Shown: in pieces, positions 1 through 64,000 of the stretch | Position numbering within the stretch: position 1 is the stretch's first letter | Layout of the letters: each line of letters begins with the position of its first letter | Source of the DNA: Desulfoferula mesophila | Lineage (GTDB): Bacteria > Desulfobacterota > Desulfarculia > Desulfarculales > Desulfarculaceae | Direction of reading: 5' to 3' | NCBI RefSeq assembly: GCF_037076455.1 | Contig: NZ_AP028679.1 | Coordinates: 2,123,501-2,187,500 of the forward strand | DNA: 64,000 nucleotides | Position numbers and translations under genes: made by a program | The notes under the pieces: generated by a model | The model's input: only the letters and a program-made list of their open reading frames with translations | What the model was told of the DNA's origin: nothing | Databases searched by the model: none

Positions 1-884
1 AGCATCTTCAGGCGGCCCTGCACCTGCTTGGCCCGGTCCTTGCGGGTGCGGTTGCGGGCCACGAAGTCCTCGATCTGGCGCACCCGCTCCTGCTGGCTCT
101 CAAAGGCGGCCCGCTGGGCCTCGCGGCGGCGCTCCCGCTGCTCCTCGTAATGGCTGTAGTTGCCGCCGTAGGAGAATATCTGCCCCGCGTCCAACTCCAC
201 GATGCGGGTAGCCACCTTGTCCAGAAACACCCGGTCGTGGCTGACCAAGAGCAGGGCGGCGGGATTGGTGACCAGATAGCCCTCCAGCCACAACAGGGAC
301 TCCAGGTCCAGGTGGTTGGTGGGCTCGTCCAACAAGATCAAATCCGGGGCCGAGAGCAGCAGGCGGGCCAGGGCGGCGCGCATGAGCCAGCCGCCGCTCA
401 GTTCGCCCACGTCGCGGTTCAAGCGCTCCTGGTCAAAGCCCAGGCCGGCCAGCACCCGCGAGGCCCGGGCCTCCAGGTCGTAGCCGCCCAGTTGCTCGAA
501 CTGGCTCTGGAGCTGCCCTTGGCGGGCCAGCAGTTCTTCCAGCTCGGCCTCGTCGCGCACCTTGCCCAAAAGCTGGTGCACCTCGTCCAGCTCGGCCTCC
601 ACCTGGGGCAGGCTGTCGCCGGTCTCCATGGCCAGCTCCAGCACGGTCTGGCCCGACAGGGACAACAGCTCCTGGGGCAGATAGCCCAGGCGCAGGTTCT
701 TGGCCTTGAACACCTCGCCGCTGTCCGGTTCCACGGTGCCCAGCATCAGGCCCAGCAGGGTGGACTTGCCCGCCCCGTTGGGACCCACCAGTCCCAATCG
801 CTCTCCCGGGCTTACGTGCAGGTTCACCTCCTTGAGGACGTCCTGCTTGCCGTAGAATTTGCTGACGTTGTGCAAGGTGATCAT
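1..884 (-). CDS. ABC-F family ATPase, C-terminal part cut by the window edge
   Basis: Reading leftward from the ATG at 884, about 294 residues are present before the window ends. The first nucleotide-binding domain is complete: Walker A GPNGAGKST (residues 34-42), signature LSGGW, Walker B LLLDEPTNHLD and switch histidine SHDR. It is followed by the charged Arg/Glu-rich linker typical of ABC-F proteins such as Uup and EttA. No membrane segment is seen. Family knowledge: two ABC domains in one chain acting on the ribosome rather than in transport. The second ABC domain must lie outside the window, so the ABC-F subtype cannot be assigned. It is divergent from the transporter gene that starts at 988. 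Confidence 0.93.
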   Translation of the reverse strand, partial: MITLHNVSKFYGKQDVLKEVNLHVSPGERLGLVGPNGAGKSTLLGLMLGTVEPDSGEVFKAKNLRLGYLPQELLSLSGQTVLELAMETGDSLPQVEAELDEVHQLLGKVRDEAELEELLARQGQLQSQFEQLGGYDLEARASRVLAGLGFDQERLNRDVGELSGGWLMRAALARLLLSAPDLILLDEPTNHLDLESLLWLEGYLVTNPAALLLVSHDRVFLDKVATRIVELDAGQIFSYGGNYSHYEEQRERRREAQRAAFESQQERVRQIEDFVARNRTRKDRAKQVQGRLKM

Positions 885-951
885 GGGGCCAGAAGATAAC
901 ATCCGCACGGGCCCTCGGCAAGCCGTGGCCTGCCCTAACACCCCGTGGCCG

Positions 952-960
952 TGCTATATT
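952..960 (+). promoter_or_regulatory. Extended -10 promoter for the nucleoside transporter
   Basis: TG-C-TATATT gives an extended -10 element without a good -35. The predicted transcript start, near 967, is about 21 bases before the ATG at 988. This is a motif match only. Confidence 0.4.
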
Positions 961-987
961 CACAGGCACACCCCAGACGGAGAGGCT

Positions 988-2286
988 ATGCAGGAAGCGC
1001 CCTGGTTCTACAACCTGATTTCCCTGGGCGGCCTGGTCGCCCTGGTGCTGCTGGCCCGGCTCTCGGGCCTGGGCCGGGGGCCAACCGCCTGGCGCACCCT
1101 GATCTGGGGCCTGGGCCTGCAACTGCTCATCGGGGCCCTGGTCTTCGCCCTGCCCAGCGGGCGCTACGGCCTGCTGGCGGTCAACGACGCCATGGTGGCC
1201 CTGCTGGGCTACTCCCAGGCGGGCATACGTTTCCTGTTCGGCCCCCTGGCCGACCAGCCGGGCGAGCCCCATTACATGGGTTTCATGCTGGCCTTGCACG
1301 CCCTGCCCACCATCGTCTTCTTCATGGCCCTCACCGCCGGTCTGTACCAGCTGGGCATCCTGCAGCGGGTGGTGCGCCTGTTTTCGCGCCTGTTCGTCAA
1401 GACCCTGGGGGCCAGCGGGGCCGAGTCCCTGGGCGTGGCCAGCCTGATGTTCGTGGGGGTGGAGTCGGCGGGCATGGTGCGGCCCTTTTTACCCAAGTTC
1501 ACCCGCAGCGAGTTCTTCACCCTGCTCACCGCGGCCATGGCTACCGTGGCCTCCTCCACCCTGGGGGTCTACGTCATGACCCTCAAGGGCGGGTTCCCCA
1601 ACATCGCCGGGCACCTCATCAGCGCCTCGCTCCTCTCCGCCCCGGCCGCCCTGGTGGTGGCCAAGCTCATGGAGCCCGAAACCGGCGAGCCGCTCACCGC
1701 CGGGCAGGTGGTGGACCCGGCCCTGGGCAAGTACGGCGGCCTCATGGAGGCGGTCATCGCCGGGTCCAACGACGGGGTCAAGCTGGTGGTGGGAGTGGCG
1801 GCCCTGCTGCTAAGCTTTCTTAGCATCCTGGCCCTGTTCAACGGCCTGCTGGGCTGGCTCACCGGTCTGGTGGGCCTGGGCGAGCTGTCCTTGCAGGGCA
1901 TCCTGGGCTGGCTGGGCTATCCCTTTGCCCTGGCCATGGGGGTGCCCCCGGCCGACGCGGCCACGGTGGGTTCGCTTCTGGGCCAGCGGGTGCTGGTCAC
2001 CGAAATACCCGCCTATCTGCAACTGGGCGAGCTGTTGAGCCACGGCGGCCTGACCTACAGCCGTAGCGCTCTCATCGCCTCCTACGCCCTGTGCGGCTTT
2101 GCCCACGTGGCCTCGGTGGCCATTTTCCTCGGTGGTTTCGGGGCGTTGGCTCCGGGGCGCATCGGCGAGTGGTCGCGCCTGGGGCTCAAGGCCCTGTGGG
2201 CCGCCACGCTGGCCACCATGATGACCGGCTGCGTGGCGGGCCTGTTCGCCCACGGCGGGGCCACCCTGCTGGGCCTGGGGCAGTAA
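988..2286 (+). CDS. Concentrative nucleoside transporter (CNT/NupC-like)
   Basis: This 432-residue hydrophobic protein has many membrane segments. Conserved CNT blocks are recognisable: a GAESLGVASLMFVG region, the SAPAALVVAKLMEPE segment and the C-terminal AATVGSLLGQRVLVTE block followed by a membrane-rich tail. CNT proteins carry nucleosides inward with Na+ or H+. The usual GQTEAP substrate motif reads GVESAG here, so the substrate may differ. The start is the ATG at 988, behind a GGAGAG sequence; an upstream in-frame start at 859 would overlap the divergent ABC-F gene and has no support. A bidirectional terminator follows. Confidence 0.85.
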   Translation: MQEAPWFYNLISLGGLVALVLLARLSGLGRGPTAWRTLIWGLGLQLLIGALVFALPSGRYGLLAVNDAMVALLGYSQAGIRFLFGPLADQPGEPHYMGFMLALHALPTIVFFMALTAGLYQLGILQRVVRLFSRLFVKTLGASGAESLGVASLMFVGVESAGMVRPFLPKFTRSEFFTLLTAAMATVASSTLGVYVMTLKGGFPNIAGHLISASLLSAPAALVVAKLMEPETGEPLTAGQVVDPALGKYGGLMEAVIAGSNDGVKLVVGVAALLLSFLSILALFNGLLGWLTGLVGLGELSLQGILGWLGYPFALAMGVPPADAATVGSLLGQRVLVTEIPAYLQLGELLSHGGLTYSRSALIASYALCGFAHVASVAIFLGGFGALAPGRIGEWSRLGLKALWAATLATMMTGCVAGLFAHGGATLLGLGQ

Positions 2287-2304
2287 GCGGGCGCGGTTGG
2301 GGCA

Positions 2305-2351
2305 CAAAAAAACCGGCGGCTGGCCTGAACCAACCGCCGGTGGGGTTTTTT
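2305..2351. terminator. Bidirectional intrinsic terminator
   Basis: The stem ACCGGCGG / CCGCCGGT is flanked by an A-run on the left and a T-run on the right. It can end both the plus-strand transporter transcript and the minus-strand tRNA transcript. Confidence 0.8.
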
Positions 2352-2354
2352 AAG

Positions 2355-2431
2355 TGGTCGGGACGACTGGATTTGAACCAGCGACCCCTTGAACCCCATT
2401 CAAGTGCGCTCCCATACTGCGCCACGTCCCG
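2355..2431 (-). tRNA. tRNA-Pro (anticodon GGG)
   Basis: This is a 77-base cloverleaf read on the minus strand. The acceptor stem is CGGGACG/CGTCCCG with A73 and a genome-encoded CCA. The anticodon stem is CTTGA/TCAAG with the seven-base loop ATGGGGT, giving anticodon GGG, and the T-arm contains GGTTCAAATCC. It decodes CCC proline codons. Confidence 0.95.
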
Positions 2432-2476
2432 ACGCGAAAGGATTTGTACCATCAGGGCGGGGTGTTGTCAATCGGG

Positions 2477-3661
2477 CTAGGCGTTTCTAAGCAAACTCAG
2501 CAGCGCTTTTTCCAGCATCTCCCGCGCCGCGGCCCAATCTCCCCCCACCCGCCGGGGCCGGGGGAACCAGGCGGCCTGGACCGCGGCCCCCTCGGCCACG
2601 GGCTCCTGCCCGGCCAACAGCGCGGCCTGGGCCCTGAGCACCACCTCGCCGTGAGCCAAGATGGGCTCCAGGGCCTGTTCCAGCTCCTGGTCCAGCGAAT
2701 CATCTCCCGCCCACAGGGCCAGGGCCCCGCTCAAGCGGGCCAGCTCGTAAAACTCCAGGCCTCGGGCCCCCCGCTGCCACAGAGGCATCACCGGGTGGCG
2801 GGTCTGCCACAGTCCCAGGTCGCGGCCCTGCTCCCACAAGGCGGCGCAACGGGCCGCCAGACGGCCCACAAGCGGTGAAGGGGCGTTGGGCGGGGTCTTG
2901 GGCCGTCCCGGGGCCTCCGGGCCCAGCCAGGCGCGCCAGAGGCGTTCCAAGGCCTGGCCCGCCGGTTGTTCGCCGGGGGTGTCAAGGTGGGGGTAGGACA
3001 ACAGCAGGCGCCCTTGCCCATAGCGGCCCTCGATCACTGCTGGCTGCCCCCACAGGGGGGCCGGGTCCAGGGATACGCCGTAATCCGACTCGCGGGCGGC
3101 CACCTCGTCCGGGTCGCTCTGGCCCAGGGCCAAATCAAAGGCGCACAACTCCTCGGTGGGGCCGTGGTAGCGGGCCAGGACGCTGATGGACGGATCGTCG
3201 GGTTCGCTGAACTGACCGGGCCACCACACCGGCCAGGCGGCCAGAGTCTCGCCGTGTCGCCACAGGGGGTGGCCCCTAGCCTCGGGACAGGGGGATATCT
3301 TAACCGGGCCGCTCAGGCCGGGCAGGCGTTGCGCGCCCGAGGCCCGGTCCAGGGGTACCAGGCCCAGGCCGTCGTCCACGCTCAGCGCCAGGCCCGCCCC
3401 GCCGCAAAAACCCAGGTAGGTGCCGCTATGGCATACGAAGCGCTCGATGGCCGTGGCGCCCAGGGAACCCAGGGCCGCTTTCTTGCGGGCCGACCAGCCG
3501 CCGGGCACCACCAAAAGGCTGGCGCCCTCCAGGCCGCCAGTGGCGATCTGGGCGGCGCTGATGGGCTCCAGGGCCAGGCCGCGTTGCCAGGCCGCCTCCA
3601 GGGTCATCAAAGACCACAGGCCTCCGGTGTCCCAGAGCAGGCGGGCGGGGCAGGGGGGCAA
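2477..3661 (-). CDS. BPL_N-type glutamine-amidotransferase-like protein
   Basis: A 394-residue protein. The N-terminal ~240 residues resemble the class-I glutamine amidotransferase-like domain found at the N-terminus of some biotin-protein ligases (BPL_N): a LLVVPGG strand, a nucleophile-elbow-like GFCGGAG, and a late YGQGRLLLSYPHLD strand that places a histidine near the active site. The remaining ~150 residues are Ala/Leu-rich and helical and I do not recognise them. The start is a TTG at 3661, five bases after the tldD stop, with AGGG at suitable spacing, so translation is probably coupled to tldD. The substrate is unknown. Confidence 0.7.
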   Translation of the reverse strand: MPPCPARLLWDTGGLWSLMTLEAAWQRGLALEPISAAQIATGGLEGASLLVVPGGWSARKKAALGSLGATAIERFVCHSGTYLGFCGGAGLALSVDDGLGLVPLDRASGAQRLPGLSGPVKISPCPEARGHPLWRHGETLAAWPVWWPGQFSEPDDPSISVLARYHGPTEELCAFDLALGQSDPDEVAARESDYGVSLDPAPLWGQPAVIEGRYGQGRLLLSYPHLDTPGEQPAGQALERLWRAWLGPEAPGRPKTPPNAPSPLVGRLAARCAALWEQGRDLGLWQTRHPVMPLWQRGARGLEFYELARLSGALALWAGDDSLDQELEQALEPILAHGEVVLRAQAALLAGQEPVAEGAAVQAAWFPRPRRVGGDWAAAREMLEKALLSLLRNA

Positions 3662-3666
3662 GCCGC

Positions 3667-5052
3667 TCAGCCCTGCTGGTGTCCGCCCACCACCAGGCGG
3701 GGGATGCGCAGGGTGGGTTGGGCGTCGCCCACCGGCGAGCCCTGGCCGTCCTTGCCGCAGGTGCCCAGGCTCCAGCCCTGGTCGTTGCCCACCTTGTCGA
3801 TCTGGCTGAGCACCTCGGGCCCGTTGCCGGTGAGTGTGGCCCCGCGCACCGGGCGGTCCACCTTGCCGTCCCGGATGAGATAGCCCTCGCTCACCTCGAA
3901 CACGAAGTCGCCGTTGATGGTGTTGACCTGGCCGCCGCCCATTTTGCGCACAAAGAGGCCGTCGCCGGTGGTGCGCACGATGCTTTCGGGATCATCGGCT
4001 CCGGGCGCGATCAAGGTGTTGGTCATGCGGGGGATGGGACGGTTGCGATAGCTCTCCCGGCGGCCGTTGCCAGTGGGCTGGGCCTCCAGCTTCCAGGCCG
4101 AGAGCCGGTCCTGCAAATAGCCCTTGAGCACGCCCTGGTCGATGACCACGTTCTTGCGGCAGGGGGTGCCCTCGTCGTCGAAACCGCCCGAGCCCCGGCG
4201 GCCGGGCACCGTGCCGTCGTCGATCACGGTGACCAGGGGGTTGGCCACCTGCTGGCCGACGCGGTCCGCATACACGCTCATGTTCTCGTAGACCAGATCG
4301 CCTTCCAGGCCGTGGCCCACCGCCTCGTGCACCATGGTGCCGCCCGCCTCGGCCGATATGACCACCGGCATGGCCCCGCCGGGCGCGGGATCGGCCTCCA
4401 GCATGAGCACCGCCCGCCGGGCCGCCTCCTGGGCCACCTTCACCGGATCCTTGCGCTCGAATATCTCCATGCCCCCGATGCCGCCCATGGACTCGTAGCC
4501 GGTTTGCACCCGGCCGTCCTGGGTGGCCACGCAGTGCACGGCCATGATGATCTGGCTGCGCTCCTCCTCGGCCTCCACGCCCAGGGAGTTGAGGATGCGC
4601 ACCTGCTGGCCCCGATCCATGTAGATCACCCGCACCTGGCTGATGCGGCTGTCCACCGCCCGGGCCGCGGCCTCGGCCGCCTTGACCATGTCCACCTTGA
4701 CGGCGGTGGCGGCGTCCTTGAAGGGCTTGACCGTGTGGGTTACCAGGCCCGGCGCGGCCGGTACCAGGGTCTGGGGAGCCACCGGCTGTCCCTGGGCCAA
4801 CAGGGCCAGGCTATGGGCCAGGGGCAGCAGGGCCGCCTGGTCAAAGGAATTGCCGTAGGCGTAGGCGGTCTTGAGGTCGTAGATCAGGCGCAGGCCGGCG
4901 CCCTGGTCCACGCCGCCCAAGACCTTTTCCACCTTGCCGTCGTCCATGACGATCATCAGGCCGGTGGAGCGCTCCAGGAACAGCTCGGACATCTGGCCGC
5001 CGCCGGCCAGGGCGGCTTCCAACACGGGCAGGGCGTCGCAGTCAAGGCTCAT
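3667..5052 (-). CDS. tldD: TldD-family metalloprotease
   Basis: A 461-residue protein with the TldD signature HEAVGHGLEGD. The HExxxH zinc motif uses H242, E243 and H247. The C-terminal region with the GSGGFDDEG and VLKGYLQD segments is also typical. TldD works with TldE (PmbA) as a heterodimer that trims peptides, for example in modified-peptide or antitoxin processing. No tldE partner is in the window. The ATG at 5052 has AGGA upstream. It is first in a two-gene unit with the amidotransferase-like gene. Confidence 0.92.
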   Translation of the reverse strand: MSLDCDALPVLEAALAGGGQMSELFLERSTGLMIVMDDGKVEKVLGGVDQGAGLRLIYDLKTAYAYGNSFDQAALLPLAHSLALLAQGQPVAPQTLVPAAPGLVTHTVKPFKDAATAVKVDMVKAAEAAARAVDSRISQVRVIYMDRGQQVRILNSLGVEAEEERSQIIMAVHCVATQDGRVQTGYESMGGIGGMEIFERKDPVKVAQEAARRAVLMLEADPAPGGAMPVVISAEAGGTMVHEAVGHGLEGDLVYENMSVYADRVGQQVANPLVTVIDDGTVPGRRGSGGFDDEGTPCRKNVVIDQGVLKGYLQDRLSAWKLEAQPTGNGRRESYRNRPIPRMTNTLIAPGADDPESIVRTTGDGLFVRKMGGGQVNTINGDFVFEVSEGYLIRDGKVDRPVRGATLTGNGPEVLSQIDKVGNDQGWSLGTCGKDGQGSPVGDAQPTLRIPRLVVGGHQQG

Positions 5053-5162
5053 GATAAGCTATCCTATTGATTGATCTATTAAAGATTTTAAATATACCCG
5101 GCCCGGCAAAAATAGCACACCCCGAAGGGCCGGTCAACGCGGCGCGCCGGACCGGCTCACCA

Positions 5163-5191
5163 TTGACACCCGCAGGCGCTACGCGTAAGAT
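5163..5191 (+). promoter_or_regulatory. Sigma-70-type promoter for the rhodanese-like gene
   Basis: TTGACA, a 17-base spacer and TAAGAT. The predicted start, near 5198, lies 27 bases before the favoured ATG at 5225. Confidence 0.65.
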
Positions 5192-5224
5192 CAGCAAGCC
5201 GACTGAGTGATGAAAAGGATTGTT

Positions 5225-5857
5225 ATGATTCGTACAATTGTAATTTTTATAATGACCTGCTTGCTGGCGTTGGCCGGGCCGGCCATGGCCAAGCAACCCA
5301 TGGAGCCCATCACCATCAGCGTGTTGGAGGCGGCCCAGATGCTGGCCTCCCAGCCCAAGGAAGTGTTCCTGGTGGACGTGCGCACCCGAGCGGAATACGC
5401 CTTGATGGGGCATCCTCCCCAGGCCTACAACGTGCCCTGGCGCTTGGCCACCGGAGATTTTCAGATCAAGGGTGGCTCCTATCAGGGCAACAAGGTCACC
5501 TTCACCGGCTACCAGCTAAGTCCCAAACCCAACCCGGATTTCATCGGGGTGGTCAAGTCCCTGTTCAAGCCCGGCGACAAGCTGCTTATCCTTTCCACCG
5601 ACGGGGAGCAGGGCGCCCAGGCCGCCGCCGCCCTGTCTAAAGCGGGTTTCACCCAGGTGTTCAACCTGGAGCATGGCTTTTTGGGCCAGCCCCTGCTGGT
5701 GGAAAAACAGGCCGAGTTGGCCGAGAAGTATTCCCCCCTTTACGGCATCCAGGGCCGTCTCAACGGCTGGGTGTTCTGGGGACTGCCGGTGACCCACCAG
5801 ATGGACCCCCGCTACATCTATCCGCCCGACACCAAACGCATGCAGACCCAGAAGTAG
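5225..5857 (+). CDS. Exported rhodanese-like domain protein lacking the catalytic cysteine
   Basis: A 210-residue protein with a signal peptide (hydrophobic core after MIRT, likely cleavage after AMA near residue 22). The rhodanese fold is recognisable from VFLVDVRTRAEYALMGHPP, a long middle insert, LLILSTDGEQGAQAA and a GFTQVFNLEHGF block. The active-site loop that normally carries the persulfide cysteine reads STDGEQGA, with no Cys, so sulfurtransferase activity is unlikely. I chose ATG 5225 because AAGGA sits five bases before it and it gives a clean signal peptide; in-frame GTG 5207 and ATG 5210 are alternatives. It is convergent with hflX, one base apart. Confidence 0.8.
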   Translation: MIRTIVIFIMTCLLALAGPAMAKQPMEPITISVLEAAQMLASQPKEVFLVDVRTRAEYALMGHPPQAYNVPWRLATGDFQIKGGSYQGNKVTFTGYQLSPKPNPDFIGVVKSLFKPGDKLLILSTDGEQGAQAAAALSKAGFTQVFNLEHGFLGQPLLVEKQAELAEKYSPLYGIQGRLNGWVFWGLPVTHQMDPRYIYPPDTKRMQTQK

Positions 5858-5858
5858 G

Positions 5859-7547
5859 TCAGGGCTCCGCCGTCTCTTGATCCGCTGAGAGATAGTCTCG
5901 CCCGGCCGCTTCCCAGCCGCCGGCGATATCCACCATGCGCTCGATACGCTCCAATAGCGGCGGCAGGGTCTTGGGCCTCAGGGCGCTGACCACCACGCCG
6001 TCGTAGCGGTTGGCCAGGCGCTCCAGGGCCTCGGCCGGGGCCGCGTCGGCCTTGTTGAGCACTAACAGGCGGGGCGCGTTGGTGAACTCCATCTGATCCA
6101 GGATGGCGTCCACCGCCTGGATCTGCTCCTCCACCTGGGGGTTGGAGGCGTCGGCCACGTGCAACAGCAGGTCGGCCTGCTCCAACTCCTCCAGGGTGGC
6201 CCCAAAGGCCCGCTTGAGCTCCTCGGGCAGGTCGCGGATGAAGCCCACCGTGTCGGTGATGATCACCTCCCGCTCGCGGGGAAAACGCAGGCGGCGGGTG
6301 GTGGGGTCCAGGGTGGCGAAGAGCCGGTTCTCGGCCTTGACTTCGCTGCCGGTCAGGGCGTTGAGCAGGGTGGATTTGCCGGCGTTGGTGTAGCCCACGA
6401 TGCTCAGCACCGGCAGGCCGCCCCGGGCCCGGGCCTCGCGGCGGCGTCCCCGTTGACGGGCGATCTGGTCCAAGTCCTTTTCCAGGCGGTTCAACCTCTG
6501 ACGCACCCGGCGGCGATCTATCTCCAGCCTGGTCTCGCCGGGCCCCCGGCCTCCGATGCCGCCGGTAAGGCGGCTCAGGCCGTCGTCGCGGGCGCTCAGG
6601 CGGGGCATGAGGTACTTGAGCTGGGCCATCTCCACCTGGAGCTTGCCCTCGCGGGTGGCGGCCCGCTGGGCGAAGATGTCCAGGATGAGCTGGGTGCGGT
6701 CGATGAACTTCAGCTCCGCGCCGGTGGCCGCGGCCAGGGAGCGGGCCTGGCTGGGGTTGAGGTTCTGGTCCAGCACCAGCACGTCGGCGCCCAGGCGCAG
6801 GGCGGTGATCAACACTTGGTTCAGCTTGCCGGGGCCGATGAGGGTGCGCGGGTCGGGCTTGCGGCGGCGCTGGGTCACGCGCCCCACCACGCTGAGCCCG
6901 GCGGAGCGGGCCAGCTCGGCCAACTCGTCCAGGCGCTCTTCGGCCTCGGCCGCCGGTCCGCTGCTCACGCTGATGAGCAGGGCCGCGCCTGCCTCGCCCA
7001 CCTCGCGGCCGGATACACTGCGGGCCAGCTCTTCCTCCAGGCTGCGCACCAGGCGGGCCAGGTCTTCGGGCGGCTGGCCGGGAGGGAAGGGCTCCAGCAG
7101 GCGGTAGTCGCGCTCGGCCTCGGGCTGGGGCAAGAGATGGGCCGCGTGAATCAGGCCGGGCAGGCCGTCCTCGCGCACCTCCAGGGTGGCGCTCAGATCC
7201 CAGCGCTTGAGGGAAAGGTCGGTCAAGTCGCCGGGGAATAGGCCCCCCTGGCCCAGGCTGGTGTGCAGCCAGGTGAAACCGGCCAAGCGTCCCGGGCCCC
7301 GGCGCAGGCGGCTGGGCTGGGGCGAAGCGATGCCCTGGGGAGAGCCCACCACCACCTGCTCCACCTCGCCCCGGCGGCTGAGCACCAGGCCCACCGGCCG
7401 GGCCAGCTCGGCGCTCAGGCGGGCCAGGTCCAGGGCCTGCTCGGGCAGGATGAGCGCCTCCGGGGGCAGGCGGCGGCGGTAGAGGTTGTTCAGCCGTTTT
7501 ATCTGGCTGGATTTGAGGCCGGTGGTGGGGCCCAGAACCTTGGCCAA
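5859..7547 (-). CDS. hflX: HflX-type ribosome-associated GTPase
   Basis: A 562-residue protein, longer than E. coli HflX (about 426) because of an N-terminal extension of roughly 150-180 residues. The HflX subdomain has the LIGPGKLNQV and DQNLNPSQARSL motifs, followed by the glycine-rich GGIGGRGPGETRLE segment, G1 GYTNAGKST, G3 DTVGFIRDLP and G4 NKAD. HflX splits or rescues stalled ribosomes after stress. The start lies three bases downstream of the dnaB stop, so it is the last gene of the rpsF-rpsR-DUF2232-rplI-dnaB-hflX run. The role of the extension is unknown. Confidence 0.93.
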   Translation of the reverse strand: MAKVLGPTTGLKSSQIKRLNNLYRRRLPPEALILPEQALDLARLSAELARPVGLVLSRRGEVEQVVVGSPQGIASPQPSRLRRGPGRLAGFTWLHTSLGQGGLFPGDLTDLSLKRWDLSATLEVREDGLPGLIHAAHLLPQPEAERDYRLLEPFPPGQPPEDLARLVRSLEEELARSVSGREVGEAGAALLISVSSGPAAEAEERLDELAELARSAGLSVVGRVTQRRRKPDPRTLIGPGKLNQVLITALRLGADVLVLDQNLNPSQARSLAAATGAELKFIDRTQLILDIFAQRAATREGKLQVEMAQLKYLMPRLSARDDGLSRLTGGIGGRGPGETRLEIDRRRVRQRLNRLEKDLDQIARQRGRRREARARGGLPVLSIVGYTNAGKSTLLNALTGSEVKAENRLFATLDPTTRRLRFPREREVIITDTVGFIRDLPEELKRAFGATLEELEQADLLLHVADASNPQVEEQIQAVDAILDQMEFTNAPRLLVLNKADAAPAEALERLANRYDGVVVSALRPKTLPPLLERIERMVDIAGGWEAAGRDYLSADQETAEP

Positions 7548-7550
7548 GGC

Positions 7551-8924
7551 CTACTCCGGCACCGGGTCGAAGGTGAGGTCCTCGAAGCGGGTGAGGTCGT
7601 CCAAAAAGGCCAGGCGCACCGTGCCGGTGGGGCCGTTGCGCTGCTTGCCGATGATGATCTCGGCCACGTTGTCGTCGTCCTCTTCGGGGTCGTCGCGCTT
7701 TTTGTAGACCTTCTTGCGGTAGATGAAGGCGATGACGTCGGCGTCCTGCTCGATGGCTCCGGACTCGCGCAGGTCGCTGAGCATGGGGCGCTTGTCTCCG
7801 CCGGGGCGCTCCTCCACCTTGCGGTTGAGCTGGCTCAGGGCCACCACCGGCACGGAGAGCTCCTTGGCCAGGGCCTTGAGCGAGCGGGAGATGTTGCTGA
7901 TCTCCTGCTCGCGGCTCTCGGTGGAGCCCCGGCCGCGCATGAGCTGGAGGTAGTCCACCAGGATGAGCCCCAGGCCGTGCTCCAGCTTGAGGCGGCGGGC
8001 CTTGGCCCTAAGGTCCAACACCGACAGGGCCGGGGTGTCGTCGATATAGATGGGCGAGCCGTGCAGACGGTCGGCCGCCTGGGTCAGGGCCGGGAAGTCC
8101 TGGTTGTGCGAGAGGAAGCCGGAGCGGATCTTTTCGCCGGAAACCCGGGCCTCCGAGGCTAGCAGGCGCATGCCCAACTGCTCCTTGCTCATCTCCAGGC
8201 TGAAGATGGCCACCACCACTCCGGCCTCCAGGGCCGCGTTGGAGGCGATGTTCAGGGCAAAGGCGGTCTTACCCATGGAGGGCCGCCCGGCGATGATGAT
8301 CAGATCGCCGGGCTGCAGGCCGGTGGTGAGCTGATCCATCTTTTTAAAACCGGTGGGCACCCCGGAGACCTGGCCCTTGCTCTTGAAGCGCTCCTCGATG
8401 ATCTTGAGGGAGCTGGTAACCACCTCGCCGATGGGGCTCACCTGGGAGCTCAGGCGCTCCTGGGTGGCCGCGAAGATGGCCCGTTCCGCCCCTTCCAGGG
8501 CGATTTCCGGCTCTGCCTGGTGGGCGTGGGCTTCGTCGATGGCCTTGTGGGCCGCGTTGATGAAGCCCCGGAGCAGGGACTTGTCCTTGACCAGGGAGGC
8601 GTAGTGATCCACGTGGGCGGGGCCGAGTAAAATGTCGGCCAGCTCGGCCAGGTAGGCCGCGCCGCCCACCGCGTCGATACGGGATTCGTCGGTGAGCCGC
8701 GAGGTGACGGTGATCTCGTCCACCGGCTGGTTCTTTTCATAAAGAGCCAGCATGGCCTCGTAGATGAGGCCGTGGCGGCGGTCGTAGAAGTCCGACGCCT
8801 TGAGGTGGGAGGCTACTCCGGAAAGCACCTCGCTGCCATGTACCAACACCCCGCCCAGCACCCCGCGCTCGGCGGCGAGGTCCTGGGGGGGTGCGTTGCG
8901 GCTGGAGGCGCCGTCTGGGTTCAC
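7551..8924 (-). CDS. dnaB: Replicative DNA helicase
   Basis: A 457-residue DnaB with an N-terminal domain (AERGVLGGVL, FYDRRHGLIYEAM), the RecA-like core with Walker A GRPSMGKTAFALN, Walker B region LILVDYLQLM, and the SRSLKALAKEL and ALSQLNRKVEERPGGDKRPMLSD blocks. It unwinds DNA at the replication fork as a hexamer. The start is GTG at 8924, four bases after the rplI stop. Linkage of dnaB to rplI is common in bacteria. There is no intein or insertion. Confidence 0.97.
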   Translation of the reverse strand: MNPDGASSRNAPPQDLAAERGVLGGVLVHGSEVLSGVASHLKASDFYDRRHGLIYEAMLALYEKNQPVDEITVTSRLTDESRIDAVGGAAYLAELADILLGPAHVDHYASLVKDKSLLRGFINAAHKAIDEAHAHQAEPEIALEGAERAIFAATQERLSSQVSPIGEVVTSSLKIIEERFKSKGQVSGVPTGFKKMDQLTTGLQPGDLIIIAGRPSMGKTAFALNIASNAALEAGVVVAIFSLEMSKEQLGMRLLASEARVSGEKIRSGFLSHNQDFPALTQAADRLHGSPIYIDDTPALSVLDLRAKARRLKLEHGLGLILVDYLQLMRGRGSTESREQEISNISRSLKALAKELSVPVVALSQLNRKVEERPGGDKRPMLSDLRESGAIEQDADVIAFIYRKKVYKKRDDPEEDDDNVAEIIIGKQRNGPTGTVRLAFLDDLTRFEDLTFDPVPE

Positions 8925-8927
8925 GCC

Positions 8928-9515
8928 TTACTCCTTGGCCGGCTCCTCGGCTTCTTCCTCGGCGGGGGCTTCGGCCTCTTCGGTGGCCTCTACGGCCTCG
9001 GTCACGACCTCGGCCTCGGCCTTGGCTTCGGCCTTGGCATCGGCCTCGGCCTTGGCGGCGGCCGTCTCGGCGTCGGGAGCCACTTCCAATTCTATATCAA
9101 CCACCACCTGGGGGTGAAGCTTCACCGGCAAGGTGTAGGTGCCCAGCTTTTTGATGGGACCTTCCGCCATGATGATGCGGCGGCGGTCGATGTCAAAGCC
9201 CAGGGCGGCCAGGGCCTCGGCGATCTGCATGTTGGTCACCGAGCCGTAGAGCTTGCCGCCCTCGCCGGCGCGGGCTTCCACCTTGACCTGCACGCCGGCC
9301 AAGGTAGCGGCCTCGGCCTTGACCTTTTCGGCCTCGCGGGCCTGGCCGGCCTCGATGCGCTGGCGCTCGGCGGCCAGGGTCTTGATGTTCTTGTTGGTCG
9401 CCATCAGGGCCATGCCCTGGGGGATCAGGTAGTTGCGGCCGTAGCCGTTTTTGACCTGCACCACCTCGCCGGGATCGCCCAAACCCAGCACTTCCTGGGT
9501 AAGGATTATCTTCAT
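8928..9515 (-). CDS. rplI: 50S ribosomal protein L9 with acidic C-terminal tail
   Basis: A 195-residue protein. Residues 1-150 form a normal L9: N-terminal MKIILTQEVLGLGDPGEVV, the conserved NYLIPQGMA segment, the long helix and the C-terminal domain ending near VVVDIELEV. About 45 further residues are almost only Ala and Glu with a few Lys, Asp and Val, giving a strongly acidic, probably helical or disordered tail. The ATG at 9515 follows GGAGGA; an upstream in-frame start at 9572 lies inside the preceding gene and is unlikely. Confidence 0.95.
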   Translation of the reverse strand: MKIILTQEVLGLGDPGEVVQVKNGYGRNYLIPQGMALMATNKNIKTLAAERQRIEAGQAREAEKVKAEAATLAGVQVKVEARAGEGGKLYGSVTNMQIAEALAALGFDIDRRRIIMAEGPIKKLGTYTLPVKLHPQVVVDIELEVAPDAETAAAKAEADAKAEAKAEAEVVTEAVEATEEAEAPAEEEAEEPAKE

Positions 9516-9517
9516 TT

Positions 9518-10498
9518 CTATTCCTCCGACCCGGACGGCTTGGCTTGTCCTAGCCGTCTCAGATTTAACCACATATCAAAAAGCCCGGTGGCGGCCAACA
9601 AGCCGGCCACGTAAATTTCCAGAGCCACGGTCAAATACACCGCCGTCCTGAGCAGGATCGGCGCGTTCTTGCGGCGCAGCCAAAAGTCCACCACCGCCAG
9701 GCCCTGGAAGAAGTAGAGCACGCCCATGACCAGGACCAGGTTGGCCCCCAGCCAAAAAAGCCAGCCCTCGCCCAGGGCCATGAACCCCCCGCCCGCTATG
9801 AGCAGCCACACCAGGCGCTCGGGGGTGCGGTAGAGGTTCAGGGGCGCGCCGTCGGCCTGGGGGGACAGACGCCGACCGATGCGCCGCGCGGCCAGGAAAT
9901 TCAACCATGCCACCACCAACGACACGGCCGCCAGTATGCCCGGCGCCAACCTGAGGACAATCCGCCCCACGGCGGCCAGGCCCTCTTCCAACTGGCGCAA
10001 CGTCTCGGGCTCCAGGTCCATGGTGCGATACGCTTGCACCATCGCGGCCATCTCGCCTTGCCACTGGGTTTTCCACAGGGTCCAGGGGCCCACTTCGTAG
10101 GCCAGCGAACCCGCCAGAAGCACCAGCACCGAGGCGGCCATGGCCGCTGCGGCCGCCGAGCCCACCACCCAACTGGGCGACAGGCCCATAACCCCCAACT
10201 CGCCCAGGGCCGCGGCCATTACCAGGAAGTAGACCAGATAGTAGCTACCTCCAGGGGGACCGGCCGCCATGGACAGGGCCAGGGCGGCCACCGCGGCCAG
10301 GATCAGCGCCTTGCGTCCGGTCCCCTTGCCCCGCGCCAGATAGGCCAGCGCCAGGGGCAGGGGAGAGGCGAAGGTGATAACCGACCCGGCCAGGGGCAAC
10401 ATCCACGGCACCGTGAACAGCACCAACGCCACGGACGCGGCCGCCGCGGCGGGCAACCACTCACCGGGTAGAGCGCGGCTCATCAGCGCCGCCGGCAT
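9518..10498 (-). CDS. DUF2232-family membrane protein
   Basis: A 326-residue integral membrane protein with about eight hydrophobic segments and a short acidic tail. Its position between rpsR and rplI and its overall pattern match the DUF2232 (YybS-like) family, whose function is unknown. The track-length start is ATG 10498; ATG 10483 (MSRALPGEW) is an alternative, and neither has a strong Shine-Dalgarno sequence. The stop is two bases before the rplI ATG. Confidence 0.75.
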   Translation of the reverse strand: MPAALMSRALPGEWLPAAAAASVALVLFTVPWMLPLAGSVITFASPLPLALAYLARGKGTGRKALILAAVAALALSMAAGPPGGSYYLVYFLVMAAALGELGVMGLSPSWVVGSAAAAAMAASVLVLLAGSLAYEVGPWTLWKTQWQGEMAAMVQAYRTMDLEPETLRQLEEGLAAVGRIVLRLAPGILAAVSLVVAWLNFLAARRIGRRLSPQADGAPLNLYRTPERLVWLLIAGGGFMALGEGWLFWLGANLVLVMGVLYFFQGLAVVDFWLRRKNAPILLRTAVYLTVALEIYVAGLLAATGLFDMWLNLRRLGQAKPSGSEE

Positions 10499-10505
10499 AG
10501 GCCGG

Positions 10506-10748
10506 CTAGTTGCTCCCCTGGGCCGAGAAGGGCAACAGGGCGATGTGCCGGGCCCGCTTGATGGCCAGGGTCAGCTCGCGCTGATGCTTGGCGCAGCAAC
10601 CGCTGATGCGCCGGGGGATGATCTTGCCCCTCTCGGTGGTGTAGTAACGCAGGGTGCGCGGCTCTTTGTAGTCGATGGTGATGCTGGAGTCGGCGCAGAA
10701 GCGGCAGACCTTGCGGCGTCCGTATTTCCTTCTTTTGAGCGTAATCAT
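10506..10748 (-). CDS. rpsR: 30S ribosomal protein S18
   Basis: An 80-residue S18. The [25 protein letters not shown]-terminal region (with two cysteines), [17 protein letters not shown] and the C-terminal [14 protein letters not shown]-type segment are all present. It sits nine bases downstream of rpsF. The two cysteines and nearby CCAKH resemble a zinc-retaining form of S18. Confidence 0.97.
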
Positions 10749-10757
10749 GCCGTCCTC

Positions 10758-11240
10758 CTAATCGTCGTCGTCGCGACGCTTGCCGCGATCGTCGTCGTCA
10801 TCATCATCATCGTCATCGTCGTCGTCATCGTCGTCGTCGTCCCGGTCGGAGGGACGCGGCTCGTCGTCATCGTCCGGGCGGGCGCCGGTGGCTCCGGCGG
10901 CCTTGGCCGCTTCGGCCTCGGCCTTGCGCTGGGCCATGGCTTCTTCATCGAAGCTGTCGGCGATCTTGACCGTGAGGTAGCGGATCACCTGCTCGTCGAT
11001 TTTGAAGTTGCGCTCCATCTCCTCCACGGCCTCGCCGGTGGCGCCGTACTCCATGAGGACGAAGTAGCCCTTGGTCTGTTTCTTCACCATGTAGGCCAGC
11101 CGCCGGCGTCCCCAGTGGTCTTCCTTCACGATGAAAGCGCCGTCTTTTTCCAGAAGTCCGCGGAATTTCTCCACGCAGGCGGCGGTGTCCTCCTCGCTCA
11201 GCTCGGGATGGACAATAAAAATGGTCTCATAATGTCGCAT
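10758..11240 (-). CDS. rpsF: 30S ribosomal protein S6 with a long poly-aspartate tail
   Basis: A 160-residue protein against about 95-135 in most bacteria. Residues 1-98 are canonical S6 (RHYETIFIVHPELSE start, WGRRRLAYMVKKQTKGYFVLMEY, IDEQVIRYLTVK). An Ala/Glu-rich linker follows, then DDDD at 123-126, an uninterrupted run of 18 aspartates at residues 134-151, a short RGKRR and a final DDDD. The ATG at 11240 follows AGGAGG. It is the first gene of the rpsF-rpsR-DUF2232-rplI unit. The tail recalls the C-terminal glutamates that RimK adds to S6 in E. coli, but here the acidic tail is encoded in the gene. Confidence 0.96.
   Translation of the reverse strand: MRHYETIFIVHPELSEEDTAACVEKFRGLLEKDGAFIVKEDHWGRRRLAYMVKKQTKGYFVLMEYGATGEAVEEMERNFKIDEQVIRYLTVKIADSFDEEAMAQRKAEAEAAKAAGATGARPDDDDEPRPSDRDDDDDDDDDDDDDDDDDDRGKRRDDDD
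10788..10841 (-). repeat. Run of 18 aspartate codons in rpsF
   Basis: Eighteen consecutive GAY codons, 11 GAC and 7 GAT in irregular order. Mixed codons argue for selection on the protein rather than for a simple slipping trinucleotide tract. Confidence 0.95.
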
Positions 11241-11319
11241 AAGGCCTCCTCTCGGTCTAGACGTCCCCGGCCACGGCCTTTAGCGGTCGGAGAAAGGAGT
11301 GGGTTGGAAGGCTAATTGA

Positions 11320-11748
11320 CTACCACCCGTGGGCGGAATTGTCAAGGTCACCGGTGGATTTAAGTCGCTCCAGCAGCGCGCGGTCCGTGGAACACAAGGA
11401 GAGCTTGGCGGCCTCGTCCCCCGCCAGCCAGATCAGGGCCCGGTGTTCCAGGGCCTGCGGGCTCTGGCCGTTCAGGCGACAAGCGAAGGCGTGCAGGCGC
11501 AGGGGAAGCCCCTCGGGGGTCAAGCCCTCCTGGGTGAGCATAAGGGGCCCCACCTTGACGGTGACGGCCAGTTCCTCTTGCAACTCCCGGGTCAGGCACT
11601 CGGGCAGGCTCTCGCCCGGTTCGGCTTTGCCGCCGGGCAGCTCCCACAAACCGTTGGACGCCCGCTGGGCCAACAACAGCTTGCCTTGGCGCACGATGAC
11701 GGCGCAGGCCACTTCCAGGAAAGCCGGTTCGGACTGGAGCCCGGTCAT
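11320..11748 (-). CDS. Nudix (MutT-type) pyrophosphohydrolase
   Basis: A 142-residue protein. The Nudix box is GGKAEPGESLPECLTREL followed by QEELAV, matching Gx5Ex7REUxEExGU with Ala in place of the late Gly. LWELPGGK, typical of MutT/8-oxo-dGTP and related (d)NTP pyrophosphohydrolases, is present. Substrate not determinable; nucleotide-pool cleaning is the likely role. The ATG at 11748 overlaps the TGA of the upstream TPR gene (ATGA), so translation is probably coupled. Confidence 0.88.
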   Translation of the reverse strand: MTGLQSEPAFLEVACAVIVRQGKLLLAQRASNGLWELPGGKAEPGESLPECLTRELQEELAVTVKVGPLMLTQEGLTPEGLPLRLHAFACRLNGQSPQALEHRALIWLAGDEAAKLSLCSTDRALLERLKSTGDLDNSAHGW

Positions 11749-13532
11749 GGCTTGGCCGGGGCCGGGTTGGTACGGCGCAGTTGGCGGGTGCGCGCGCTCA
11801 GGTAGCGCTCCTCGGCCTGGGGAAAGGCGGGGTCGGCGTCCAGGATGGCCTCGTAAAGCTCCAGGGCCTCGGCGTCGCGGTCCTCGGCCTCCAGGAGCCC
11901 GGCCAGCTGAAACTTGAGCTTGAGGTCCTTGGGCTCCAGCTTTACCGCCTGGTCCAGGGCCTTGACGGCCGCTTGGGGATCCTTGGCATCCAGGGCCAGG
12001 GCGGCTTTCAGCGTATATAGCCTCACGCTGTCCGGGTTTTGGGCCAGGACCTTATTGAGCAGGGTGGCGGCCAGGTCGGGCTTGCTCTCGGCCGTCTGAT
12101 CCAATACCGCGATCCACAGGTCGAGATCGTGAGGCTTTTGCTCCAAGAGCCGGCCCGCTAGTTCCATGGCCTGGTCCCAGCGTTGCAACGACAAGAGCAG
12201 CCTCAGCTTCACCTCCCGCACGTCCGCGTCATCGGGGCGGGCCTTTTCCACCGTGGCCAGTAACTCCAGGGCCTCCTCTGGCTTGCCCTCCTCCATGGCC
12301 AACACCGCCAGGTTATAGGCCAGGTCCGGGTCGTCGGGTTGCAGCTTTCGCAGGCGCTGGTAGACCCCGGCCAGGGCTGGGCGGTCGCCGATCTGTTCGT
12401 AGAGCTGGGCCAGGTTCAAAAGCGGGGTGGGGCTCAGGGGGTCCAGGGCGGCCACCTTTTCCATTTCCACCGCGGCCTTGGCCGGCTTGCCCTCGGCCAG
12501 GTAGACCTGGCTAAGGCGCAAGTGCAGGTTGGCATCACGGGGCGAAAGGGCGGCGGCCCGCTCCAGGGCCCGCAAGGCGCCGGCCTGGTCCCCGGCGCCG
12601 CCGCGCAGGCGGGCCAATTGCTGCCAGAGGGCCGGTCGCGCGGGGTCCAGGACCACGGCACGTTCCAGACTGGCCAGGGCTCGATCAGCCTGCCCGGCGC
12701 TTTCCTGGGCCTTGGCCAGGCGGGCCAGGGTCTGGGCCCGCTCCGCCGCGTTTTGCAGGCTGGAGAGCCTCTCCAAAAGCACGGCCGCCTCTTCCCAACG
12801 CTCAAGCTGCTCGTAGAGTAGGGCCAGGCGTCCCAGGAGTTGGGCGTCGCCGGGGCGCAGGGCGGCCAGCTTGCTCAGGGCGGCCACGGCCTCTTCCCTC
12901 TGCCCGGCGGCCAGATATAAATCGGCCAGACGCTCCATCCAGCGGGGGTCCTTCTGACTGCGGCCGTGGCTGGACAGCAGCTCCGCCGCCAAGCCATATT
13001 GGCCGTTTTCGGCGTAAAGGTCGGCCAAGCGCTCTATCATCAGGTCGTCGTCGGGGCTGAGGGCCAGGGCCTTTTCGGTGTAGGCGATTTTTTTGCCTAG
13101 ATCCTGGGTCTGGGCGGCGCGGCGCAGCCAGTCGATGGGCAGAAGACGCACCAATAGGCTGACTGAGCCGATCTTGCGCCCGCTTTTGAGCACCTCCAAC
13201 TCCAGGCTGTCGGTGGTGTAGAGCCGGGGGCCCAGGACGTTGGTCAGGGTGTGGTAGTGGTTGAGGTTGAGTTCGGGAAAATCGGCCAGGCGAAAACTGA
13301 GGCCATAATCCAGCCAGGCGTCGCTTTTGGCCCCCAGCACCCGGAAGGGGGCGTCCGGGTGCACCGTGGCCACGCCGCCCGCCCGCACCGTGACCGCCAG
13401 GCCGCCGATGGAAAGTTCCACCGACAACAGCCGGGGGCCGGTCTCCTGGGCGGACGCAGGGGCGGAGGCCAGGCTGAACCAGGCCGCCAAAAGCAGCAGA
13501 ACCAACAGGAATGAGCGGGTCGGAGAGCGCAT
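11745..13532 (-). CDS. Exported multi-TPR protein
   Basis: A 595-residue protein. The signal peptide (MRSPTRSFLLVLLLLAAW, likely cleavage after ASA) is followed by a beta-rich N-terminal region of about 120 residues and then at least twelve tetratricopeptide repeats with the usual pattern of A/G-x3-Y and P-D-D spacing. TPR arrays are protein-protein scaffolds, so this one is presumably periplasmic or attached to the outer membrane. The ATG at 13532 has GGAGG ten bases upstream; the longer in-frame reading to 13706 would run into mtaB and has no signal peptide. The partner is unknown. Confidence 0.85.
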   Translation of the reverse strand: MRSPTRSFLLVLLLLAAWFSLASAPASAQETGPRLLSVELSIGGLAVTVRAGGVATVHPDAPFRVLGAKSDAWLDYGLSFRLADFPELNLNHYHTLTNVLGPRLYTTDSLELEVLKSGRKIGSVSLLVRLLPIDWLRRAAQTQDLGKKIAYTEKALALSPDDDLMIERLADLYAENGQYGLAAELLSSHGRSQKDPRWMERLADLYLAAGQREEAVAALSKLAALRPGDAQLLGRLALLYEQLERWEEAAVLLERLSSLQNAAERAQTLARLAKAQESAGQADRALASLERAVVLDPARPALWQQLARLRGGAGDQAGALRALERAAALSPRDANLHLRLSQVYLAEGKPAKAAVEMEKVAALDPLSPTPLLNLAQLYEQIGDRPALAGVYQRLRKLQPDDPDLAYNLAVLAMEEGKPEEALELLATVEKARPDDADVREVKLRLLLSLQRWDQAMELAGRLLEQKPHDLDLWIAVLDQTAESKPDLAATLLNKVLAQNPDSVRLYTLKAALALDAKDPQAAVKALDQAVKLEPKDLKLKFQLAGLLEAEDRDAEALELYEAILDADPAFPQAEERYLSARTRQLRRTNPAPAKP

Positions 13533-13597
13533 GTTCAGGCCGCCTCCCGGGCGAGCGTAACTTACCGCTCCAACTTTACAAGAGCCCGTGAGGCAAG

Positions 13598-14872
13598 TCA
13601 AAAGGCACCGACCAGCAAAGGTTGGCCGTCCAGCTCCTCGCAACCCGTGATGTTTACGCGCAGCCTGTTTCCAGCCGGCGTCTCTTTGGCCAGGCGCACC
13701 AGGCAATAATTGGCCCCGCGCCCCAGGCCGGAGCCTTCCACGATCACTTCCTGGGAGCTTCCCACCTGGGCCTGGTAATAGGCCCGCTTCTTGGCCAGGC
13801 CTAGTTCGCGCAAGACTGCGGCGCGCTCTTTGCTCACCTCGGGGGCGGGGTGGTCGGCCATGTCCGCCGCCCTGGTGCCGGGGCGGGAGGAATAGGGGAA
13901 CACGTGCAGATAGCTGATGGGCAGGCCGGCCAGCAGGCCGCGGGTTTGCTCAAAGTCCTGGTCGCTCTCACCGGGCAGGCCCACCAACACGTCTGCCCCC
14001 AGGCACAGACCGGGCAGGGCCGCCGCCGCCACGCGCACCGTGCGGGCGTAATCCTCGGGGCCGTAGGGGCGGCCCATCTGCTTGAGCAGGCGGGCGCTGC
14101 CGGTCTGCAAGGGCAAATGGAAGTGGGGAACCAGCCGGGGTTCGGCCGCGGCCAGCTCGATGATCTCCGGGGTCAGCTCCTCGGACTCCAACGACGACAG
14201 GCGCAGGCGCGGGGCCGGGTGGGCGGCCAAGAGGGCCCTGAGCAGCTCGGCCAGCTCCTGGCGGGGGGTGAAGTCCCAGCCCCAGCGCCCCAGGTGGATG
14301 CCGGTGAGCACCACCTCGGCCGTCCCGCTGCGGCCCAACTCGGCAAAGGCCCCGGCGGCCTGGTCCAGGGGCAGGCTGCGCGAGCGGCCCCGGGTGCTGG
14401 GCACGATGCAATAGGCGCAGTGGGCGTTGCAGCCGTCCTGCACCTTCAACAGGCCCCGGGTGCGCTCCGGGCCGGGGGCCTGCGCCCCGGGGCAAAAGCC
14501 GCCGGCGTCCGGGGCGGGGAGGGCGGTTGCCTGATCCAGAGAAGAGCCAGACAAGGCCTCCGCCCCCTGGGCCAGGGCGGCCCGCCCCAACACCTCGCAC
14601 CCCGCCTGGCTGTAGGCCTGGGGCTCGGCCTGCACGTCGCAGCCGGTGACCACCACCCGAGCGCCCGGATGGGCCCGGCGCAGCCGCCGGGCCATCTGGC
14701 GCGATTGGCGGGCGGCCACTCCGGTGACCGAGCAGGTGAACAGCAGGGCCAGATCCACCGCTTGGCCATCTCCGGCCGCCAGCCAACCTCGCTCGCGCAT
14801 TTGCCCGGCCAGGTGGGCGGCCTCGGCCTGGTTTACCTTGCAGCCCAGGCTGGCCACCGTGTAGCGCTTCAC
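13598..14872 (-). CDS. mtaB: tRNA t6A37 methylthiotransferase (MtaB-type)
   Basis: A 424-residue radical SAM methylthiotransferase. The N-terminal auxiliary cluster cysteines are C11, C47 and C78; the radical SAM motif C148-x3-C152-x2-C155 lies in CNAHCAYC. Further blocks are VVLTGIHLGRWG, HFHLPLQTGS and YLHVFPYSSRPGT, and the C-terminal part resembles a TRAM-like RNA-binding domain. MtaB converts t6A37 to ms2t6A37 in tRNAs reading ANN codons. It lies between the aminotransferase and TPR genes on the same strand. Confidence 0.92.
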   Translation of the reverse strand: MKRYTVASLGCKVNQAEAAHLAGQMRERGWLAAGDGQAVDLALLFTCSVTGVAARQSRQMARRLRRAHPGARVVVTGCDVQAEPQAYSQAGCEVLGRAALAQGAEALSGSSLDQATALPAPDAGGFCPGAQAPGPERTRGLLKVQDGCNAHCAYCIVPSTRGRSRSLPLDQAAGAFAELGRSGTAEVVLTGIHLGRWGWDFTPRQELAELLRALLAAHPAPRLRLSSLESEELTPEIIELAAAEPRLVPHFHLPLQTGSARLLKQMGRPYGPEDYARTVRVAAAALPGLCLGADVLVGLPGESDQDFEQTRGLLAGLPISYLHVFPYSSRPGTRAADMADHPAPEVSKERAAVLRELGLAKKRAYYQAQVGSSQEVIVEGSGLGRGANYCLVRLAKETPAGNRLRVNITGCEELDGQPLLVGAF

Positions 14873-14893
14873 CGGCCTCGCCCCGCTCCCGTT

Positions 14894-16075
14894 CTACTTG
14901 GCCGCGGCCTTGGCCTTCTTGAAGGCTTCCAGCGAGTTGATGATGGTGGCGTCGTCGCAGCAATAGGCGATGCGGCAGTAGCCGGGGCCCATGAAGCCAG
15001 AGCCGGGCACCAGCAAGAGGTTCTGCTCGATGGCCAGCTTGCAGAAAGCCACGTCGTCGGGAATGGGGGCCTTGGGGAAGACGTAGAAGGCGCCGCCGGG
15101 GCGCACGTATTCGTAGCCCGCCTCGTCCAGCACTCCCAGGATCAACTCCCGCTTGCGGGCGTACTCGGCCACCTCGGCCGCGTCGTCCAACAGCTCGGCC
15201 ACGGCCAGCTGCATGATGCCCGGCGCGTTGACGTAGCCCAGGATGCGGTTGGCCAGGGTCATGCCGCCGATCAGCATGCCCTTGTCGGCTATCTGGGGGT
15301 GCACCGCCGCGTAGCCGATGCGCTGGCCCGGCAGGGACAGGTTCTTGCTGAAGGAGGTGACCACGATGCTGTTGGGATAAGCCGCGAATATCGACGGCAC
15401 GTGCAGGCCATCGAAAACGATCTGGCGGTAGGGTTCGTCGCTGATCAGGTAGATGGCCTTGCCCAGTTGCTTGCTCTTCTCGGTGAGCATGGCCGCCAGG
15501 GCGTCCACCGATTCCTGGGTGTAGACCGCGCCGGTGGGGTTGTTGGGGTTGTTGATCAACACGGCGCAGGTCTTTTCGCTGATGGCGTAGGCCATGGCCG
15601 CGATGTCCAACTCAAAGGTGTCTGTGGTGGGCACCCGCTTGACGCTGCCGCCGTGGTTGTCCAGGTAGAAGTCGTACTCCACGAAGTAGGGGGTGGGCAC
15701 CACCACCTCGGCTCCGGGGTCCACGATGGCCTTGAGCACGATGTTGAGGGCGCCGGCCGCGCCCACGGTCATGATGATCTCGTTCTCGCTGAAGCCGGGG
15801 CCGTGCTCCCGGCTCAGGTAGTCGGCCACCTTGGCCCGCACCTGGGGGTAGCCCGCGTTGGGCATGTAGGCGTGCCGCCCCGGAGTGCGGTCGGCGGCCA
15901 GGCGGGCCACCACCTCAAAGAACTTCTCCGGCGGCTCGATGTTGGGGTTGCCCAAGGAAAAGTCGAAGACGTTTTCAGCGCCCTTTTCGGCCTTCAGCTT
16001 GGCCCCGGCCTCGAACATGGCTCGTATCCAACTGGAGCGTTCTATGAATTCAGCTATTTTGTGAGCTACCGGCAT
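14894..16075 (-). CDS. PLP-dependent class I aminotransferase (aspartate aminotransferase-like)
   Basis: A 393-residue fold-type I aminotransferase. Visible are FSLGNPNIEPP at the N-terminus, GAAGALN of the PLP phosphate site, NNPNNPTG, ISDEPYRQIVFDG, the Schiff-base lysine in SFSKNLSLPGQRIGY and a late R in CRIAYC that would hold the carboxylate. The substrate cannot be fixed; aspartate or an aromatic amino acid is plausible. The start ATG follows GGAGG. A strong terminator lies about 26 bases before the start, so expression must come from readthrough, attenuation or an unseen promoter. Confidence 0.9.
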   Translation of the reverse strand: MPVAHKIAEFIERSSWIRAMFEAGAKLKAEKGAENVFDFSLGNPNIEPPEKFFEVVARLAADRTPGRHAYMPNAGYPQVRAKVADYLSREHGPGFSENEIIMTVGAAGALNIVLKAIVDPGAEVVVPTPYFVEYDFYLDNHGGSVKRVPTTDTFELDIAAMAYAISEKTCAVLINNPNNPTGAVYTQESVDALAAMLTEKSKQLGKAIYLISDEPYRQIVFDGLHVPSIFAAYPNSIVVTSFSKNLSLPGQRIGYAAVHPQIADKGMLIGGMTLANRILGYVNAPGIMQLAVAELLDDAAEVAEYARKRELILGVLDEAGYEYVRPGGAFYVFPKAPIPDDVAFCKLAIEQNLLLVPGSGFMGPGYCRIAYCCDDATIINSLEAFKKAKAAAK

Positions 16076-16100
16076 GGAAAACCTCCCTGGGTGGGAAACT

Positions 16101-16130
16101 AAAAAAGCCGCGGGCCCTGGGGCCCGCGGC
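16101..16130 (-). terminator. Intrinsic terminator just upstream of the aminotransferase
   Basis: On the minus strand the perfect stem GCCGCGGGCC / GGCCCGCGGC is followed by six T. It ends transcription arriving from the promoter at 16254-16282 before the aminotransferase start at 16075. Confidence 0.85.
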
Positions 16131-16247
16131 TGCTACTGGCTTGATTGCTTAAGGCGTCAGTATGCCTCCACGGACCCGTGCGCTGGCGGATAATAATACC
16201 CCATAAATCGGGTCTCGCGGAAAATCACACTGGCCTCCAACGCTTAT
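16101..16247 (-). ncRNA. Candidate structured small RNA or attenuator leader
   Basis: The promoter at 16254-16282 predicts a start near 16247 and the terminator gives an end near 16101, an RNA of about 147 bases with no convincing ORF. The RNA folds by eye into a rod: GGCCAGTGTG pairs with CATACTGACGCC, an internal bubble follows (about 11 and 8 bases), then GACCCG pairs with CGGGTC, with a small inner hairpin GGGTA-TTAT-TATCC. A stem, bubble, stem rod recalls 6S RNA, but this one is shorter than usual. It could instead be an attenuator or riboswitch leader for the aminotransferase. Confidence 0.5.
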
Positions 16248-16253
16248 GGCCAC

Positions 16254-16282
16254 AAGTTACCACCCAGCCCCGGCGGGGTCAA
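16254..16282 (-). promoter_or_regulatory. Sigma-70-type promoter for the candidate RNA
   Basis: TTGACC, a 17-base spacer and TAACTT on the minus strand. It drives the region 16247-16101. Confidence 0.6.
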
Positions 16283-16294
16283 TACCCCCGCCGG
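16270..16294. promoter_or_regulatory. Inverted repeat overlapping the -35 element
   Basis: Perfect 9-base arms CCGGCGGGG and CCCCGCCGG with a seven-base gap. There is no T-run, so an operator is more likely than a terminator, although it also lies downstream of the gene ending at 16336. Confidence 0.5.
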
Positions 16295-16335
16295 TCACTG
16301 TTGCCCAAGGGAAACCCGGCGGAGATATAGGGCGC

Positions 16336-16626
16336 CTATTCGTGGGTAATGGGTGGGCCCATCTCCTTGAAGCTGAAATTGTAGAAGACGTTGTGCCCGT
16401 TGTAGTCCAAAACCCGCAGGTCGTCTTCCTGCTTCACGTCGTTGACGATGGCCTGGAATTGCCCGCCGTACTTCTTCTGCACCAATTCCAGGCTCAACCC
16501 GTAGGCGATGAACTTCATGATGCCTTTGCGGGCCAGCTTTTCCACGAATTGCTCATCATCGAATGAGCCGTAGGTCGTCAGCACCAGAATGGGGCCGGTT
16601 CCGGTGAAGATGATTCCCGCCTTCAT
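16336..16626 (-). CDS. Small protein of unknown function
   Basis: A 96-residue soluble protein with no signal peptide or membrane segment. It begins MKAGIIFTGTGPILVLTTYG and has an alternating beta/alpha pattern with a Lys/Asp-rich middle. I do not recognise the family. The ATG at 16626 has a strong GGAGG Shine-Dalgarno sequence eight bases upstream, and codon usage fits the neighbours, so it is probably a real gene. It stands alone between the candidate RNA and an exported protein gene. Confidence 0.75.
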   Translation of the reverse strand: MKAGIIFTGTGPILVLTTYGSFDDEQFVEKLARKGIMKFIAYGLSLELVQKKYGGQFQAIVNDVKQEDDLRVLDYNGHNVFYNFSFKEMGPPITHE

Positions 16627-16713
16627 GACTCACCTCCAGGTAAAAGTGGCCGTCTGTGGCCTTAGCCCGCCTATTATCATAGTGATACGCTAGTGGCGGC
16701 CCTGTCAACGGGC

Positions 16714-17319
16714 CTACCGGGTCAGCTCCTTGAGCTTTTCCATATTCACCTTGTCGGCAAACTCCTGGGCCACTTGGGCGGCGTTTTTCACCCGGCTGGC
16801 ATCCACCTGCAAGAGGACCTTGTTGTCGATCAGGGACTGGAACTCGGCCCGGTCTCCCCTATCCTTGAGCAGGGCCTTGTTACCCTTGAAGGGCACCAAC
16901 TTGCCTTGCTTGCCGCCCTGGGTGAACATGGGGTTGTTGAGCATCATGCCCATGGACTGAATAAGCGGCGAGTCGCTGATAACCTGGATTTTCACTTGGC
17001 CCCGCTCGCCGTTTTTATAGCGGCGCGTGGCGCTGACCCCGCCTCCGAACATGCCCCCGCTCCCGGACTTGCTCTCGATCTCCGCGGCGGTCCAGCCGGC
17101 GGGCGCCTCGGGGAAGACCTGGCCCAACATATCGGCCTTCTTTTGCATCATCTGGGCCAGAGCGAACTCGATCTCCCTGATGGCCTGGCTCACCTTGCCT
17201 TCCTGATAGAGCTTCACGCCTTGGTTTAGCTGGTCGCTGATCTGATCGGCCAGGGCGGCGGATGCCAGTCCCATGGATAGAGCCAAGGCGGCGAAAACGG
17301 CGATGGCGCGTTTCATCAT
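16714..17319 (-). CDS. Exported protein of unknown function
   Basis: A 201-residue protein with a clear signal peptide (MMKRAIAVFAALALSMGLA, cleavage near ALA-DQ). The mature part begins with a helix (QISDQLNQGVKLYQEGKVSQAIREIEFA) that resembles a single TPR-like unit, followed by a predicted beta region with a glycine patch GSGGMFGGG. No catalytic motif is visible. GGAGAG precedes two adjacent ATG codons at 17319 and 17316. It probably acts in the periplasm; the function is unknown. Confidence 0.78.
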   Translation of the reverse strand: MMKRAIAVFAALALSMGLASAALADQISDQLNQGVKLYQEGKVSQAIREIEFALAQMMQKKADMLGQVFPEAPAGWTAAEIESKSGSGGMFGGGVSATRRYKNGERGQVKIQVISDSPLIQSMGMMLNNPMFTQGGKQGKLVPFKGNKALLKDRGDRAEFQSLIDNKVLLQVDASRVKNAAQVAQEFADKVNMEKLKELTR

Positions 17320-17466
17320 GTCTCTCCAGGTTATGCGCGACGGGCGGGTTCCGGTTTTTTGCGATTAGGAAATTATGGGCAGCCCAATGGAGAGGTGTCA
17401 AGGATTCCGCATGGAAGCCAATAATGCTAAGATGCCCCGGCACAGGCAAATGAGGAGTGCAATCGC

Positions 17467-18165
17467 GTGGATGCTTCAACGAGATTTCCCAGGCAGGAGT
17501 TGCTGCACAGCCTTTATCGCTTCCAGGCCCAGATGGAAGCGTCGCGCGAGGTGGCCTGCGCCCCCGGCTGCGCGGCCTGCTGCACCGACCGGGTGTACCT
17601 GACCGGCCTGGAGGGCGACCTGCTGCGCCGGGAGCTGGCCCGCCAGGGTCGCTTGGGGTTGTTGGCGCGCCTGGAGCCGGGCCCTAAGCCGGCCTACACC
17701 TGCAACCAGTTGGCCCGCCTGTGCATCGAGGGCCAAGAGCCGCCGGAGGAGGTGGCCTCGGGGCAGGGGGCGGCCTGCGCCCTGCTGGAAGATGGCCGCT
17801 GCGGGGTCTACGAGGCCCGGCCCCTGGCCTGCCGGGTGATGGCCTCGCGCGTTAGGTGCCGCGAGGGTGGCGGGGCCCAGGGAGACCCCTGGTGGTTCAC
17901 CCTGGACACCGCGCTTATGCAGATCGCCGAGCACATCGATTTAGGCGGGATGTACGGCTCCTTGGGCACGGTGCTGCGCCGGGAGGATCCATTGAAGGGC
18001 GAGGGATTGCTCAGCTGCGAGCCCTTGCCCGGCCTGGTGGCCCCGCCGGAACACCAGGCTCGCCTGCAGCAAACCCTGGGGCCATTGTTCGCAACCCCGG
18101 TGGATGGGCGTCCCTTGGGTCAGTGGCTGGACTTGATGCGCGCCGAATCGGGGGCAAAAGGTTGA
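17467..18165 (+). CDS. YkgJ-family cysteine-cluster protein
   Basis: A 232-residue soluble protein of the YkgJ (CxxCC) type: CAPGCAACC at residues 31-39, then C in YTCNQLARLC, CALLEDGRCGVYEARPLACRV and a later CR. The family is thought to bind zinc or an iron-sulfur cluster; no member's reaction is firmly known. The start is GTG at 17467, in frame behind GAGGAG at about 11 bases. It is upstream of, but separately promoted from, the RseC-like gene. Confidence 0.82.
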   Translation: MDASTRFPRQELLHSLYRFQAQMEASREVACAPGCAACCTDRVYLTGLEGDLLRRELARQGRLGLLARLEPGPKPAYTCNQLARLCIEGQEPPEEVASGQGAACALLEDGRCGVYEARPLACRVMASRVRCREGGGAQGDPWWFTLDTALMQIAEHIDLGGMYGSLGTVLRREDPLKGEGLLSCEPLPGLVAPPEHQARLQQTLGPLFATPVDGRPLGQWLDLMRAESGAKG

Positions 18166-18206
18166 AAATCACCGGTAATAACGGATGTTAACCTTCGGTT
18201 GCCTCT

Positions 18207-18234
18207 TTGTTAATATGCCTGCGCGTGATATAAA
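18207..18234 (+). promoter_or_regulatory. Promoter giving a probably leaderless RseC-like mRNA
   Basis: TTGTTA, 16-base spacer and TATAAA. Seven bases beyond the -10 is 18241, the A of the first in-frame ATG. Confidence 0.6.
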
Positions 18235-18240
18235 ATAAAT

Positions 18241-18735
18241 ATGCAAGCAATACCCTCGAACCACATGCAGGAAGAAGGACTGGTCGTCAAGACCATGGGC
18301 GGCTTGGCCCAGGTGGAGACCACCCAACAGGAGGCCTGCAAATCCTGCGGCGCCCAGGGCATGTGCCATGCCATGGGCGGGGACAAGCGCCGAGTCATCA
18401 CCGCGGTAAATCAGGTTGGCGCCAGGGAGGGGGACAGGGTCGTCATGGCCATGCCCCGCAAGGGAGTTTTGGGGGCCAGCTTTTTGGTTTACATGGTGCC
18501 CGTGGCCGCCCTGCTGGTGGGCGCCGCCTTGGGCAGAAAATGGGGCGAAGCCTGGGGCCTGGAGCCGCAAACCTCCGCGGTGGTTCTGGGCGCGGCGGCT
18601 TTGGTCGCGGCTTGGATGATTTTGCGCAAGGTGTCCAAGCGCCTGGCAGGGCGCAAGGAATTGACCGTCACGGTGGTGCGTATTCTGCGAAAGGAACAAG
18701 GGGATGCTCTGGAATCAAGTACTGCTTGCCTATGA
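18241..18735 (+). CDS. RseC/MucC-like membrane protein
   Basis: A 164-residue protein. The N-terminal soluble part carries a cysteine cluster CKSCGAQGMCHAMGG of the RseC (SoxR reducing system) type, then two membrane segments (about residues 77-97 and 103-123) and a short cytoplasmic tail. RseC proteins help reduce or regulate redox-sensing proteins and are often linked to Rnf/Rsx functions. No Shine-Dalgarno sequence precedes either ATG 18241 or ATG 18265, and the promoter geometry favours a leaderless start at 18241. It overlaps the next gene by 32 bases. Confidence 0.8.
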   Translation: MQAIPSNHMQEEGLVVKTMGGLAQVETTQQEACKSCGAQGMCHAMGGDKRRVITAVNQVGAREGDRVVMAMPRKGVLGASFLVYMVPVAALLVGAALGRKWGEAWGLEPQTSAVVLGAAALVAAWMILRKVSKRLAGRKELTVTVVRILRKEQGDALESSTACL

Positions 18736-19171
18736 CAACTCTCAACAGGCCCTTCGGGCGGTTGAGTACGTGGGTCAGATGTTCGCCCGGGTCGACAACG
18801 TGAAAGTGATCATCTTCGGGGTCTACGACAAGGTGCCCGAGCATGACATGGAGGGTACGGTGTTCACCGACCAGGTGCGGGCTCGCATCTCCGTTCTGGA
18901 AAGGGATCGGGAAAAGGGGCGCGAGGGCCTGGAAGAGGCCAAAAAGATGCTCCTGCGCAAGGGCTTTGGCGACGAACAGGTCAAGGTCAAGTACGTGGAA
19001 AAGAAAAAGAGCGTGGCCAAGGACATCATCGACGAGGTCAAGACCGGGGGCTACGGCACCGTGGTCATGGGCCGCAAAGGGGTGAGCAACCTGGCGGGCA
19101 TGCTCTTTGGTTCGGTTTCCAGCGGCGTCATCGGCAACCTGGTGGGCGCCACCATCTGCGTGGTGGAATAA
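18704..19171 (+). CDS. Universal stress protein (UspA family)
   Basis: A 155-residue single Usp domain. It begins with the ligand loop VLLAYDNSQQALRAVEYV and ends with the ATP-binding pattern G-x2-G-x9-G-S/T seen in MGRKGVSNLAGMLFGSVSSGV, so it is probably the nucleotide-binding type. The ATG at 18704 follows AAGGA and lies within the end of the RseC-like gene, so the two are co-translated. It acts in the cytoplasm in stress adaptation; the exact role is unknown. Confidence 0.92.
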   Translation: MLWNQVLLAYDNSQQALRAVEYVGQMFARVDNVKVIIFGVYDKVPEHDMEGTVFTDQVRARISVLERDREKGREGLEEAKKMLLRKGFGDEQVKVKYVEKKKSVAKDIIDEVKTGGYGTVVMGRKGVSNLAGMLFGSVSSGVIGNLVGATICVVE

Positions 19172-19198
19172 GACCACCGTCCGCCACAGTCTATTCGA

Positions 19199-19228
19199 CC
19201 CCGGGAGCGCCGCGCGCCCCGGGGTTTT
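19199..19228 (+). terminator. Intrinsic terminator after the universal stress gene
   Basis: Stem CCCCGGG / CCCGGGG with a GC-rich loop followed by TTTT. It directly abuts the stop of the convergent gene at 19229. Confidence 0.75.
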
Positions 19229-19735
19229 CTATTGCTCGCCGTATTCCTCGGCCAGTTCGGCGGCTATGGCCTCCGGTCCCTTTTTGATCAACTCGAAGCT
19301 CTTGATGATGGCGTCGCGGGCCGAGCTTATGCCCAGCGTCTGGGGAGCCTCGCGCAGGATGTCCAGGTTGGCCAGCACCGCCTGCTCGTAATCGCTCCAA
19401 GGCTCGGCCTGGGGGGCGTTGCGCTTCATGAGTTCATGGGCCGAATGGATAACCACGGACGAGGCCTCCAGGTTGCCTAGGTGGGCCAGGTAATAAGCTG
19501 CGTCGGCCCACTCGTTGCCCGGCGAGGGCGCCACCTGGAACAGGTCGTCGTCCAGGGGCCACAGGGTGAGCCCGGCGGCCTGGAAAAAACTGCGCGCCAC
19601 CTTGTGCACCACCTTGCGGTAGGTCTCGATGTCCGGGTTGTAGCCCTCTAACTGCACCTCGCCCCTGGTGGGCATTTGGAGCAGCTCCAGCAGGTCCTTC
19701 AGGCTGATGCGGCCCTGGGAGTCCGTGTAAGCCAT
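19229..19735 (-). CDS. Conserved-looking soluble protein of unknown function
   Basis: A 168-residue protein without signal peptide or membrane segment; mostly helical, with tryptophan and aromatic residues in the middle (LTLWPLDDDLF, GNEWADAAYYLAHL). I do not recognise the family. The ATG at 19735 has AAGGAG eight bases upstream and codon usage is typical of this chromosome. It may be co-transcribed with the lipoprotein gene 72 bases upstream. Confidence 0.75.
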   Translation of the reverse strand: MAYTDSQGRISLKDLLELLQMPTRGEVQLEGYNPDIETYRKVVHKVARSFFQAAGLTLWPLDDDLFQVAPSPGNEWADAAYYLAHLGNLEASSVVIHSAHELMKRNAPQAEPWSDYEQAVLANLDILREAPQTLGISSARDAIIKSFELIKKGPEAIAAELAEEYGEQ

Positions 19736-19807
19736 GGGTTGGGCTCCTTGCCTCGGGTCAACTTTGGCCAGGCGACAAACGCGGCCACCCGCCCCGCCGG
19801 GCGAGAC

Positions 19808-20287
19808 CTAGCCCTGGTTGGCCTTCATCCAAGTAAGGGGCAGGGTGAACTTGGGGGGAGGGTTTTCGGCCAGGTCGTACAGACGCCGGGCCGCCTGGTT
19901 TTGGGGGGCCAACTCAAGCAGGCGCTTGGCATCGGCCGCCGCCTTCTTGGGCTCGTCTTGGAGCAAGTATACCACCGCCCGGTTGTAGTAGGCGGCCTCG
20001 GACTGGGCGTCTTGTTGCAGGGCCTTGTCCAGATCCGCCAGGGCCAGGTCCAATTTGCCCCGCAGGATGTAGATGCCGGCCCGCCCCGCGTAGGCCTGGG
20101 ACCTTTTTTCGCTGACCATGAAGGTGGAGGCTATGGCCGAGCTGTAAGAGGCGAAAGCGTCGTTATCCTGCCCCGCCTTTTCGGCTCGGAGGCCTTGCTC
20201 CAGGGCGCTGTTGCCGCAACCGCTCAGGGAAACGGCCATGGCCAGCAAAACCACGAGGCTGCCCAGCGTGACGAAGGATTTAGGCAT
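19808..20287 (-). CDS. TPR lipoprotein
   Basis: A 159-residue lipoprotein. Lipobox LSGC gives Cys near residue 24 after a hydrophobic segment. Residues 40-150 contain three tetratricopeptide-like repeats (AYAGRAGIYILRGKLDLALADLDKAL and following YYNRAVVYLLQDEPKKAAADAKRLLEL). The start is ATG 20287 behind GGGGAG; a longer in-frame reading to 20371 lacks support. It would be anchored to the inner or outer membrane and act as a protein-interaction module. Confidence 0.85.
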   Translation of the reverse strand: MPKSFVTLGSLVVLLAMAVSLSGCGNSALEQGLRAEKAGQDNDAFASYSSAIASTFMVSEKRSQAYAGRAGIYILRGKLDLALADLDKALQQDAQSEAAYYNRAVVYLLQDEPKKAAADAKRLLELAPQNQAARRLYDLAENPPPKFTLPLTWMKANQG

Positions 20288-20439
20288 ATGGCGAAACTCC
20301 CCAGGGGTGTAGGTGTGCCCGAGTATTGAAACACATCCGCGCGCTCCAAGGCAAACCATCACCATGGTCAAAATGGGCGATGGGCTGCAAGACGGTGGCG
20401 ATGGTGCTAAATTTTAGGAAACACCAAGGAGGAAGGCTC

Positions 20440-20910
20440 ATGCGCGCTCTACGTGTCGGAATGTGCTGTTCACTGGTGCTGGCCGTGTGGCTGGCTTGCG
20501 GGGCTTCGGCCTGGGCTGCGCCCGCGTATGTGCAGGGCAACTACGTGGGCAAGGCGATGTTGACCAAGGAGGGCGAAGCCCCCAAGGACAAGGCTCAGAT
20601 GACCACCGTAAAGGCCGAGCTGAAGCAGGCCGGGGACAAGATTACCGGCAGCCTTATCGTGGGGGACAAGCCCGACGACCTGATCGTCCTGGAGATCACC
20701 TCGGGCGAGGTGCAGGACGACTTTATTTGGTTCCAGGGCGAGGAGATGATCTGGCGCTGCCAGTTCAGCGGCAATTTCAAGAACAACGAGATCAGCGGCA
20801 CCATCATGTTTTTGAACCACAACCCGGCGGAAAAGCTGCTGCCCAAGGACCAAGTCAAAAGTTTTCAGCCCGTCAAACTGCGCGGCCCCTTGGACATGAC
20901 CCGGCGCTGA
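20440..20910 (+). CDS. Exported protein of unknown function
   Basis: A 156-residue protein with a signal peptide (hydrophobic VGMCCSLVLAVWLACGASAWA, cleavage likely before APAYV). The mature part is beta-rich and amphipathic (NYVGKAMLTKEGE, KITGSLIVGDKPDDLIVLEITSGEV, ISGTIMFLNHNP), resembling a small lipocalin-like or secreted sandwich domain, but I recognise no family. A very strong ribosome site, AAGGAGGAAGG, precedes ATG 20440. A bidirectional terminator separates it from apbE. Confidence 0.8.
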   Translation: MRALRVGMCCSLVLAVWLACGASAWAAPAYVQGNYVGKAMLTKEGEAPKDKAQMTTVKAELKQAGDKITGSLIVGDKPDDLIVLEITSGEVQDDFIWFQGEEMIWRCQFSGNFKNNEISGTIMFLNHNPAEKLLPKDQVKSFQPVKLRGPLDMTRR

Positions 20911-20929
20911 GCCCCGAAACGCGGCCACG

Positions 20930-20962
20930 AAAAAGACCGGCGGCCCCTGGGCCGCCGGTCTT
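20930..20962. terminator. Bidirectional intrinsic terminator
   Basis: Perfect long stem AAGACCGGCGGCC / GGCCGCCGGTCTT between two convergent genes, with an A-run on the left that becomes a T-run for the minus-strand apbE transcript. Confidence 0.75.
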
Positions 20963-20984
20963 GCTTGTCTTGGGGGAGGGTCGC

Positions 20985-21998
20985 CTAGACGGCGAAGCCC
21001 TTGGTCTGGTAACGCTGGCCGAAGCGGGTGAGGATAAGCCCCTCCAGGCTGGGGCGGGCGGCCAGGAAACGGTGGGCCTGGGCCGGGGGCATGACAAAAC
21101 AGGCCGTGGCCAGGGCGTCGGCCAGGGAGGCCTTGGGAGCGCGCACGCTCACGCTGTGACCCGAGCCGGGGATGCGCCCGGTGGCCGGGTTGACGATGTG
21201 GTGATACAGGCGCTCCTGGTCGAAGTAGACCTCGTAGTCGCCGCTGGTGGCCAGGGCCCCGCTGGTCAGGGACACGGTCATCTTGGCCTGGGTGGGATGG
21301 TCCGGGTCGGCCACGGCCACCCGCCAGGGCTTGCCGCCCCGGTCGCCTATGACGCCCACGTCGCCGCCGGCGTTGATGAGCACGTGGCCGGCGCCCGCCT
21401 TGGCGGCGGCGGCAAGGCCCTCATCCACGATGAAGCCCTTGGCCACGCCGTCCAGGGTGAGGGACGCGCCGTCCTTGGTGCGGCGCAGGCCCTGGCCGTC
21501 GTAGTTCACCCCGCCCACCTTGGCCACGGCCGTGGCCATCTGGGACCGGCTGGGGGGCTGGTGGGTCTGCAGGAAGCTGGCCCTCACCGTGTCGATGATG
21601 GGGGCCACGGTGGGGTTGAAGGCTCCGCCGGTGCTTTGCTGCACCGCCATGCACAACTCCAGCACCGCCTTGAGGCGGGGCTCCAGATCGTTCAGGCGGC
21701 CTTCGGCGTTGAAGGCGGCCACCGGACCGCCGGGGCGGTGCCGGTCGAAGACCGGGGTGAGTTTGGCCATGGCCGCGAAGGCCTGGTTCATGGCCTCCTG
21801 AGCCTTGGCGGGTGAGGGGTCCACCACGGTCACCGAGACCAGGGTGCCCATCATCATACGAGTTTCCTGCGCGGCGTTTTGGCCTCGGCCCAGGCCCGCC
21901 AGGCCGATGGCCGGCGAAACCAGGGGCAGGGCGGCCGCGCCCAGGGCCGTGCTGCCGGCGAACCGCAGGAAGGAGCGGCGATCCAGACTGTTAGGCAT
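20985..21998 (-). CDS. apbE: FAD:protein FMN transferase
   Basis: A 337-residue ApbE. It has a twin-arginine signal (RRSFLRF at residues 7-13) and hydrophobic segment, the FMN-transferase blocks LDGVAKGFIVDE and GGDVGV, and the late T-x-G-D and HHIVNPATG motifs. ApbE uses FAD to attach FMN covalently to threonines of RnfG and RnfD outside the cytoplasm. It is last in the rnf operon, starting eight bases inside the end of rnfB, so it is probably translated with it. The Tat signal is consistent with a periplasmic location. Confidence 0.95.
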   Translation of the reverse strand: MPNSLDRRSFLRFAGSTALGAAALPLVSPAIGLAGLGRGQNAAQETRMMMGTLVSVTVVDPSPAKAQEAMNQAFAAMAKLTPVFDRHRPGGPVAAFNAEGRLNDLEPRLKAVLELCMAVQQSTGGAFNPTVAPIIDTVRASFLQTHQPPSRSQMATAVAKVGGVNYDGQGLRRTKDGASLTLDGVAKGFIVDEGLAAAAKAGAGHVLINAGGDVGVIGDRGGKPWRVAVADPDHPTQAKMTVSLTSGALATSGDYEVYFDQERLYHHIVNPATGRIPGSGHSVSVRAPKASLADALATACFVMPPAQAHRFLAARPSLEGLILTRFGQRYQTKGFAV

Positions 21999-24096
21999 TG
22001 TCCTTCCTCTCCCATTTCCAAGCCTCGTAAGGCTGATCTTTGTGACGGTAACAGTAGAGTCCGCACTGCAGGCAGCGCTGGGTTTCGGCCTTGGCCATCT
22101 CTTCGGTGAGCCCCAGCTCCACTTCCACGAAGCTGTTAGCCCGCTCGCTCACGCTGAGTTCGGGCATCTTGGCCCGGGCGCGCCCAGCCGGAGCCGCCTC
22201 CGGGGTCTCGCTGACCACCGGCAACTCCTTGGGGCCGCGCACCCAGTTATCCTGGGGCTCCGGCTCTTCGCCGCTGAGGTACAGGTGCATGGCCCGCGCC
22301 GCCCGGCGGCCCGCGCCGATGGCTTCCACCGCCGTGGCCGCGCCGGTCACGGTGTCGCCGCCGCTGAACACGCCGGGGATGTTGGTGGTCCCGGCGTCCA
22401 CGTTGGCGTCGATGGTGTTCCATTTGGTGACGGCCAGGTCCTTGGCCGCGGCGTCGGCCTCCAGGAAGGCCAGGTTGGGGAACTGGCCGATGGCCGCGAT
22501 GACGTTGTCGCACTCCAAGATGGTCTCGCTGCCCTCGATGGGCACCGGACGGCGGCGGCCCGAGGCATCGGGCTCGCCCAACTCCATCTTGATGTACTCC
22601 AGACCGGTGAGCTTGCCGTTGTCGCCCACGAGCTTGGTGGGGGCGGCCAGGAAGTGGAAGTTGATCCCTTCGTGCTTGGCCTCCTCGATCTCGATGGCGT
22701 TGGCGGGCATTTCCTTTTCGGTGCGGCGATAAAGGACGGTGACTTCCTTGGCCCCCAGGCGCCAGCAGGTGCGGGCGCAGTCCATGGCCGTGTTGCCGCC
22801 GCCGATGATGACCACCCGCTCGCCCACCGGAGTATCCTTGAGGTTGCCTCGGTCGATGAGCATGTCGGTGCCGGGCAGGACCCCATTCAGGTCCTCGCCT
22901 TCCACCCGCATGCCCCGGCTGGACCAGCAGCCCACCCCCAGGAAGATGGCCTCGTAGCCCTCTTGCCGGAGGCTCTCCAGGGTGAAGTCTTTGCCCATGG
23001 CCATGCCGGTCTTGGCCTCCACGCCCAACTCCAGGATGCCCTGGATCTCCCAATCCAGGGTGGCCTTGGGCAGGCGGTACTCGGGGATGCCGTAGCGCAG
23101 CATGCCGCCCAGGTGAGGCTGGGCCTCGTAGATGGTGGGGGCGTAGCCCAGGCGGGCCAGGTAGTAGGCGCAGGTGAGGCCGGCAGGGCCGCCGCCCACA
23201 ATGGCCACCTTGCGCTCGTTCTTGGGCATGCAGAAGGGCTGGATGCGTTTGCCCGAGTTCATCTCATAGTCGGCGGCGAAGCGCTTGAGGTGGTTGATGT
23301 TCACCGGCTCGTCGCTCTTGCCCCGGCGGCACTGATCCTCGCAGGGATGGGGGCACACCCGGCCGCAAACCAGGGGCAGGGGGTTGTGCTCCTTGATGAT
23401 GCCGACCGCGTCTTCGTAGCGCCCCTCGCCGATGGCCCGGATATAGCTGGGAATGTCGATCTGGGCCGGGCAGGTGGCCTGGCAGGGGGCCAGACAGTTG
23501 TAGTTGGCGTTGAAGCCCAGAACCCGCCGGGTCACCGAGGTGAGGTGGATGATGCTCTTGGGGCAGGCCTTTTCGCAGTTGCCGCAGCCGGTGCACAGGG
23601 CCGGGTCCACCACGGGAAGGCCGTCGGGACCGATCTGGATGGCCCCGAAGGGGCAGGCCTTGACGCAGGAGCCCAGGCCCACGCAACCGATGTCGCACTG
23701 CTTGGGGCCGCCGGCCAAAAGCACCGCCGCGCGGCAGTCCTGCACGCCGTCGTATTTGTATTTCAAGGGGGCGATCTGGGTGGAGTAGGTGCAATCCACC
23801 TGCGAGACGTCGGGCTCGCGGTAAACCACTTCCACGCCCATCACGGCAGAGACCGCCACGGCGACCTCGGGGCCGCCGCCCACGCAGATGTTGGCCGGGG
23901 CCTTGCCGCCAGCGATGGCCAGAGCCGCCGAGGCGCAACCCGCGTAGCCGCAGCCGCCGCAGTTGGCGCCGGGCAGGGCTCCTTCCACCGCCTCCACCAG
24001 GGGGTCCACCTCCACGGCGAAGACCTTGGCGGCGACACCCAGTCCCAGGGCGGAAGCCAAGCCCAATCCACCGATTGCCAGGGCTTCGAATAACAT
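21991..24096 (-). CDS. rnfB: RnfB fused to a GltD/NfnB-like FAD-NAD(P) oxidoreductase
   Basis: A 701-residue fusion. Residues 1-28 form the membrane anchor; C46, C49, C54, C71 hold the RnfB-type cluster; C134/C138/C144/C148 and C168/C171/C174/C178 are two ferredoxin [4Fe-4S] sites. Residues ~200-260 hold the GltD-type N-terminal cysteine set (C201, C205, C209, C244, C248, C252, C256). FAD site GGGPAG is at 301-306 and NAD(P) site GGGNTA at 432-437, with GVFSGGD near the end, and a last cluster CLQCGLYC. RnfB normally passes electrons from ferredoxin to the complex; the fused half resembles glutamate-synthase small-subunit or NfnB. The gap to rnfA is 81 bases. Confidence 0.94.
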   Translation of the reverse strand: MLFEALAIGGLGLASALGLGVAAKVFAVEVDPLVEAVEGALPGANCGGCGYAGCASAALAIAGGKAPANICVGGGPEVAVAVSAVMGVEVVYREPDVSQVDCTYSTQIAPLKYKYDGVQDCRAAVLLAGGPKQCDIGCVGLGSCVKACPFGAIQIGPDGLPVVDPALCTGCGNCEKACPKSIIHLTSVTRRVLGFNANYNCLAPCQATCPAQIDIPSYIRAIGEGRYEDAVGIIKEHNPLPLVCGRVCPHPCEDQCRRGKSDEPVNINHLKRFAADYEMNSGKRIQPFCMPKNERKVAIVGGGPAGLTCAYYLARLGYAPTIYEAQPHLGGMLRYGIPEYRLPKATLDWEIQGILELGVEAKTGMAMGKDFTLESLRQEGYEAIFLGVGCWSSRGMRVEGEDLNGVLPGTDMLIDRGNLKDTPVGERVVIIGGGNTAMDCARTCWRLGAKEVTVLYRRTEKEMPANAIEIEEAKHEGINFHFLAAPTKLVGDNGKLTGLEYIKMELGEPDASGRRRPVPIEGSETILECDNVIAAIGQFPNLAFLEADAAAKDLAVTKWNTIDANVDAGTTNIPGVFSGGDTVTGAATAVEAIGAGRRAARAMHLYLSGEEPEPQDNWVRGPKELPVVSETPEAAPAGRARAKMPELSVSERANSFVEVELGLTEEMAKAETQRCLQCGLYCYRHKDQPYEAWKWERKDNA

Positions 24097-24177
24097 TATT
24101 AGGTTCTCCTCGCGGGAGCCTTGCCCCGCGTTTGTTTATGTCGGATCATAGCGGCATCTTGCCTTGCTTCCCGCGCG

Positions 24178-24768
24178 CTAGTGGCCGCCCACCAGGCCCG
24201 CGAACCCGCTGAAGGCTAGGGCCAAAAATCCGGCCACCACCAGGCCGATGGAGGTGCCCTGGAAGGCCTTGGGCATCTTCACCAGCATGAAGCGCTCGCG
24301 GATGCCGGCGAACAGGACCAGGGCCAGGCTGTAACCCACCGCCGAGGCCAGGGAGAACACCAGGGTGTCCACGAAGTCGTATTCTTCGTTGATGTTGATG
24401 ATGGCCACGCCAAGCACCGCGCAGTTGGTGGTGATCAGCGGCAGGAAGATGCCCAGGGCCCGGTACAGGGCCGGCAGGCTCTTGGCCATCACGATTTCCA
24501 CCAGCTGCACCAGGGCGGCGATCACCAAGATGAAGGCGATGGTTTGCAGGTACTCGATGTTCAGGGGCACCAGGATGTAGTACTGCACCAGCCAGGTGAT
24601 CATGCCCGCCATGACCATGACGAAGATGACCGCCATGGACATGCCGGTGGCCGTATCCATGCGCTTGCTGACCCCCAGGAAGGGGCAGTTGCCCAGGAAC
24701 TTGGCCAGCAGGATGTTGTTGACCAGGATGGCGCTGACGATAAACAGCATGTAGTCGCCGAAGCTCAT
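24178..24768 (-). CDS. rnfA: Rnf complex subunit RnfA
   Basis: A 196-residue membrane protein with six hydrophobic segments. The NNILLAKFLGNCPFLGVS block, including the conserved half-helix cysteine, and TTNCAVLGVAI, are the paired symmetric cysteine motifs of RnfA/NqrE that bind an intramembrane iron-sulfur centre with RnfE. It forms part of the ion-translocating membrane core. Its ATG overlaps the rnfE stop by four bases. Confidence 0.97.
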   Translation of the reverse strand: MSFGDYMLFIVSAILVNNILLAKFLGNCPFLGVSKRMDTATGMSMAVIFVMVMAGMITWLVQYYILVPLNIEYLQTIAFILVIAALVQLVEIVMAKSLPALYRALGIFLPLITTNCAVLGVAIININEEYDFVDTLVFSLASAVGYSLALVLFAGIRERFMLVKMPKAFQGTSIGLVVAGFLALAFSGFAGLVGGH

Positions 24769-25382
24769 GACTGGGCCCTCCGCTTACGCTCGTCCAGCTT
24801 GGAGCTGACGAGGTTGATCATGGCCAGGAAGCAGCCCAAGGCCACGAAGGCGCCCGGCGCGCGCACCATGAAGGTGAAGGGCTCGAATCCATCCCAGAAC
24901 AGGCCGTGGCCCCAGATGGTGCCGTTGCCCAGGATCTCGCGGAAGGCGCCCAGCACGGTGAGGCTGATGGTGAAGCCCAGGCCCACGCCCAAGCCGTCGG
25001 CGATGCTGGGCAGAGGGCCGTTCTTGCCGGCAAAGGCCTCGGCCCGGCCCAGGATGATGCAGTTGACCACGATCAGGGGGATGAAGATGCCCAGGGCCTG
25101 GTACAGGGGGAAGGTGTAGGCCTGCATCATCAGCTCCACGATGACCACAAAGCTGGCGATGATCACGATGTAGCCTGCGATCCGCACCTTGCTGGGGATT
25201 ATCTTGCGCAGCAAGGACACCAGCAGGTTGGAGCACACCAGCACGAAGGTGGTGGCCAGACCCATGCCCATGCCGTTTTCGGCCGAGGTGGTTACCGCCA
25301 GGGTGGGGCAAAGGCCCAACACCAGGCGGAAGGGCGGGATGATCTCCCACAAGCCTTTGGTGAATTCTCTAGCTATACTCAT
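24765..25382 (-). CDS. rnfE: Rnf complex subunit RnfE
   Basis: A 205-residue membrane protein of the RnfE/NqrD family with six hydrophobic segments. GLCPTLAVTTS and VNCIILGRAEAFA are the two half-helix motifs with the iron-binding cysteines. It pairs with RnfA in the membrane core. It lies between rnfG (gap 11 bases) and rnfA (overlap of four bases). Confidence 0.96.
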   Translation of the reverse strand: MSIAREFTKGLWEIIPPFRLVLGLCPTLAVTTSAENGMGMGLATTFVLVCSNLLVSLLRKIIPSKVRIAGYIVIIASFVVIVELMMQAYTFPLYQALGIFIPLIVVNCIILGRAEAFAGKNGPLPSIADGLGVGLGFTISLTVLGAFREILGNGTIWGHGLFWDGFEPFTFMVRAPGAFVALGCFLAMINLVSSKLDERKRRAQS

Positions 25383-25393
25383 GACCGCGCTCC

Positions 25394-25969
25394 CTACTGA
25401 ACCATCTTGTCGCGGTACTTGTCCAAGGTCGTCTGGGCCTTGTTTACCGCGGCCAAAACGCCCTTGGTGGACAAAGTGGCTCCCGACAGGGCGTTGATGT
25501 CGCCTACGCCCAGTTCCTTGTCCATGGGTTTGCCCTTAAAAGAGTCGGTGAAGTTCGGCTCGATTATGCGCGCGCCCAGACCGGGGGTCTCGCTGTGGCT
25601 GACGATACTGAGGCCGGTCAGCTTCTTGCTGGCCAGATCCACGCCCAGCATCACCCCGATCTCTCCGTGATAACCCGAACCCGTGGATTCGAAGGCCACC
25701 GCGAAGGTCTTGCCGTCCTTTTTGGCCGGGAAGACGATAAGGTTGACCGGCTTGCCCTTTTTGTCCTTGCCCACCGGGATGCTGAGGCGATCCTTGATGG
25801 GGTCGTTTTGGTAGCCGCTGAGCACCGCCTTGACCGCGGGCTCCTTGACGAACTTGAGCCGGCTGTACTCGATAGGCTCCTTGGTCACGTCGTGTACCAA
25901 GGCGAGCAAGAAACCGCTGACCGCGCAGATGGCGGTGAGCACCACCAGCATTTTCAGAATATCACGCAC
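25394..25969 (-). CDS. rnfG: Rnf complex flavoprotein subunit RnfG
   Basis: A 191-residue protein with one N-terminal membrane segment and a periplasm-facing FMN-binding domain. The covalent flavin site is SGATLST in the segment INALSGATLSTKGV; the threonine of SGAT would be linked to FMN by ApbE. HSETPGLGARI, another family mark, is present. It overlaps rnfD by eight bases. Confidence 0.96.
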   Translation of the reverse strand: MRDILKMLVVLTAICAVSGFLLALVHDVTKEPIEYSRLKFVKEPAVKAVLSGYQNDPIKDRLSIPVGKDKKGKPVNLIVFPAKKDGKTFAVAFESTGSGYHGEIGVMLGVDLASKKLTGLSIVSHSETPGLGARIIEPNFTDSFKGKPMDKELGVGDINALSGATLSTKGVLAAVNKAQTTLDKYRDKMVQ

Positions 25970-26966
25970 CGCTCACCACCTTTCCGATGACCTTGGGGCG
26001 GATACGGTCCAGCAGGGGAGTGACTGCGTTCATGAGCAACACTCCGTAGAAGGCGCCGTCCACCAAACCACCCCAGGTGCGTACAATGATGGTCATCAGG
26101 CCGATTCCCACCCCGAACAAGAAGGTGCCCCAGGGGGTGACCGGCGAGGTCACCGGCTCGGGCCCCAGGAAGAAGGCGGCGATCATGAAGCCGCCCGCGC
26201 CCAGGTGGAACCAGACTATGTTCATGTTGGCCCCGAACTCCTCGTAGCCCAGCTCGAGGATGCTGGGGTCGGTGTAGGCAGCCAGCAGGGCCATGCCGAT
26301 GGCGCCCAAAACGGCGCCCACGGGAATCTGCCAGGGAATGATGCGGCGGATGAGGAGATACACACCACCGACCAGCAGGGCCCAGGCGCTGGTGGAGCCG
26401 ATGAAGCCGGCCACGTTGCCCAGCCACAGGGCGCCAAGCTCGACCATTTCAAAGGTGCTGACGTCGCCCTTGAGCTGCATCAGCAGGGTCTCGGCCTCGC
26501 TCCACTCGTCGCCGGTGCCCAGGGCCTGGGGCTCCAGGAAGGCGTTCATGGACTCGGGCCAGGAGATGTACAAGGCCACCCAGGCCACCAGGACCGGGTT
26601 CATGGGGTAGGCGCCCAGGCCGCCGAAGATGCTCATGCCCAACAGCACGGTGAGGGCGCCGCCGATGATCGGCAGCCACCAGGGCGCGCCGGGGGGCAGG
26701 ATCATGCCCAGCATCAGGCCCATGCACAACACGTGCAGGTTGCTCAGGTTGGAGGGCTTCTTTTTGATCAGGCTGGCGACGAACTCGGACACCGCCGCCG
26801 AGGCCACGGTGAGCAGCACGGTGATCAAGGCGGGGAAGCCGAAGTAGTAAAGGCCCACCAACAAGGCCGGGGCCAGAGCGATGATGTACTCCAAGTACAT
26901 GGAGCGCACGCTCATGCCTCCCAGCTTGTGGGGGGAGGTGGATACGGTAAGTAGATTCTCGTTCAT
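25962..26966 (-). CDS. rnfD: Rnf complex subunit RnfD
   Basis: A 334-residue membrane protein with about nine hydrophobic segments, typical of RnfD/NqrB. FGGLGAYPMNPVLVAW and the GSTSAWALLVGGVYLL block are recognisable. The usual flavinylation sequence (S/T)GAT or SATPL is not present; the aligned segment reads AETLLMQLKGD, leaving only the threonine. Either FMN attaches to a divergent site or this subunit lacks covalent FMN. TAATG overlap with rnfC; overlaps rnfG at its end. Confidence 0.93.
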   Translation of the reverse strand: MNENLLTVSTSPHKLGGMSVRSMYLEYIIALAPALLVGLYYFGFPALITVLLTVASAAVSEFVASLIKKKPSNLSNLHVLCMGLMLGMILPPGAPWWLPIIGGALTVLLGMSIFGGLGAYPMNPVLVAWVALYISWPESMNAFLEPQALGTGDEWSEAETLLMQLKGDVSTFEMVELGALWLGNVAGFIGSTSAWALLVGGVYLLIRRIIPWQIPVGAVLGAIGMALLAAYTDPSILELGYEEFGANMNIVWFHLGAGGFMIAAFFLGPEPVTSPVTPWGTFLFGVGIGLMTIIVRTWGGLVDGAFYGVLLMNAVTPLLDRIRPKVIGKVVSGA

Positions 26967-28321
26967 TATTCCATCCTCCCGGCCAGAACTTCGGTCTTAC
27001 CGTGACGCAGGAAGTGGACCATGGGCCGCTTGGCCGGACATACGTAGGCGCAGCAGCCGCACTCGATGCAGTTCATCAAGTTCATCTCGGCCGCCTCTTC
27101 GTACATGCGGAACTCGCAGAGCTTGCCCAACTCCGAGGGTATGAGGTTCACCGGGCAGGCCGCCACGCAGCGCCCGCAGTGGATGCAGGGGTGGTCGGCG
27201 TAAGAGACCACGTTGCCCGCGCTCTGCACCAACACGCCTTCGGTGGAGCGGGTGACCGGGGTGGCCGGGTCGAAGATGGCCAGTCCCATCATGGGTCCGC
27301 CCACTATTATCTTGCCCGGGCGCGAAGGACCGCCGCCGGCGGCCTCGATCACGTCCCTGATGGGAGTGCCCAGGCGCACCCGGAAAGTCTGAGGATTTTT
27401 CACCTCGCCGGCCACGGTGAAGACCCGGTCGATCACCGGGCGTCCGCTGATGAGCACCCGGCCCACGTCCAGGGCGCTGATCAGGGGCATCAGGACCACG
27501 CCGACGTCCTTGGGCTCGCCGTAGGGCGTGGGCACCTGGCGGCCGGTGAGGGCGCTGACCAGCAGGTTGTCGGTGGCAAAGGGATAGGCCGTCTGGCTCA
27601 CCGAGGCGGTCTCCCATTCATGCTGTCCGGCCATGGCCGCCAGGGCCGAAGCGTCCCCGCCGGCCGGCAAGGCCAGGATCACCCTTTTGGCCCCGCTGAT
27701 GCGGGCCAGGGCGGCCACGCCCACGGCCAGCTCCTCGCCGACTTGGGTCAGACAGGAGAGGTTGGGACAAACCGGCGGATCGGGGTCCACCGCGTTGACG
27801 ATCAGGGTGTCAACGGGACGCACCACCGGGATGCCGGTCATATAAAGGTAGGACTGCGGCGCCATGGGCGGGCTCAGGTCCACGTGCAGGGGGCGGCCCT
27901 CCACTTGGGCCCGCACCAGGCCGGACTCGCGCAGACGCTTGAGAAGGCGGCTGGGCCGGGACGCCTTGGCCCCGGCGGGGTCGGCCAGGGCTTCGGCGGT
28001 ATCCGCCACCCAGGTGTCTGCGCCGTCGTTTTTGATGACCACGGTGGGCACCTTTTGCCCGGCCGGGTCCACCGTTTGCACGATGGATTCCACCACGCCG
28101 CTGACCGTGGCCTGGACGGCGGCCGACTCGAATTCCTCCGAGGCTCCCACCACCTGGCCGATCGCTACCTGGTCTCCCGGTTTAACCTGGGCCTCCGCCA
28201 CGGCTCCGCGGTGCTGTCTGAGAGGCAGATAGACGCGCTCCGGGGCAGGTAAGTCCACCGGGGGCGCCGCCGCCGGCGGGCGTGGAAGGCGAATGCCCTT
28301 GAACAGATTTGAAAGTTTCAT
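26966..28321 (-). CDS. rnfC: Rnf complex subunit RnfC (NAD-binding)
   Basis: A 451-residue soluble subunit. It has the N-terminal RnfC barrel-sandwich domain (VKPGDQVAIGQVVG, ATVSGVVES), the SLBB/NQR flavin-nucleotide domain (GGPMMGLAIFD) and two [4Fe-4S] sites (CIHCGRCVAACPVNL and CIECGCCAYVCPAKRP). RnfC docks NAD at the cytoplasmic face and passes electrons with RnfB. It is the first gene of the operon; the ATG at 28321 has GGAG upstream. Confidence 0.95.
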   Translation of the reverse strand: MKLSNLFKGIRLPRPPAAAPPVDLPAPERVYLPLRQHRGAVAEAQVKPGDQVAIGQVVGASEEFESAAVQATVSGVVESIVQTVDPAGQKVPTVVIKNDGADTWVADTAEALADPAGAKASRPSRLLKRLRESGLVRAQVEGRPLHVDLSPPMAPQSYLYMTGIPVVRPVDTLIVNAVDPDPPVCPNLSCLTQVGEELAVGVAALARISGAKRVILALPAGGDASALAAMAGQHEWETASVSQTAYPFATDNLLVSALTGRQVPTPYGEPKDVGVVLMPLISALDVGRVLISGRPVIDRVFTVAGEVKNPQTFRVRLGTPIRDVIEAAGGGPSRPGKIIVGGPMMGLAIFDPATPVTRSTEGVLVQSAGNVVSYADHPCIHCGRCVAACPVNLIPSELGKLCEFRMYEEAAEMNLMNCIECGCCAYVCPAKRPMVHFLRHGKTEVLAGRME

Positions 28322-28502
28322 CCCAACGAACTCCAGTTCAGGCGCTCAGATGCTAGGCTTGCAGCCTGCGTTTATGGCTAATTTTAGTGAATAAAGCCAC
28401 AAGGTAGGCCTAAAAATTAACCGGCAGGGGGAGTCTATTCTCCTGTCCGAGCCGGGTATTTGTCCAGGGAGTACGACCATTTGCCTTGATTATCCCTGCG
28501 TA

Positions 28503-28527
28503 GGCCCGAGTAGCCACCGCTCGGGCC
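28503..28527 (-). terminator. Possible terminator hairpin after the kinase gene
   Basis: Perfect 8-base arms GGCCCGAG / CTCGGGCC with a nine-base loop, no T-run. It lies between the kinase stop (28574) and rnfC, and could be a factor-dependent terminator. Confidence 0.35.
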
Positions 28528-28573
28528 AAAATATTATTCATAGTTGAAGGTCATGTCAACCGATATCGGGCTG

Positions 28574-29683
28574 TTAGCTTTTTTGGCAGGGCAGGGTGAC
28601 CGTGAAGGTGGCGCCCTGTCCCACTTGGGAAGCGACCTTTATGTCTCCGCCGTGGGCCCTGACCACCTTCAGGGAAATGGCCAGGCCGAGCCCCGTGCCT
28701 GGTTTTTCCTTTATGTCCTTGCGGCGCGACCGGTAAAATTCGTCGAAAATATAGGCGGCCTCCTGGGAAGAAACCCCCGGTCCCTGGTCGCTGATGCTCA
28801 GCTCCACCACCTCGCCGCGCTTGCGGCCTTTTATAATGATGTCGCCTCCGGCACGGTTGTATTTAACCGCATTGCTGACGAGGTTGTACAGCGCCTCCAA
28901 GAGGCTTTCCCGGTCCACCTTCAAGGTACAGTTGCCGTCCCTGGTATGGGTTTTGAGGTGTTGGCCCGCCGCGGTGACGTCGGCCTCGGCCCGGCGCACC
29001 AGATCTCCCATCAGCCCGCCCAACTCCGCCACGCTCTTGCGGCTGTCGATGCCGTCTTGATCCAGGCGGCTCATGGCCAGCCAGGTGTTCAGGGTGCGGG
29101 CCAACAAGTCCAGGCGATACACCGCCCGGTCGATGAATCCCTGGTAGGGTCCGGGCAGGGGCCCCAGGGCCTGGGTGGCGGGAACCTCCAGAAGTTGGCG
29201 CACCGCGGCCAGGGGGGAGCGCATCTGGTGGGAGACCAGGGTTATGAAGTTGGCCTGCATCAGCGCCTTTTCGGCCCTGAGCCGCTCCGCCTCCAAAATC
29301 AGCCAGCGGTGTTCCAGGCCTCGCTCCACCGTCAGCTTCATCTCGTCGGGGGCAAAGGGCTTGGCCAAAAAGTCGTAGGCCCCTTGTTTCATGGCCTCCA
29401 CCGCGTTTTGCAGGGTGGCATGGCCGGTGACCATTATGCAAATGATGGAAGGATGGTGGGCGTGCACCCATTCCAGCACCTCGAGGCCGTCCATGCCCGG
29501 CATCTGGATGTCCAAAAGGATCAGGTCGGGCGGATCCTGGGCGATGGCCTCCAGACCCGCCTCGCCGCTTTCGGCCAGACTTACCCGATAGCCCCAGCGG
29601 TTGAAAAGCAACTCCACCGTTTCGCGGGCGACATGGTCATCGTCCACGCACAAGATGTGCGGCACCTGATGGTGGGTGCTCAT
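28574..29683 (-). CDS. Hybrid signalling protein: receiver then histidine kinase
   Basis: A 369-residue protein in unusual order: N-terminal REC domain (residues ~8-125; phospho-acceptor Asp in LILLDIQMPGMDG, KP in FLAKPF), a linker helix, HisKA with the phospho-histidine in LVSHQMRSPLAAV, and a C-terminal HATPase with NLVSNAVKYNRAGG, DQGPGVS, and GTGLGLAIS. It has no membrane segment, so it senses inside the cell or is driven by another kinase. It lies 11 bases downstream of a lone response regulator. The target genes are unknown; neighbours are rnf and ior. Confidence 0.92.
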   Translation of the reverse strand: MSTHHQVPHILCVDDDHVARETVELLFNRWGYRVSLAESGEAGLEAIAQDPPDLILLDIQMPGMDGLEVLEWVHAHHPSIICIMVTGHATLQNAVEAMKQGAYDFLAKPFAPDEMKLTVERGLEHRWLILEAERLRAEKALMQANFITLVSHQMRSPLAAVRQLLEVPATQALGPLPGPYQGFIDRAVYRLDLLARTLNTWLAMSRLDQDGIDSRKSVAELGGLMGDLVRRAEADVTAAGQHLKTHTRDGNCTLKVDRESLLEALYNLVSNAVKYNRAGGDIIIKGRKRGEVVELSISDQGPGVSSQEAAYIFDEFYRSRRKDIKEKPGTGLGLAISLKVVRAHGGDIKVASQVGQGATFTVTLPCQKS

Positions 29684-29694
29684 GCCGGCCCAGC

Positions 29695-30087
29695 CTATGC
29701 TTCAAGCAGCTTATTAACTTTTTCGCGCAACAGCTCGGCAGTAAAGGGCTTATCCAGGAACTCGTCACCATGGGCAATGCGGGCCTCGGTCGGAATGTCA
29801 AAGCGCTCTCCGGTGATCTGCTTCACGGCGGAGCACATCAGCACGGGAATGTCGCGGTAGTCGATGTATTCGGGTGTGGCCCGCAGGGTGGTGATGACCG
29901 AAAAGCCCTCGTAGATGGAATCCATCATGATGTCCAGGACGATCAGGTCCGGGTCTTCGGCCTTGACCATTTCCAGACCGGCCTTGCCGTCGCTGGCAAT
30001 GAGGACTGCATGGCCGGCGGCTTCCAGGATGGCGGAGGTTGCGGTGCGGAAATCGTCGTCATCGTCGATGATAAGAATTTTGGCCAT
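29695..30087 (-). CDS. Single-domain response regulator
   Basis: A 130-residue REC protein with acidic pocket IIDDDDDF, phospho-acceptor in LIVLDIMMD, and the conserved Lys in FLDKPF. It has an insert around SIYEGFSVITTL and no output domain, so it would act by docking, like CheY or a phosphorelay carrier. The start ATG 30087 follows AGGGG; a longer reading to 30126 is unsupported. It forms a two-gene unit with the REC-kinase. Confidence 0.92.
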   Translation of the reverse strand: MAKILIIDDDDDFRTATSAILEAAGHAVLIASDGKAGLEMVKAEDPDLIVLDIMMDSIYEGFSVITTLRATPEYIDYRDIPVLMCSAVKQITGERFDIPTEARIAHGDEFLDKPFTAELLREKVNKLLEA

Positions 30088-30231
30088 TTTTTCCCCTGGC
30101 TGAAATTGAGGTTGATAAGAATGCAACGATGTGGACTCTGACCTTAAACTAGGGGCTATTATAAGTCAATCCTGCCCATAGGCATTAGCAAATTAAAGGT
30201 CTGATGCGACTCAGAACTTTCACAGACGGCT

Positions 30232-30294
30232 CTATTGTGGTAAATGGCATTTATCCTTGACATCTGGGGAGAGAGACGTCTAAATTCACAATAG
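30232..30294. promoter_or_regulatory. Inverted operator-like pair CTATTGTG / CACAATAG
   Basis: CTATTGTG at 30232-30239 and its exact complement CACAATAG at 30287-30294 bracket the iorA promoter, 47 bases apart. The extended copies read CTATTGTGGTAAATGG and CTATTGTGAATTTAGA. Regulator unknown. Confidence 0.45.
30257..30286 (+). promoter_or_regulatory. Sigma-70-type promoter for iorAB
   Basis: TTGACA, 18-base spacer, TAAATT. The predicted start, near 30293, gives a 135-base leader before the iorA ATG. Confidence 0.7.
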
Positions 30295-30427
30295 TCATTT
30301 TGTAGCTAATTTGTAACTACCAAGCGCTGCGCCGATTTGCCTACGCCTCAAACAAGGTCACCTCTCTAAGGGCAGCCGGCTGGGGACGCGCTAAACCATC
30401 CACAATATTGGCCGGAGATGTGAAAGC

Positions 30428-32332
30428 ATGGATGTACTGCTGAGTCCTTCTGGCGGGAAAGAGCACCTGCTCTTGGGCAACGAGGCAATCGTGCGCGGAG
30501 CCCTGGAAGCGGGTATGGCCTTTGCCACCTGTTACCCGGGCACGCCTTCCTCGGAGGTGCCCGACACCCTTTACCGCCTCAGGAAGCAGTTTCCCAACAA
30601 GGTGAAGTATTATTTTGAATACTCCACCAACGAGAAAGTGGCCCTGGAGTGCGCTGCCGGCGCGGCGGCCAGCGGAGTGCGCACCCTGTGCACCATGAAA
30701 CACGTCGGCGTCAACGTGGCGGCCGATCCCCTTATGACCCTGGCCTACGTGGGGGTCAACGCGGGCATGGTCATCCTCACCGCCGACGACCCCTCGTTGT
30801 TTTCCAGCCAGAACGAGCAGGACAACCGCTTTTACGCCCGTCTGAGCGGTCTGCCCATGCTGGAGCCTTCGGGCCCGGTCGAGGCCAAGGAAATGACCGC
30901 CTACGGCTTCGAGCTTAGCGAAGAGCTGGGCAGCCCAGTGATGCTAAGGACCACCACCCGGGTGAACCACGCCCGCGAGGCGGTGCCTTTCGCCAAGCTG
31001 GGCAAGGTCAAAAAGACCTCCAAGTTCCAGAAAGACCCCATGCGCTTCGTAACCGTGCCCGCGGTGAGCCGCAACCTGCACCTGCGCCTGCTCAACATCT
31101 ACAAGCAGGCCCAGGCCATAAGTGAGGCCAGCCCCTACAACCAGATTATGGGCCGGGGCAAGCTGGGAGTGATCAGCAGCGGGGTGGCGGCCAACTACGT
31201 GATGGATGCGGTGGAGGACCTGGGCGCCAAGAGCAAGATCAAGGTGCTCAAGCTGGGCTTCACCTATCCCTTGCCCGAGAAGAAGATTGTCCGCTTCCTC
31301 AAAAGCGTGGAAAAGGTTCTGATCGTCGAGGAGTTGGAGCCCATCCTGGAGCAGGCGGTACGGGCCTTGGCCCAGGAAAAGGGCATCGCCGTGGAGATCG
31401 TGGGCAAGGAGCCCGGCAAGATCCCGGCCAAGAGCGTGGACATCGAAGCGCCGGGCTTCTTCAGCCGGGCCTTCGAGTACAATCCCCGCCTGGTGCGCGA
31501 GGTGATGGCCAAGACCTTCGGCCTGGCTTTTGAAGAGCCCGCCGAACTGAGCCTGGCCGGCATGCCCGCCCCTCCGGGGCGGCCGCCCAACCTCTGCCCC
31601 GGCTGCCCTCACCGGGCCACCTATTTCGCGGTGAAGGAAGTGGCCGGCGATCAAGCCGTCTACGCCTCCGACATCGGCTGTTACACCCTGGGGGTGCTGC
31701 CGCCCATCAAGGCGGCCGACTTCCTCGTCTGCATGGGCAGTTCAGTTTCCAGCGCCGGAGGCATCTCCCGGGCCACCGGTCAGAAGGTGGTGGGCTTCAT
31801 CGGAGACAGCACCTTCTTCCACAGCGGCATCACCGGCCTGGTCAACGCGGTGCACAACAACCACAATTTCACTTTGGTAGTCCTGGACAACGGCACCACG
31901 GCCATGACCGGCCACCAGCCCCATCCGGGCGTCAATACCGAGGCCATCGGCGACCCCACCACCCACATCGACCTGGAGCCCCTGATCAAGGGCCTGGGTG
32001 TGCAGCACGTGGTGACCATCAAGCCCTTCAAGGTGCGCGCCGCCAAGAAGGCCATCGAGGAGGCCATCGCCTACCAGGGCGTGAGCGTGGTCATCAGCCA
32101 GGAGCTGTGCCCCTTGTTCGCCCGCCGGGTGGCTCCGCCAACCAAACGCGTGTTCCAGGTGAGCACCGACAAGTGCAAGGGCCACATGGACTGCATCAAG
32201 AAGGTGGCTTGCCCTGCCATGTACGTGGAAAACGGCCAGGCCAAGATCAATCCCTTGCAGTGTATCGGCTGCGCCCTGTGCGCCCAGATTTGTCCCGAGA
32301 ACGCCATCCTGCCGTTGAAGGCCGAAGGGTAA
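30428..32332 (+). CDS. iorA: Indolepyruvate ferredoxin oxidoreductase, alpha subunit
   Basis: A 634-residue protein. It has the pyruvate-ferredoxin oxidoreductase-like N-terminal domain (GNEAIVRGALEAG, CYPGTPSSEV), the middle domain and the TPP domain with GDSTFFHSGITGLVNA and VLDNGTTAMTGHQPHPG. The C-terminal end has two [4Fe-4S] motifs (C-x-K/GHMDCIKK..CP and CIGCALCAQICP). With IorB it oxidises aryl 2-oxoacids (from aromatic amino acids) to aryl-acetyl-CoA and reduces ferredoxin, which Rnf could use. The ATG at 30428 follows GGAG. Confidence 0.96.
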   Translation: MDVLLSPSGGKEHLLLGNEAIVRGALEAGMAFATCYPGTPSSEVPDTLYRLRKQFPNKVKYYFEYSTNEKVALECAAGAAASGVRTLCTMKHVGVNVAADPLMTLAYVGVNAGMVILTADDPSLFSSQNEQDNRFYARLSGLPMLEPSGPVEAKEMTAYGFELSEELGSPVMLRTTTRVNHAREAVPFAKLGKVKKTSKFQKDPMRFVTVPAVSRNLHLRLLNIYKQAQAISEASPYNQIMGRGKLGVISSGVAANYVMDAVEDLGAKSKIKVLKLGFTYPLPEKKIVRFLKSVEKVLIVEELEPILEQAVRALAQEKGIAVEIVGKEPGKIPAKSVDIEAPGFFSRAFEYNPRLVREVMAKTFGLAFEEPAELSLAGMPAPPGRPPNLCPGCPHRATYFAVKEVAGDQAVYASDIGCYTLGVLPPIKAADFLVCMGSSVSSAGGISRATGQKVVGFIGDSTFFHSGITGLVNAVHNNHNFTLVVLDNGTTAMTGHQPHPGVNTEAIGDPTTHIDLEPLIKGLGVQHVVTIKPFKVRAAKKAIEEAIAYQGVSVVISQELCPLFARRVAPPTKRVFQVSTDKCKGHMDCIKKVACPAMYVENGQAKINPLQCIGCALCAQICPENAILPLKAEG

Positions 32333-32342
32333 GGAGGAAATC

Positions 32343-32930
32343 ATGAGCACCCAACGCATAGTATTCGTGGGCGTGGGCGGCCAGGGTAACCTCTTGGCCA
32401 GCAACCTTCTGGGGCAGGCGGCCTTGGCCGCGGGCCAGCACGTGGTGGTCAGCGAGATCCACGGCATGGCCCAGCGCGGCGGTGTGGTGGAGTCGGCGGT
32501 GATCCTGGGCGACGCCACCAGCCCCATCGTGTCCAACGGCGAGGCCGACGTCCTGGTCTCCTTCGAGCCGGTGGAGGCCCTGCGCCTGTTGAACAAGGTC
32601 AACAAGGACTCCCTGGTCATCACCAACACCCGGCCTTTGCCTCCGTTCACCGTGGCCATCGGCGCGGCGCCTTATCCCGCGCCCGAGGATTCGGTGGTCT
32701 ATCTCAAGAAAAAGTTGGCCAAGGTCATCGCCTTTGACGGCCAGTCCCTGGCCGAGGAGGCCAAGAACCCGCTGAGCCTGAACATGGTCATGCTGGGCGC
32801 GCTGTTCGGCGCGGTCAAGCTGCCCATCGACGTCAAGACCATGAAAAAGGTCATCCGCTCCCAGACCAAGAAGCGCTTCGCCGCTTCTAACGTCAAGGCC
32901 TTTGACCTGGGGTTCAAGGCCGCGGCCTAG
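32343..32930 (+). CDS. iorB: Indolepyruvate ferredoxin oxidoreductase, beta subunit
   Basis: A 195-residue subunit of the pyruvate/ketoisovalerate oxidoreductase gamma type. GVGGQGNLLASNLLGQAAL, SEIHGMAQRGGVVES and a Rossmann-like body are present. It is 10 bases downstream of iorA with an AAGGAGG Shine-Dalgarno sequence. It provides the second half of the active enzyme with IorA. A strong terminator follows. Confidence 0.96.
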   Translation: MSTQRIVFVGVGGQGNLLASNLLGQAALAAGQHVVVSEIHGMAQRGGVVESAVILGDATSPIVSNGEADVLVSFEPVEALRLLNKVNKDSLVITNTRPLPPFTVAIGAAPYPAPEDSVVYLKKKLAKVIAFDGQSLAEEAKNPLSLNMVMLGALFGAVKLPIDVKTMKKVIRSQTKKRFAASNVKAFDLGFKAAA

Positions 32931-32956
32931 CAACCAGGCGAGCTAAAAAATGAGAG

Positions 32957-32983
32957 GGAGCCCCTTCGGGGGCTCCTTTTTTT
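32957..32983 (+). terminator. Intrinsic terminator after iorB
   Basis: Stem GGAGCCCC / GGGGCTCC closed by a UUCG tetraloop and followed by seven T. Confidence 0.92.
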
Positions 32984-33091
32984 ATGGGCCAATGCAAGAC
33001 CCCGCCCCCGGCCGCGCGGTAAAATCAAACAGGAGAAGGTTGCCAGGCAAACCAGTTAAGCGAGGCCGGCCAAGTTGGGAGGAGCAGGGCG

Positions 33092-34057
33092 ATGAACAAG
33101 CAGGGCGAAGGCAGGGCTGGAGCCCCCAAGGTGGGCTTGGCCCTGGGAAGCGGCTCGTCCCGGGGATGGGCCCACATCGGGGTGATCCGGGCCCTGGCCG
33201 AGGCGGGCGTGGAAATAAGCTGCATCGCGGGCACCAGCATAGGCGCCCTGGTGGGGGCCGGGTTCGCCCTGGATAAAATGGACGTCCTGGAGGAGTTCGC
33301 CCGCCAACTGGACTGGAAGCAGATCGTGTCGTTCTTGGACGTGGTCTTTCCCCGCTCCGGCCTTTTCGACGGCGGCAAGATCACGGAGTTTTTCCGCGGC
33401 CACGTGCACGAAGTCAACATACAGGATCTGCCCCTGCCGTACTGTGCCGTGGCCACCGACCTGGCTACCGGCGACGAGGTGGTTTTCAGCCAGGGGGACC
33501 TGGTCGAGGCCATACGGGCCAGCGTATCGATCCCGGGCGTGTTCACCCCGGCCAGGCGCGACGGGGCCTTTCTGGTGGATGGCGGCCTGGTCAACCCCGT
33601 GCCGGTGAGCGTCGCGCGCCGGATGGGGGCGGATTACGTCATCGCCGTGGACCTGAACCATGGCCGGATCGATAAATCCGGGAACGGCGCAATGACGGAC
33701 AATGACTCCTCGGCCAAGCACGGAGAGGAAGATCTCAAGCGGAAAATTACCCAGGAGTTGGCCGACCGGTTCAGCCAATTGAGCTCGCCATCCCTGTCTC
33801 AGATAGGCAAGTGGATAAGCAAGGAGCCCACCCCCAATATCATCGAGGTCCTGACCACCTCCATCAACATCATGGCGGCTCAGATCACCGAAATTAACCT
33901 GAAGCGCGATCCGCCGGATTTATTGATCAGGCCTCGGCTGGGCCACCTGCGTCTCATGGAGTTCCACCGCGCCGAGGAGGCCATAGAGGAGGGCTACCGG
34001 GAGACCGTGCGCCGGCTTGCGCAGGCCCACCCCCCCGCCACGGGCCGCGCCAGGTAA
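33092..34057 (+). CDS. Patatin-like phospholipase (RssA-type)
   Basis: A 321-residue protein. The patatin domain covers residues ~12-215: oxyanion loop GSGSSRGWAH, nucleophile Ser in GTSIGAL, and the catalytic Asp in DGG. The C-terminal region (ITQELADRFSQL, IIEVLTTSINIMA and a final basic stretch) is alpha-helical. Such proteins are serine esterases or phospholipases, cytoplasmic or membrane-associated. GGGAGGAG precedes ATG 33092. It stands alone after the ior terminator. Confidence 0.9.
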   Translation: MNKQGEGRAGAPKVGLALGSGSSRGWAHIGVIRALAEAGVEISCIAGTSIGALVGAGFALDKMDVLEEFARQLDWKQIVSFLDVVFPRSGLFDGGKITEFFRGHVHEVNIQDLPLPYCAVATDLATGDEVVFSQGDLVEAIRASVSIPGVFTPARRDGAFLVDGGLVNPVPVSVARRMGADYVIAVDLNHGRIDKSGNGAMTDNDSSAKHGEEDLKRKITQELADRFSQLSSPSLSQIGKWISKEPTPNIIEVLTTSINIMAAQITEINLKRDPPDLLIRPRLGHLRLMEFHRAEEAIEEGYRETVRRLAQAHPPATGRAR

Positions 34058-34202
34058 CTCCGGCCCCACCACCATGCCGGTGAGCTAGGATTCCCGCACC
34101 TGAGCCTTGTCTCCATTACGGCCGGAGCGGCAAGTTGCGGCCCTCGCAACGTGGCGGCCGGGGTTAATGGCCGGTCGGGGTAGTTTGGGATTGATCGAAG
34201 AG
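34058..34202. other. Untranslated stretch between patatin and the TSUP leader
   Basis: GC-rich with no credible ORF. I see no convincing terminator or repeat here. It leads into the promoter and leader of the TSUP gene. Confidence 0.4.
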
Positions 34203-34385
34203 TATATTAATAGGTGTAGGGGTAACTGAGCGGTTGCCTGGCCGGAAGCCGGGTCGGCCGCTCCGCCGGTCACCCGGCGATAAGGTCCCGCAAGCTCCCT
34301 CCTGGCCGCCACCTGGCTTGATCATCATCTTGGGCCGATCGAGTCTCACGCTTCCTTATCGCCTCGCAGAGGGAGCGCCTGCACT
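34203..34385 (+). promoter_or_regulatory. TSUP promoter -10 and leader that can mask the ribosome site
   Basis: TATATT (34203-34208) predicts a start near 34215 and a leader of about 170 bases. It contains a hairpin GAGCGG / CCGCTC, a second hairpin CGCCGG / CCGGCG, and GCTCCCTC at 34294-34301 that is exactly complementary to GAGGGAGC at 34369-34376, the Shine-Dalgarno region of the ATG at 34386. A long-range helix could block translation, as in a riboswitch or protein-binding leader. It matches no riboswitch class I know; the ligand is unknown. Confidence 0.5.
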
Positions 34386-35318
34386 ATGCCTTGGAGTTTT
34401 TATCTGCCCATCGCCGGGCACAGCCTGAACATCATGATGCTGCTGGGACTGGGAGGGGCGGTGGGTTTTCTCTCCGGTCTCACCGGGGTGGGGGGAGGTT
34501 TCCTCATGACCCCCCTGCTGATCATGGCCGGCATACCTCCCACCATCGCCGCCGCTTCGGATTCCAACCAAATAGTGGCGGCCACCACCTCGGGCACCTA
34601 CGCCCACTACCGCATGGGCCATGTGGACTTCAAAATGGGCCTGATCCTCTTGGCAGGCGGATTTTTTGGCGGCACGGCGGGGGTGCAGATCATCAAGGCG
34701 TTGCGAACCCTGGGCGACGCCGATTTTTTCATCAAGGTGACCTACGTGGTCATGCTAAGCCTGGTAGGCACCTACATGCTGGTGGATGGTATCCTTTGCC
34801 GCCGGCGGGCGCGATTGAACCAGGAGTTGCAGGCAGAGCCCCTGCGGCCTTCACGCTTCCGGCGGATGGTGGCCGCGTTGCCCTGGCAAATCTATTTCCC
34901 CAAATCCGACGTGACCCTTTCCCCGGTTCTGCCTTTTCTGGTGGGCGGCTTCGTGGGTGTCCTGGCGGCGGTCATGGGCCTGGGCGGCGGCTTCATCATG
35001 GTGCCCATGATGTGCTACGTGCTGGGCATGCCCATGCACGTGGTGGTGGGCACCAACCTGTTCCAGGAGGTTTTCGTCTGCGCCAACGTGACGATCATGC
35101 AATCAGCCTCCAACCACACGGTCGACCTGGTGTTGGCCATCATCCTTTTGCTCGGCTCCAGTATCGGCGCCCAACTTGGAGCCCGCTTCAGTCACAAGCT
35201 GAAGCCCGATCACCTCAAGACCCTGCTGGCCTGCATCGTGCTGGCGGTTATGGTCAAAATTTTTCTGGGCCTGGTGGTGGCTCCCCATTACATGCTCGAC
35301 TTCAAGGCGGGGGATTGA
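34386..35318 (+). CDS. TSUP-family transporter (TauE/SafE, sulfite-exporter-like)
   Basis: A 310-residue membrane protein with about eight segments in two halves. The GLTGVGGGFLMTPLL block in the first half and VMGLGGGFIMVPMM in the second are the paired TSUP motifs. Family members export sulfite, sulfoacetate or related anions or import C2 compounds. A middle cytoplasmic loop of about 45 residues is rich in Arg. It is followed two bases later by the TIGR02186-type gene, so both are in one operon. Confidence 0.9.
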   Translation: MPWSFYLPIAGHSLNIMMLLGLGGAVGFLSGLTGVGGGFLMTPLLIMAGIPPTIAAASDSNQIVAATTSGTYAHYRMGHVDFKMGLILLAGGFFGGTAGVQIIKALRTLGDADFFIKVTYVVMLSLVGTYMLVDGILCRRRARLNQELQAEPLRPSRFRRMVAALPWQIYFPKSDVTLSPVLPFLVGGFVGVLAAVMGLGGGFIMVPMMCYVLGMPMHVVVGTNLFQEVFVCANVTIMQSASNHTVDLVLAIILLLGSSIGAQLGARFSHKLKPDHLKTLLACIVLAVMVKIFLGLVVAPHYMLDFKAGD

Positions 35319-35319
35319 A

Positions 35320-36096
35320 ATGCCTAGCTCAGGAGCCTATCGAAACGTGGTTTTGGGGGCGCTGGTATTTCTATTGGCGCTTGCGGCCTCCCCGGCGGAG
35401 GCGGAGGGCACCTTGGAAGTGACGCCGCCCGTGGTACGGATCAACTCCTTTTTCGCCGGACAGCAAATGAGCATCACCGCCGACCTGCCGCCGGGCAGCC
35501 AGGCCGTGCTGGAGGTGCGGGGCAAGAGGATCGAACAGGAGTTAATGCGTAAGGCTCGCCACTGGGACCTGTGGATGAACAGCGGCGAAGTGGACATTTA
35601 CAACGCGCCCACCCTTTACATAGTGCTGAGTAGCGATCCCCGTCTGCTTTCCCGCGATGCCACCCATTGGCCCTGGGGTTATATGGCCCAGGAAAACCGG
35701 GCGACTTTTCGCGGTCGTCTGAAGCAGGTGGAAGACCCCGACATATTCCGGGAATTCGTGGAACTCAAGGAACGGGACGAACTTTATCGACTCTATCCGG
35801 GGGGCCTGGAAATCGTCCGCACCGGCCCGGGGCGCTGGCAGGGCCGGGCCAGCTTCCGGCTACCGTCCAAGGTCAAGCCGGGCCGTTACAAGGTGAAGCT
35901 ATCAGTGGTGCGGGGGGGCGAGGTAAGCGAGGTTCGCACGGCCTATTTTAAGGTGCAACTGGAGGGCATGCCGTACGTCCTTTCTTCCCTTGGTCAAAAC
36001 CATGGGGTTTGGTATGGCTTGCTGGCCGTGGGCCTGGCCGTGGCGGTGGGTATGCTCACCGGGCTGGTTTTCGGCCGCATGGGCGGGGGGCACTAA
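35320..36096 (+). CDS. TIGR02186/Alph_Pro_TM-type membrane-anchored protein
   Basis: A 258-residue protein with signal peptide (ending near AEA-EG), a periplasmic beta-rich domain, and one C-terminal membrane segment (GVWYGLLAVGLAVAVGMLTGLVF). The pattern VRINSFFAGQQMSITADLPPG and a C-terminal helix after a Pro-rich turn match the family TIGR02186, found next to TSUP transporters. The function is unknown; a periplasmic partner of the exporter is plausible. ATG 35320 is two bases after the TSUP stop. Confidence 0.8.
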   Translation: MPSSGAYRNVVLGALVFLLALAASPAEAEGTLEVTPPVVRINSFFAGQQMSITADLPPGSQAVLEVRGKRIEQELMRKARHWDLWMNSGEVDIYNAPTLYIVLSSDPRLLSRDATHWPWGYMAQENRATFRGRLKQVEDPDIFREFVELKERDELYRLYPGGLEIVRTGPGRWQGRASFRLPSKVKPGRYKVKLSVVRGGEVSEVRTAYFKVQLEGMPYVLSSLGQNHGVWYGLLAVGLAVAVGMLTGLVFGRMGGGH

Positions 36097-36126
36097 AAGG
36101 GTTTGCTCTCTAGGGAGGACTGAGCC

Positions 36127-36951
36127 ATGGCCATCATAACCATTTCTCGCGGCTCCAACAGCAAGGGCAAGGAGGTGGCCGAAAAGGTCGCCCAGGCCCT
36201 GGGGTACCAGTGCTTTTCCCGGGAACTCCTGTTGGAGGCGTCGGAGCAGTTCAACATTCCCGAGATAAAGCTGGTGCGCGCCCTGCACGACGCTCCTTCC
36301 ATCCTGGAGCGCTTGACCTATGGCAAAGAGCGCTACCTGGCCTATATCACCGCCGCCTTTTTGGAGCATGTGCACCAGGACAACGTGGTTTACCACGGCC
36401 TGGCGGGACAGTTTCTGTTGCGCGGCGTCTCCCATGTGCTCAAAGTTCGCATCGTGGCTGATATGCAGGCCCGGGCCGCCCTGGAGATGGAGCGGGAGCA
36501 CATAGGCCGCGAGGAGGCACTGGCGAGGCTGAGCAAGGACGACCATGAGAGACGGCAATGGAGCCTCAAGCTGCACCAGGTGGACATCTGGGACCCGCTT
36601 TTGTATGACCTGGTCTTGCACATCCATAAGCTGACCGTGGACGACGTGGCGGACATAATTCGCCACACCGCGCAACTGGAGCAGTTCCAGGCCACCCCGC
36701 AATCCCACCAGTTTTTGCACAACCTGCTCCTTGCCGCCCAGGTCAAGGCCGCGTTGGTGCATGACTACCCCATGGTCAAGGTCAGCGCCTGCGACGGGGT
36801 GGTCAGCGTGGAGGCCAAATTCAATCAGAGCCAGGAGCCGCTGCTGGGCGAGGAAATCAAACAAAAGGCCATGCAGGTGCCTGGGGTCAAGGCGGTGAAC
36901 ATGCACGCCCAACAGACCACCGCCTACGTCTGCGGCGCCCAACAGGAGTAG
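36127..36951 (+). CDS. Cytidylate-kinase-like P-loop protein with a BON-like tail
   Basis: A 274-residue protein. The first ~200 residues match the cytidylate kinase-like family (Cytidylate_kin2): ITISRGSNSKGKEVAEKVAQAL carries a P-loop variant, and LVRALHDAP and VYHGLAGQFLL follow. Residues ~205-270 (VKVSACDGVVSVEAKFNQ, VPGVKAVNMHA) resemble a BON domain, which binds phospholipid or small molecules. It sits 30 bases after the TIGR02186 gene, in the same operon direction. The biochemical role is unknown; a sensory kinase or nucleotide-binding regulator is possible. Confidence 0.75.
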   Translation: MAIITISRGSNSKGKEVAEKVAQALGYQCFSRELLLEASEQFNIPEIKLVRALHDAPSILERLTYGKERYLAYITAAFLEHVHQDNVVYHGLAGQFLLRGVSHVLKVRIVADMQARAALEMEREHIGREEALARLSKDDHERRQWSLKLHQVDIWDPLLYDLVLHIHKLTVDDVADIIRHTAQLEQFQATPQSHQFLHNLLLAAQVKAALVHDYPMVKVSACDGVVSVEAKFNQSQEPLLGEEIKQKAMQVPGVKAVNMHAQQTTAYVCGAQQE

Positions 36952-37016
36952 GGCCGCAACGGCCGAGGGCGGATTTTCCTACGAGATAATGTGGAAAGTC
37001 TGGGAGCAGGCGCGTG

Positions 37017-37616
37017 TCAGCCCACCACCACCATGCCGGTTAGCGATGAGTCGTGTACTTGGGCGGCGTCGGCCTCGCGGCCCAGGGGCTGCATCTTCCA
37101 ACCAGCCAGGGCGGCCAACTGAAACACGTCGATGCCCACCGCCTCCAGGGGAGGCCGGGCCAGGCCAGGGTGCGGGCAGGCTCGGCCCTCGAGGACCGCG
37201 CACGCCTTTTGAGCGTGGCACAGCACGTTGCGGCAGGAGCCGGCGGCCAGGCCGAAGGAGAGGTAGTGCCCAGCGTAAAAGGCGGCCGACTCCAGTTTGG
37301 CGGCCAGCTCGAAGACGGAGCGGAAGGCCCGGCGCCGGGCATCTATCTGATCGGAGCCCAGCATCACCTCGGGGGGCACGTGCAGGTTGAACACAAGGGC
37401 CTGATGAAAATCGGTCAGCACCCGCCGGAACTCCTCGGGGCTGGGGGCGTGGGGCGGGCAGTGGGCGCAGGAGGCGTATTGGGGGCAGCGGGGCACCCGG
37501 CACTTGAAAGCCACCGCGTCGCTCATGGTGATGTCGCGCACCTGAACAACGGCGGCGCGATCCGCACCCAACTCCAGGGCCTTGGCCCGCAGGCTGTCCA
37601 GATTGGCTTGTGGCAA
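37017..37616 (-). CDS. DUF2284-family metal-binding protein
   Basis: A 199-residue cytoplasmic protein with a conserved cysteine set: CRVPRCPQYASCAHCPPHAPSP near the N-terminus and SCRNVLCHAQKACAVLEGRACPHP in the C-terminal half. These are typical of DUF2284, predicted to bind metal or an iron-sulfur cluster. Start TTG at 37616 is chosen as the first in-frame start; no strong Shine-Dalgarno is visible, so the start is uncertain. It follows the exported-protein gene by 19 bases. Confidence 0.8.
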   Translation of the reverse strand: MPQANLDSLRAKALELGADRAAVVQVRDITMSDAVAFKCRVPRCPQYASCAHCPPHAPSPEEFRRVLTDFHQALVFNLHVPPEVMLGSDQIDARRRAFRSVFELAAKLESAAFYAGHYLSFGLAAGSCRNVLCHAQKACAVLEGRACPHPGLARPPLEAVGIDVFQLAALAGWKMQPLGREADAAQVHDSSLTGMVVVG

Positions 37617-37635
37617 GGTGCTAACGTCTCGGCGT

Positions 37636-38250
37636 TCAGTTTTGCGGTTTGATGACGCTCTGGCCGCCTTGCGGCTGGATGACGATCATTTTGAAGCCTC
37701 CCGATTTTTCCGGTGGCGGCGGGGGCTCTTCTTTCTTTTTCTTGCCTTTGGCCTTTTGCTGATCCTGGCCACCGCCCTGCGCGGGAGCGCCTTCTTGAGC
37801 CTGGGCTTGCGATCCGTCTCCGGCGGCGCCGTCCGCAGCCTTGGGGTCCTTGGCCTCTTGGGAATCCGCTGGGGCCTCTCCGCCGGCGGCATCGTTGCTG
37901 GAAGCGTCATTGTAGTCCGGGTTGTTGAGGCGATCCTGGGTAGCCTCGAACACCCTCAGTTTGTACTCGTCCCTGGGGCTCAGGGGCTTGGGGTCGTAGC
38001 GGGGAATGGCCGGATCTGCGGGCTCGCTTTTGCCGGACACCACGACCTCGTTCCGGGAGGCGTCATAGCTGCCGTTTCGACGGTTGTCGCAATTGCGGCA
38101 GCGGCTGTCGGCAAGCAGGAGAGGGGCGTCCGCGGCATGATGCGCCACGCCGGCCCAGGCGGCGGGGGCGGCGAACGCCAGCCCGGCGGCGCAGGCCAGG
38201 GCTGCCAATATCAGGGGCCGGATGCCGTGTCGGGATTTGCCGTTATGCAT
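37636..38250 (-). CDS. Exported low-complexity protein
   Basis: A 204-residue protein with signal peptide (hydrophobic PLILAALACAAGLAFAAP, cleavage near AWA-GV). A small CRNCDNRR pair of cysteines is in the mature N-terminus. The rest is disordered, rich in Ala, Asp, Gln and Gly, then Lys (KGKKKKEE) and a proline run. No enzymatic motif. AGGTGTGAG precedes ATG 38250. Function unknown; secretion to the periplasm or surface is likely. Confidence 0.7.
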   Translation of the reverse strand: MHNGKSRHGIRPLILAALACAAGLAFAAPAAWAGVAHHAADAPLLLADSRCRNCDNRRNGSYDASRNEVVVSGKSEPADPAIPRYDPKPLSPRDEYKLRVFEATQDRLNNPDYNDASSNDAAGGEAPADSQEAKDPKAADGAAGDGSQAQAQEGAPAQGGGQDQQKAKGKKKKEEPPPPPEKSGGFKMIVIQPQGGQSVIKPQN

Positions 38251-38398
38251 GGGCTCACACCTGTCCGGTTACGGGTGATGAAATGCGTGTTCCCATTATG
38301 CAGCTTTTTTTCATGAGGGTCGAGGCATCGTCAACCCGGGGTGGCCCCTGTTCGTTGTCCGTCCCTGACGCGGCAAAAGCGTTTGGCCGGAGAGCGCT

Positions 38399-38926
38399 CT
38401 AAAAGTATCTCCCCGTAACCTCATCCCACTTGCCGCTGGCCTTTAAGAGCAGCTCGCAGGCCTGGCGCACCGCACCCCGGCCGCCGGGCAGGGTGGCCAC
38501 CCAATGGGCGGCCTGGCGCACCTCGGGCCAGGCGTCGGCCGGGGCCAGGGCCAGGCCGGCCGCGCGCATGGGCGGCAAGTCGATGAGGTCGTCGCCCATG
38601 AAGGCGGCCTGCTCGGGCTGCATGCCATGTTCGCTCAGCACGCGCTCGAAGCGGGGCAGCTTGATCTTGCAGTCCTCCACCAACTCGTCGATGCCCAATT
38701 CCTGGGCCCGCACCTGGTTGACCTTGGAGGCGCGGCCGCTGAGCCAGACGATTTTAAAGCCGGCCCGCTGCAACAGCTTGAGGCCGTGGCCGTCCTTGAT
38801 ATCGAAAAACTTCAGCTCGCGTCCGTCCTGGTCGTAGACCACCCGGCCGTCGGTGAGCACCCCGTCGATGTCCAGCACCAAGAGCTTTATGCGGGCCGCC
38901 CGCTCCTGCGCGGTGATCTCGCTCAT
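38399..38926 (-). CDS. kdsC: 3-deoxy-D-manno-octulosonate 8-phosphate phosphatase
   Basis: A 175-residue HAD-superfamily KdsC. Motif I is LDIDGVLTDGR, motif II in IVWLSGRAS, and motif III/IV around AFMGDDLIDLP. It removes phosphate from KDO-8-P to give KDO for lipopolysaccharide. The ATG at 38926, behind GGAGGAAA, overlaps the kdsA stop by four bases (ATGA). Longer in-frame readings upstream cross kdsA and are not real. Confidence 0.95.
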   Translation of the reverse strand: MSEITAQERAARIKLLVLDIDGVLTDGRVVYDQDGRELKFFDIKDGHGLKLLQRAGFKIVWLSGRASKVNQVRAQELGIDELVEDCKIKLPRFERVLSEHGMQPEQAAFMGDDLIDLPPMRAAGLALAPADAWPEVRQAAHWVATLPGGRGAVRQACELLLKASGKWDEVTGRYF

Positions 38927-39759
38927 GCCGTTTCCTCCCGCACAAGGGCGTGGATGGCCTTCAGTTGTTTCAAAAGGGCCGCCGCCCGGTCCAGGGGAAG
39001 GCTGTTGGGCCCGTCGCACAGGGCGTGCTCCGGGTCGGGGTGGGTCTCGATGAACACCGCGTCGGCTCCGGCGGCCACCGCCGCCCGGGCCAGGGCCGGG
39101 GCGTGGGCCCGGTCGCCGCCGCTGGAGGCGCCCAAGCCGCCGGGAAGCTGCACGGAGTGGGTGGCGTCGAACACCACCGGCACGCCGAAGCCGCGCATCA
39201 CCCCGATGGAGCGCATGTCCACCACCAAGTTGTTGTAGCCGAAGCTGCTGCCCCGCTCGGTGAGCCACACCTGGGGGTTGCCGGTGCTCTGCACCTTGGC
39301 GATGATGGGCCCCACGTCGTGGGGGGCCATGAACTGACCCTTTTTCACGTTGACCGGCTTCATGGTCTCCCCGGCGGCCACCAACAGATCGGTCTGGCGG
39401 CACAGGAAGGCCGGTATTTGCAGCACGTCCAGCACTCGGGCCGCCGGGGCGGCCTGCTCCGGGCTGTGGATGTCGCTGATGACCGGCAGGCCGGTCTGCT
39501 CCTTGATGCGCTCCAGCCACTCCAGCCCTTGCTCCAGGCCGGGACCGCGGAAGCTGGTCACGCTGGTGCGGTTGGCCTTGTCGAAGCTGGACTTGAAGAT
39601 GAGCGGGATGTCCAGGGAAGCGGCCGCCTCGGCCAGGCGCTCGGCCACCTGGGAGGCCAACTCCAGGCTCTCCAACACGCAGGGCCCGGCGATGACGAAA
39701 AACTCCTCGCGGCCGAAGGAGCGCCCGCCCAGGGTGAGGCTGGGGACCGGCTCGCCCAT
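38923..39759 (-). CDS. kdsA: 3-deoxy-8-phosphooctulonate synthase
   Basis: A 278-residue KdsA. The blocks FFVIAGPCVLES, FKSSFDKANRTS, PVISDIHSPEQA, IPAFLCRQTDLLVAA, KKGQFMAP and ERGSSFGYNNLVVDMR are all present. It condenses arabinose-5-phosphate with phosphoenolpyruvate to KDO-8-P. It sits four bases after pyrG, followed directly by kdsC. Confidence 0.97.
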   Translation of the reverse strand: MGEPVPSLTLGGRSFGREEFFVIAGPCVLESLELASQVAERLAEAAASLDIPLIFKSSFDKANRTSVTSFRGPGLEQGLEWLERIKEQTGLPVISDIHSPEQAAPAARVLDVLQIPAFLCRQTDLLVAAGETMKPVNVKKGQFMAPHDVGPIIAKVQSTGNPQVWLTERGSSFGYNNLVVDMRSIGVMRGFGVPVVFDATHSVQLPGGLGASSGGDRAHAPALARAAVAAGADAVFIETHPDPEHALCDGPNSLPLDRAAALLKQLKAIHALVREETA

Positions 39760-39762
39760 GAC

Positions 39763-41409
39763 CTAGGCCGCCTTGGCGTTCTTGTGGCGCAGGGCCGCCC
39801 GGATGAAATCGCGGAACAGGGGGTGGGGGTTCATGGGGCGCGACTGGAACTCCGGGTGGAACTGGCAGCCCAGGAACCAGGGGTGATCGGTCATCTCCAC
39901 GATCTCGCCCAACTCGCCGTCCGGGCTGGTGCCGCTGACGATGAGGCCCTTGTCGGCCAGGGCCTGCTTGAACTCGTTGTTGAACTCGTAGCGGTGGCGG
40001 TGGCGCTCGCTGATCTCCTCGGTCTTGTAGGCCTTGTAGGCCAGGGTGCCTTCGACGAGCTTGCAGGGGTAGGCCCCCAGGCGCATGGTGCCGCCCTTGT
40101 CGGTAAGCTCGTCGCGGCGCTCCACCTTTTGGGAGCGGAAGTCGAACCACTCGCGCATCAGGTAGATAACCGGATAAGGGGTGTTGGGGTCGATCTCCGA
40201 GGAGTGGGCCTCTTTCCAGCCCAGCACGTTGCGGGCGTACTCGATCACCGCCATGTGCATGCCGAAGCAGATGCCGAAGTAGGGGATGTCCTGCTCGCGG
40301 GCCATCTGCACCGCCTTGATCTTGCCTTCCACCCCGCGCGAGCCAAATCCGCCGGGCACCAGGATGCCGTCCACCTCGCCGATGATCCCCGCGCCCTCGC
40401 GCTCCACCTGCTCGCTATCCACGTAGTTGATGTTCACGTGGGTGTTGTTGGCCACTCCGCCGTGACACAGGGCCTCGTTGAGACTCTTGTAGGATTCCTT
40501 GAGGTCCACGTACTTGCCCACCATGGCGATGGTCACTTCGTGGGCGGGATTCTTGAGCTTGTAGACCAGGTCCTCCCAGTTGTCCAGCTTGGGGGTGCGG
40601 GTCCAGATGTTGAGCTTGCGGCAGATCTGCTCGTCCAGGCCCTGCTCATGGAACTTGAGCGGGCACTCGTAGATGGTGTCAACGTCCACCGCGGTGATGA
40701 CCGCCTCGGGCTCCACGTTGCAGAACAGGGCGATCTTTTCCTTAAGGCTGCGGTCCAGGGGCATCTCGGTGCGGCAGAGCAGGATGTCCGGCTGGATGCC
40801 CACGCGGCGCAGTTCGGACACCGAGTGCTGGGTGGGCTTGGTCTTTAGCTCGCCGGCGGTCTTGATGTAAGGCACCAGGGTCAGGTGAACGTACAGGCAG
40901 TTTTCCTTGCCCACGTCGTTGCGGAACTGGCGGATGGCCTCCAGGAAGGGCAGGGACTCGATGTCGCCCACCGTGCCGCCGATCTCCACGATGGCTAGGT
41001 CCGAGCCGTCCACCACGTTGGTGATGGCGTGTTTGATCTCGTCGGTGACGTGGGGGATGATCTGCACCGTGCCGCCCAGATAGTCGCCCCGGCGCTCTTT
41101 GTTGATCACGCTGTTGTAGATGGAGCCGGTGGTGAAGTTGCACTTCTTGGTGATCTTGGCGTGGGTGAAGCGCTCGTAGTGGCCCATGTCCAGGTCGGTT
41201 TCAGCCCCGTCGTCGGTGACGTACACCTCGCCGTGCTGAAAGGGGTTCATGGTGCCGGGGTCCACGTTGACGTAGGGATCCAGCTTTTGCAGCACCACCG
41301 TGAGCCCGCGGGCCTCCAAAAGGGCTCCGATAGAGGCGGAAGCCAGGCCCTTGCCCAAGGATGAAAGCACGCCACCGGTGGTAAAGATAAATTTTGGGGT
41401 CATTGTCAC
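39763..41409 (-). CDS. pyrG: CTP synthase
   Basis: A 548-residue PyrG. The N-terminal synthase domain has [22 protein letters not shown] and a [30 protein letters not shown] block; the C-terminal glutaminase has the nucleophile in [12 protein letters not shown] (usually GICLGMQ) and FHPEFQSRP. It makes CTP from UTP, needed to activate KDO as CMP-KDO, which explains the pyrG-kdsA-kdsC unit. The promoter region to its right is rich in dyads. Confidence 0.97.
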
Positions 41410-41716
41410 GATCTCCTGCGCGGCTGGTGGTGGCCGTGTTGGTGCACGGTTGGTCCCGACACCTGGCGCGGACCGCCATGGTTTGTTGTCTCTAACTTAA
41501 GATTATACCTAAGTTAATGTCAAGATGTCTTGTTGTGACATTTCTATAAAAAATCGGCATGACGTATTATAGTGTGCACTGGGATGCTCAACAAGGCTTA
41601 AAGTGCGATATTTTGTCGCAACATGACCCGTGGGTCATATTTTTGGGCTATCTTTTTGCCCCGCAAAGCTGCTATTTCCAACATATAGAGCGCAATTTCT
41701 CAGCGGGAGGAGCTGG
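41410..41716. promoter_or_regulatory. 307-base divergent region with four dyads
   Basis: No gene here. On the pyrG side are TAACTTA/TAAGTTA (41493-41516), centred on a minus-strand TATAAT, and AATGTCA/TGACATT (41516-41542) across the -35 area. On the other side are TGCGA/TCGCA (41604-41620) and ATGACCC/GGGTCAT (41623-41638), the latter before ATTTTT. A tentative plus-strand -10 TATTAT is at 41565-41570. Confidence 0.5.
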
Positions 41717-42310
41717 ATGATCGTCGCCAATCGCATGAGTCCCGACCCCTGGACCATATCGCCGGAAGCCTCGGTGGCCGAAGCCTTGAAATTGATGCAG
41801 GACCATGGGGTGCGTCATCTGCCGGTGGTGGAGGATGGCCTTTTGGTGGGGCTGGTCACGGACATAGATTTGCGCACCGCCTATTTCGCCAGCCTGCTCG
41901 AGGAAATCAAGGTGCGCGACGTCATGGCCCACGACCCCATCGTGGTGCAGGCCGGGGACACGGTTTTCCAGGCCGCCCGGGTTATCCACCAAAACAAGCT
42001 GACCGGCATGCCGGTGGTGGAAAACGGCCGTCTGGTGGGCATCATCACCCTGGCCGACATCCTGGGGGTGTTGGTGGCCCTGTTGGGCCTGTTGGAAGAC
42101 AGCACCCGCCTGGACGTGGCCCTCAAGCCGGGCAGCGAGTCCCTGGAAGAGGTTTACGCCATCATCCGGCGACAGGGCGGCGAGGTGATAAGCGTGGCCC
42201 AGCTTTCCTCCGACGTGGGGCGGCGCATCTACACCTTCCGCCTTAAGAAGACCGAGCTGGAGCCCCTGGTGGCCGTCTTGCAGGAGGCCGGGCACGGGGT
42301 AATGCTTTAG
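41717..42310 (+). CDS. CBS-pair protein with a C-terminal ACT-like domain (AcuB-like)
   Basis: A 197-residue protein. Two CBS units (residues ~5-65 and 70-125) contain VRHLPVVEDGLLVGLVTDIDLRTA and TGMPVVENGRLVGIITLADIL; residues ~135-197 look ACT-like (EEVYAIIRRQGGEVISVAQL). CBS pairs bind adenosyl nucleotides. ATG 41717 follows GGGAGGAG; a longer reading from 41630 has no such site. The LarE gene follows after two bases, so the two are linked. Confidence 0.85.
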   Translation: MIVANRMSPDPWTISPEASVAEALKLMQDHGVRHLPVVEDGLLVGLVTDIDLRTAYFASLLEEIKVRDVMAHDPIVVQAGDTVFQAARVIHQNKLTGMPVVENGRLVGIITLADILGVLVALLGLLEDSTRLDVALKPGSESLEEVYAIIRRQGGEVISVAQLSSDVGRRIYTFRLKKTELEPLVAVLQEAGHGVML

Positions 42311-42312
42311 GC

Positions 42313-43152
42313 ATGCCGTCTACGGACGCCAGATTGGACCTGCCCCCGGAGTTGGCCGCCAAGTGGCGGTGCCTGGTGGGGCGGCTGGAGGAGTTGGATT
42401 CGTTGTTGGTGGCCTTTTCCGGCGGGGTGGACTCCAGCCTATTGCTGGCCGTGGCCCGGCGGGTCCTTGGCGATCGGGTGCAGGCGGGAATGTGCCTGGG
42501 CCCCTTTACCCCCTCCTGGGAGGCGGAGCGGGCCCGCGCCCTGGCCCGGAGCCTGGGAGTGAAGCTGCACGAGATGGACGCCTGCGAGCTGGACGACTCG
42601 GACATCGTGCGCAACGATCCCCAGCGCTGTTATTTTTGCAAGCGCCTGCGCCTGGGCCGCCTAATGGAGCTGGCCCAAGAGCTGGGTATTGCCGCCGTGG
42701 CCGAGGGCAGCCAGGCCGACGACGCCCAGGATTTCAGGCCCGGCGAACGGGCGGTCAAGGAACTGGGGCTCATCAGCCCCCTGGCCGAGGCGGGCCTGGG
42801 CAAGGCCGAGGTGCGTACCCTGAGCCGGGCCCTGGGCCTGCCCACCGCCGATCTGCCCGCCGCCGCCTGTCTGGCTTCCCGGGTGCCCTGGGGCACCGCC
42901 CTTACCCCCGAGGCCCTGGAGCGCATCGGCCGGGCCGAGGCGGGCCTCAGGAAGCTGTTGCCGGGCAACCTCCGGGTGCGCGATCATCTGCCCGTGGCCC
43001 GCCTGGAGCTTTCGCCTGCGGACCTGGCCCGCGCCCTGGGCGAACCGTTGCGCGGCCAAATCGTGGAGGCGGTGAAGGCGGCGGGATACGATTACGTGGC
43101 CCTGGACCTGGAAGGCTACCGCATGGGGGGAGGGCAGAAGACGCCCCAATAG
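42313..43152 (+). CDS. larE: LarE-type ATP-dependent sulfur transferase
   Basis: A 279-residue protein of the PP-loop family. SGGVDSSLLL is the ATP pyrophosphatase loop; RCYFCKR, EGSQADDAQDF, PAAACLASRVPWG carry the family's marks. The Cys in CLASR is the site of the sacrificial sulfur in L. plantarum LarE, which builds the nickel-pincer nucleotide cofactor of lactate racemase and relatives. No larB or larC is nearby. It overlaps nothing; it begins two bases after the CBS gene without its own good ribosome site. Confidence 0.88.
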   Translation: MPSTDARLDLPPELAAKWRCLVGRLEELDSLLVAFSGGVDSSLLLAVARRVLGDRVQAGMCLGPFTPSWEAERARALARSLGVKLHEMDACELDDSDIVRNDPQRCYFCKRLRLGRLMELAQELGIAAVAEGSQADDAQDFRPGERAVKELGLISPLAEAGLGKAEVRTLSRALGLPTADLPAAACLASRVPWGTALTPEALERIGRAEAGLRKLLPGNLRVRDHLPVARLELSPADLARALGEPLRGQIVEAVKAAGYDYVALDLEGYRMGGGQKTPQ

Positions 43153-43197
43153 AGGGCGTGACGGTGAGCAAAGGCGGTTATCAAGCGGGAGGGGAGC

Positions 43198-43611
43198 ATG
43201 ACCGACGAGCTGGCCGAAGTAAAAGAGCGCCTGGCCCGGAGCCGGGACAAGTTCCACACCCTAACCATGGCCCTGGCCCGCGCCCTGGGCGAGGGCATCG
43301 TGCTCTGCTCCCTGGACGGCAAGGTGGTGCAGGCCAACCAGGCCTTTCAGGACATGCTGGGCTACAACCTCAAAGAGCTGCACAAGAAGACCTGCCACGA
43401 CTTGACCCCGGCCAAGTGGCGCCCGATGGAAGACGAGTTGCGCCTGGAGCAGATCATGCCGCGGGGCTGGTCCGAGGTCTATGAGAAGGAATACCTTAAA
43501 AGCGACGGCACGGTCTTTCCGGTGCGCACCCAGGCCTGGCTGGTGCGCGAGGAAAGCGGCCGCCCCTTGTATGTGCTGAGCATAGTGCGCGACATCAGCG
43601 GCGAGGGCTAA
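43198..43611 (+). CDS. Stand-alone PAS-domain protein
   Basis: A 137-residue protein: a short helical start (TDELAEVKERLARSRDKFHTL) and one PAS domain (GIVLCSLDGKVVQANQAFQDMLGYNLKEL, YLKSDGTVFPVRTQAWLV, VLSIVRDISGEG). No output domain follows. It could act by protein contact, as a redox or ligand sensor. ATG 43198 follows GGGAGG. Its 3' end overlaps the 3' end of glgA by four bases, on the opposite strand. Confidence 0.88.
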   Translation: MTDELAEVKERLARSRDKFHTLTMALARALGEGIVLCSLDGKVVQANQAFQDMLGYNLKELHKKTCHDLTPAKWRPMEDELRLEQIMPRGWSEVYEKEYLKSDGTVFPVRTQAWLVREESGRPLYVLSIVRDISGEG

Positions 43612-45080
43612 CGCCGCGCGGCCGTGGCCTGGTAGAGCTCCAGGTAGCGCCGCGCGCTGGCCGTCCAGGAGAAGTCCTGGGCCATGCCGCGCCGCATTAG
43701 GCCTTGCCAGACCTCGGTCTGGGCGAAGACCCGGCAGGCCGTGCGCGCCTGCTCCAAAAAGGCCTCTCGGTTGAACTCGTGGAAAACAAAGCCCGTGCCT
43801 TTGCCCTGAGCCTGTTCATAGGCAAGCACCGTGTCCTTGAGCCCGCCGGTGGCGTGCACCAGGGGCGGGGTGCCGTAGCGCAGGGCGTACATCTGGTTAA
43901 GGCCGCAGGGCTCGAAGCGGCTGGGCATGAGCATCACGTCGCTGCCCCCTTGCAGCAGGTGGGCCAGCTGCTCGCTGAAGGCCAGCTTTAGTCCTACCCG
44001 GCCGGGATGGCGGGCGGCCAGGTGTGTGAGAGCGCCTTCCAGGTCCGCGTCGCCGGTGCCCAACAGGGCCAACCCCGCCCCCATGCCCACCAGGGCTTCG
44101 GCCGCCTCGGCAATGAGGCTCACCCCCTTCTGGTAGGTCAGGCGCCCGATGAAGCCCAGCACCGGGCCGGCCAAGTCGGCGTCCAGGCCAAAGGCGGTGA
44201 GCAGGGCCCGGCGGCAGGCCGCCTTGCCGCTCAGGTCGGCGCTGGAATAGGTGGCCGGCAGCAGGGAATCGTTTTCCGGCGACCACTGGGCGTAATCCAC
44301 CCCGTTCAATATGCCGTGCAGGTCCGGGGAGCGGCGGCGCAACACGCCGTCCATGCCCATGCCCAGGTCAGGCTGTTGAATTTCCTGCGCGTAGGTGGGG
44401 CTCACCGTGGTGATGGCTCCGGCGGTGATCAGCCCGGCCTTGAGCAAGGATATGTTGCCCCAATACTCGGCCCCTTCCACGTCGTTCATATAGGGGGGCA
44501 GGGCGGTGAGGTGGAAGTCGTGACGGGCATAGACGCCCTGGAACGCCAGGTTGTGAATAGTGATAATGCCCGCCGCGCCGTCCAGGGGGCCCAGGTCAAA
44601 GGGACGGGTGGCCAGGTAGGCGGGCAACAGGGCGGCCTGCCAATCGTGGGCATGCACCACCTGGGTGGGCCAGCCCAGGGCCCGAGCCAGTTCCACCGCT
44701 CCCCGGCACAGGAAAACGAAGCGCTCCAGGTTGTCGCCGAAATCGCCGTACCCGTCGCTGTAGAGTCCCTGGCGGTTGAAGTATTGCTCGTTGTGCAAAA
44801 GATACACCGGGCAGCCGCCCACTTGGCCCTGCCACACCCGGCAGGGCTTGGGCCACCCGGCCACGGGCACCATGAACTCCAGACCGCTGTCCCTGAGACC
44901 ATGGGCCTGGCGGTCGATATGGCCGTACAGGGGCATCACCAGGCGCACGTCCAGGCCCAGGGCGGCCAGGGCCGGGGGCAGCCCGGCGGCCACGTCGCCC
45001 AGGCCCCCGCTTTTGGCCAGGGGGGTCACCTCGGGAGTGAGAAACAGAACCTTGTTTATCGCGATGTCGCTGTGGGGCAC
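43608..45080 (-). CDS. glgA: Glycogen synthase
   Basis: A 490-residue GT5 enzyme. The N-terminal KSGGLGDVAAGLP holds the ADP-glucose binding K-x-G-G-L; FIGRLTYQKG, LGTGDADLEGALTHLA, and the C-terminal SRFEPCGLNQMYALRYGTPPLVHATGGLKDTV are typical. It builds alpha-1,4-glucan from ADP-glucose. Start GTG at 45080 has AGAGGGAAAG a little far upstream. No other glg gene is in the window. It is divergent from the PilZ gene. Confidence 0.95.
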   Translation of the reverse strand: MPHSDIAINKVLFLTPEVTPLAKSGGLGDVAAGLPPALAALGLDVRLVMPLYGHIDRQAHGLRDSGLEFMVPVAGWPKPCRVWQGQVGGCPVYLLHNEQYFNRQGLYSDGYGDFGDNLERFVFLCRGAVELARALGWPTQVVHAHDWQAALLPAYLATRPFDLGPLDGAAGIITIHNLAFQGVYARHDFHLTALPPYMNDVEGAEYWGNISLLKAGLITAGAITTVSPTYAQEIQQPDLGMGMDGVLRRRSPDLHGILNGVDYAQWSPENDSLLPATYSSADLSGKAACRRALLTAFGLDADLAGPVLGFIGRLTYQKGVSLIAEAAEALVGMGAGLALLGTGDADLEGALTHLAARHPGRVGLKLAFSEQLAHLLQGGSDVMLMPSRFEPCGLNQMYALRYGTPPLVHATGGLKDTVLAYEQAQGKGTGFVFHEFNREAFLEQARTACRVFAQTEVWQGLMRRGMAQDFSWTASARRYLELYQATAARR

Positions 45081-45151
45081 TTGCGTCTTTCCCTCTGGGT
45101 CAAAGTGAGCCCCTCGGCCGGGGGGCTTGATTTTTCCGTGCCGGTTTGCTA

Positions 45152-45571
45152 ATGATAATCATGCGTTGGTCACCTACAGAGCCCCAGGCGGCGTTGCGAA
45201 GCTTGATGAGGCGCTTGCCCTTGGGCCCCGAGCGCCGCGCCCAGATACGCGACGATGCCGACTTTGCGATGGAATTGCTGGTGCGCGAGGCTGTCTCCGG
45301 CAAGCCGCTTTCTACCCCGTGCCCCGCCCAAGTGGTCAATATCTCCCGCCGGGGCTGTTGCCTGGCCTTGAGGCGTCTCGACTGCGGCGGCTTTCATCTG
45401 CATCGCTGTCTCCAATCGCCCCAGGACTATCTCCTGGAATTCAACCTCCCCCTGCCCGGCGGCGGTGCCCGCCTGGTCACGGCCGAGTTGCGCTGGCTCA
45501 ACCGCGAGCCGGACGACCAAGACATGCCTTTCCGAGCCGGTCTGGCCCTGGTAAAGCACCCAAGGCCTTAA
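45152..45571 (+). CDS. PilZ-domain protein
   Basis: A 139-residue protein with a PilZ-like beta-barrel: VVNISRRGCCLALRR has the NxSxxG motif, and ELRWLNREPDD and FRAGLALV close the fold. The RxxxR arm is less clear (ERRAQIR), so c-di-GMP binding is probable but not certain. Start choice is open: ATG 45152 or ATG 45161, and no Shine-Dalgarno sequence is visible. A TTGATT with a poor -10 lies just upstream, so the mRNA may be leaderless or nearly so. Confidence 0.65.
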   Translation: MIIMRWSPTEPQAALRSLMRRLPLGPERRAQIRDDADFAMELLVREAVSGKPLSTPCPAQVVNISRRGCCLALRRLDCGGFHLHRCLQSPQDYLLEFNLPLPGGGARLVTAELRWLNREPDDQDMPFRAGLALVKHPRP

Positions 45572-45595
45572 AACAGGGACGCGGGGCAAACCTAC

Positions 45596-46294
45596 TCAGC
45601 TACCCAAGGCCGCCTGGGTAACCGGCAAAGAGGCCAGGGGTTCCGGCAGATCGCGCAGGGAGCCCTTGGGCCGCCGCACCGCGGGGATGCGCAACACCCT
45701 CTGAGGGGTAACCACCAGATCGGCCATCAGGTCCCAGGGATCCTGGGGAAGCTCCTCCACAATCTGTTCGTCGTGCACCAGCACCGCCACAGGGGTGGCG
45801 TCGGTGATTACCCCCAAATGCTTGAGCAAGGCCCAGGTGAAATCCCATAGACCCCGGCCGTCGCCCAGGATGCGGCCGCGCCGGTCCACGGCCAGGGCCG
45901 TGCCCACCACCAACTCGGCTTTGCCGGGCCGGGAGGCGGGAAGGCGCACCGGATGGCCGGACTCGGCCAGGGACCAACCCCGCAGAGACCGGCTGCGCAG
46001 GGGCAGGGGCACGTCCTGCGGAGCTATGCGTATCAACCCCTGCTTCATGCCCGGCGTGGCGGCCAAAAGGCTTTTGTTGTCGTTTAGCGCGTTGATGCGC
46101 ACCTGCAAAAGGCTGGGTTCCGGAGTGACCGCCAGGACACGGGTAAGGTGATACTCCTTGAGGCGGCGCAGGCGTTCGGCGGCCTGGCCCGCGCCCTCGA
46201 AAAACGGCACCCGCCCGGGGTGCAAGTCCTGGGGCCAAAGGTATTGCCAACGGGTGCTCAGCTTTTGGCGCAGCGCGTTTTTTTCTTCCGACAT
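45596..46294 (-). CDS. 5-formyltetrahydrofolate cyclo-ligase-like protein
   Basis: A 232-residue member of the 5-FTHF cyclo-ligase superfamily. ILGDGRGLWDFTWALLKHL corresponds to the GxGxGxYD nucleotide loop, and ALAVDRRGR precedes it. It is longer than bacterial FCL (about 180) and the N-terminal part differs, so the substrate may not be formyl-THF. The real start is ATG 46294; the long in-frame reading further upstream runs through the neighbouring gene. It starts five bases after that gene's stop. Confidence 0.75.
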   Translation of the reverse strand: MSEEKNALRQKLSTRWQYLWPQDLHPGRVPFFEGAGQAAERLRRLKEYHLTRVLAVTPEPSLLQVRINALNDNKSLLAATPGMKQGLIRIAPQDVPLPLRSRSLRGWSLAESGHPVRLPASRPGKAELVVGTALAVDRRGRILGDGRGLWDFTWALLKHLGVITDATPVAVLVHDEQIVEELPQDPWDLMADLVVTPQRVLRIPAVRRPKGSLRDLPEPLASLPVTQAALGS

Positions 46295-46299
46295 GGGTC

Positions 46300-48906
46300 T
46301 CACCTCTCCAGCAGGCGCCCCGCTTTGCGGGCCTGCTCCAGCGCTTGGCGGTACTGTTCTTCGGGTGAGGGGGACCCCAGCATGTTGTCCAGAATGCTGC
46401 GTTCCTGATCCGGTGCGCGCTGTTGGGACTTGATGAGCTCGCTGGTCGTGGGGCGGGACTGCTTGAAGGCCACCAGGCGGCCGTCGTCCAGGGGAGCGGC
46501 CAGCCGCCAGGCGGTGAGCTTTATGCGCGGTCCGGTGGGGGCGTCGGTCACGAACTCCAGCTTGTGGCGATAGTAACGGGCCTTGGCTCCCGGCTGGCCC
46601 ACCGCCACGCCCTCGGCGCTCTTGCCGTCGGCGCTCAGGCGGTAGCGGCCGTAGAACTTGGGGCCCTCCAGGTTGGCGTAGTACCAGAACATGAACAGCT
46701 CGTCTCCCCGGCGGACCAGGAAGAAACGGCCCCAGCCGTCGCCGCGCCAGGAACCGGACCAGTCGTAGAGCAGGGGCGGGCTGTAGCGGGCCCCCTTGGC
46801 GGCCAGGGCGTAGGCCAGGCGGCGGGGGGTGCCATAGCCCTCTTGGCGGGCCTGGTCCACCGTTTTGGAATCGCTGGCGTACAGGCGGTCCAGGGAGGTG
46901 CCGCCGCGCAGGGGTTCGGGGAACTGGGCCTCCAGGCCCCACAGCTCCACCCGGCCGGGGCCTTTTTCCTCGGGCGCGTAGCCCAGCAGGCCCAGGGGGC
47001 GGCAGCCGGGGGGCGGCGTGGTGCTGTCAGTTATCAGGTAGTAACCGGCCTGGTCGTGCACGTAGCCCCACAGGGCGCGGCTGCCGGTGACCGGCTTGAC
47101 CCATAGGCGAGCCACGGGGCCTTCCAGGCGATAGCCTTGCGCCTCCCAGGAGCGGACTCCGTCGGCGTCCACGGCGTAGGCGTGGCGCAGCAGGCCCGGA
47201 TGCCACAGGCGCATCAGGTCGTGGGTGGCCGGGGCCGAAGGCCGGGCCGTGGGCTCGGCGGCCGCCTGGGACGCCCCGGGGTTGATGGTCAGGCCGGGCG
47301 GAGTGGGCGACGCGGGGTCTTCGGCCTGGGGCCACAGGCGCACCTCGCTGATAGTGCCCTTGAAGGAGCGTCCGGGCCAGCGGCTGCCTCCCACCAGGTA
47401 GGGGGCGGCCGATCCGCTCCAGGGGCCGGGCAGGGGCGCGGCGGCCGCCTGATTGCCGTCCAGGCGCAAAAGGGCCTGTCCCCCGGCCTCCCAGCCCAGC
47501 CAGGCGGTGTGTTCACCATCCGGCGACACGGTGGAGTCGGAGCATAGGGACGCGACTCCCTGGCTGGTGTCCAGCAGGGCGCAAAGGTGGTTTTGGGAGT
47601 CCAGGTACAGCTCCAGGCGCTGGCCGTAGCCCCCCTGGGAGAACAGGGCCCCGGGTTGTCCGGTGGACGGGCCGGGATTGAAGCTGACCTCCACCGCGCC
47701 GGCGGGGCCGCCGGGCAGATCGGTGCGCGAGGGGATAACCTGGGGCAAACCCTCCGGGGTGGCGGCGGCCGTGGCGGTTTGGGTGCTGGTGCGCTCCAGC
47801 AGGAAGGTCTCCGGCTTCAGATGAGGCGGCCTCGGTTGCTCCTGGGGCCACCAATAGGCGGTCACTTCCATGCGGTTAGGCTCAAGCAGCCGGAAGGCGA
47901 AGCTGCCCTGGTTGCCGCAACACTGGTTGGGCTGGTCCTGGGCCTGGCCTTCCAGACGCTCGGGCCCGGCCGGCGTGGCCCGCCCCTTGGAAAGATAGCG
48001 CGGCCGCTCCAGCGAGCCGCCATAGGCCACGAAAGAGAAGCCCTTGTCCGAGCCGGTGATCTTAAAAAAGTCGCTGCCCGTGCGGGTGTCCACCCACACC
48101 CCGCTGAGGTTGCCTTCGCGGCTGATTTGGGGGCCGGGGGGAGAAGCGGGCAGTCCCTGGCGGGTCAGGTTGATTTGCCCCTGACCCAGGGTGGAGGTGA
48201 AGGCGCCCCCCAGGCTAAGCCCCGAGGCCTCCTCGGCCAGTTGGGCCCTCAACTCGAAGCCCGCCGCCGGGTCGCTGTATTGCAGCAAGGCGCCGCCCGA
48301 GGTGGGGGTGAGGTTAAGATGGCCGGGCCTGCCCTCCCAAACCCCGGCCAGGGAGTCGCCCTGGGGGGTGAGCTCCAACTTGCCCTGGGTCAGGTCTCCG
48401 GGCACGCCATTAGGCAATAGATTGGCATACCAATAGGTTATCCGCCATCCCCCGGCCAGGCGGTCCGTCTGCTCCCTGGGCGGCAAGCCGGCTATACGGC
48501 GGAAGACCATGCCGGAGTCGCCGGGCCAGGCCGGGCGATCCAGGGTGGGCGCGAACAAGGTGAAGCGAAAGGCCTCCGGCCCCAGGGGCTCTATTTCCTG
48601 GCGGCCCCGGCCGGGGCAGCAGGAGCCGGGCAGGGATTGCCACACTCCGGTAAGCTGCTTGCCGCCCGGTCCGGGCACCAGGCGCCCCAGGTAGGCGAAA
48701 CCGCCCAGGTGGGTGGCTTTGTCGCCCTGCCACAGGCGCAGGAGCACCGAGCCGTCGGGCTGGGGAGCCACCAAGGCGGTGGCCGAGAGATCTGCGGGCT
48801 GATAGATGCCGGCTTTGAGGGGCGAGGCGTCCTGGGCGGGGGCCAAGGAGGGCAATACCAGGCAACAACCTAAAATCAGCAGGAAAAACAGTGTCCTAAA
48901 TCGCAT
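46300..48906 (-). CDS. Large exported mosaic protein with LamG-like and DUF5648-like domains
   Basis: An 868-residue protein with signal peptide (FLLILGCCLVLPSLA, cleavage after APA). Several beta modules of ~100 residues follow; two contain a CC pair in similar context (SLPGSCCPGRGRQE and QPNQCCGNQGSFAF), suggesting an internal duplication. Residues ~395-560 look like a concanavalin/LamG sandwich (GAVEVSFNPGP, FKGTISEVRLW). Residues ~590-690 resemble DUF5648 (LMRLWHPGLLRHAYAVDADG, SWEAQGYRLEG). The C-terminal ~120 residues are helical and charged. No enzyme motif. Probably extracytoplasmic, perhaps glycan-binding. Confidence 0.75.
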   Translation of the reverse strand: MRFRTLFFLLILGCCLVLPSLAPAQDASPLKAGIYQPADLSATALVAPQPDGSVLLRLWQGDKATHLGGFAYLGRLVPGPGGKQLTGVWQSLPGSCCPGRGRQEIEPLGPEAFRFTLFAPTLDRPAWPGDSGMVFRRIAGLPPREQTDRLAGGWRITYWYANLLPNGVPGDLTQGKLELTPQGDSLAGVWEGRPGHLNLTPTSGGALLQYSDPAAGFELRAQLAEEASGLSLGGAFTSTLGQGQINLTRQGLPASPPGPQISREGNLSGVWVDTRTGSDFFKITGSDKGFSFVAYGGSLERPRYLSKGRATPAGPERLEGQAQDQPNQCCGNQGSFAFRLLEPNRMEVTAYWWPQEQPRPPHLKPETFLLERTSTQTATAAATPEGLPQVIPSRTDLPGGPAGAVEVSFNPGPSTGQPGALFSQGGYGQRLELYLDSQNHLCALLDTSQGVASLCSDSTVSPDGEHTAWLGWEAGGQALLRLDGNQAAAAPLPGPWSGSAAPYLVGGSRWPGRSFKGTISEVRLWPQAEDPASPTPPGLTINPGASQAAAEPTARPSAPATHDLMRLWHPGLLRHAYAVDADGVRSWEAQGYRLEGPVARLWVKPVTGSRALWGYVHDQAGYYLITDSTTPPPGCRPLGLLGYAPEEKGPGRVELWGLEAQFPEPLRGGTSLDRLYASDSKTVDQARQEGYGTPRRLAYALAAKGARYSPPLLYDWSGSWRGDGWGRFFLVRRGDELFMFWYYANLEGPKFYGRYRLSADGKSAEGVAVGQPGAKARYYRHKLEFVTDAPTGPRIKLTAWRLAAPLDDGRLVAFKQSRPTTSELIKSQQRAPDQERSILDNMLGSPSPEEQYRQALEQARKAGRLLER

Positions 48907-48950
48907 TTAGTTGATCCGATGGATGAGCGGGAATGGGCAATATTGGTTTC

Positions 48951-48979
48951 ATTGTCCCCGTGGGAGCGGGTATTGTCAA
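48951..48979 (-). promoter_or_regulatory. Promoter for the large exported protein
   Basis: TTGACA, 17-base spacer, GACAAT on the minus strand; start predicted near 48944, 38 bases before the ATG at 48906. Confidence 0.55.
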
Positions 48980-49018
48980 TGCCTGGCAAGGCGCTGTAAA
49001 AGATAAACAAAAAGTGAC

Positions 49019-49047
49019 TTGCACCATCGCCGGGTGGTGATTATATT
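49019..49047 (+). promoter_or_regulatory. Promoter for the HExxH protein
   Basis: TTGCAC, 17-base spacer, TATATT; start predicted near 49054, 20 bases before GTG 49074. Confidence 0.6.
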
Positions 49048-49073
49048 CATCTCCGAGAGCACAGGAGGAGCAA

Positions 49074-49607
49074 GTGCAGCCCCAAGCGGTATTTGGCCAG
49101 GAAGAACTTCGGCTTTTGGCCGAAGGGCTCAACGTAGCCGAGGACAGCGTGAGCGATTATTTCCGCCTGTCCGAGGGCTTTTGGTGCCGCCACCCCTTTG
49201 AGGTGCGCACCCTGGCCGAGTTGGCCCCCACGGAGGTGGCTCCCGAGGCTCTGGCCCAGGTGCTTAGGTTGCGCCAAGCGGATTCGCGCAGGCTGCGGAA
49301 TCGGGATTTCTGGCGCATCTGCTTCCAGGACCACAATTTCTTGGAAGCCATGGAAGGCCAAAGCGAGCAAGAGCTATTCCTGCCCATGCTCACCTACGTG
49401 ATGGTGCACGAGTTGGTGCACGTGGTGCGCTTCGCCACTTATGTGCAGTTGTTCGAGTTGGATCAGCAGCGCCGCCAGGCCGAGGAGGCCAAGGTGCACC
49501 GGTTGAGCGCCGAGGTGCTGAAAAAGGTGCGTCTGCCCCATTTGGAGCGGGTGCTGGATTGTTACGAGAATTTCGCAGCCACCCTCAGCCCAGAGGGTCA
49601 CTGCTAG
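49074..49607 (+). CDS. HExxH protein, possible zinc metallopeptidase
   Basis: A 177-residue soluble protein. VMVHELVHVVRF contains an HELVH (HExxH) zinc motif at residues 112-116 inside a helix, as in zincins. The C-terminal part continues as a helix with charged residues (QQRRQAEEAKVHRL); a possible third ligand is not certain. GTG 49074 lies four bases after GGAGGAG. FmdB follows 30 bases later. I do not recognise a named family, so peptidase activity is inferred from the motif alone. Confidence 0.7.
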   Translation: MQPQAVFGQEELRLLAEGLNVAEDSVSDYFRLSEGFWCRHPFEVRTLAELAPTEVAPEALAQVLRLRQADSRRLRNRDFWRICFQDHNFLEAMEGQSEQELFLPMLTYVMVHELVHVVRFATYVQLFELDQQRRQAEEAKVHRLSAEVLKKVRLPHLERVLDCYENFAATLSPEGHC

Positions 49608-49637
49608 CGCGGCAAGACAAGTCAGAGGAGTTTGACC

Positions 49638-49934
49638 ATGCCCGTTTATGAATACGAATGTTGTAACTGCAACCAGGTTTGCGAGGCCTTGCAAAAGGTC
49701 AGCGACGCGCCCCTGAAAAAATGCCCCCAGTGCGGTGGCAAGCTCAAGAAGATCATGAGCTTGAACTCCTTCCAGCTCAAGGGCGGCGGCTGGTACGTAA
49801 CCGATTACAAGGGTAAGAACTCCTCCACGGCGGCGCCGGTCGAAAGCCCGGCCTCCACCGACAGCGCTCCCAAGACCGACACCGCCGCCAAAAAGGAAAC
49901 CAAGCCCAAGGCAGCCAAGGCCGACAAGAGCTAG
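49638..49934 (+). CDS. FmdB-type small zinc-ribbon protein
   Basis: A 98-residue protein. The first 40 residues are an FmdB zinc ribbon: MPVYEYECCNCNQ and KKCPQCGGKLKKI, with two CxxC pairs. A WYVTDYK segment and a Lys/Ala/Thr-rich tail follow. FmdB-like proteins are proposed regulators but the role is not firmly known. ATG 49638 follows GAGGAG; a TTG two codons earlier is less likely. Confidence 0.88.
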   Translation: MPVYEYECCNCNQVCEALQKVSDAPLKKCPQCGGKLKKIMSLNSFQLKGGGWYVTDYKGKNSSTAAPVESPASTDSAPKTDTAAKKETKPKAAKADKS

Positions 49935-49960
49935 GCAAGCGGCATAATCCTGAGCAACAC

Positions 49961-49994
49961 CACAGGCGCCCCCCGTGCAGGGAGGGCGCCTGTG
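49961..49994. terminator. Hairpin after fmdB without a U-tract
   Basis: Perfect 11-base arms CACAGGCGCCC / GGGCGCCTGTG with a 12-base loop. There is no T-run, so it may be a factor-dependent terminator or processing site. Confidence 0.4.
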
Positions 49995-50052
49995 CCATGC
50001 CCGGAGATTGACACTCCCGGCCCAGCCGCCTATTTTGAGCCAGGGAGGAAAC

Positions 50053-50781
50053 ATGCAGCCCACGCCGATACAAGCAGCAGCCCAGCGCTTGGCCCAGGCC
50101 CAAAAAGTGGCGGTGCTCACCGGGGCGGGCATCTCCGCCGAGTCCGGGGTGCCCACCTTTCGCGGGGCCGACGGCTTGTGGGAGCAATACCGCCCCGAAG
50201 ACCTGGCCACGCCCCAGGCCTTTGCCCGCGACCCGGAGCTGGTCTGGCGCTGGTATCAATGGCGGCGGGAGCTCATAAGCCGTTGCGCCCCCAACCCGGC
50301 CCACCGCGCTCTCAAGGACCTGGAATACAGAGCCGAAGCCTTTACCCTGATAACCCAAAACGTGGACGGCCTGCATCGCCTGGCCGGTAGCCGCAACCTC
50401 TTGGAGGTGCACGGCAACCTGTGGATGGTGCGCTGCACCGCCTGCGGGGCTCTCTACGAGGAACGCAGTCTGGAGCTTTCCCCGCGCCCCGCCTGCCGGG
50501 AGTGCGGCGGCTTGCTCAGGCCTCACGTGGTGTGGTTCGGCGAGTCTCTGGACGGCCGCATTCTCGACGCGGCCTGGCGGGCGGCGGCCGGATGCCAGGT
50601 TATGTTGGTGGTGGGCACCAGCGCGGTGGTGCAGCCCGCCGCCGGCTTGGCCTCGGTGGCAAAGCAGGCCGGGGCCTTTGTCATCGAGGTGAACCTGGAG
50701 CCCACCCCCAACAGCCGGGAAGTGGACCTGTCGCTCATGGGCAAGGCCGGCGAGATCCTGCCCCAACTGCTGGCGGTATGA
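50053..50781 (+). CDS. cobB: Sirtuin, class III-type NAD-dependent deacylase
   Basis: A 242-residue sirtuin. GAGISAESGVPTFRG and TQNVDGLH bind NAD; the catalytic His is in LEVHGNL; four cysteines (CTACG and CRECGG) hold zinc. The WRWYQWRREL segment has the Y-x-x-R pair that marks class III sirtuins, which remove succinyl and other acidic acyl groups as well as acetyl. ATG 50053 follows GGAGG. Its end overlaps the next start by four bases. Confidence 0.95.
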   Translation: MQPTPIQAAAQRLAQAQKVAVLTGAGISAESGVPTFRGADGLWEQYRPEDLATPQAFARDPELVWRWYQWRRELISRCAPNPAHRALKDLEYRAEAFTLITQNVDGLHRLAGSRNLLEVHGNLWMVRCTACGALYEERSLELSPRPACRECGGLLRPHVVWFGESLDGRILDAAWRAAAGCQVMLVVGTSAVVQPAAGLASVAKQAGAFVIEVNLEPTPNSREVDLSLMGKAGEILPQLLAV

Positions 50782-51587
50782 GCATGCAAGAGCGCCCCAT
50801 CATCACCCTGACCAGCGATTTCGGCCCCGGACCCTACGTGGGCGTCATGAAGGGGGTAATCCTGGGGCTCTGCCCCCAAGCCACCCTGGTGGATTTGGAT
50901 CACTCCCTGGCCTCCCAGGACGTCCTGGCCGGGGCTTTGACCTTGGAGCAGGCCCTGGGGGTGTTTCCCCCCGGCACGGTGCATCTGGCCGTGGTGGACC
51001 CCGGTGTGGGCACCGAACGCCGCGCCCTGGCGGTGGCCGGGGCGGGTGATTTGTGGGTGGGGCCGGACAACGGCATCTTCACGCCGGTCTTTCTGGCCGA
51101 CCCCGCGGCCAAGGCCTATGAGATAACCGACCAGTCTCTCTTCCGCGATCCCGTGTCCGCCACCTTCCACGGCCGGGACGTCTTTGCTCCAGTGGCCGCC
51201 GCCTTGGCCCTGGGCCGCGACCCGGCCACCCTGGGCCCCTTGGTGAGCGATCCAATGCGCCTGGACTGGCCCCGGCCCCGCCGCGAAGGCGAGGCCCTGG
51301 TGGGCCAGGTGCTCATGGCCGATCGCTTCGGCAACCTGATAAGCAACCTGCCGCAAGCGGAGGTGGGGGCCTTTCTAAAGGACCGCCAGGCCTTGATAAG
51401 CCTGGCCGGCGGGGCGGTGAAGGGCATTTCCCGCGCCTACGGTCAAAAGGAGCCCGGCCAGCTGTTGGCCCTGTTCAACTCCCAGGGCCGCCTGGAGCTG
51501 GCCCTGAGCCAGGGCAGCTTTCTGGAACGCCTGGGTCTGAAGCCAGGTAACGAGCGCGGCCTGGAGGTGAGGGTGGAGGCACAGTAG
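50778..51587 (+). CDS. SAM hydroxide adenosyltransferase (DUF62 family)
   Basis: A 269-residue protein. ITLTSDFGPGPYVGVMKGVI, VDLDHSLASQDVLAGA, VVDPGVGTERRAL, GPDNGIF and FHGRDVFAPVAAALA are characteristic of DUF62, which splits S-adenosylmethionine to adenosine and methionine with hydroxide. ATG 50778 overlaps the sirtuin TGA (ATGA); ATG 50784 is an in-frame alternative. It is co-translated with the sirtuin. Confidence 0.92.
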   Translation: MSMQERPIITLTSDFGPGPYVGVMKGVILGLCPQATLVDLDHSLASQDVLAGALTLEQALGVFPPGTVHLAVVDPGVGTERRALAVAGAGDLWVGPDNGIFTPVFLADPAAKAYEITDQSLFRDPVSATFHGRDVFAPVAAALALGRDPATLGPLVSDPMRLDWPRPRREGEALVGQVLMADRFGNLISNLPQAEVGAFLKDRQALISLAGGAVKGISRAYGQKEPGQLLALFNSQGRLELALSQGSFLERLGLKPGNERGLEVRVEAQ

Positions 51588-51600
51588 GGCGGCGCCTGCG

Positions 51601-51629
51601 TTGACACCCCCGATTTGTCGCCCTATACT
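51601..51629 (+). promoter_or_regulatory. Strong promoter giving a leaderless mRNA
   Basis: TTGACA, 17-base spacer, TATACT. Counting seven bases past the -10 gives 51636, exactly the A of the next ATG. Confidence 0.72.
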
Positions 51630-51635
51630 CCCTGC

Positions 51636-51866
51636 ATGCTCAAGACCGACGACCTAGCCAAATTCAAGGACTTCCTGGAATCCGGGGAGTGGGCCTTCGC
51701 CTTCAACCACGCCAGCGAGGAGCTGCGCCTGGAGATGATCGAAAAGGTGGAGATGCTCCTGGACACCGCCGACGCGGCGGATAAGGTGGTGGGCGAGGTG
51801 CTTTTCGCCAAGGACGGCATGGCCGCCCCACCTTCGGACTCCACCTCCAGCCTGGACCGGGACTAA
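51636..51866 (+). CDS. Small acidic helical protein
   Basis: A 76-residue protein (start ATG 51636). Residues 1-55 look helical and acidic (KTDDLAKFKDFLESGEWAFAFNHASEELRLEMIEKVEMLLD), then a polar tail. No known family. It has no ribosome binding site, and its promoter predicts transcription from the ATG itself. The DUF2939 gene follows three bases after the stop, so both may be on one mRNA. Confidence 0.72.
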   Translation: MLKTDDLAKFKDFLESGEWAFAFNHASEELRLEMIEKVEMLLDTADAADKVVGEVLFAKDGMAAPPSDSTSSLDRD

Positions 51867-51869
51867 ACC

Positions 51870-52583
51870 ATGCGCCGCTGGTGGTTGTGGATCCTGCTGG
51901 CCTTTCTGGCCACGGGCGCGTTCTACCTCACCCACAGCTTTTTGGACGGCCCCCGTTGGGCGCTCTACCAGATCGGCAAGGCCATCCACGACCGTGAACC
52001 CCACCTCTTTCTGGCCCACGTGGACATAGAGAACATCCTGCAGGGGCAAAAAGAGACCATCGTGGACCTGGTGGCCCCCAAGGGCCAGAAGGACGACGAC
52101 ACCCGCAACCTGGTGCGCGGCCTGGTGGGAGCTTTCATGGCCCCCTTGAGCGACCAGATGGCCGCCCAGGTGGTCAAGGCCATCAACGACCCCAATCGCA
52201 AAAACCTGCCTTCCTCCTGGACCCTGGTGTTCGCCTCCAGCGTGACCCGCAACGGCAACTACGCCCTGGTGGTGTTTTCCGAACCGGAAAAGGGCCGGCG
52301 CCTGCGCCTGGGCATGGAAAAGGTCCAGAACGGCCCTTGGCGGGTGGTGGACATCGACCCCAACGACCTCAAGCGCCTGGCCAAGGACTTTCTGGATGGG
52401 CGCCACGGGGTGAAGCTGGGGCCGCAGGCGATGCCCCAGACCGGGCAGACCCAGCCTGAGCAGCCCCAGAGCGAGGGTGTGCCCCAGGCACAAGATACCC
52501 AGAGCGAGAGCGCTTCCGCCCTGCCCGATACCGCGCCGCCGGTTCAGGACGATACTCAGAGCCAGCCGCCCGCCGCCCAATAG
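51870..52583 (+). CDS. DUF2939-type membrane-anchored protein
   Basis: A 237-residue protein. Residues ~3-22 form a membrane anchor (WWLWILLAFLATGAFYL); residues 27-180 match the DUF2939 layout (GPRWALYQIGKAIHDREPHLFLAHVDI, later GPWRVVDIDPNDLKRLA). The C-terminal 55 residues are low complexity, rich in Pro, Gln and Ser. Function of DUF2939 is unknown. It starts three bases after the small acidic protein gene. Confidence 0.8.
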   Translation: MRRWWLWILLAFLATGAFYLTHSFLDGPRWALYQIGKAIHDREPHLFLAHVDIENILQGQKETIVDLVAPKGQKDDDTRNLVRGLVGAFMAPLSDQMAAQVVKAINDPNRKNLPSSWTLVFASSVTRNGNYALVVFSEPEKGRRLRLGMEKVQNGPWRVVDIDPNDLKRLAKDFLDGRHGVKLGPQAMPQTGQTQPEQPQSEGVPQAQDTQSESASALPDTAPPVQDDTQSQPPAAQ

Positions 52584-52631
52584 AACGCCAAAATGAGGCG
52601 TCCGACGCTTATTCAGGGGCAAATACTTGCA

Positions 52632-53330
52632 ATGAATCATTCATTAGAAAATCAAAGAATACTTATTGTTGGCGGTAGCTCCGGCATTGGCCTCGCGGTT
52701 GCGCGGCAATCATGCAAGTCCGGAGGCAAAGTCGTCATCGCCTCCAGGAAAGCGGCGGAAAACCGTCATGACTTGACTGCCCTGGTTGGGCATGAGGTCG
52801 AAACGTATTCTTTTGATGTGACCTCTGAGCTGGAAACGGAAACCACGTTGAAGAGAATTGGTGATATTGATCACCTTGTGGTTGCCACCAGGCCGGAGAT
52901 AAATCCGGCTCCTTTTGCTCAAACCGATCTCAAACAGGCCAAGGCGGCATTTGAAACCAAGTTTTGGGGGCAATACCAGCTGATTCAAAAGGCGCACAAG
53001 CGAATTAGTAAAAAAGGCAGCATTGTAATGACCACCGGCATTGCCGGTGAAAAAATATTTCAAAACCATTCCACAATGGTGGTGATAAATTGCGCCACCG
53101 AGGCCCTCTGCCGCTCCTTGGCGGTTGAGCTGGCGCCGATCAGGGTCAACGTCGTGAGCCCCGGTTTTGTCGCGCCCAAGCCCCCGGAAACCGTGCAATA
53201 CGCCGAGCGATTTCCCGTCGGACGAATCGCTTCATCCGATGAAATAGCTGACGCATTCGTTTATTTAATGGCCAACCCCTATATGACCGGAACGTCCATG
53301 GTAGTTGATGGCGGGGCTAGGTTGATATAG
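52632..53330 (+). CDS. Short-chain dehydrogenase-like protein with the YxxxK pair lost
   Basis: A 232-residue SDR-fold protein. The cofactor loop GGSSGIG is present and the end (VNVVSPGFVAP, GTSMVVDGGA) is typical. In the position where active SDRs have YxxxK the chain reads M149-V-V-I-N153, so the catalytic Tyr and Lys are missing. The codons are clearly richer in A/T than those of the neighbours, suggesting recent transfer. ATG 52632 is chosen as the family-like start. It could be a binding or regulatory protein rather than an oxidoreductase. Confidence 0.8.
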   Translation: MNHSLENQRILIVGGSSGIGLAVARQSCKSGGKVVIASRKAAENRHDLTALVGHEVETYSFDVTSELETETTLKRIGDIDHLVVATRPEINPAPFAQTDLKQAKAAFETKFWGQYQLIQKAHKRISKKGSIVMTTGIAGEKIFQNHSTMVVINCATEALCRSLAVELAPIRVNVVSPGFVAPKPPETVQYAERFPVGRIASSDEIADAFVYLMANPYMTGTSMVVDGGARLI

Positions 53331-53343
53331 CCGTTTACCAGCC

Positions 53344-54240
53344 CTACAGCGCCCGCATCCACTCGGGCTTGAGCCCCACCCGGCCGCCCAGGGCCTGGTC
53401 GATGAGCGCCAGGGTGGCCTCGCGGTCCCGGGGCAGCACCGCCTTGACCGGCAGGTAGTTGGAGGCGTGGTTGGAATAAAACAGCCCGCCGCCCAGGTCG
53501 GTGTTGGCGATCATCTCCCGCAGCTCGCGCAGCATGCCCTCCACGCCGGGCAGCTCGAACTCGCCGCGCTGCTGGGCCTCGTACATGGGCGTGCCGGGGA
53601 TGAGCATCAGGGTGAGCGCCCCCACGTAATCGGGCTTCATGGCGGTGAGTAGCTCGCCGGTGGCCTTGGCGTGCTCCAGGCTGTATTTGGTGCCGCCCAC
53701 CCCCAGGAGCACGGTGACGCTCAACTTGATCCCCGCCTTCTTGACCCGCCGCCCCTGCTCGATGAGCTTCTCCGGGGTGGCGCCCTTGACCATTTCCTTG
53801 AGCACCACCGGATGGCCGCTTTCCACGCCATAGTAGAGGATGCCCAAGCCCAGCTCCTTGAGGCGAGCCAGATCTTCGTCGCTCTTCATGGCAACGGCCT
53901 TGGAGTTGGCATAGGCGCCCACCCGGGTCACCCAGGGCAGCTTTTCCTTGATTTGGCCCAGGAGCCACTCCCAGCGCTTCATGGGCATGATCAAGGCGTC
54001 GCCGTCCATGATGAACACTCTCCGCTGGCGCGAGCAGTGCTTGGAGGCGAACTCGATGTCGCGCTCCAGTATCTTCTGGTCCTTTATGGCGAAGCGCTTG
54101 TCCTTGTAGGTGCCGCAAAAGCCGCACTTGTTGTGGGAGCAGCCCAGGGTGGCCTGGATCAGGATGGAATAGGCCTCGCTGGGCGGGCGGATGCAATTGC
54201 CTACGTAGTCAAAGCCTTGGGGTTCGCTGGAGCAATCCAT
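53344..54240 (-). CDS. Radical SAM protein with CX4CX2C spacing
   Basis: A 298-residue protein. The cluster cysteines C34, C39 and C42 lie in CSHNKCGFC, i.e. CX4CX2C rather than the canonical CX3CX2C. Downstream SAM-barrel features include VFIMDGDALIMP, GILYYGVESGH and LLGVGGTKYS. The barrel continues to about residue 240; the last part is helical. Substrate is unknown. The start ATG 54240 has no strong ribosome site. It is convergent with the SDR gene. Confidence 0.85.
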   Translation of the reverse strand: MDCSSEPQGFDYVGNCIRPPSEAYSILIQATLGCSHNKCGFCGTYKDKRFAIKDQKILERDIEFASKHCSRQRRVFIMDGDALIMPMKRWEWLLGQIKEKLPWVTRVGAYANSKAVAMKSDEDLARLKELGLGILYYGVESGHPVVLKEMVKGATPEKLIEQGRRVKKAGIKLSVTVLLGVGGTKYSLEHAKATGELLTAMKPDYVGALTLMLIPGTPMYEAQQRGEFELPGVEGMLRELREMIANTDLGGGLFYSNHASNYLPVKAVLPRDREATLALIDQALGGRVGLKPEWMRAL

Positions 54241-54306
54241 GCTTTTCTCCGCAAAGTTGGGTTCTCCATATATTTATAGGGCGGCTTGGGGACGTACGCA
54301 AGCCAA

Positions 54307-54335
54307 GGCCCCTCCCGGGAGCGCCGGGAAGGGCC
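54307..54335 (-). terminator. Possible terminator hairpin after the CGGC gene
   Basis: Arms GGCCC-x-TCCCGG / CCGGGA-x-GGGCC with a five-base loop between the CGGC protein stop and the radical SAM start; no T-run. Confidence 0.4.
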
Positions 54336-54360
54336 GAAACTTAAAGGCGGACGTTGTGAT

Positions 54361-54705
54361 TTAGTGATAGTCGTGGGTGCCCAGGACCACCGGCACTCCG
54401 GTCTTGGCGCTGATGATATCGGCCATTTCCTGGGCGCTGCCATAGGGGCAAGAGGGCTTGGCGTTGGCCATGCAACTGCTCATGTAGATGACGTCGGGCT
54501 TCACGCCGCTCATTTTGATGCCCACCCCCATGTTGGGGGCGGTGTTGCGGCCGGGACAGTGACAGGTATGGAAGCCCATCACCTGCACCGGTTCGTCGAA
54601 ATTGCCCTCGCCCAGGGCCGCGGCCTTGAGGCAGCGCCATTCGCCCGGGCAGCCGTAGCCGCTTTCCATGTAGGCCCCACAGCCCACGATAAATACTTTT
54701 TTCAT
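54361..54705 (-). CDS. CGGC-domain protein
   Basis: A 114-residue protein of the CGGC family: VGCGAYMESGYGCPGEWRCLK and HTCHCPGRNT are the cysteine/histidine signatures, and a final GTHDYH lies at the end. These small proteins are predicted to bind metal or a cluster; function unknown. It is one of several small metal-cysteine proteins on this segment (YkgJ, DUF2284, FmdB). Confidence 0.82.
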   Translation of the reverse strand: MKKVFIVGCGAYMESGYGCPGEWRCLKAAALGEGNFDEPVQVMGFHTCHCPGRNTAPNMGVGIKMSGVKPDVIYMSSCMANAKPSCPYGSAQEMADIISAKTGVPVVLGTHDYH

Positions 54706-54895
54706 TCTTTATCCCTTCCTGAAATCGGCCCGCCCTGGCGGGCAATTATTCCCTGTTAAACGTAGGCCTTCAATAGCACTAGAGGGCCATCTGGTCAAGG
54801 CATCATATGAGGGCTTGTGCCCCAACCTGGGGAGTGTTACCAAGGTATACTGATTGAAAGTTGGAAAATCACATGCCCAGGGAGACCGTGGGGTT

Positions 54896-55747
54896 ATGCA
54901 GCCTACCTTTTGCTTCATCGATGACGCTGATTTCGAGCTGGACAATTTCCAGAAAAACGTGGCTCCGGCCTTCAAGGGGATTGAGTTCATTTACGCCCGT
55001 GACTTTGACCGGGCCTTGCACAAGCTCAACGGCCGCCGCTGCCTTTGCTTTTTATTGGATATCTACGGCGCGGGTGCGGGGGGCGGCTCCGGCGAGCTTC
55101 CCGGACCGGAGAGCCTGGCCTCGGCCCTGGGCCAGGGCTTTGTGGTGGACTCGCTCTATGAGAACCTGGAAGGGGAGGGCTCGGAAAAGGCCAACCAGTT
55201 CCTGCGCCGTTTATATGCCAGAGTGCAGGTGGCCCAGGAGGCTTTTGGCGCGGCGGCCGGGCAGTTGGGCCAAGGCCCCGCCTTTGGCCTGGATTCCCTG
55301 GCCAAGGTGCGCGAGCACCAGCCCTGGGCCGCGGCCCTGGGTTACAGCCGCAAGGCCCTGTACGCCGACGCGGCGGCCATGTGCATGGGGGGGGCGGACG
55401 GGGTGTTGCAAAAGCCCCAGGGGGTCGACGAGGCGGCCATAGCCAAGGCCAGCCATCAGGCGGCCCCCGAGCTGGCCCAGGCCGCCTTTGCCGCGGTGGA
55501 TTTTCGCCTGGCGGGCCTGGCCGGACAAGTGGGGCTCAGGCTGTGCTGGGACGGGGTCAGCCTGTCCCTGGCCGAGGCCTTGCAGCAAGCCGTGGGCCAG
55601 TTGACCTGCCGGGAAAAACGCTCCCCAGAGGCGCGGGGCAAGGCCCTGGAAGGGCTCAAGGCGGTGCGCCTGGACGATTTGGAGTTGGACCAGGGTGACG
55701 TGGAGGTGATTCTGGCGCTGTGGGATTGGCTAAGTCTTGAAACATAA
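54896..55747 (+). CDS. Degenerate receiver-domain-like protein
   Basis: A 283-residue protein. The N-terminus (TFCFIDDADFELDNFQKNV, then CFLLDIYG) mimics a response-regulator receiver with an acidic pair and a phospho-acceptor-like Asp, but the KP-containing loop is not clear. Residues ~80-280 are helical and Ala/Gln-rich with no match I know. ATG 54896 is chosen over 54854 because of GGGAG upstream. It is not in a two-component context; its neighbours are hrcA and a CGGC protein. Confidence 0.6.
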   Translation: MQPTFCFIDDADFELDNFQKNVAPAFKGIEFIYARDFDRALHKLNGRRCLCFLLDIYGAGAGGGSGELPGPESLASALGQGFVVDSLYENLEGEGSEKANQFLRRLYARVQVAQEAFGAAAGQLGQGPAFGLDSLAKVREHQPWAAALGYSRKALYADAAAMCMGGADGVLQKPQGVDEAAIAKASHQAAPELAQAAFAAVDFRLAGLAGQVGLRLCWDGVSLSLAEALQQAVGQLTCREKRSPEARGKALEGLKAVRLDDLELDQGDVEVILALWDWLSLET

Positions 55748-55767
55748 AGCTTAATCAGGGCGTTGCC

Positions 55768-55796
55768 TTGACACGGCCACCCTCGATTGCTAAATT
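55768..55796 (+). promoter_or_regulatory. Sigma-70-type promoter for hrcA-grpE
   Basis: TTGACA, 17-base spacer, TAAATT. Start predicted near 55803. There is no CIRCE palindrome at this promoter. Confidence 0.7.
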
Positions 55797-55839
55797 CTAT
55801 CTGGTGGTTTCTATCCAAATACGACAGGGGTAAGTGGGC

Positions 55840-56883
55840 GTGACCCAAGAACTTTCACAACGTGCTCGGTTGGTGCTGGCTTCGGTGGTGGCCAATTACA
55901 TCGCCACGGCCGAGCCGGTGGGTTCGCGCACCGTATCCAAGCAAAAAAACGTGGATTTTTCCCCGGCCACGGTGCGCAACGTCATGTCTGACCTGGAGGA
56001 TATGGGCTATCTGGAACAGCCCCACGTCTCGGCCGGACGGGTGCCCACCTCCGAGGGCCTGAGGCTCTACGTGGATTCCATCCTGGAACTGGACGAGCTG
56101 GACCAGCGCACCAAGGACACCATCCGCGCCCAACTGGAAAACCAGCCGGTCAACGAGGCCAACGACATCTTCAAGGCCACCAGCCGGGCCCTGAGCCGCA
56201 TAAGCCGCCAGACCGCCCTGGTGGTGGTGCCCAGCCCGGAACAGGAAGTGTTTCGGCATATGGAGTTCGTGCGCCTGGCCGCAGGGCTCATCCTGGTGGT
56301 GCTGGTCTCCAAGTCCGGGGGGGTGCAAAACCGCATCATCGAAGCCGAAGAGGACATCGCCCAAGAGGAACTAGACCGCTACACCCGCTACTTGAATGAT
56401 CTATTGGCCGACCTTACCTTGAACCAAGTAAAGCAGCGGGTGGCCCAGGAGATGGCCAACGAGCGCAATTTGTTCGATACGGTGCTGTCCCGGGCCCTGA
56501 CCCTGGGCAAGCAGGCCTTGGAAAACCGCAGCGAGGGCGAGTTGCTCATCGACGGGCAGACCAACCTCATGGATCAGCCCGAGTTCAAGGACGTGGTGCG
56601 CCTCAGGGGCATTTTTCAGGCCTTTGAGGAGAAATCCACCCTTCTGCGCCTGTTGGACAAGGCCCTGACCGCCCAGGGGGTGCGCCTGGTCATCGGTTCG
56701 GAGAGCGACCTGGCCGAATTGGACGGCTTGAGCGTGGTCACCTCGCCCTATGGCGAACCCGGCAAGTCTTCCGGGGCCCTGGGAGTGATCGGGCCCACCC
56801 GCATGGACTACTCCAAGGTGATACCCATGGTGGACTTCACCGCCCGTCTGGTCAGCCGGATTTTGGACGAGAGGGGCAAATAG
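55840..56883 (+). CDS. hrcA: Heat-inducible transcription repressor HrcA
   Basis: A repressor of about 347 residues. The winged-helix N-terminus (VGSRTVSKQKNVDFSPATVRNVMSDLEDMGYLEQPHVSAGRVPTSEGLRLYV) is the HrcA signature; LLIDGQTNLM, and VVTSPYGEPGKSSGALGVIGPTRMDYSKVIPMVDFTA are typical of the rest. It represses heat-shock operons at CIRCE sites. GTG 55840 has AGGGG nine bases upstream; GTG 55834 is three bases from it, so the later start is favoured. It precedes grpE by 40 bases. Confidence 0.94.
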   Translation: MTQELSQRARLVLASVVANYIATAEPVGSRTVSKQKNVDFSPATVRNVMSDLEDMGYLEQPHVSAGRVPTSEGLRLYVDSILELDELDQRTKDTIRAQLENQPVNEANDIFKATSRALSRISRQTALVVVPSPEQEVFRHMEFVRLAAGLILVVLVSKSGGVQNRIIEAEEDIAQEELDRYTRYLNDLLADLTLNQVKQRVAQEMANERNLFDTVLSRALTLGKQALENRSEGELLIDGQTNLMDQPEFKDVVRLRGIFQAFEEKSTLLRLLDKALTAQGVRLVIGSESDLAELDGLSVVTSPYGEPGKSSGALGVIGPTRMDYSKVIPMVDFTARLVSRILDERGK

Positions 56884-56923
56884 CCCGATCCGGTCTTGCT
56901 GTTGGCGAAAGGAAAATCAGCCA

Positions 56924-57469
56924 GTGATCAAAAGCGAAAATCCCGGGGCCGTTCCGGCTTCGGAGCAGGAAGAAAAAATTAGCGCCGATCTGCCGGAAGA
57001 GACGCCGGCGCAGGGTTGCGAGGAGTTGGCCGCCCAGGTGACCGAGCTAAAGGAGCGCGCCTTGCGCCAGGCGGCCGAGCTGGATAATTACAAAAAGCGC
57101 ACCGAGCGGGAAAAGGCCGAGTTTTTCAAGCGGGCCAACGAGGGCCTGGTCAAGGAACTGCTGCCCGTGTTGGACAACCTGGAGCGGGCCCTGGCCAGCG
57201 CCAAGGAGCACACCCAAAGCGATCCCAACCTGGTGCAAGGCGTGGAGATGATCCACGGTGAGTTGCTCAAGACCCTGGGCCGTCACGGCCTGGAGCCGGT
57301 GCAGGCCGTGGGCCAGGCCTTTGATCCCGAGCTGCATGAAGCCATGATGCAGCAAGAAGACCCGGAGCAGGACGAGAACACCGTATTGGCCGAGGCCCAA
57401 AAGGGATACACTTACGAGGGTCGCCTCTTGCGTCCGGCCATGGTGGTGGTCAGCAGAAAGCCGGCCTAG
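56924..57469 (+). CDS. grpE: Nucleotide exchange factor GrpE
   Basis: A 181-residue protein. The long N-terminal coiled coil ends in the AELDNYKKRTEREKAEF GrpE block, followed by NEGLVKELLPVLDNLERAL and GQAFDPELHEAMMQ. GrpE releases ADP from DnaK. Start GTG 56924 follows AAGGA at about 11 bases. The usual dnaK partner is not next to it; a lipoprotein gene follows. Confidence 0.96.
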   Translation: MIKSENPGAVPASEQEEKISADLPEETPAQGCEELAAQVTELKERALRQAAELDNYKKRTEREKAEFFKRANEGLVKELLPVLDNLERALASAKEHTQSDPNLVQGVEMIHGELLKTLGRHGLEPVQAVGQAFDPELHEAMMQQEDPEQDENTVLAEAQKGYTYEGRLLRPAMVVVSRKPA

Positions 57470-57500
57470 GCCCGTGCGGCCAGCCAACAAGAGAGGACCC

Positions 57501-59546
57501 ATGCTCAGCGCTGTTTCGCGAATCACCGGCCGGCGGTTTTGGTGGGCGGGCCTGCTTATGCTTTCGGTGGCCCTGCTGGCCTGGGGATGCGCTCCGGCGC
57601 GCAAGGTGCCGATTCCCACCGCGCCCCCCGCTCCGGGGACTGCCGCCTACAAGGGGCTGCCTCCTTCATCCCTGGAGAAGCTGGGCGACGAACGGCTGGC
57701 CATGGGAAAATACCTGCCGGCTGCCGACGCCTACCAGGCCGCTCTCAAGCAAAATCCCGCCCCCCCGGTGGCCAGCCGTTTGCGCCTGAGCCTGGCCCAG
57801 GCCTACGATGGCGCCGGCGAGCAGGCCCTGGCCCTGGAGCAGTTGCGCAACATGCCCTTGACCGGCGGCGATCCGGCGGTGCTCACCAAGGGCCTTATCC
57901 TGCAGGCCGAGTTGGAAAGAAAGCTGGGCCAGCTAAACCAGGCCGCCATGACCTTGCAGCGCCTGTCCAGCGAGCCGCCCCAGCCCCTGAACGACTTTGA
58001 ACAGCGCCAGGTGCTCAACTCGCTGGCCGCCACTCAGAGCGCCCTGGGGCGCTACGGTCAGGCCACGGGCACCTTGCTGGAGTTGGCCGGCCTAGAGGGC
58101 TACCTCTCATCCTCGCTGCAACAAAGCCTGTCCGAGGCCGCCGATAAAGCCTCCGCCGGCGAGTTGGAGGCCCAGTTGGGCAAGCCCCGGGCGCCCAAAC
58201 TCAACGCCATCCTGCTTTTGGCCCTGGCCAGGGCCCAGTTCAGGGAAGGGCGCCTGGACGAGGCGCTGGGCACCTTGAGCCAAGTGGACGGCCTGGTGCT
58301 CGACCAGGACATAAACCAGCAGGCCCAGACCTTGCGCCAGGAAATCTCTCAGGCCAAGCTGGTTAACCCGGTCGCGGTGGGTGTGCTCGTACCCCTCACC
58401 GGCTCCTGGGCCCAAACCGGCAAGGACGTGCTTTACGCGGTGGAGTTGGGCCTGGGGCTTTTCGAGAGCGCCGCGGGCAAGGCCCCGGTGCTCTACATTG
58501 CCGACACCAAGGGCCAGCCCGCTGAGGCTGCCGCCCAGGTGGACCAGCTGGTGGACCGCCACCGGGTCATGGCCATCATCGGGCCCTTGGGGGCGGGCTC
58601 GTCCCTGGCCGCCGCGCGCCAGGCCCAGGTCCGCCAAGTGCCTCTTATCAGCTTGGCGCGCATCGACGGCCTGACCCAGAGCGGCGACTACGTTTTTCAG
58701 GACTCCCTCACCCCCCAGCGCCAGGTTGACGGGCTGCTGGACGAGGCCATGAACCAAAGGAACAAGAAGCGTTTCGCGGTGCTGGCTCCGGACAACTCCT
58801 ATGGCCGGGGCTTTGCCGGGCTGTTTGAAAAGAGCGTGGCCGCCAGGGGCGGCGTGGTGGTGCGCCACATCTACTACGATCCCCAGGCCAAGGACTTCAC
58901 CCAATACGTGCAGCGCCTGGTGAAGCTGCCCACGGGCCGGTACCGTCTCGGCTTGCCCGACTCGCCGCAGCCGGTGATCGATTTCGACGGCTTGTTCATC
59001 CCCGACGGCCCCCAGCCCGTGGCCATGGCCGCAGGGCAATTGCGCTACTTCGATGTTACCGGGGTGCTCTTGATGGGCACCAACCTGTGGCACGAGGAAA
59101 GCCTGATCAAGCTGGCTTCCCGCGATGTGCAGGGGGCCATTTTGCCGGGATGCTTTGACCCGGATTCCAAGCAGGCCCTGGTGCGGGGATTTGTTCTAGA
59201 TTACCAGGAGGCCCTGCACCGCATACCCACGCTGCTGGAGGCCCAGGGCTTTGACGCGGCCCTGGCGCTGCGCCACCTCATAAGGCTCAAGGAGGCTCCC
59301 CGCACTCGCCAGGCCATGCGCCAGGCGTTGCAGGAGGTAAAGGATATCCCCGGGGTTTGCGGCGCCATCAGCGTCGATTCCCAGCGGCTGTTCGAACAGC
59401 CGGTGCTTATCTACACCGTGGATCGGAGCGCTTTCCGCCTGGTGCGGCCCCAGGACCGGCCGGAGTCGGAGCTACCGCTTGGCGCTCCGGGCACCGGGAC
59501 GATGCCGGAGCAGAGCCCGCCGGGGCTGCCTTCCAGCGGCCAGTAA
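57501..59546 (+). CDS. LpoA-like lipoprotein: TPR plus periplasmic-binding domain
   Basis: A 681-residue protein. A hydrophobic N-terminus ends in LLAWGCAP, a likely lipoprotein signal. Residues ~45-280 form TPR-like helical repeats (SSLEKLGDERLAMGKYLPAADAYQAAL). Residues ~300-640 are a type-1 periplasmic-binding fold (VAVGVLVPLTGSWAQTGKDVLYAVELGLG, VMAIIGPLGAGSSLAA). This is the architecture of LpoA, which activates penicillin-binding proteins, or related ligand-binding lipoproteins. ATG 57501 follows GAGAGGA. A strong terminator follows the gene. Confidence 0.88.
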   Translation: MLSAVSRITGRRFWWAGLLMLSVALLAWGCAPARKVPIPTAPPAPGTAAYKGLPPSSLEKLGDERLAMGKYLPAADAYQAALKQNPAPPVASRLRLSLAQAYDGAGEQALALEQLRNMPLTGGDPAVLTKGLILQAELERKLGQLNQAAMTLQRLSSEPPQPLNDFEQRQVLNSLAATQSALGRYGQATGTLLELAGLEGYLSSSLQQSLSEAADKASAGELEAQLGKPRAPKLNAILLLALARAQFREGRLDEALGTLSQVDGLVLDQDINQQAQTLRQEISQAKLVNPVAVGVLVPLTGSWAQTGKDVLYAVELGLGLFESAAGKAPVLYIADTKGQPAEAAAQVDQLVDRHRVMAIIGPLGAGSSLAAARQAQVRQVPLISLARIDGLTQSGDYVFQDSLTPQRQVDGLLDEAMNQRNKKRFAVLAPDNSYGRGFAGLFEKSVAARGGVVVRHIYYDPQAKDFTQYVQRLVKLPTGRYRLGLPDSPQPVIDFDGLFIPDGPQPVAMAAGQLRYFDVTGVLLMGTNLWHEESLIKLASRDVQGAILPGCFDPDSKQALVRGFVLDYQEALHRIPTLLEAQGFDAALALRHLIRLKEAPRTRQAMRQALQEVKDIPGVCGAISVDSQRLFEQPVLIYTVDRSAFRLVRPQDRPESELPLGAPGTGTMPEQSPPGLPSSGQ

Positions 59547-59575
59547 AGCAAGCCTTCAAAAGACAACCGGCCGCG

Positions 59576-59608
59576 CCGCCAACCCAGGTGGCGCGGCCGG
59601 TTTTTTTA
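59576..59608 (+). terminator. Intrinsic terminator after the LpoA-like gene
   Basis: Stem ACCGGCCGCGCC / GGCGCGGCCGGT followed by seven T. Confidence 0.9.
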
Positions 59609-59638
59609 GCAACGACGACGTTAGAGTGGGACCGGCAC

Positions 59639-60205
59639 TCAGGCCATCAACTTTTGGCCTTTTAGCGCCTGGGCCACCCTGGCGATGTTCTTGCCGTGTT
59701 GGATGCAGGCCTCGGAGCGCTCTTCGGGAAGCCCGCCCGCTATGGGCGTCAGGTCTTCGTTGTGGGCGCGGCCATAGGGACCCCAGTGGGCGCCGCCCTT
59801 GGCGTAGCCTGGGGCGCTCTTGGGCAGGGGCACCATCACCATGCCCAACTCGCACAGGTTGTTGAGCATGGACAAAAGGGTCAACTCACTGCCTTCGCCG
59901 GCATTGCCAAAGCCGGAGCCGCAGGCGAACACCGCGCCCACCTTGCCCACCACCTCGTCGCCCATCCAAAGCCCGCCGCACTGCTGGTCGATGAACTTTT
60001 TCACCCGCCAGTCCATGCAGCCCATGTGTACCGGGCTGCCCAAAACCAAGGCGTCTGCGGCCAAGACATCCTCGGAGGTGGCCTCCTCGGCTAGTTTCAG
60101 TATGGCTTTGCAGCCCTCTATGGACTCCACACCGGCGGCGATCTTTTCCGCCATCTTATGGGTACCCTTATGATCGGTGGCATAGACGATGAGAATCTCT
60201 GCCAT
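59639..60205 (-). CDS. Flavodoxin-like NAD(P)H:quinone oxidoreductase (WrbA-like)
   Basis: A 188-residue flavodoxin-fold protein. EILIVYATDHKGTHKMAEKIAAGVES is the FMN-phosphate loop region, GSPVHMGCMDWRVKKFID is the second FMN loop, and the end (GPYGRAHNEDLTP..ARVAQAL) matches WrbA-type proteins. It carries FMN and reduces quinones or transfers single electrons in the cytoplasm. ATG 60205 follows AAAGGAGAA; a longer reading is unsupported. Confidence 0.88.
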   Translation of the reverse strand: MAEILIVYATDHKGTHKMAEKIAAGVESIEGCKAILKLAEEATSEDVLAADALVLGSPVHMGCMDWRVKKFIDQQCGGLWMGDEVVGKVGAVFACGSGFGNAGEGSELTLLSMLNNLCELGMVMVPLPKSAPGYAKGGAHWGPYGRAHNEDLTPIAGGLPEERSEACIQHGKNIARVAQALKGQKLMA

Positions 60206-60293
60206 GGTGTTCTCCTTTGTTCCAGGTTCATGGCTGTTCCTTATAACTATATAACTATGGCCACCAAGTGCTGGGTGTGACAAGGCCTGCTCA

Positions 60294-60328
60294 TAAAAAA
60301 AGGGCTTCTCCCCGAGGGGAGAAGCCCT
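60294..60328 (-). terminator. Intrinsic terminator after the catabolic cluster
   Basis: Minus-strand stem AGGGCTTCTCCCC / GGGAGAAGCCCT followed by a T-run (A-run on the plus strand). It marks the 3' end of the ALDH transcript. Confidence 0.88.
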
Positions 60329-60355
60329 GACAAGCGATTTACGCTCAGAGGCCGT

Positions 60356-61846
60356 TTACACCCAGCGGGCGGTGACGGTCCTTTCGTCCAGGAACAGGCG
60401 CATGGAGGCCAGGCGGGACTTGGCCGCGCCCAGGAAGCTCTTGCGCTTACTTCCCAAGGGGAAGAAGGCGTAGGGCTGGGGCACGCCCACGTTGATGCCC
60501 ACGTTGCCCACGTTCACCTCGCGGGCGAACTGGCGGGCCGTGGCGCCGCTGGAGGTCATGATGCAGGCGCTGTGTCCCAGGTCGGTCTTGGTGTTGATCC
60601 ACTCGATCACCTGCTCCACGCTGTCCGCGCGGATCAGGGAAGCCACCGCGCCGAAGGCCTCCTGCTTGCAGATCTCCATGTCGATGTCGGCGTCTTCGAT
60701 GATGGTGGGGCCAAGGAAGTAGCCGTCGGGATAGTCCGCCGGCACCATGGTGCGCCCGTCCAGGACCATCTTGGCGCCCTCGGCCAGGCCGCGCTCCACC
60801 CAGGCCCACACCTTGTCGCGGCCGGCGGCCGTGGCGTAGGGGCCCATGGTCACCGACTCGTCCAGGCCGTAGCCCAGCTTCATGGCCGAGGCGTTTTCCA
60901 CCAGCGACTGCTTGACCGCCTCATAGCGGGCCTTATCGCCCAGGATGACCACGTTGTCCGAGCCCAGGCAGCGCTGGCCGGTCATGCCGAAGCAGCCCTG
61001 ACGCACATAGGCGGGGCAGGATTCCAGGTCGGCGTCGGGCGTGATCACCACGGTGTTCTTGCCGTTGCCGTTGAGGCTGGAGGTCTTGCCCAGCTTGCCG
61101 CACTGGGCGAACAGATCCAACCCGGCCGAGGTGGAGCCGATGAAGCCGATGCCCTCGATCTCCGGCTGCTCCAGGATGTAGCTGTTGACGTCGCGGCCGC
61201 CGTGGATCAGGTTGATGCATCCCGCCGGGAAGCCGGCCTCCAGGGCCACCTTGCTCATGTAGTCGGCGGCCACCGGGTCCTGGCGCGAGGGGCTGACCAC
61301 CACGGGGCAGCCCGCGGCCAGGGCGTAAGGCACGAAGGAGCTCCAGGCGTGCATGGGGATGTTGCCGGGAGTGACGATGAGGAAGGGGCCCAGGGGCTCC
61401 CAAGTCAACCACATGTCGATGCCCCGGGCCAGGTTGTCGATATGCTCGTTGCGCGCGGCCATGCCGTAGGCGGCCGAGCAGGCCGACTCGATGTTCTCGA
61501 TGGAGCGGCGCACCGAACCCGCCGCCTCCTTGTAGGTGCGGCCGTGGTCCTGCACCAGCACCCGGGCGAGCATGTCCTCCTCGCGGTCGAAGATCTGGCG
61601 CATGTTAAAGAGCATGCGGGCCCGTTCGCGCAGGGCGATTCCCTTCAGGGCCACGAAAGCTTGCTGGGCCGCTTCCACCGCCGCCCGGGCCTCCTGTTTG
61701 GTGGCCGTGGGGTACTCGGCGATCTCCACGCCCGTGGCCGGGTTGTAGGTCTTGTTGATGATATCGGACTTGGATTCCACCCACTCGCCGCCGATGAGCA
61801 GCTTCAGGCGTCCGTAGTGGCTTTTGACTTCGGGTAAAATGGCCAT
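60356..61846 (-). CDS. Aldehyde dehydrogenase, MMSDH-like (CoA-acylating type)
   Basis: A 496-residue ALDH. The catalytic Cys293 is in the MTGQRC segment; the Glu usually in LELGGK is absent and the region reads LNGNGKNTVV, as in methylmalonate-semialdehyde dehydrogenases, which make acyl-CoA from a semialdehyde. The end FLDERTVTARWV is MMSDH-like. In the cytoplasm it would oxidise the aldehyde made by the enamidase-like enzyme, giving an acyl-CoA (inference). ATG 61846 follows GGAGAGGG; it is the last gene of the cluster. Confidence 0.87.
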   Translation of the reverse strand: MAILPEVKSHYGRLKLLIGGEWVESKSDIINKTYNPATGVEIAEYPTATKQEARAAVEAAQQAFVALKGIALRERARMLFNMRQIFDREEDMLARVLVQDHGRTYKEAAGSVRRSIENIESACSAAYGMAARNEHIDNLARGIDMWLTWEPLGPFLIVTPGNIPMHAWSSFVPYALAAGCPVVVSPSRQDPVAADYMSKVALEAGFPAGCINLIHGGRDVNSYILEQPEIEGIGFIGSTSAGLDLFAQCGKLGKTSSLNGNGKNTVVITPDADLESCPAYVRQGCFGMTGQRCLGSDNVVILGDKARYEAVKQSLVENASAMKLGYGLDESVTMGPYATAAGRDKVWAWVERGLAEGAKMVLDGRTMVPADYPDGYFLGPTIIEDADIDMEICKQEAFGAVASLIRADSVEQVIEWINTKTDLGHSACIMTSSGATARQFAREVNVGNVGINVGVPQPYAFFPLGSKRKSFLGAAKSRLASMRLFLDERTVTARWV

Positions 61847-61888
61847 GGTCGGCCCTCTCCTCACTAATGATTAACTTGGGGCGCGGCC

Positions 61889-62467
61889 CTAACGCAGGCC
61901 GTCCTCGTACTTGGCGTCTGCGGTGGTAAGGCCGCCGATGCGGGGCAGGGGACGGCCGGAATCGGTGACCACCAGGGCCACCAGGATCTCGTCGGGCAGG
62001 GGAGCGTCTTCCAGGTTCACGGTCATGCCGTCAAAGTGCGAACGGATGAAAGCCGCGTCCTTGTGGTTCAGGGGCACGTCGATGGTGCATCCGGCCGGGC
62101 CGCGCTTTTTTACCGAGGGTATCAGGGCCAGGCCCCGGCCCAAGGCCTTGCGGAAGGGGGCGCCCAGCTTGGGGTGCAGGATGGCCGCGCCGTGCTCCAA
62201 CTCGCCGTCCAGGCCGATTATGGCCGCCTTGCCGTAGCTCTCGCATTGCTCGGGGGCGATGCCCAGGGCCTCGCGGGCCTTGTTGCCCAAAAGGTCGCCC
62301 AACTGTTCACCGATGTTCATCAGCTCGCTGAGGTCCTCGGCGTATTCGTGGGCAAAGGGGTTGTGGATAACCGCGATGGCCGCCGCTTTGCGGGTGGCGG
62401 GCTTGATGTCGCGGCCCGCCTCCTGCAGGGTCTCCTCCACTATGGTCACCAGCTTGCGAATCTGCAT
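61889..62467 (-). CDS. AA_synth-family (PF06684) protein
   Basis: A 192-residue soluble protein. It matches the AA_synth (amino acid synthesis) family: KPATRKAAAIAVIHNPFA, SYGKAAIIGLDGELEHGAAILHPKLGAPFR and RSHFDGMTVNLEDAP are conserved-looking blocks. The family is often near amide-cleaving and N-heterocycle catabolism genes, but no reaction is proven. It sits between the amidohydrolase and ALDH genes on the same strand, with short gaps. Confidence 0.8.
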   Translation of the reverse strand: MQIRKLVTIVEETLQEAGRDIKPATRKAAAIAVIHNPFAHEYAEDLSELMNIGEQLGDLLGNKAREALGIAPEQCESYGKAAIIGLDGELEHGAAILHPKLGAPFRKALGRGLALIPSVKKRGPAGCTIDVPLNHKDAAFIRSHFDGMTVNLEDAPLPDEILVALVVTDSGRPLPRIGGLTTADAKYEDGLR

Positions 62468-62497
62468 GGTTTCATCTCCAGGAAATTGAGAAAAATA

Positions 62498-63655
62498 CTA
62501 GTCCACCACCTGGGCCTTGCGAACCGCCGGCGGGGTGTTGCGGCTTACCTTGGCCACGATCTTGCCGTCGATAAGGATCATGCTCACGCCGGGGGTGTCG
62601 CCCTCGGAAAGGGCCTCGAGCACGTCGGCGCCCGGTGAGCCGATGGGCGTGTCCATGAATACCAGGTCGGCTTCCAGGCCCACGGCGATCCGGCCCCGAT
62701 TTAGGCCGTAAAGCTTGGCGGTGTTGCCGCTGGCCATGGCCACGGTAAGCTCAGGCGCCACCCCGCCCAGGCTGGCCACCATGGCCATGTTGCGCAGGAT
62801 GCCCAGGGTCACCACCCCGGTGCCGCTGGGTGCGTCGTTGCCGAAGATCACCCGGCCCCATTGCTTGGTCTCGTCCATGTAGCGGGCCACCTCGGCGGCG
62901 CGCTTCACGTTGCCGCACTGCACGATCTCGATGGCCACGTCGGTCTGGTCGATGATGCGCTTGGCTTCTTCCAGGCTCACCGCGGTGGGCCCGCCGTTGA
63001 TGTGGCTGGCCACCGAGGGTCCGGTAGCGATGATTTGTTCGGCGCCCACCGGGGAAGATCCGGGAATGGAGGTGCCGCCGGTGTGCATCATCACCACCAT
63101 GCCGCGGGCCTTGGCCCAGGAGGCCATCTCGGTGGACTCGGGCGGGTTCTTGACCGAACCCAGGCCCACCTCGCCCACGACCTTGACCCCGGCCTGGGCG
63201 CATTCTTCGATGTCCGCCTCGGTGAGGCCCTTTTCCAAAATCAGCGCGCCGCCCAAGACCTTCATGCCTCCGGGGCGCACAGCGGCCCAGCTCTTGGCGG
63301 CCACGATGGCCAGACACTTGGTGCCCAGGGCGTCCTTGGGCCGGCCGGGCAGGTGGACCTCGCCCGCGCTGATGGAGGTGGTCACGCCGCCGTGCAGGGA
63401 AGAATCCAGGAAGTTGACCATCTGCTGCCGGGGGGTCCAGTCGCCCAAGACCACGTGGCAGTGCGAGTCGATGAGGCCGGGGGTGAGTGCGCAACCCTGG
63501 GCGTCGATCACCATGGCGCCTTGGGGAGCCGCGAGGCCCGAGCCGATTTGTTGGATCAGTCCGTCGGCGATTACCAGGCTGTCGGCATCAAGGATGGGCT
63601 GGTCAATATCGCCGCTAAGCATGAGACCGACGTTTTTTACCAAAACCGAACTCAT
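62498..63655 (-). CDS. Enamidase-like amidohydrolase (nicotinate-fermentation type)
   Basis: A 385-residue metal-dependent amidohydrolase. Metal ligands are H65 and H67 in DSHCHV, E162 in GEVGLG, H191 in MMHTGGTS, H218 in ASHINGG and D274 in FGNDAPSGTG. Long stretches such as MHTGGTSIPGSS, IEIVQCGN and NDAPSGTG closely resemble enamidase of Eubacterium barkeri, which opens the cyclic amide of 6-oxo-tetrahydronicotinate to 2-formylglutarate and ammonia. The exact substrate is unproven. It precedes AA_synth and ALDH and follows the regulator. Confidence 0.85.
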   Translation of the reverse strand: MSSVLVKNVGLMLSGDIDQPILDADSLVIADGLIQQIGSGLAAPQGAMVIDAQGCALTPGLIDSHCHVVLGDWTPRQQMVNFLDSSLHGGVTTSISAGEVHLPGRPKDALGTKCLAIVAAKSWAAVRPGGMKVLGGALILEKGLTEADIEECAQAGVKVVGEVGLGSVKNPPESTEMASWAKARGMVVMMHTGGTSIPGSSPVGAEQIIATGPSVASHINGGPTAVSLEEAKRIIDQTDVAIEIVQCGNVKRAAEVARYMDETKQWGRVIFGNDAPSGTGVVTLGILRNMAMVASLGGVAPELTVAMASGNTAKLYGLNRGRIAVGLEADLVFMDTPIGSPGADVLEALSEGDTPGVSMILIDGKIVAKVSRNTPPAVRKAQVVD

Positions 63656-63683
63656 TTGATTCGCTTCCTTTCAGAAATGGCTT

Positions 63684-64000
63684 TTACCAACTGGGGGGAG
63701 TGACGACCCATACCAGCCGGCAGGGTTGCTTGGCCTCGTTGGTCCAGGCATGGGGTTGAGTGGAGGAATAGTAAAAGGAAGAACCGGCGGGAACCTGGTA
63801 GACGTTGTCGCCCAGGCGCAAGGTGAGTTCGCCCTCCAGAACCAAGCCGAACTCCTCGCCAACGTGATGATAATCTTCCTTGGCGCCTCCGCCGGGTTGG
63901 ATCACTGTGTAAAATGGCTGCATGTGGCGATGCTTGACCATGCGCACCATCTGCTTGATGTCCGCTTTCCAGCGGGGCAGGCTCACCCTGACCCATTGCG
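63684..64000 (-). CDS. Cupin-domain transcription regulator, N-terminus outside the window
   Basis: About 105 residues up to the window edge with an open frame beyond it. It is a cupin-2 domain: HHVGEEFGLVLEGELTLRLGDNVYQVPAGSSFYYSSTQPHAWTNE and the ending VVTPPSW are typical of XRE-family regulators with a sensory cupin. The helix-turn-helix part must lie further right. It is directly upstream of the enamidase-like gene on the same strand and likely controls it. Confidence 0.8.
   Translation of the reverse strand, partial: QWVRVSLPRWKADIKQMVRMVKHRHMQPFYTVIQPGGGAKEDYHHVGEEFGLVLEGELTLRLGDNVYQVPAGSSFYYSSTQPHAWTNEAKQPCRLVWVVTPPSW

What the first reader, a model, noticed from the sequence alone, without database searches (positions are those of the whole stretch)
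21991..24096. RnfB fused to a complete GltD/NfnB-like FAD-NAD(P) module
A normal RnfB with its three cluster sites continues without a break into a full pyridine-nucleotide oxidoreductase with its own GltD-type cysteine set, FAD and NAD(P) motifs and a final CxxC cluster. This would give the Rnf complex a second nucleotide site beside RnfC, perhaps for NADPH or for bifurcation. I do not know this fusion from characterised Rnf complexes.
Basis: partly seen in the sequence, partly recalled or inferred. Interest (0 to 1): 0.72.

Follow-up and report, generated by a model that had tools for sequence, protein, structure and literature searches.

The report
Rnf pump with relocated NADPH site
A subunit of a bacterial ion pump is fused to an NADPH-handling enzyme that replaces the pump's usual ferredoxin entry, while the pump's original NADH site has decayed; this pump type was already known in sulfate reducers, but how it works has not been tested.

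Summary
One 701-aa ORF (24096..21991, minus) joins RnfB to a complete FAD/NAD(P)H module inside an intact rnfCDGEAB-apbE operon. The fusion recurs in dozens of genomes, including isolates, so it is not an assembly join. It is not new in kind: it is the large RnfB of the 'Rnf2' (Desulfobacula toluolica-type) complex, in print by 2016. 'A second nucleotide site beside RnfC' is not supported. RnfC here, and in all 41 other fused loci with rnfC, has lost the FMN/NADH motifs of canonical RnfC. RnfD has lost its FMN-pocket Arg and Glu in all 41. The module takes the place of the ferredoxin-docking end of RnfB and resembles StnC (Lys at the FAD-proximal cluster, 59 of 59), a non-bifurcating NADPH input, rather than bifurcating NfnB. 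The final CxxC is a permuted GltD ligand pair, not an extra cluster. Most likely NADPH enters at RnfB (Nqr-like polarity) and electrons leave through RnfA/E and RnfG to a non-NAD acceptor. In 31 of 41 loci a multiheme cytochrome c gene lies just upstream of rnfC, but not in the window's own lineage. The exit route is inferred.

The parts
21991..24096 (-). RnfB-GltD fusion ('large RnfB'), 701 aa
24022..24093 (-). N-terminal membrane helix of RnfB (residues 2-25)
   Evidence: predicted helix in the AlphaFold2 model; TM anchor of RnfB per PMC9588780
23884..23961 (-). RnfB FdI [4Fe-4S] domain (C46, C49, C54, C71)
   Evidence: PF04060; Cys in 59 of 59 fused relatives
23551..23697 (-). RnfB dicluster ferredoxin domain (residues 134-182)
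   Evidence: Fer4 hits; Cys in 59 of 59
23254..23496 (-). Fer4_20 domain of the GltD module (residues 201-281), with Lys271 at the FAD-proximal cluster position
   Evidence: PF14691; Lys in 59 of 59, aligned with StnC K170
23107..23211 (-). FAD Rossmann motif (residues 296-330)
   Evidence: Pyr_redox_2 / NAD_binding_8
22699..22803 (-). NADP(H)-type motif GGGNTA...YRRTEKEMPAN (residues 432-466)
   Evidence: intact in 50 of 59 fused relatives
22051..22074 (-). permuted CxxC of the GltD module (C675, C678) and C682
24178..24768 (-). rnfA
   Evidence: PF02508; both Fe-site Cys conserved
24765..25382 (-). rnfE
   Evidence: PF02508; both Fe-site Cys conserved
25394..25969 (-). rnfG with FMN-attachment motif SGAT
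   Evidence: PF04205
25962..26966 (-). rnfD
   Evidence: PF03116; TIGR01946 above cutoff
26394..26582 (-). decayed FMN pocket of RnfD (Arg130 to Trp, Glu185 to Ser, C. tetanomorphum numbering; Thr153 kept in altered context EAET)
26966..28321 (-). rnfC
   Evidence: TIGR01945 above cutoff; RnfC fold in the model
27872..27931 (-). site of the lost glycine-rich FMN/NADH loop of RnfC (residues 131-150)
27038..27187 (-). two retained [4Fe-4S] clusters of RnfC (C379 to C428)
   Evidence: 8 Cys in 43 of 43 fused rows (two of them duplicates)
20985..21998 (-). apbE flavin transferase, overlapping the end of rnfB
   Evidence: PF02424

Best explanation
This is the large RnfB of an Rnf2-type complex. Shown by sequence: (a) a StnC-like GltD module with FAD, two [4Fe-4S] clusters and an NADP(H)-type site replaces the C-terminal ferredoxin-docking domain of RnfB; (b) RnfC of the same operon has lost its FMN/NADH motifs but keeps two [4Fe-4S] clusters; (c) RnfD has lost FMN-pocket residues; (d) RnfA/E cysteines and the RnfG flavin-attachment site are intact. 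Inferred: the nucleotide site has moved from the RnfC end to the RnfB end, so the complex takes electrons from NADPH (or returns them to NADP+) at RnfB and passes them FAD -> GltD clusters -> RnfB clusters -> RnfA/E -> FMN of RnfG. This is the polarity of Na+-NQR, not of classical Rnf. The partner at the other end is not NAD and probably not ferredoxin, but something of higher potential than NADPH. In most relatives it is probably the periplasmic class III cytochrome c encoded next to rnfC, exchanging with RnfG. In the window's family, which lacks that neighbour, it is a cytochrome encoded elsewhere or another acceptor. Ion translocation by the retained membrane core is assumed, not shown.
For: Fusion and operon. 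Loss of RnfC motifs in 41 of 41 other distinct fused loci that hold rnfC and in the window; 37 distinct canonical loci keep them, but that class was defined by them. RnfD Arg130 and Glu185 (FMN pocket, PMC9588780): 0 of 41 fused, 36 of 36 canonical rows aligned (33 distinct loci); Thr153 kept in 5 of 41. The NuoF profile TIGR01959 matches canonical RnfC L050 (4.7e-15) but not the window or L115 RnfC, while an NqrA profile rises from 41.6 bits (L050) to 67.1 (window) and 96.9 (L115). RnfA/E Fe-site Cys and the RnfG SGAT-like motif are kept in 43 of 43 fused rows (two duplicates). Lys271 as in StnC K170, 59 of 59. NADP motif intact in 50 of 59. A multiheme cytochrome just upstream of rnfC in 31 of 41 fused loci and 0 of 35 distinct canonical loci with at least 900 bases of upstream sequence; the five scanned are class III type. 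All fused loci in the RnfA+E tree fall in one clade, 100/99, with no canonical row. PMC5109826 infers from Tol2 that RnfC must use a partner other than NAD.
Against: RnfC keeps both clusters in every locus, which an exit only through RnfG would not need. In D. alaskensis the decaheme cytochrome of the rnf operon was dispensable while Rnf was not (PMC4215793). The window and 9 of the 41 other fused loci have no cytochrome next to rnfC (one more is too short to tell). The NADP motif is degenerate in 9 of 59 fused proteins, 8 of them in rnfC-bearing loci. RnfD could hold flavin by other residues, and the window's lineage keeps a Thr at the attachment position. The changes share one ancestry, so counts are not independent events. 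The PMC11887813 passage still describes Rnf2 and Nfn as linking the NADH, ferredoxin and NADP pools.
Confidence: 0.6

Rival explanations
1. The NADPH enters at RnfB as above, but electrons still return through RnfD (with a non-covalent or differently bound flavin, or riboflavin alone) to the two RnfC clusters and leave there to a soluble one-electron acceptor, or to quinone at the RnfD/RnfC boundary as in NQR.
For: RnfC keeps all eight cluster cysteines and an RnfC fold close to 9eri_C (TM 0.82/0.84) with NqrA next; the acid at Asp248 is kept as Glu or Asp in 41 of 41; in Desulfarculaceae a Thr remains at the attachment position.
Against: Arg130 and Glu185 of the FMN pocket are gone in all 41 fused loci and Thr153 in 36 of 41; cytochrome c sits beside rnfC in most relatives.
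Confidence: 0.25
2. The GltD module bifurcates as in NfnB: NADPH gives one electron to ferredoxin (through RnfC or GltD clusters) and one to the Rnf chain.
For: Same fold as NfnB/NfnL; Arg341, aligned with NfnB R201, is kept in 59 of 59.
Against: The NfnB Glu at the FAD-proximal cluster is Lys in 59 of 59, as in StnC, whose FAD was argued to be non-bifurcating; StnC also keeps the Arg. The nearest solved relatives are StnC and NfnABC chains.
Confidence: 0.1
3. One reading: a classical Fd:NAD Rnf that has gained a second nucleotide site, RnfC still working with NADH.
For: Rnf operon complete; RnfC still scores above the rnfC subfamily cutoff and weakly above the Complex1_51K cutoff.
Against: The residues invariant in canonical RnfC around FMN/NADH are changed; the ferredoxin-docking domain of RnfB is absent.
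Confidence: 0.04
4. Assembly or frameshift artefact joining two genes.
For: None found; reads could not be examined.
Against: Same fusion in 28 of 247 genomes sampled and in two named isolates.
Confidence: 0.01

Closest known systems
Rnf2 / Desulfobacula toluolica-type Rnf (large RnfB), PMC5109826 and PMC11887813
   Same: RnfB of about 700 aa with NAD-binding sites; RnfC without NADH-oxidoreductase function; found with all other Rnf subunits; proteins detected in cells
   Different: PMC5109826 reports that the Tol2 RnfC also lacks the soluble-ligand-binding domain; here SLBB and a weak Complex1_51K match remain. The D. multivorans cluster carries a cytochrome gene; the window's does not. The passages read do not name GltD, StnC, the lost ferredoxin-docking domain or the RnfD pocket.
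StnC of the Stn transhydrogenase and NfnA of NfnABC
   Same: GltD-like FAD/NADPH domain with two [4Fe-4S] clusters, Lys at the FAD-proximal cluster (StnC), permuted C-terminal segment (NfnA of 9n5u), feeding a chain of clusters
   Different: There fused to a NuoG-like part and coupled to a soluble bifurcating module; here fused to membrane-anchored RnfB
Na+-NQR
   Same: Nucleotide site on the subunit next to the NqrD/E-type pair; the RnfC homologue NqrA has no FMN
   Different: NqrF is an unrelated FAD/2Fe-2S protein; Rnf2 RnfC keeps two [4Fe-4S] clusters; NqrB keeps covalent FMN
Classical Rnf (C. tetanomorphum, A. woodii)
   Same: Same six subunits and gene types
   Different: Ferredoxin at RnfB, NAD at RnfC, FMN in RnfC and RnfD
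Desulfovibrio Rnf with decaheme DhcA; Methanosarcina Rnf with a multiheme cytochrome
   Same: Multiheme cytochrome c beside Rnf
   Different: RnfB not known to be fused (recalled for these species)

Membership tests
Rnf complex | rnfA, B, C, D, E, G in one operon | tested here: met
Rnf complex | Fe-site Cys of RnfA/E and FMN motif of RnfG | tested here: met
Classical Fd:NAD+ Rnf | FMN/NADH site in RnfC | tested here: not met
Classical Fd:NAD+ Rnf | C-terminal 2x[4Fe-4S] ferredoxin-docking domain of RnfB | tested here: not met
   7zc6_B 196-274 unmatched, GltD module begins there
Classical Fd:NAD+ Rnf | FMN pocket of RnfD (Arg130, Thr153, Glu185) | tested here: not met
   Trp, Thr in altered context, Ser
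Rnf2 (D. toluolica type) | RnfB about 700 aa with NAD(P) sites | tested here: met
   L115, whose position next to a canonical operon fits the published rnf1/rnf2 places of D. multivorans, falls in the same clade
Rnf2 (D. toluolica type) | RnfC without the NADH-oxidoreductase function | tested here: met
   motifs lost although the domain fold remains
Rnf2 (D. toluolica type) | RnfC without the soluble-ligand-binding domain | tested here: not met
   SLBB PF10531 2.9e-14 in the window RnfC; the window is a member of the Rnf2 clade with a less reduced RnfC
NfnB (bifurcating) | Glu at the FAD-proximal [4Fe-4S] cluster | tested here: not met
   Lys271, 59 of 59 (PMC10482914)
StnC-like NADPH input module | GltD fold, FAD, two clusters, Lys at the proximal cluster | tested here: met
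StnC-like NADPH input module | NADPH oxidation | not testable with these tools
   motif only

The most novel reading that the evidence does not exclude
Rnf2 is an inverted half-circuit pump. NADPH enters at a StnC-like RnfB, and electrons cross the membrane once through RnfA/E to the RnfG flavin and on to periplasmic cytochrome c. The return leg (RnfD FMN, RnfC FMN) has been dismantled, so RnfD/RnfC serve ion coupling or a new redox role. It would be an NADPH:cytochrome c oxidoreductase, or a gradient-driven NADP+ reductase, unlike any characterised Rnf or NQR.
Probability: 0.33. Interest if true: 0.75.

Novelty: new member of a known kind. Interest (0 to 1): 0.5.

Why it matters
Rnf2 is reported as part of the core genome of Desulfobacteraceae, formed abundantly and constitutively in six strains (PMC11887813), yet its mode of action was called unverified (PMC5109826). 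The joint loss of the RnfC and RnfD flavin sites, the replacement of the ferredoxin entry and the StnC-like residue make a specific, testable scheme: NADPH in at RnfB, no NAD at RnfC. If right, energy budgets of complete-oxidising sulfate reducers that draw Rnf2 as Fd:NAD would need to be redone.

Tried and rejected
Assembly artefact: rejected by recurrence. Extra C-terminal cluster: rejected, permuted GltD CxxC. A new heme site in RnfC or RnfD: the class-specific conserved columns show no new His or Cys. Fusion as the cause of the RnfC loss: not so simple, since non-fused members of the same clade (f18, f39, f41 families) have the loss too, and a separate group (L153-L157) lost the RnfC motif while keeping the RnfD pocket where it could be aligned. 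One origin of the fusion is not rejected (AU p 0.33) but not shown either. Other GltD proteins as the source of the module: the quick tree gave only moderate support (SH-aLRT 85), and the length filter of that script dropped the three orphan proteins and some fused ones; of 45 fused modules left, 28 were put in the tree. The first alignment of RnfC (A2) contained a meaningless placeholder stretch (L061:1501-1600) and was not used further. Papers of which nothing could be read: the D. toluolica genome paper and Pereira 2011; the supplementary figure S18 of PMC11887813 could not be opened (no look-ups allowed). The literature searches behind 'not found in print' for the RnfD pocket and the StnC-like residue are.
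Full report
What is there. The ORF at 24096..21991 on the minus strand encodes 701 residues without a break. Its first 192 residues match RnfB of C. tetanomorphum and A. woodii; from about residue 197 to 683 it matches NfnABC/StnC, NfnL, GltD and DPD chains. It is the sixth rnf gene of a tight operon C-D-G-E-A-B followed by apbE. The genome is one contig of 4.48 Mb with a single rnfC. Its closest loci include a named Desulfarculaceae bacterium.

It recurs. One scan of genome contigs returned 57 loci, of which 34 match over at least 665 of the 701 residues, among them the isolates Desulfocicer vacuolatum DSM 3385 and Desulfocarbo indianensis. In 247 genomes sampled across the phylum, 28 have a full-length fusion at E <= 1e-140, nine of them twice (my count of rows). 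Two sampled genomes have the sizes I recall for Desulfarculus baarsii (G015, 3,655,731 bases) and Desulfococcus multivorans (G161, 4,455,399 bases); the rnf1/rnf2 positions in G161 fit those printed for D. multivorans.

It is in print. PMC5109826 (section 23 read) says that D. [quoted passage not shown] multivorans has such an Rnf2 beside a classical Rnf1 with a cytochrome gene in the rnf2 cluster, and that the mode of action awaits verification. PMC11887813 (passages) puts Rnf2 in the Desulfobacteraceae core genome, abundant in six strains. So the fusion type is known; its mechanism is not.

The RnfC site is gone. Against A. woodii RnfC the loop GIVGLGGATFPTHVKL reads GLVRAQVEGRPLHVDL in the window, NGAECEP reads NAVDPDP, and VEDNK is lost. 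Over the fetched loci, 41 distinct fused loci with rnfC all lack these motifs; 37 distinct loci keep them and none of those is fused (two duplicate fused and three duplicate canonical rows set aside; the canonical class was defined by these motifs, and a few of its members have no rnfB on the stretch). Columns invariant in canonical RnfC around FMN/NADH (the glycine-rich loop, E-C-E, E-x-N-K and QG-x-EK) are changed. A NuoF profile hits canonical L050 but neither the window nor L115; an NqrA profile gains. The predicted fold is still RnfC (pLDDT 81.9, pTM 0.83; TM 0.82/0.84 to 9eri_C, then NqrA). All eight cluster cysteines stay.

RnfD's FMN pocket is also gone. Using the residues named in PMC9588780 (passages), Arg130, Thr153, Glu185 and Asp248 are present in 36 of 36 canonical rows aligned (33 distinct loci). 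In 41 fused loci Arg130 and Glu185 are absent in all, Thr153 remains in 5, Asp248 is Glu in 34 and Asp in 7, and no Ser284 was read (one row unreadable). The window has W, T (in EAET instead of GAT), S, E, F. I found no statement of this in the papers searched. RnfG's SGAT-like motif and the RnfA/E cysteines are intact throughout the fused rows.

What the module is. It begins where RnfB's last ferredoxin domain would (canonical C-termini). Its nearest solved relatives by sequence and fold are NfnABC and StnC. Its C-terminal CxxC aligns with the N-terminal CxxC of NfnL, so the module is circularly permuted. In StnC the FAD was argued to be non-bifurcating and the neighbouring cluster has Lys170 where NfnB has Glu (PMC10482914, section 9 and passages read). 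The aligned residue here is Lys271, and it is Lys in 59 of 59 fused relatives. The NADP-type motif is intact in 50 of 59; that it selects NADPH over NADH is inferred from NADPH-using relatives. The AlphaFold2 model of RnfB is of moderate quality (pLDDT 72.5, pTM 0.68), so no distances are drawn from it.

Neighbours and ancestry. An ORF with at least three CxxCH motifs lies on the same strand within 900 bases upstream of rnfC in 31 of 41 fused loci, 8 of 16 non-fused loci with a lost RnfC motif, and 0 of 35 distinct canonical loci with enough upstream sequence. Five such ORFs (three beside fused, two beside non-fused operons) were scanned and all are class III cytochromes. The window's family lacks it; a distant relative lies elsewhere in the window's genome (32 percent identity, 7.3e-10). 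In a tree of RnfA+RnfE (75 loci) all fused loci and the non-fused f18, f39 and f41 groups form one clade (100/99) without any canonical row; the fusion label needs two changes, and one origin is not rejected (p 0.33). The losses are therefore mainly one old event kept over a deep clade, not many independent ones.

Mechanism. Classical Rnf passes electrons from ferredoxin at RnfB over RnfA/E and RnfG to RnfD, RnfC and NAD, while in NQR the nucleotide site is on the input side (PMC9588780). Here the input side has gained the NADPH module and the output side has lost NAD. If ion export still goes with flow from RnfB to RnfC, the far partner must lie above NADPH in potential; ferredoxin (about -420 mV, against -320 mV for NAD, in PMC12174285) at that end would make no energetic sense. 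The cytochrome beside rnfC and the intact RnfG flavin point to an exit on the outer face, an idea already aired for cytochrome-linked Rnf of sulfate reducers (PMC4287179, passages). Against it stand the retained RnfC clusters, the families without the cytochrome, and the dispensable decaheme of D. alaskensis (PMC4215793, passages). Steps from RnfG outward and the coupling ion are inference.

Verdict. Observation confirmed; the fusion is a member of a published but uncharacterised kind; 'second site' should read 'moved site'; bifurcation by this module is disfavoured.

Noticed in passing
L109:5145-5750 (-), L110:3789-4427 (+), L111:3717-4322 (+); not in the window: In three genomes of one genus (G017, G091, G055) rnfE has an in-frame TGA exactly at the conserved Cys (VVN-TGA-IPLGRAEAFA) that is an RnfA/E iron-site ligand; a fourth (G120) has Cys. 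Only these 3 of 94 genomes with an RnfE hit show a clearly internal TGA (other stops there look terminal). SelB and tRNA-Sec are present in all of them. Candidate selenocysteine ligand; the downstream hairpin is not better than shuffles and no paper listed held all three terms.
   Followed up: partly
L070:7699-9741 (-) (own genome C1:771710-773740), outside the window: A second RnfB-GltD protein (681 aa, 50% identity) without other rnf genes, beside an iron-sulfur protein and what reads by eye as a formate dehydrogenase with an in-frame stop after VDHCARL; its NADP motif is degenerate.
   Followed up: partly
L116:3885-5975 (-) and L122:3851-6004 (-): Similar orphan RnfB-GltD proteins in G161 and G015; in L116 the upstream ORFs look by eye like NuoF- and NuoE-type subunits. 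The orphans may be membrane adaptors for other dehydrogenases.
   Followed up: no
L117:3895-5694, L118:3970-5754, L119:3491-5296, L120:1941-3749: Four genomes (three of family f39, one of f73) carry a 595-603 aa protein that joins the RnfB dicluster part to the GltD module, away from rnf and without the RnfB N-terminus; it nests among fused modules in the quick tree, so it may be a split-off of the fusion.
   Followed up: partly
L031, L032, L123, L132-L137: Nine fused RnfB proteins have a degenerate NADP motif although the cluster cysteines and Lys271 are kept; their electron donor is unclear.
   Followed up: no
L153-L157: A separate Rnf group (families f20, f35) in which RnfC has lost the FMN/NADH motif while RnfD keeps its FMN pocket and RnfB is not fused (RnfD of L155 not aligned).
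   Followed up: no
window 30428-32930 (+): Two ORFs on the plus strand beyond rnfC read by eye as the two subunits of an indolepyruvate:ferredoxin oxidoreductase, with response-regulator/histidine-kinase-like ORFs between them and rnfC.
   Followed up: no

Follow-up and report, generated by a model that had tools for sequence, protein, structure and literature searches.

We describe here a four-gene operon of Desulfoferula mesophila, a bacterium of the sulfate-reducer type, that is best explained (probability about 0.74) as the lower half of a divergon for the anaerobic catabolism of nicotinate, in which an MMSDH-like aldehyde dehydrogenase would turn 2-formylglutarate directly into glutaryl-CoA. 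This glutaryl-CoA route most likely takes the place of the B12-dependent one of Eubacterium barkeri. We infer the substrate, every reaction and the loss of CO2 from gene content, homology, conserved residues, co-occurrence and exclusivity. A preliminary description of the same DNA had proposed oxidation of the aldehyde to a CoA ester, in a different branch of N-heterocycle or lactam catabolism; the release of CO2 to give glutaryl-CoA and nicotinate as the substrate should be regarded as refinements beyond it.

Organization of the operon and its neighbourhood

The operon lies at the end of the window, the whole stretch of 64,000 nucleotides that was analysed. The four families linked in the preliminary description (cupin regulator, enamidase, AA_synth and aldehyde dehydrogenase) are all encoded on the minus strand in that order, with intergenic gaps of 28, 30 and 42 bp:

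63684-64000, minus strand: HTH-cupin regulator, C-terminal part in the window (HTH_3 and Cupin_2 matches)
62498-63655, minus strand: enamidase, 385 aa (phmmer match to 2vun and metal ligands)
61889-62467, minus strand: AA_synth (PF06684, DUF1185), 192 aa (Pfam match, 239 bits)
60356-61846, minus strand: MMSDH-like, CoA-acylating-type aldehyde dehydrogenase, 496 aa (profile match, residues and tree)
60301-60328 (L003:7829-7802), minus strand: strong intrinsic terminator closing the four-gene operon (12-pair stem, then TTTTTT)
59639-60208, minus strand: WrbA/flavodoxin-like protein, beyond the terminator and probably a unit separate from the operon (family match)

The extended sequence carries the regulator gene to about 64241 and gives a protein of 185 aa in full, with an XRE-type HTH in the N-terminal and a cupin in the C-terminal part; its nearest NCBIfam model is PuuR, at 102.6 bits and below the cut-off of 211. 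The dehydrogenase starts with an ATG that has GGAG upstream, and an alternative GTG start is found at 61864. In two close relatives, too, a WrbA/flavodoxin-like gene adjoins the dehydrogenase.

Immediately beyond the window there is a divergent operon with genes for a TRAP transporter, for subunits of the nicotinate-dehydrogenase type, for a 6-hydroxynicotinate reductase (HNR) and for an ApbE-like protein. The Mo subunit of this neighbouring dehydrogenase has E. barkeri nicotinate dehydrogenase, with both of its split chains, as best PDB match, and the HNR, with its N-terminal 2[4Fe-4S] domain present, is 51% identical to E. barkeri HNR over 496 residues. An ApbE flavinylation motif was sought in 52 HNRs and found in none. 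With upstream enzymes of the nicotinate pathway encoded so close by, the substrate of the cluster is almost certainly nicotinate; the different branch proposed earlier is supported, its substrate being narrowed by the genes next door.

The enamidase

The amidohydrolase is an enamidase of the E. barkeri Ena type and, by homology, the predicted ring opener of 1,4,5,6-tetrahydro-6-oxonicotinate (THON). A phmmer search matched residues 1-383 to the crystal structure of E. barkeri enamidase (2vun) with E = 8e-139 and 465.8 bits; the next PDB match reached 44 bits, which places the protein well above generic amidohydrolases. Identity to the E. barkeri enzyme is 57%, where the preliminary description had set a limit of about 30%, and the active-site residues are kept. 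The metal ligands of 2VUN are an HxH motif, a bridging Glu, two His and an Asp. H65, H67, E162, H191, H218 and D274 are invariant in an alignment of 11 homologues, and the earlier claim of an enamidase-like protein with all metal ligands stands.

Two mutually exclusive tails

Among 80 enamidase loci, 37 carry the dehydrogenase and 22 an E. barkeri-type tail (Hgd/Mgm/Mii/MutL/Dml), and none carries both; in this survey the dehydrogenase and the Hgd/Mgm tail are mutually exclusive. The conserved clustering that the preliminary description had proposed to look for was also seen: dozens of genomes have these families together with enamidase, far beyond chance. A window-type dehydrogenase was sought in 22 tail-type genomes and found in 0. 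Of the loci with neither dehydrogenase nor tail, 17 were tested, and for 13 of these the dehydrogenase is encoded at another site of the genome. In two loci of Desulfobacterota (L049 and L086), the same core cassette is combined with the fermentative tail. Six of the surveyed loci contain a nicotinamidase-like gene of the isochorismatase family.

The MMSDH-like dehydrogenase

The best NCBIfam model of the dehydrogenase is TIGR01722 (MMSDH), with 341 bits against a curated cut-off of 448.5. Because this score stays under the cut-off, we call the enzyme MMSDH-like rather than MMSDH; the MMSDH-type label given earlier is backed by the best model, the grouping with MMSDH and the residues, but not by the score. 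Type B cluster dehydrogenases fall on both sides of the same cut-off (L043 passes with 472 bits, L031 fails with 441). In the tree, the cluster dehydrogenases constitute one clade (support 1.0) that groups with MMSDH (0.96). A separate MMSDH recruitment of the type B enzymes was rejected, as types A and B share that clade.

Arg124 and Arg301 in MMSDH bind the carboxylate beside the aldehyde, and Glu268 is the hydrolytic general base of ALDHs, needed for release of a free acid. All 36 cluster dehydrogenases compared, 26 of type A and 10 of type B, keep the equivalents of R124, R301 and C302. The Glu268 position is occupied by Asn in 26/26 type A and by Gln in 10/10 type B members, versus Glu in five of seven other ALDHs compared. 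The window enzyme keeps the R124, R301 and C302 equivalents and has Asn at the Glu268 position. Since R124 and R301 occur together in two ALDHs that bear Glu268, we rejected the arginines alone as proof of MMSDH chemistry.

AA_synth as enamidase partner

AA_synth matches PF06684 with 239.4 bits (Pfam gathering cut-off 27) and is 53% identical to the ORF directly downstream of ena in E. barkeri. In 60 related genomes its presence equals that of enamidase, 23/23 with enamidase versus 0/37 without; because of this exact match, AA_synth is an obligate enamidase partner and belongs to a shared enamidase module. It is found beside enamidase with either tail, dehydrogenase or Hgd/Mgm. The preliminary description had suggested that AA_synth could supply a missing step of the new branch; it does not, because it is not branch-specific. 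A role in enamine or imine hydrolysis is our guess. A second, weak match to AA_synth at C1:1461795 of the genome lies within an ORF resembling an ABC-transporter substrate-binding protein and was taken as spurious.

The predicted model has a chorismate-mutase-like fold, as do SPO0826 (2qtp) and BB2672 (3byq). Structure comparison with the Rid/YjgF protein PA0814 gave Z 6.7, under the tool's meaningful level of 8. Matches beyond the AA_synth family were to Rid, chorismate mutase, PurM and Toblerone cyclic-amide hydrolases, each with Z 6-7, too weak to choose among them. The paper on SPO0826 and BB2672 linked the family to branched-chain amino-acid metabolism (PMC2954203). The window protein shares 64% identity with SPO0826, and SPO0826 shares 88% with a Sulfitobacter protein encoded three genes from a 6-hydroxynicotinate reductase. 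Given that gene context, nicotinate catabolism is a better reading of DUF1185, and genome context argues for an enamidase-partner role over amino-acid synthesis. This provides a functional lead for a family whose crystal structures date back to 2007-2008 and whose name appears misleading.

Genes for glutaryl-CoA oxidation in the genome

The same genome encodes a glutaryl-CoA dehydrogenase (715 bits, cut-off 470) whose gene adjoins that of glutaconyl-CoA decarboxylase subunit A (GcdA; E = 1e-226 to 3gf3). A strong glutaryl-CoA dehydrogenase is present in 23/25 dehydrogenase-type genomes versus 0/22 tail-type ones, a correlation that follows clade, as relatives without enamidase also have the enzyme; this control weakens the co-occurrence as independent proof. 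Some type B genomes are without a strong copy.

Proposed pathway and alternatives

Nicotinate would be taken up by the TRAP transporter. Hydroxylation by the nicotinate dehydrogenase, a Mo/FAD/2Fe-2S enzyme, would yield 6-hydroxynicotinate, which HNR would reduce to THON. The enamidase, aided by AA_synth, may then open the THON ring with release of ammonia, leaving 2-formylglutarate. 2-Formylglutarate is the higher homologue of methylmalonate semialdehyde (2-formylpropionate), which makes oxidative decarboxylation the best reading of the following step: the MMSDH-like dehydrogenase would oxidize the aldehyde on its active-site Cys with NAD, the adjacent carboxylate would be lost as CO2 and the acyl group would pass to CoA, yielding glutaryl-CoA, CO2 and NADH in a single step. 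Glutaryl-CoA dehydrogenase, then glutaconyl-CoA decarboxylase, could lead on to crotonyl-CoA. Conversion of the aldehyde to a CoA ester, instead of its reduction, is supported by the Hgd/Mgm exclusivity, the active-site pattern and the presence of glutaryl-CoA dehydrogenase and GcdA in the genome. In the open-access literature we found no prior proposal of the step from 2-formylglutarate to glutaryl-CoA, and an earlier mention in subscription literature is possible.

Being a beta-oxo acid, 2-formylglutarate might instead lose CO2 beforehand, either spontaneously or through the action of another enzyme, and the dehydrogenase would then convert the resulting glutarate semialdehyde to glutaryl-CoA or glutarate. 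Such a two-step version is possible because Azorhizobium caulinodans reaches glutarate through a separate decarboxylation (cited in PMC3511419), and the same source reports that Azorhizobium channels THON through glutarate into the TCA cycle; aerobic plasmid-borne clusters also have enamidase, AA_synth and HNR without an adjacent MMSDH-like gene. We consider it unlikely here, as the locus survey found no conserved decarboxylase gene in dehydrogenase-type clusters, the two arginines that bind the carboxylate in MMSDH are invariant, and the Glu268 that serves free-acid release is lost.

Degradation of another N-heterocycle or cyclic lactam by a cluster that merely resembles the nicotinate pathway seems quite improbable. 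Enamidase-like/AA_synth pairs without annotated HNR occur in Thermomicrobium and Mesorhizobium, and the pair therefore serves other substrates too, but all three upstream nicotinate enzymes are present here with E. barkeri-like identities, and related loci include the nicotinamidase-like gene. Given its sequence similarity to MMSDH, the dehydrogenase could also be an MMSDH with a general role in detoxification or housekeeping that stands in this operon by chance. This is hardly credible, since the genome has two further MMSDH-like genes, of which the one scored (L101) exceeds the MMSDH cut-off, and the window type is present in 12/23 enamidase-positive versus 0/37 enamidase-negative related genomes.

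Beyond direct glutaryl-CoA formation, a joint proposal can be put forward tentatively, with the odds slightly against it. AA_synth may be a new enzyme family of the chorismate-mutase/YjgF/cyclic-amide-hydrolase fold group, acting with enamidase-type amidohydrolases on the ring-opened enamine (by hydrolysis or stereospecific protonation); together with a new decarboxylating 2-formylglutarate dehydrogenase it would define a third, glutaryl-CoA-forming THON branch, widespread in Desulfobacterota.

Comparison with known systems

MMSDH (IolA/MmsA/ALDH6, TIGR01722) shares with the window dehydrogenase the fold, the catalytic Cys, the two arginines, the absence of Glu268 and the phylogenetic group. 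Identity to IolA and 5tjr is 32-34%; the window enzyme differs, as do all type A members, in having Gln-Arg-Cys-Leu in place of Glu/Gln-Arg-Cys-Met and Ser at the Lys192 equivalent.

The aerobic pathway of A. caulinodans and Bradyrhizobiaceae (PMC3511419) coincides with the one proposed here as far as THON and leads to the same C5 level (glutarate/glutaryl-CoA). Glutarate is the intermediate reported there, whereas direct formation of glutaryl-CoA, with neither a separate decarboxylation nor a CoA transfer, is proposed here.

The nicotinate fermentation cluster of E. barkeri (hnr, ndhFSLM, ena, hgd, mgm, mii, dml, dmdAB) has nicotinate dehydrogenase, HNR, the ApbE-like protein, enamidase and AA_synth in common with our locus, at 35-57% identity. 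In contrast, our locus uses a TRAP transporter and a different regulator, and has the MMSDH-like dehydrogenase in place of 2-hydroxymethylglutarate dehydrogenase, methyleneglutarate mutase, methylitaconate isomerase and dimethylmalate lyase. If the proposal is right, it offers a specific and testable explanation of how nicotinate could be oxidized completely by sulfate reducers and related anaerobes: a single dehydrogenase would replace at least four enzymes of the fermentation, among them a B12-dependent mutase, and would conserve the aldehyde's energy as a CoA thioester.

Operon organization and predicted substrate

Gene and family searches bore out the positions that the preliminary description had given for the four minus-strand genes, encoding an HTH-cupin regulator, an enamidase, an AA_synth protein (PF06684, DUF1185) and an aldehyde dehydrogenase resembling methylmalonate-semialdehyde dehydrogenase (MMSDH). 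The intergenic gaps measure 28, 30 and 42 bp, and a strong intrinsic terminator (60328-60301) lies 3' of the operon. For the dehydrogenase, the ATG at 61846 is the most probable start codon, with GGAG a short distance 5' of it. The cupin gene is truncated by the window end; in the genome, searched whole as one contig of 4.48 Mb, it is complete and encodes a 185-residue HTH-cupin regulator. A divergent operon begins upstream of the regulator gene, at a distance of about 410 bp. The flanking features are:

59639-60208, minus strand: WrbA/flavodoxin-like gene beyond the operon's terminator; its adjacency to the dehydrogenase is kept in loci L022 and L023 only
Outside the window, divergent from the regulator: TRAP transporter DctP-DctQ-DctM; 2Fe-2S, FAD and Mo subunits; 513-residue ferredoxin-domain protein; ApbE-like protein
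L004:4174-5055, outside the window, plus strand: ApbE-like (UPF0280) protein, also at L085:3313-4158 (E. barkeri)

The enamidase (385 residues) aligns over its whole length with E. barkeri enamidase (2vun; E = 8e-139), the second-best PDB match being a hydantoinase (1e-10). Their identity is 57%, far over the 30% below which the preliminary description would have given up the assignment, and the six residues expected as ligands of two metals are invariant in 11 homologues. The Mo subunit has as its top PDB match 3hrd A, from E. barkeri nicotinate dehydrogenase, with 3hrd B also among the best; it is a fusion of what that enzyme splits into two chains. E. barkeri 6-hydroxynicotinate reductase (HNR) shares 51% identity with the 513-residue protein, and the gene that follows hnr encodes a protein 35% identical to the ApbE-like one. 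Since these three proteins match E. barkeri counterparts, we predict with high confidence that the substrate is nicotinate. A flavinylation motif was searched for in HNR and none was found.

Distribution of the dehydrogenase and of the fermentative tail

An enamidase alignment was scanned against 85,000 species genomes, giving 80 loci (including E. barkeri itself, L085) with flanks of up to 10 kb per side, whose ORFs were searched with the proteins of the window and of E. barkeri. AA_synth was found in 70 of the 80, HNR in 66 and the Mo subunit in 62. The ApbE-like protein adjoins HNR in most clusters (55/80). An isochorismatase-family protein also recurs (L056:6074-6793; loci L036, L046, L084, L092 and L096). 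It is probably a nicotinamidase, apparently with a signal peptide in L056, and suggests that nicotinamide also enters the pathway.

Any gene of the E. barkeri tail (Hgd, Mgm, Mii, MutL, Dml) occurred in 22 of the 80 loci and the MMSDH-like dehydrogenase in 37; none of the 80 had both. Neither was present in 21 loci; 17 of their genomes were searched whole, and 13 hold a window-type or related dehydrogenase elsewhere. No window-type copy was found in the 22 tail-type genomes. Of 60 related genomes, 23 have enamidase, and 12 of these carry the window-type dehydrogenase; it occurs in 0 of the 37 that lack enamidase. The division between dehydrogenase and tail mostly tracks phylum. Two Desulfobacterota loci, L049 and L086 (Smac51), join the core cassette of their phylum to the fermentative tail, which indicates that the tail is exchangeable inside Desulfobacterota.

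The dehydrogenase and the proposed glutaryl-CoA branch

The best NCBIfam model for the dehydrogenase is MMSDH, at 341 bits, under the curated cut-off of 448.5. Cluster dehydrogenases are of two types: type A is window-like, with identities of 53-92%, and type B shares about 35% identity with it. Of the type B members, L043 scores over the MMSDH cut-off and L031 slightly under. Together the two types form one clade (support 1.0) that groups with true MMSDHs at 0.96. The catalytic cysteine and the equivalents of R124 and R301, arginines which bind the substrate carboxylate in MMSDH, as in the B. subtilis enzyme, are kept in all 36 aligned cluster dehydrogenases. The arginines alone were rejected as a diagnostic, as two Glu268-bearing ALDHs carry both. 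Glu268 is the general base of hydrolytic ALDHs; it is present in none of the aligned cluster dehydrogenases. Type A has Asn and type B has Gln at this position, and 5 of 7 comparison ALDHs have Glu.

The genome has two further, similar MMSDH-like genes of 535 aa, L101 and L102 (G000:C1:279471 and 4258871), with near-identical active-site motifs; both lack Glu268 and have Lys in place of R124. Because these exist, and the one scored lies over the MMSDH cut-off, the operon's copy is not the housekeeping MMSDH.

MMSDH converts methylmalonate semialdehyde to propionyl-CoA, CO2 and NADH. 2-Formylglutarate differs from this substrate (2-formylpropionate) solely in bearing CH2CH2COO- for CH3. From structure and homology, we infer that the operon's dehydrogenase would convert 2-formylglutarate to glutaryl-CoA, CO2 and NADH by an MMSDH-type reaction. 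The host would then be expected to metabolize glutaryl-CoA. Its genome encodes a Desulfococcus-type glutaryl-CoA dehydrogenase (715 bits, cut-off 470), with a glutaconyl-CoA decarboxylase A subunit gene directly 3' (E = 1e-226). Among genomes reached through the survey, a strong glutaryl-CoA dehydrogenase is present in 23 of 25 of the dehydrogenase type (in one of the 23 it is split over two contigs) and 0 of 22 of the tail type. This correlation is consistent with the branch and is not independent proof, because the enzyme also occurs in control relatives without enamidase.

A probable role for AA_synth ahead of the branch point

In the 60 relatives, the presence of AA_synth matches that of enamidase exactly (23/23 against 0/37), and it accompanies enamidase with both tails. 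In E. barkeri it lies directly 3' of ena and is 53% identical to the window protein. On Thermomicrobium and Mesorhizobium plasmids it adjoins enamidase-like genes with no HNR annotated nearby; these pairs likely serve pathways for other N-heterocycles:

L153:11380-13164 and L154:11375-13185: AA_synth with enamidase-like amidohydrolase, next to Mo hydroxylase and either CoA-type or SSADH genes

Because co-occurrence is exact in the relatives, spans both tails and extends to pairs lacking an annotated HNR, AA_synth most likely acts with enamidase, ahead of the branch point. At about one in three, we guess that it carries out stereospecific protonation or the hydrolysis of an enamine/imine. The literature describes the E. 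barkeri enamidase as a bifunctional enzyme that performs ring-opening and deamination by itself (PMC9304392), and this argues against a strict in vitro need for AA_synth. The predicted model (pLDDT 88.8) clearly matches its own family only; weak matches (Z 6-7) to Rid deaminases, chorismate mutase and Toblerone cyclic-amide hydrolases leave the function undecided. For SPO0826 (2qtp), amino-acid metabolism was suggested, partly from adjoining branched-chain amino-acid transporter genes (PMC2954203); it shares 88% identity with an AA_synth that Sulfitobacter encodes three genes away from HNR. Two diverged AA_synth paralogues, one SPO0826-like and one BB2672-like, lie side by side in the aerobic clusters (Comamonadaceae, Sulfitobacter plasmids; L151:6427-7691 and L152:14342-15504) and possibly form a heteromer.

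Relation to known nicotinate pathways

The steps to 1,4,5,6-tetrahydro-6-oxonicotinate (THON) and then 2-formylglutarate are known from E. barkeri, and a route from THON to glutarate from Azorhizobium (PMC9304392, PMC3511419). A tie between 2-formylglutarate and an MMSDH-like enzyme was not found in the open-access literature searched. We rate the proposed glutaryl-CoA branch as a new form of the already known nicotinate pathway.
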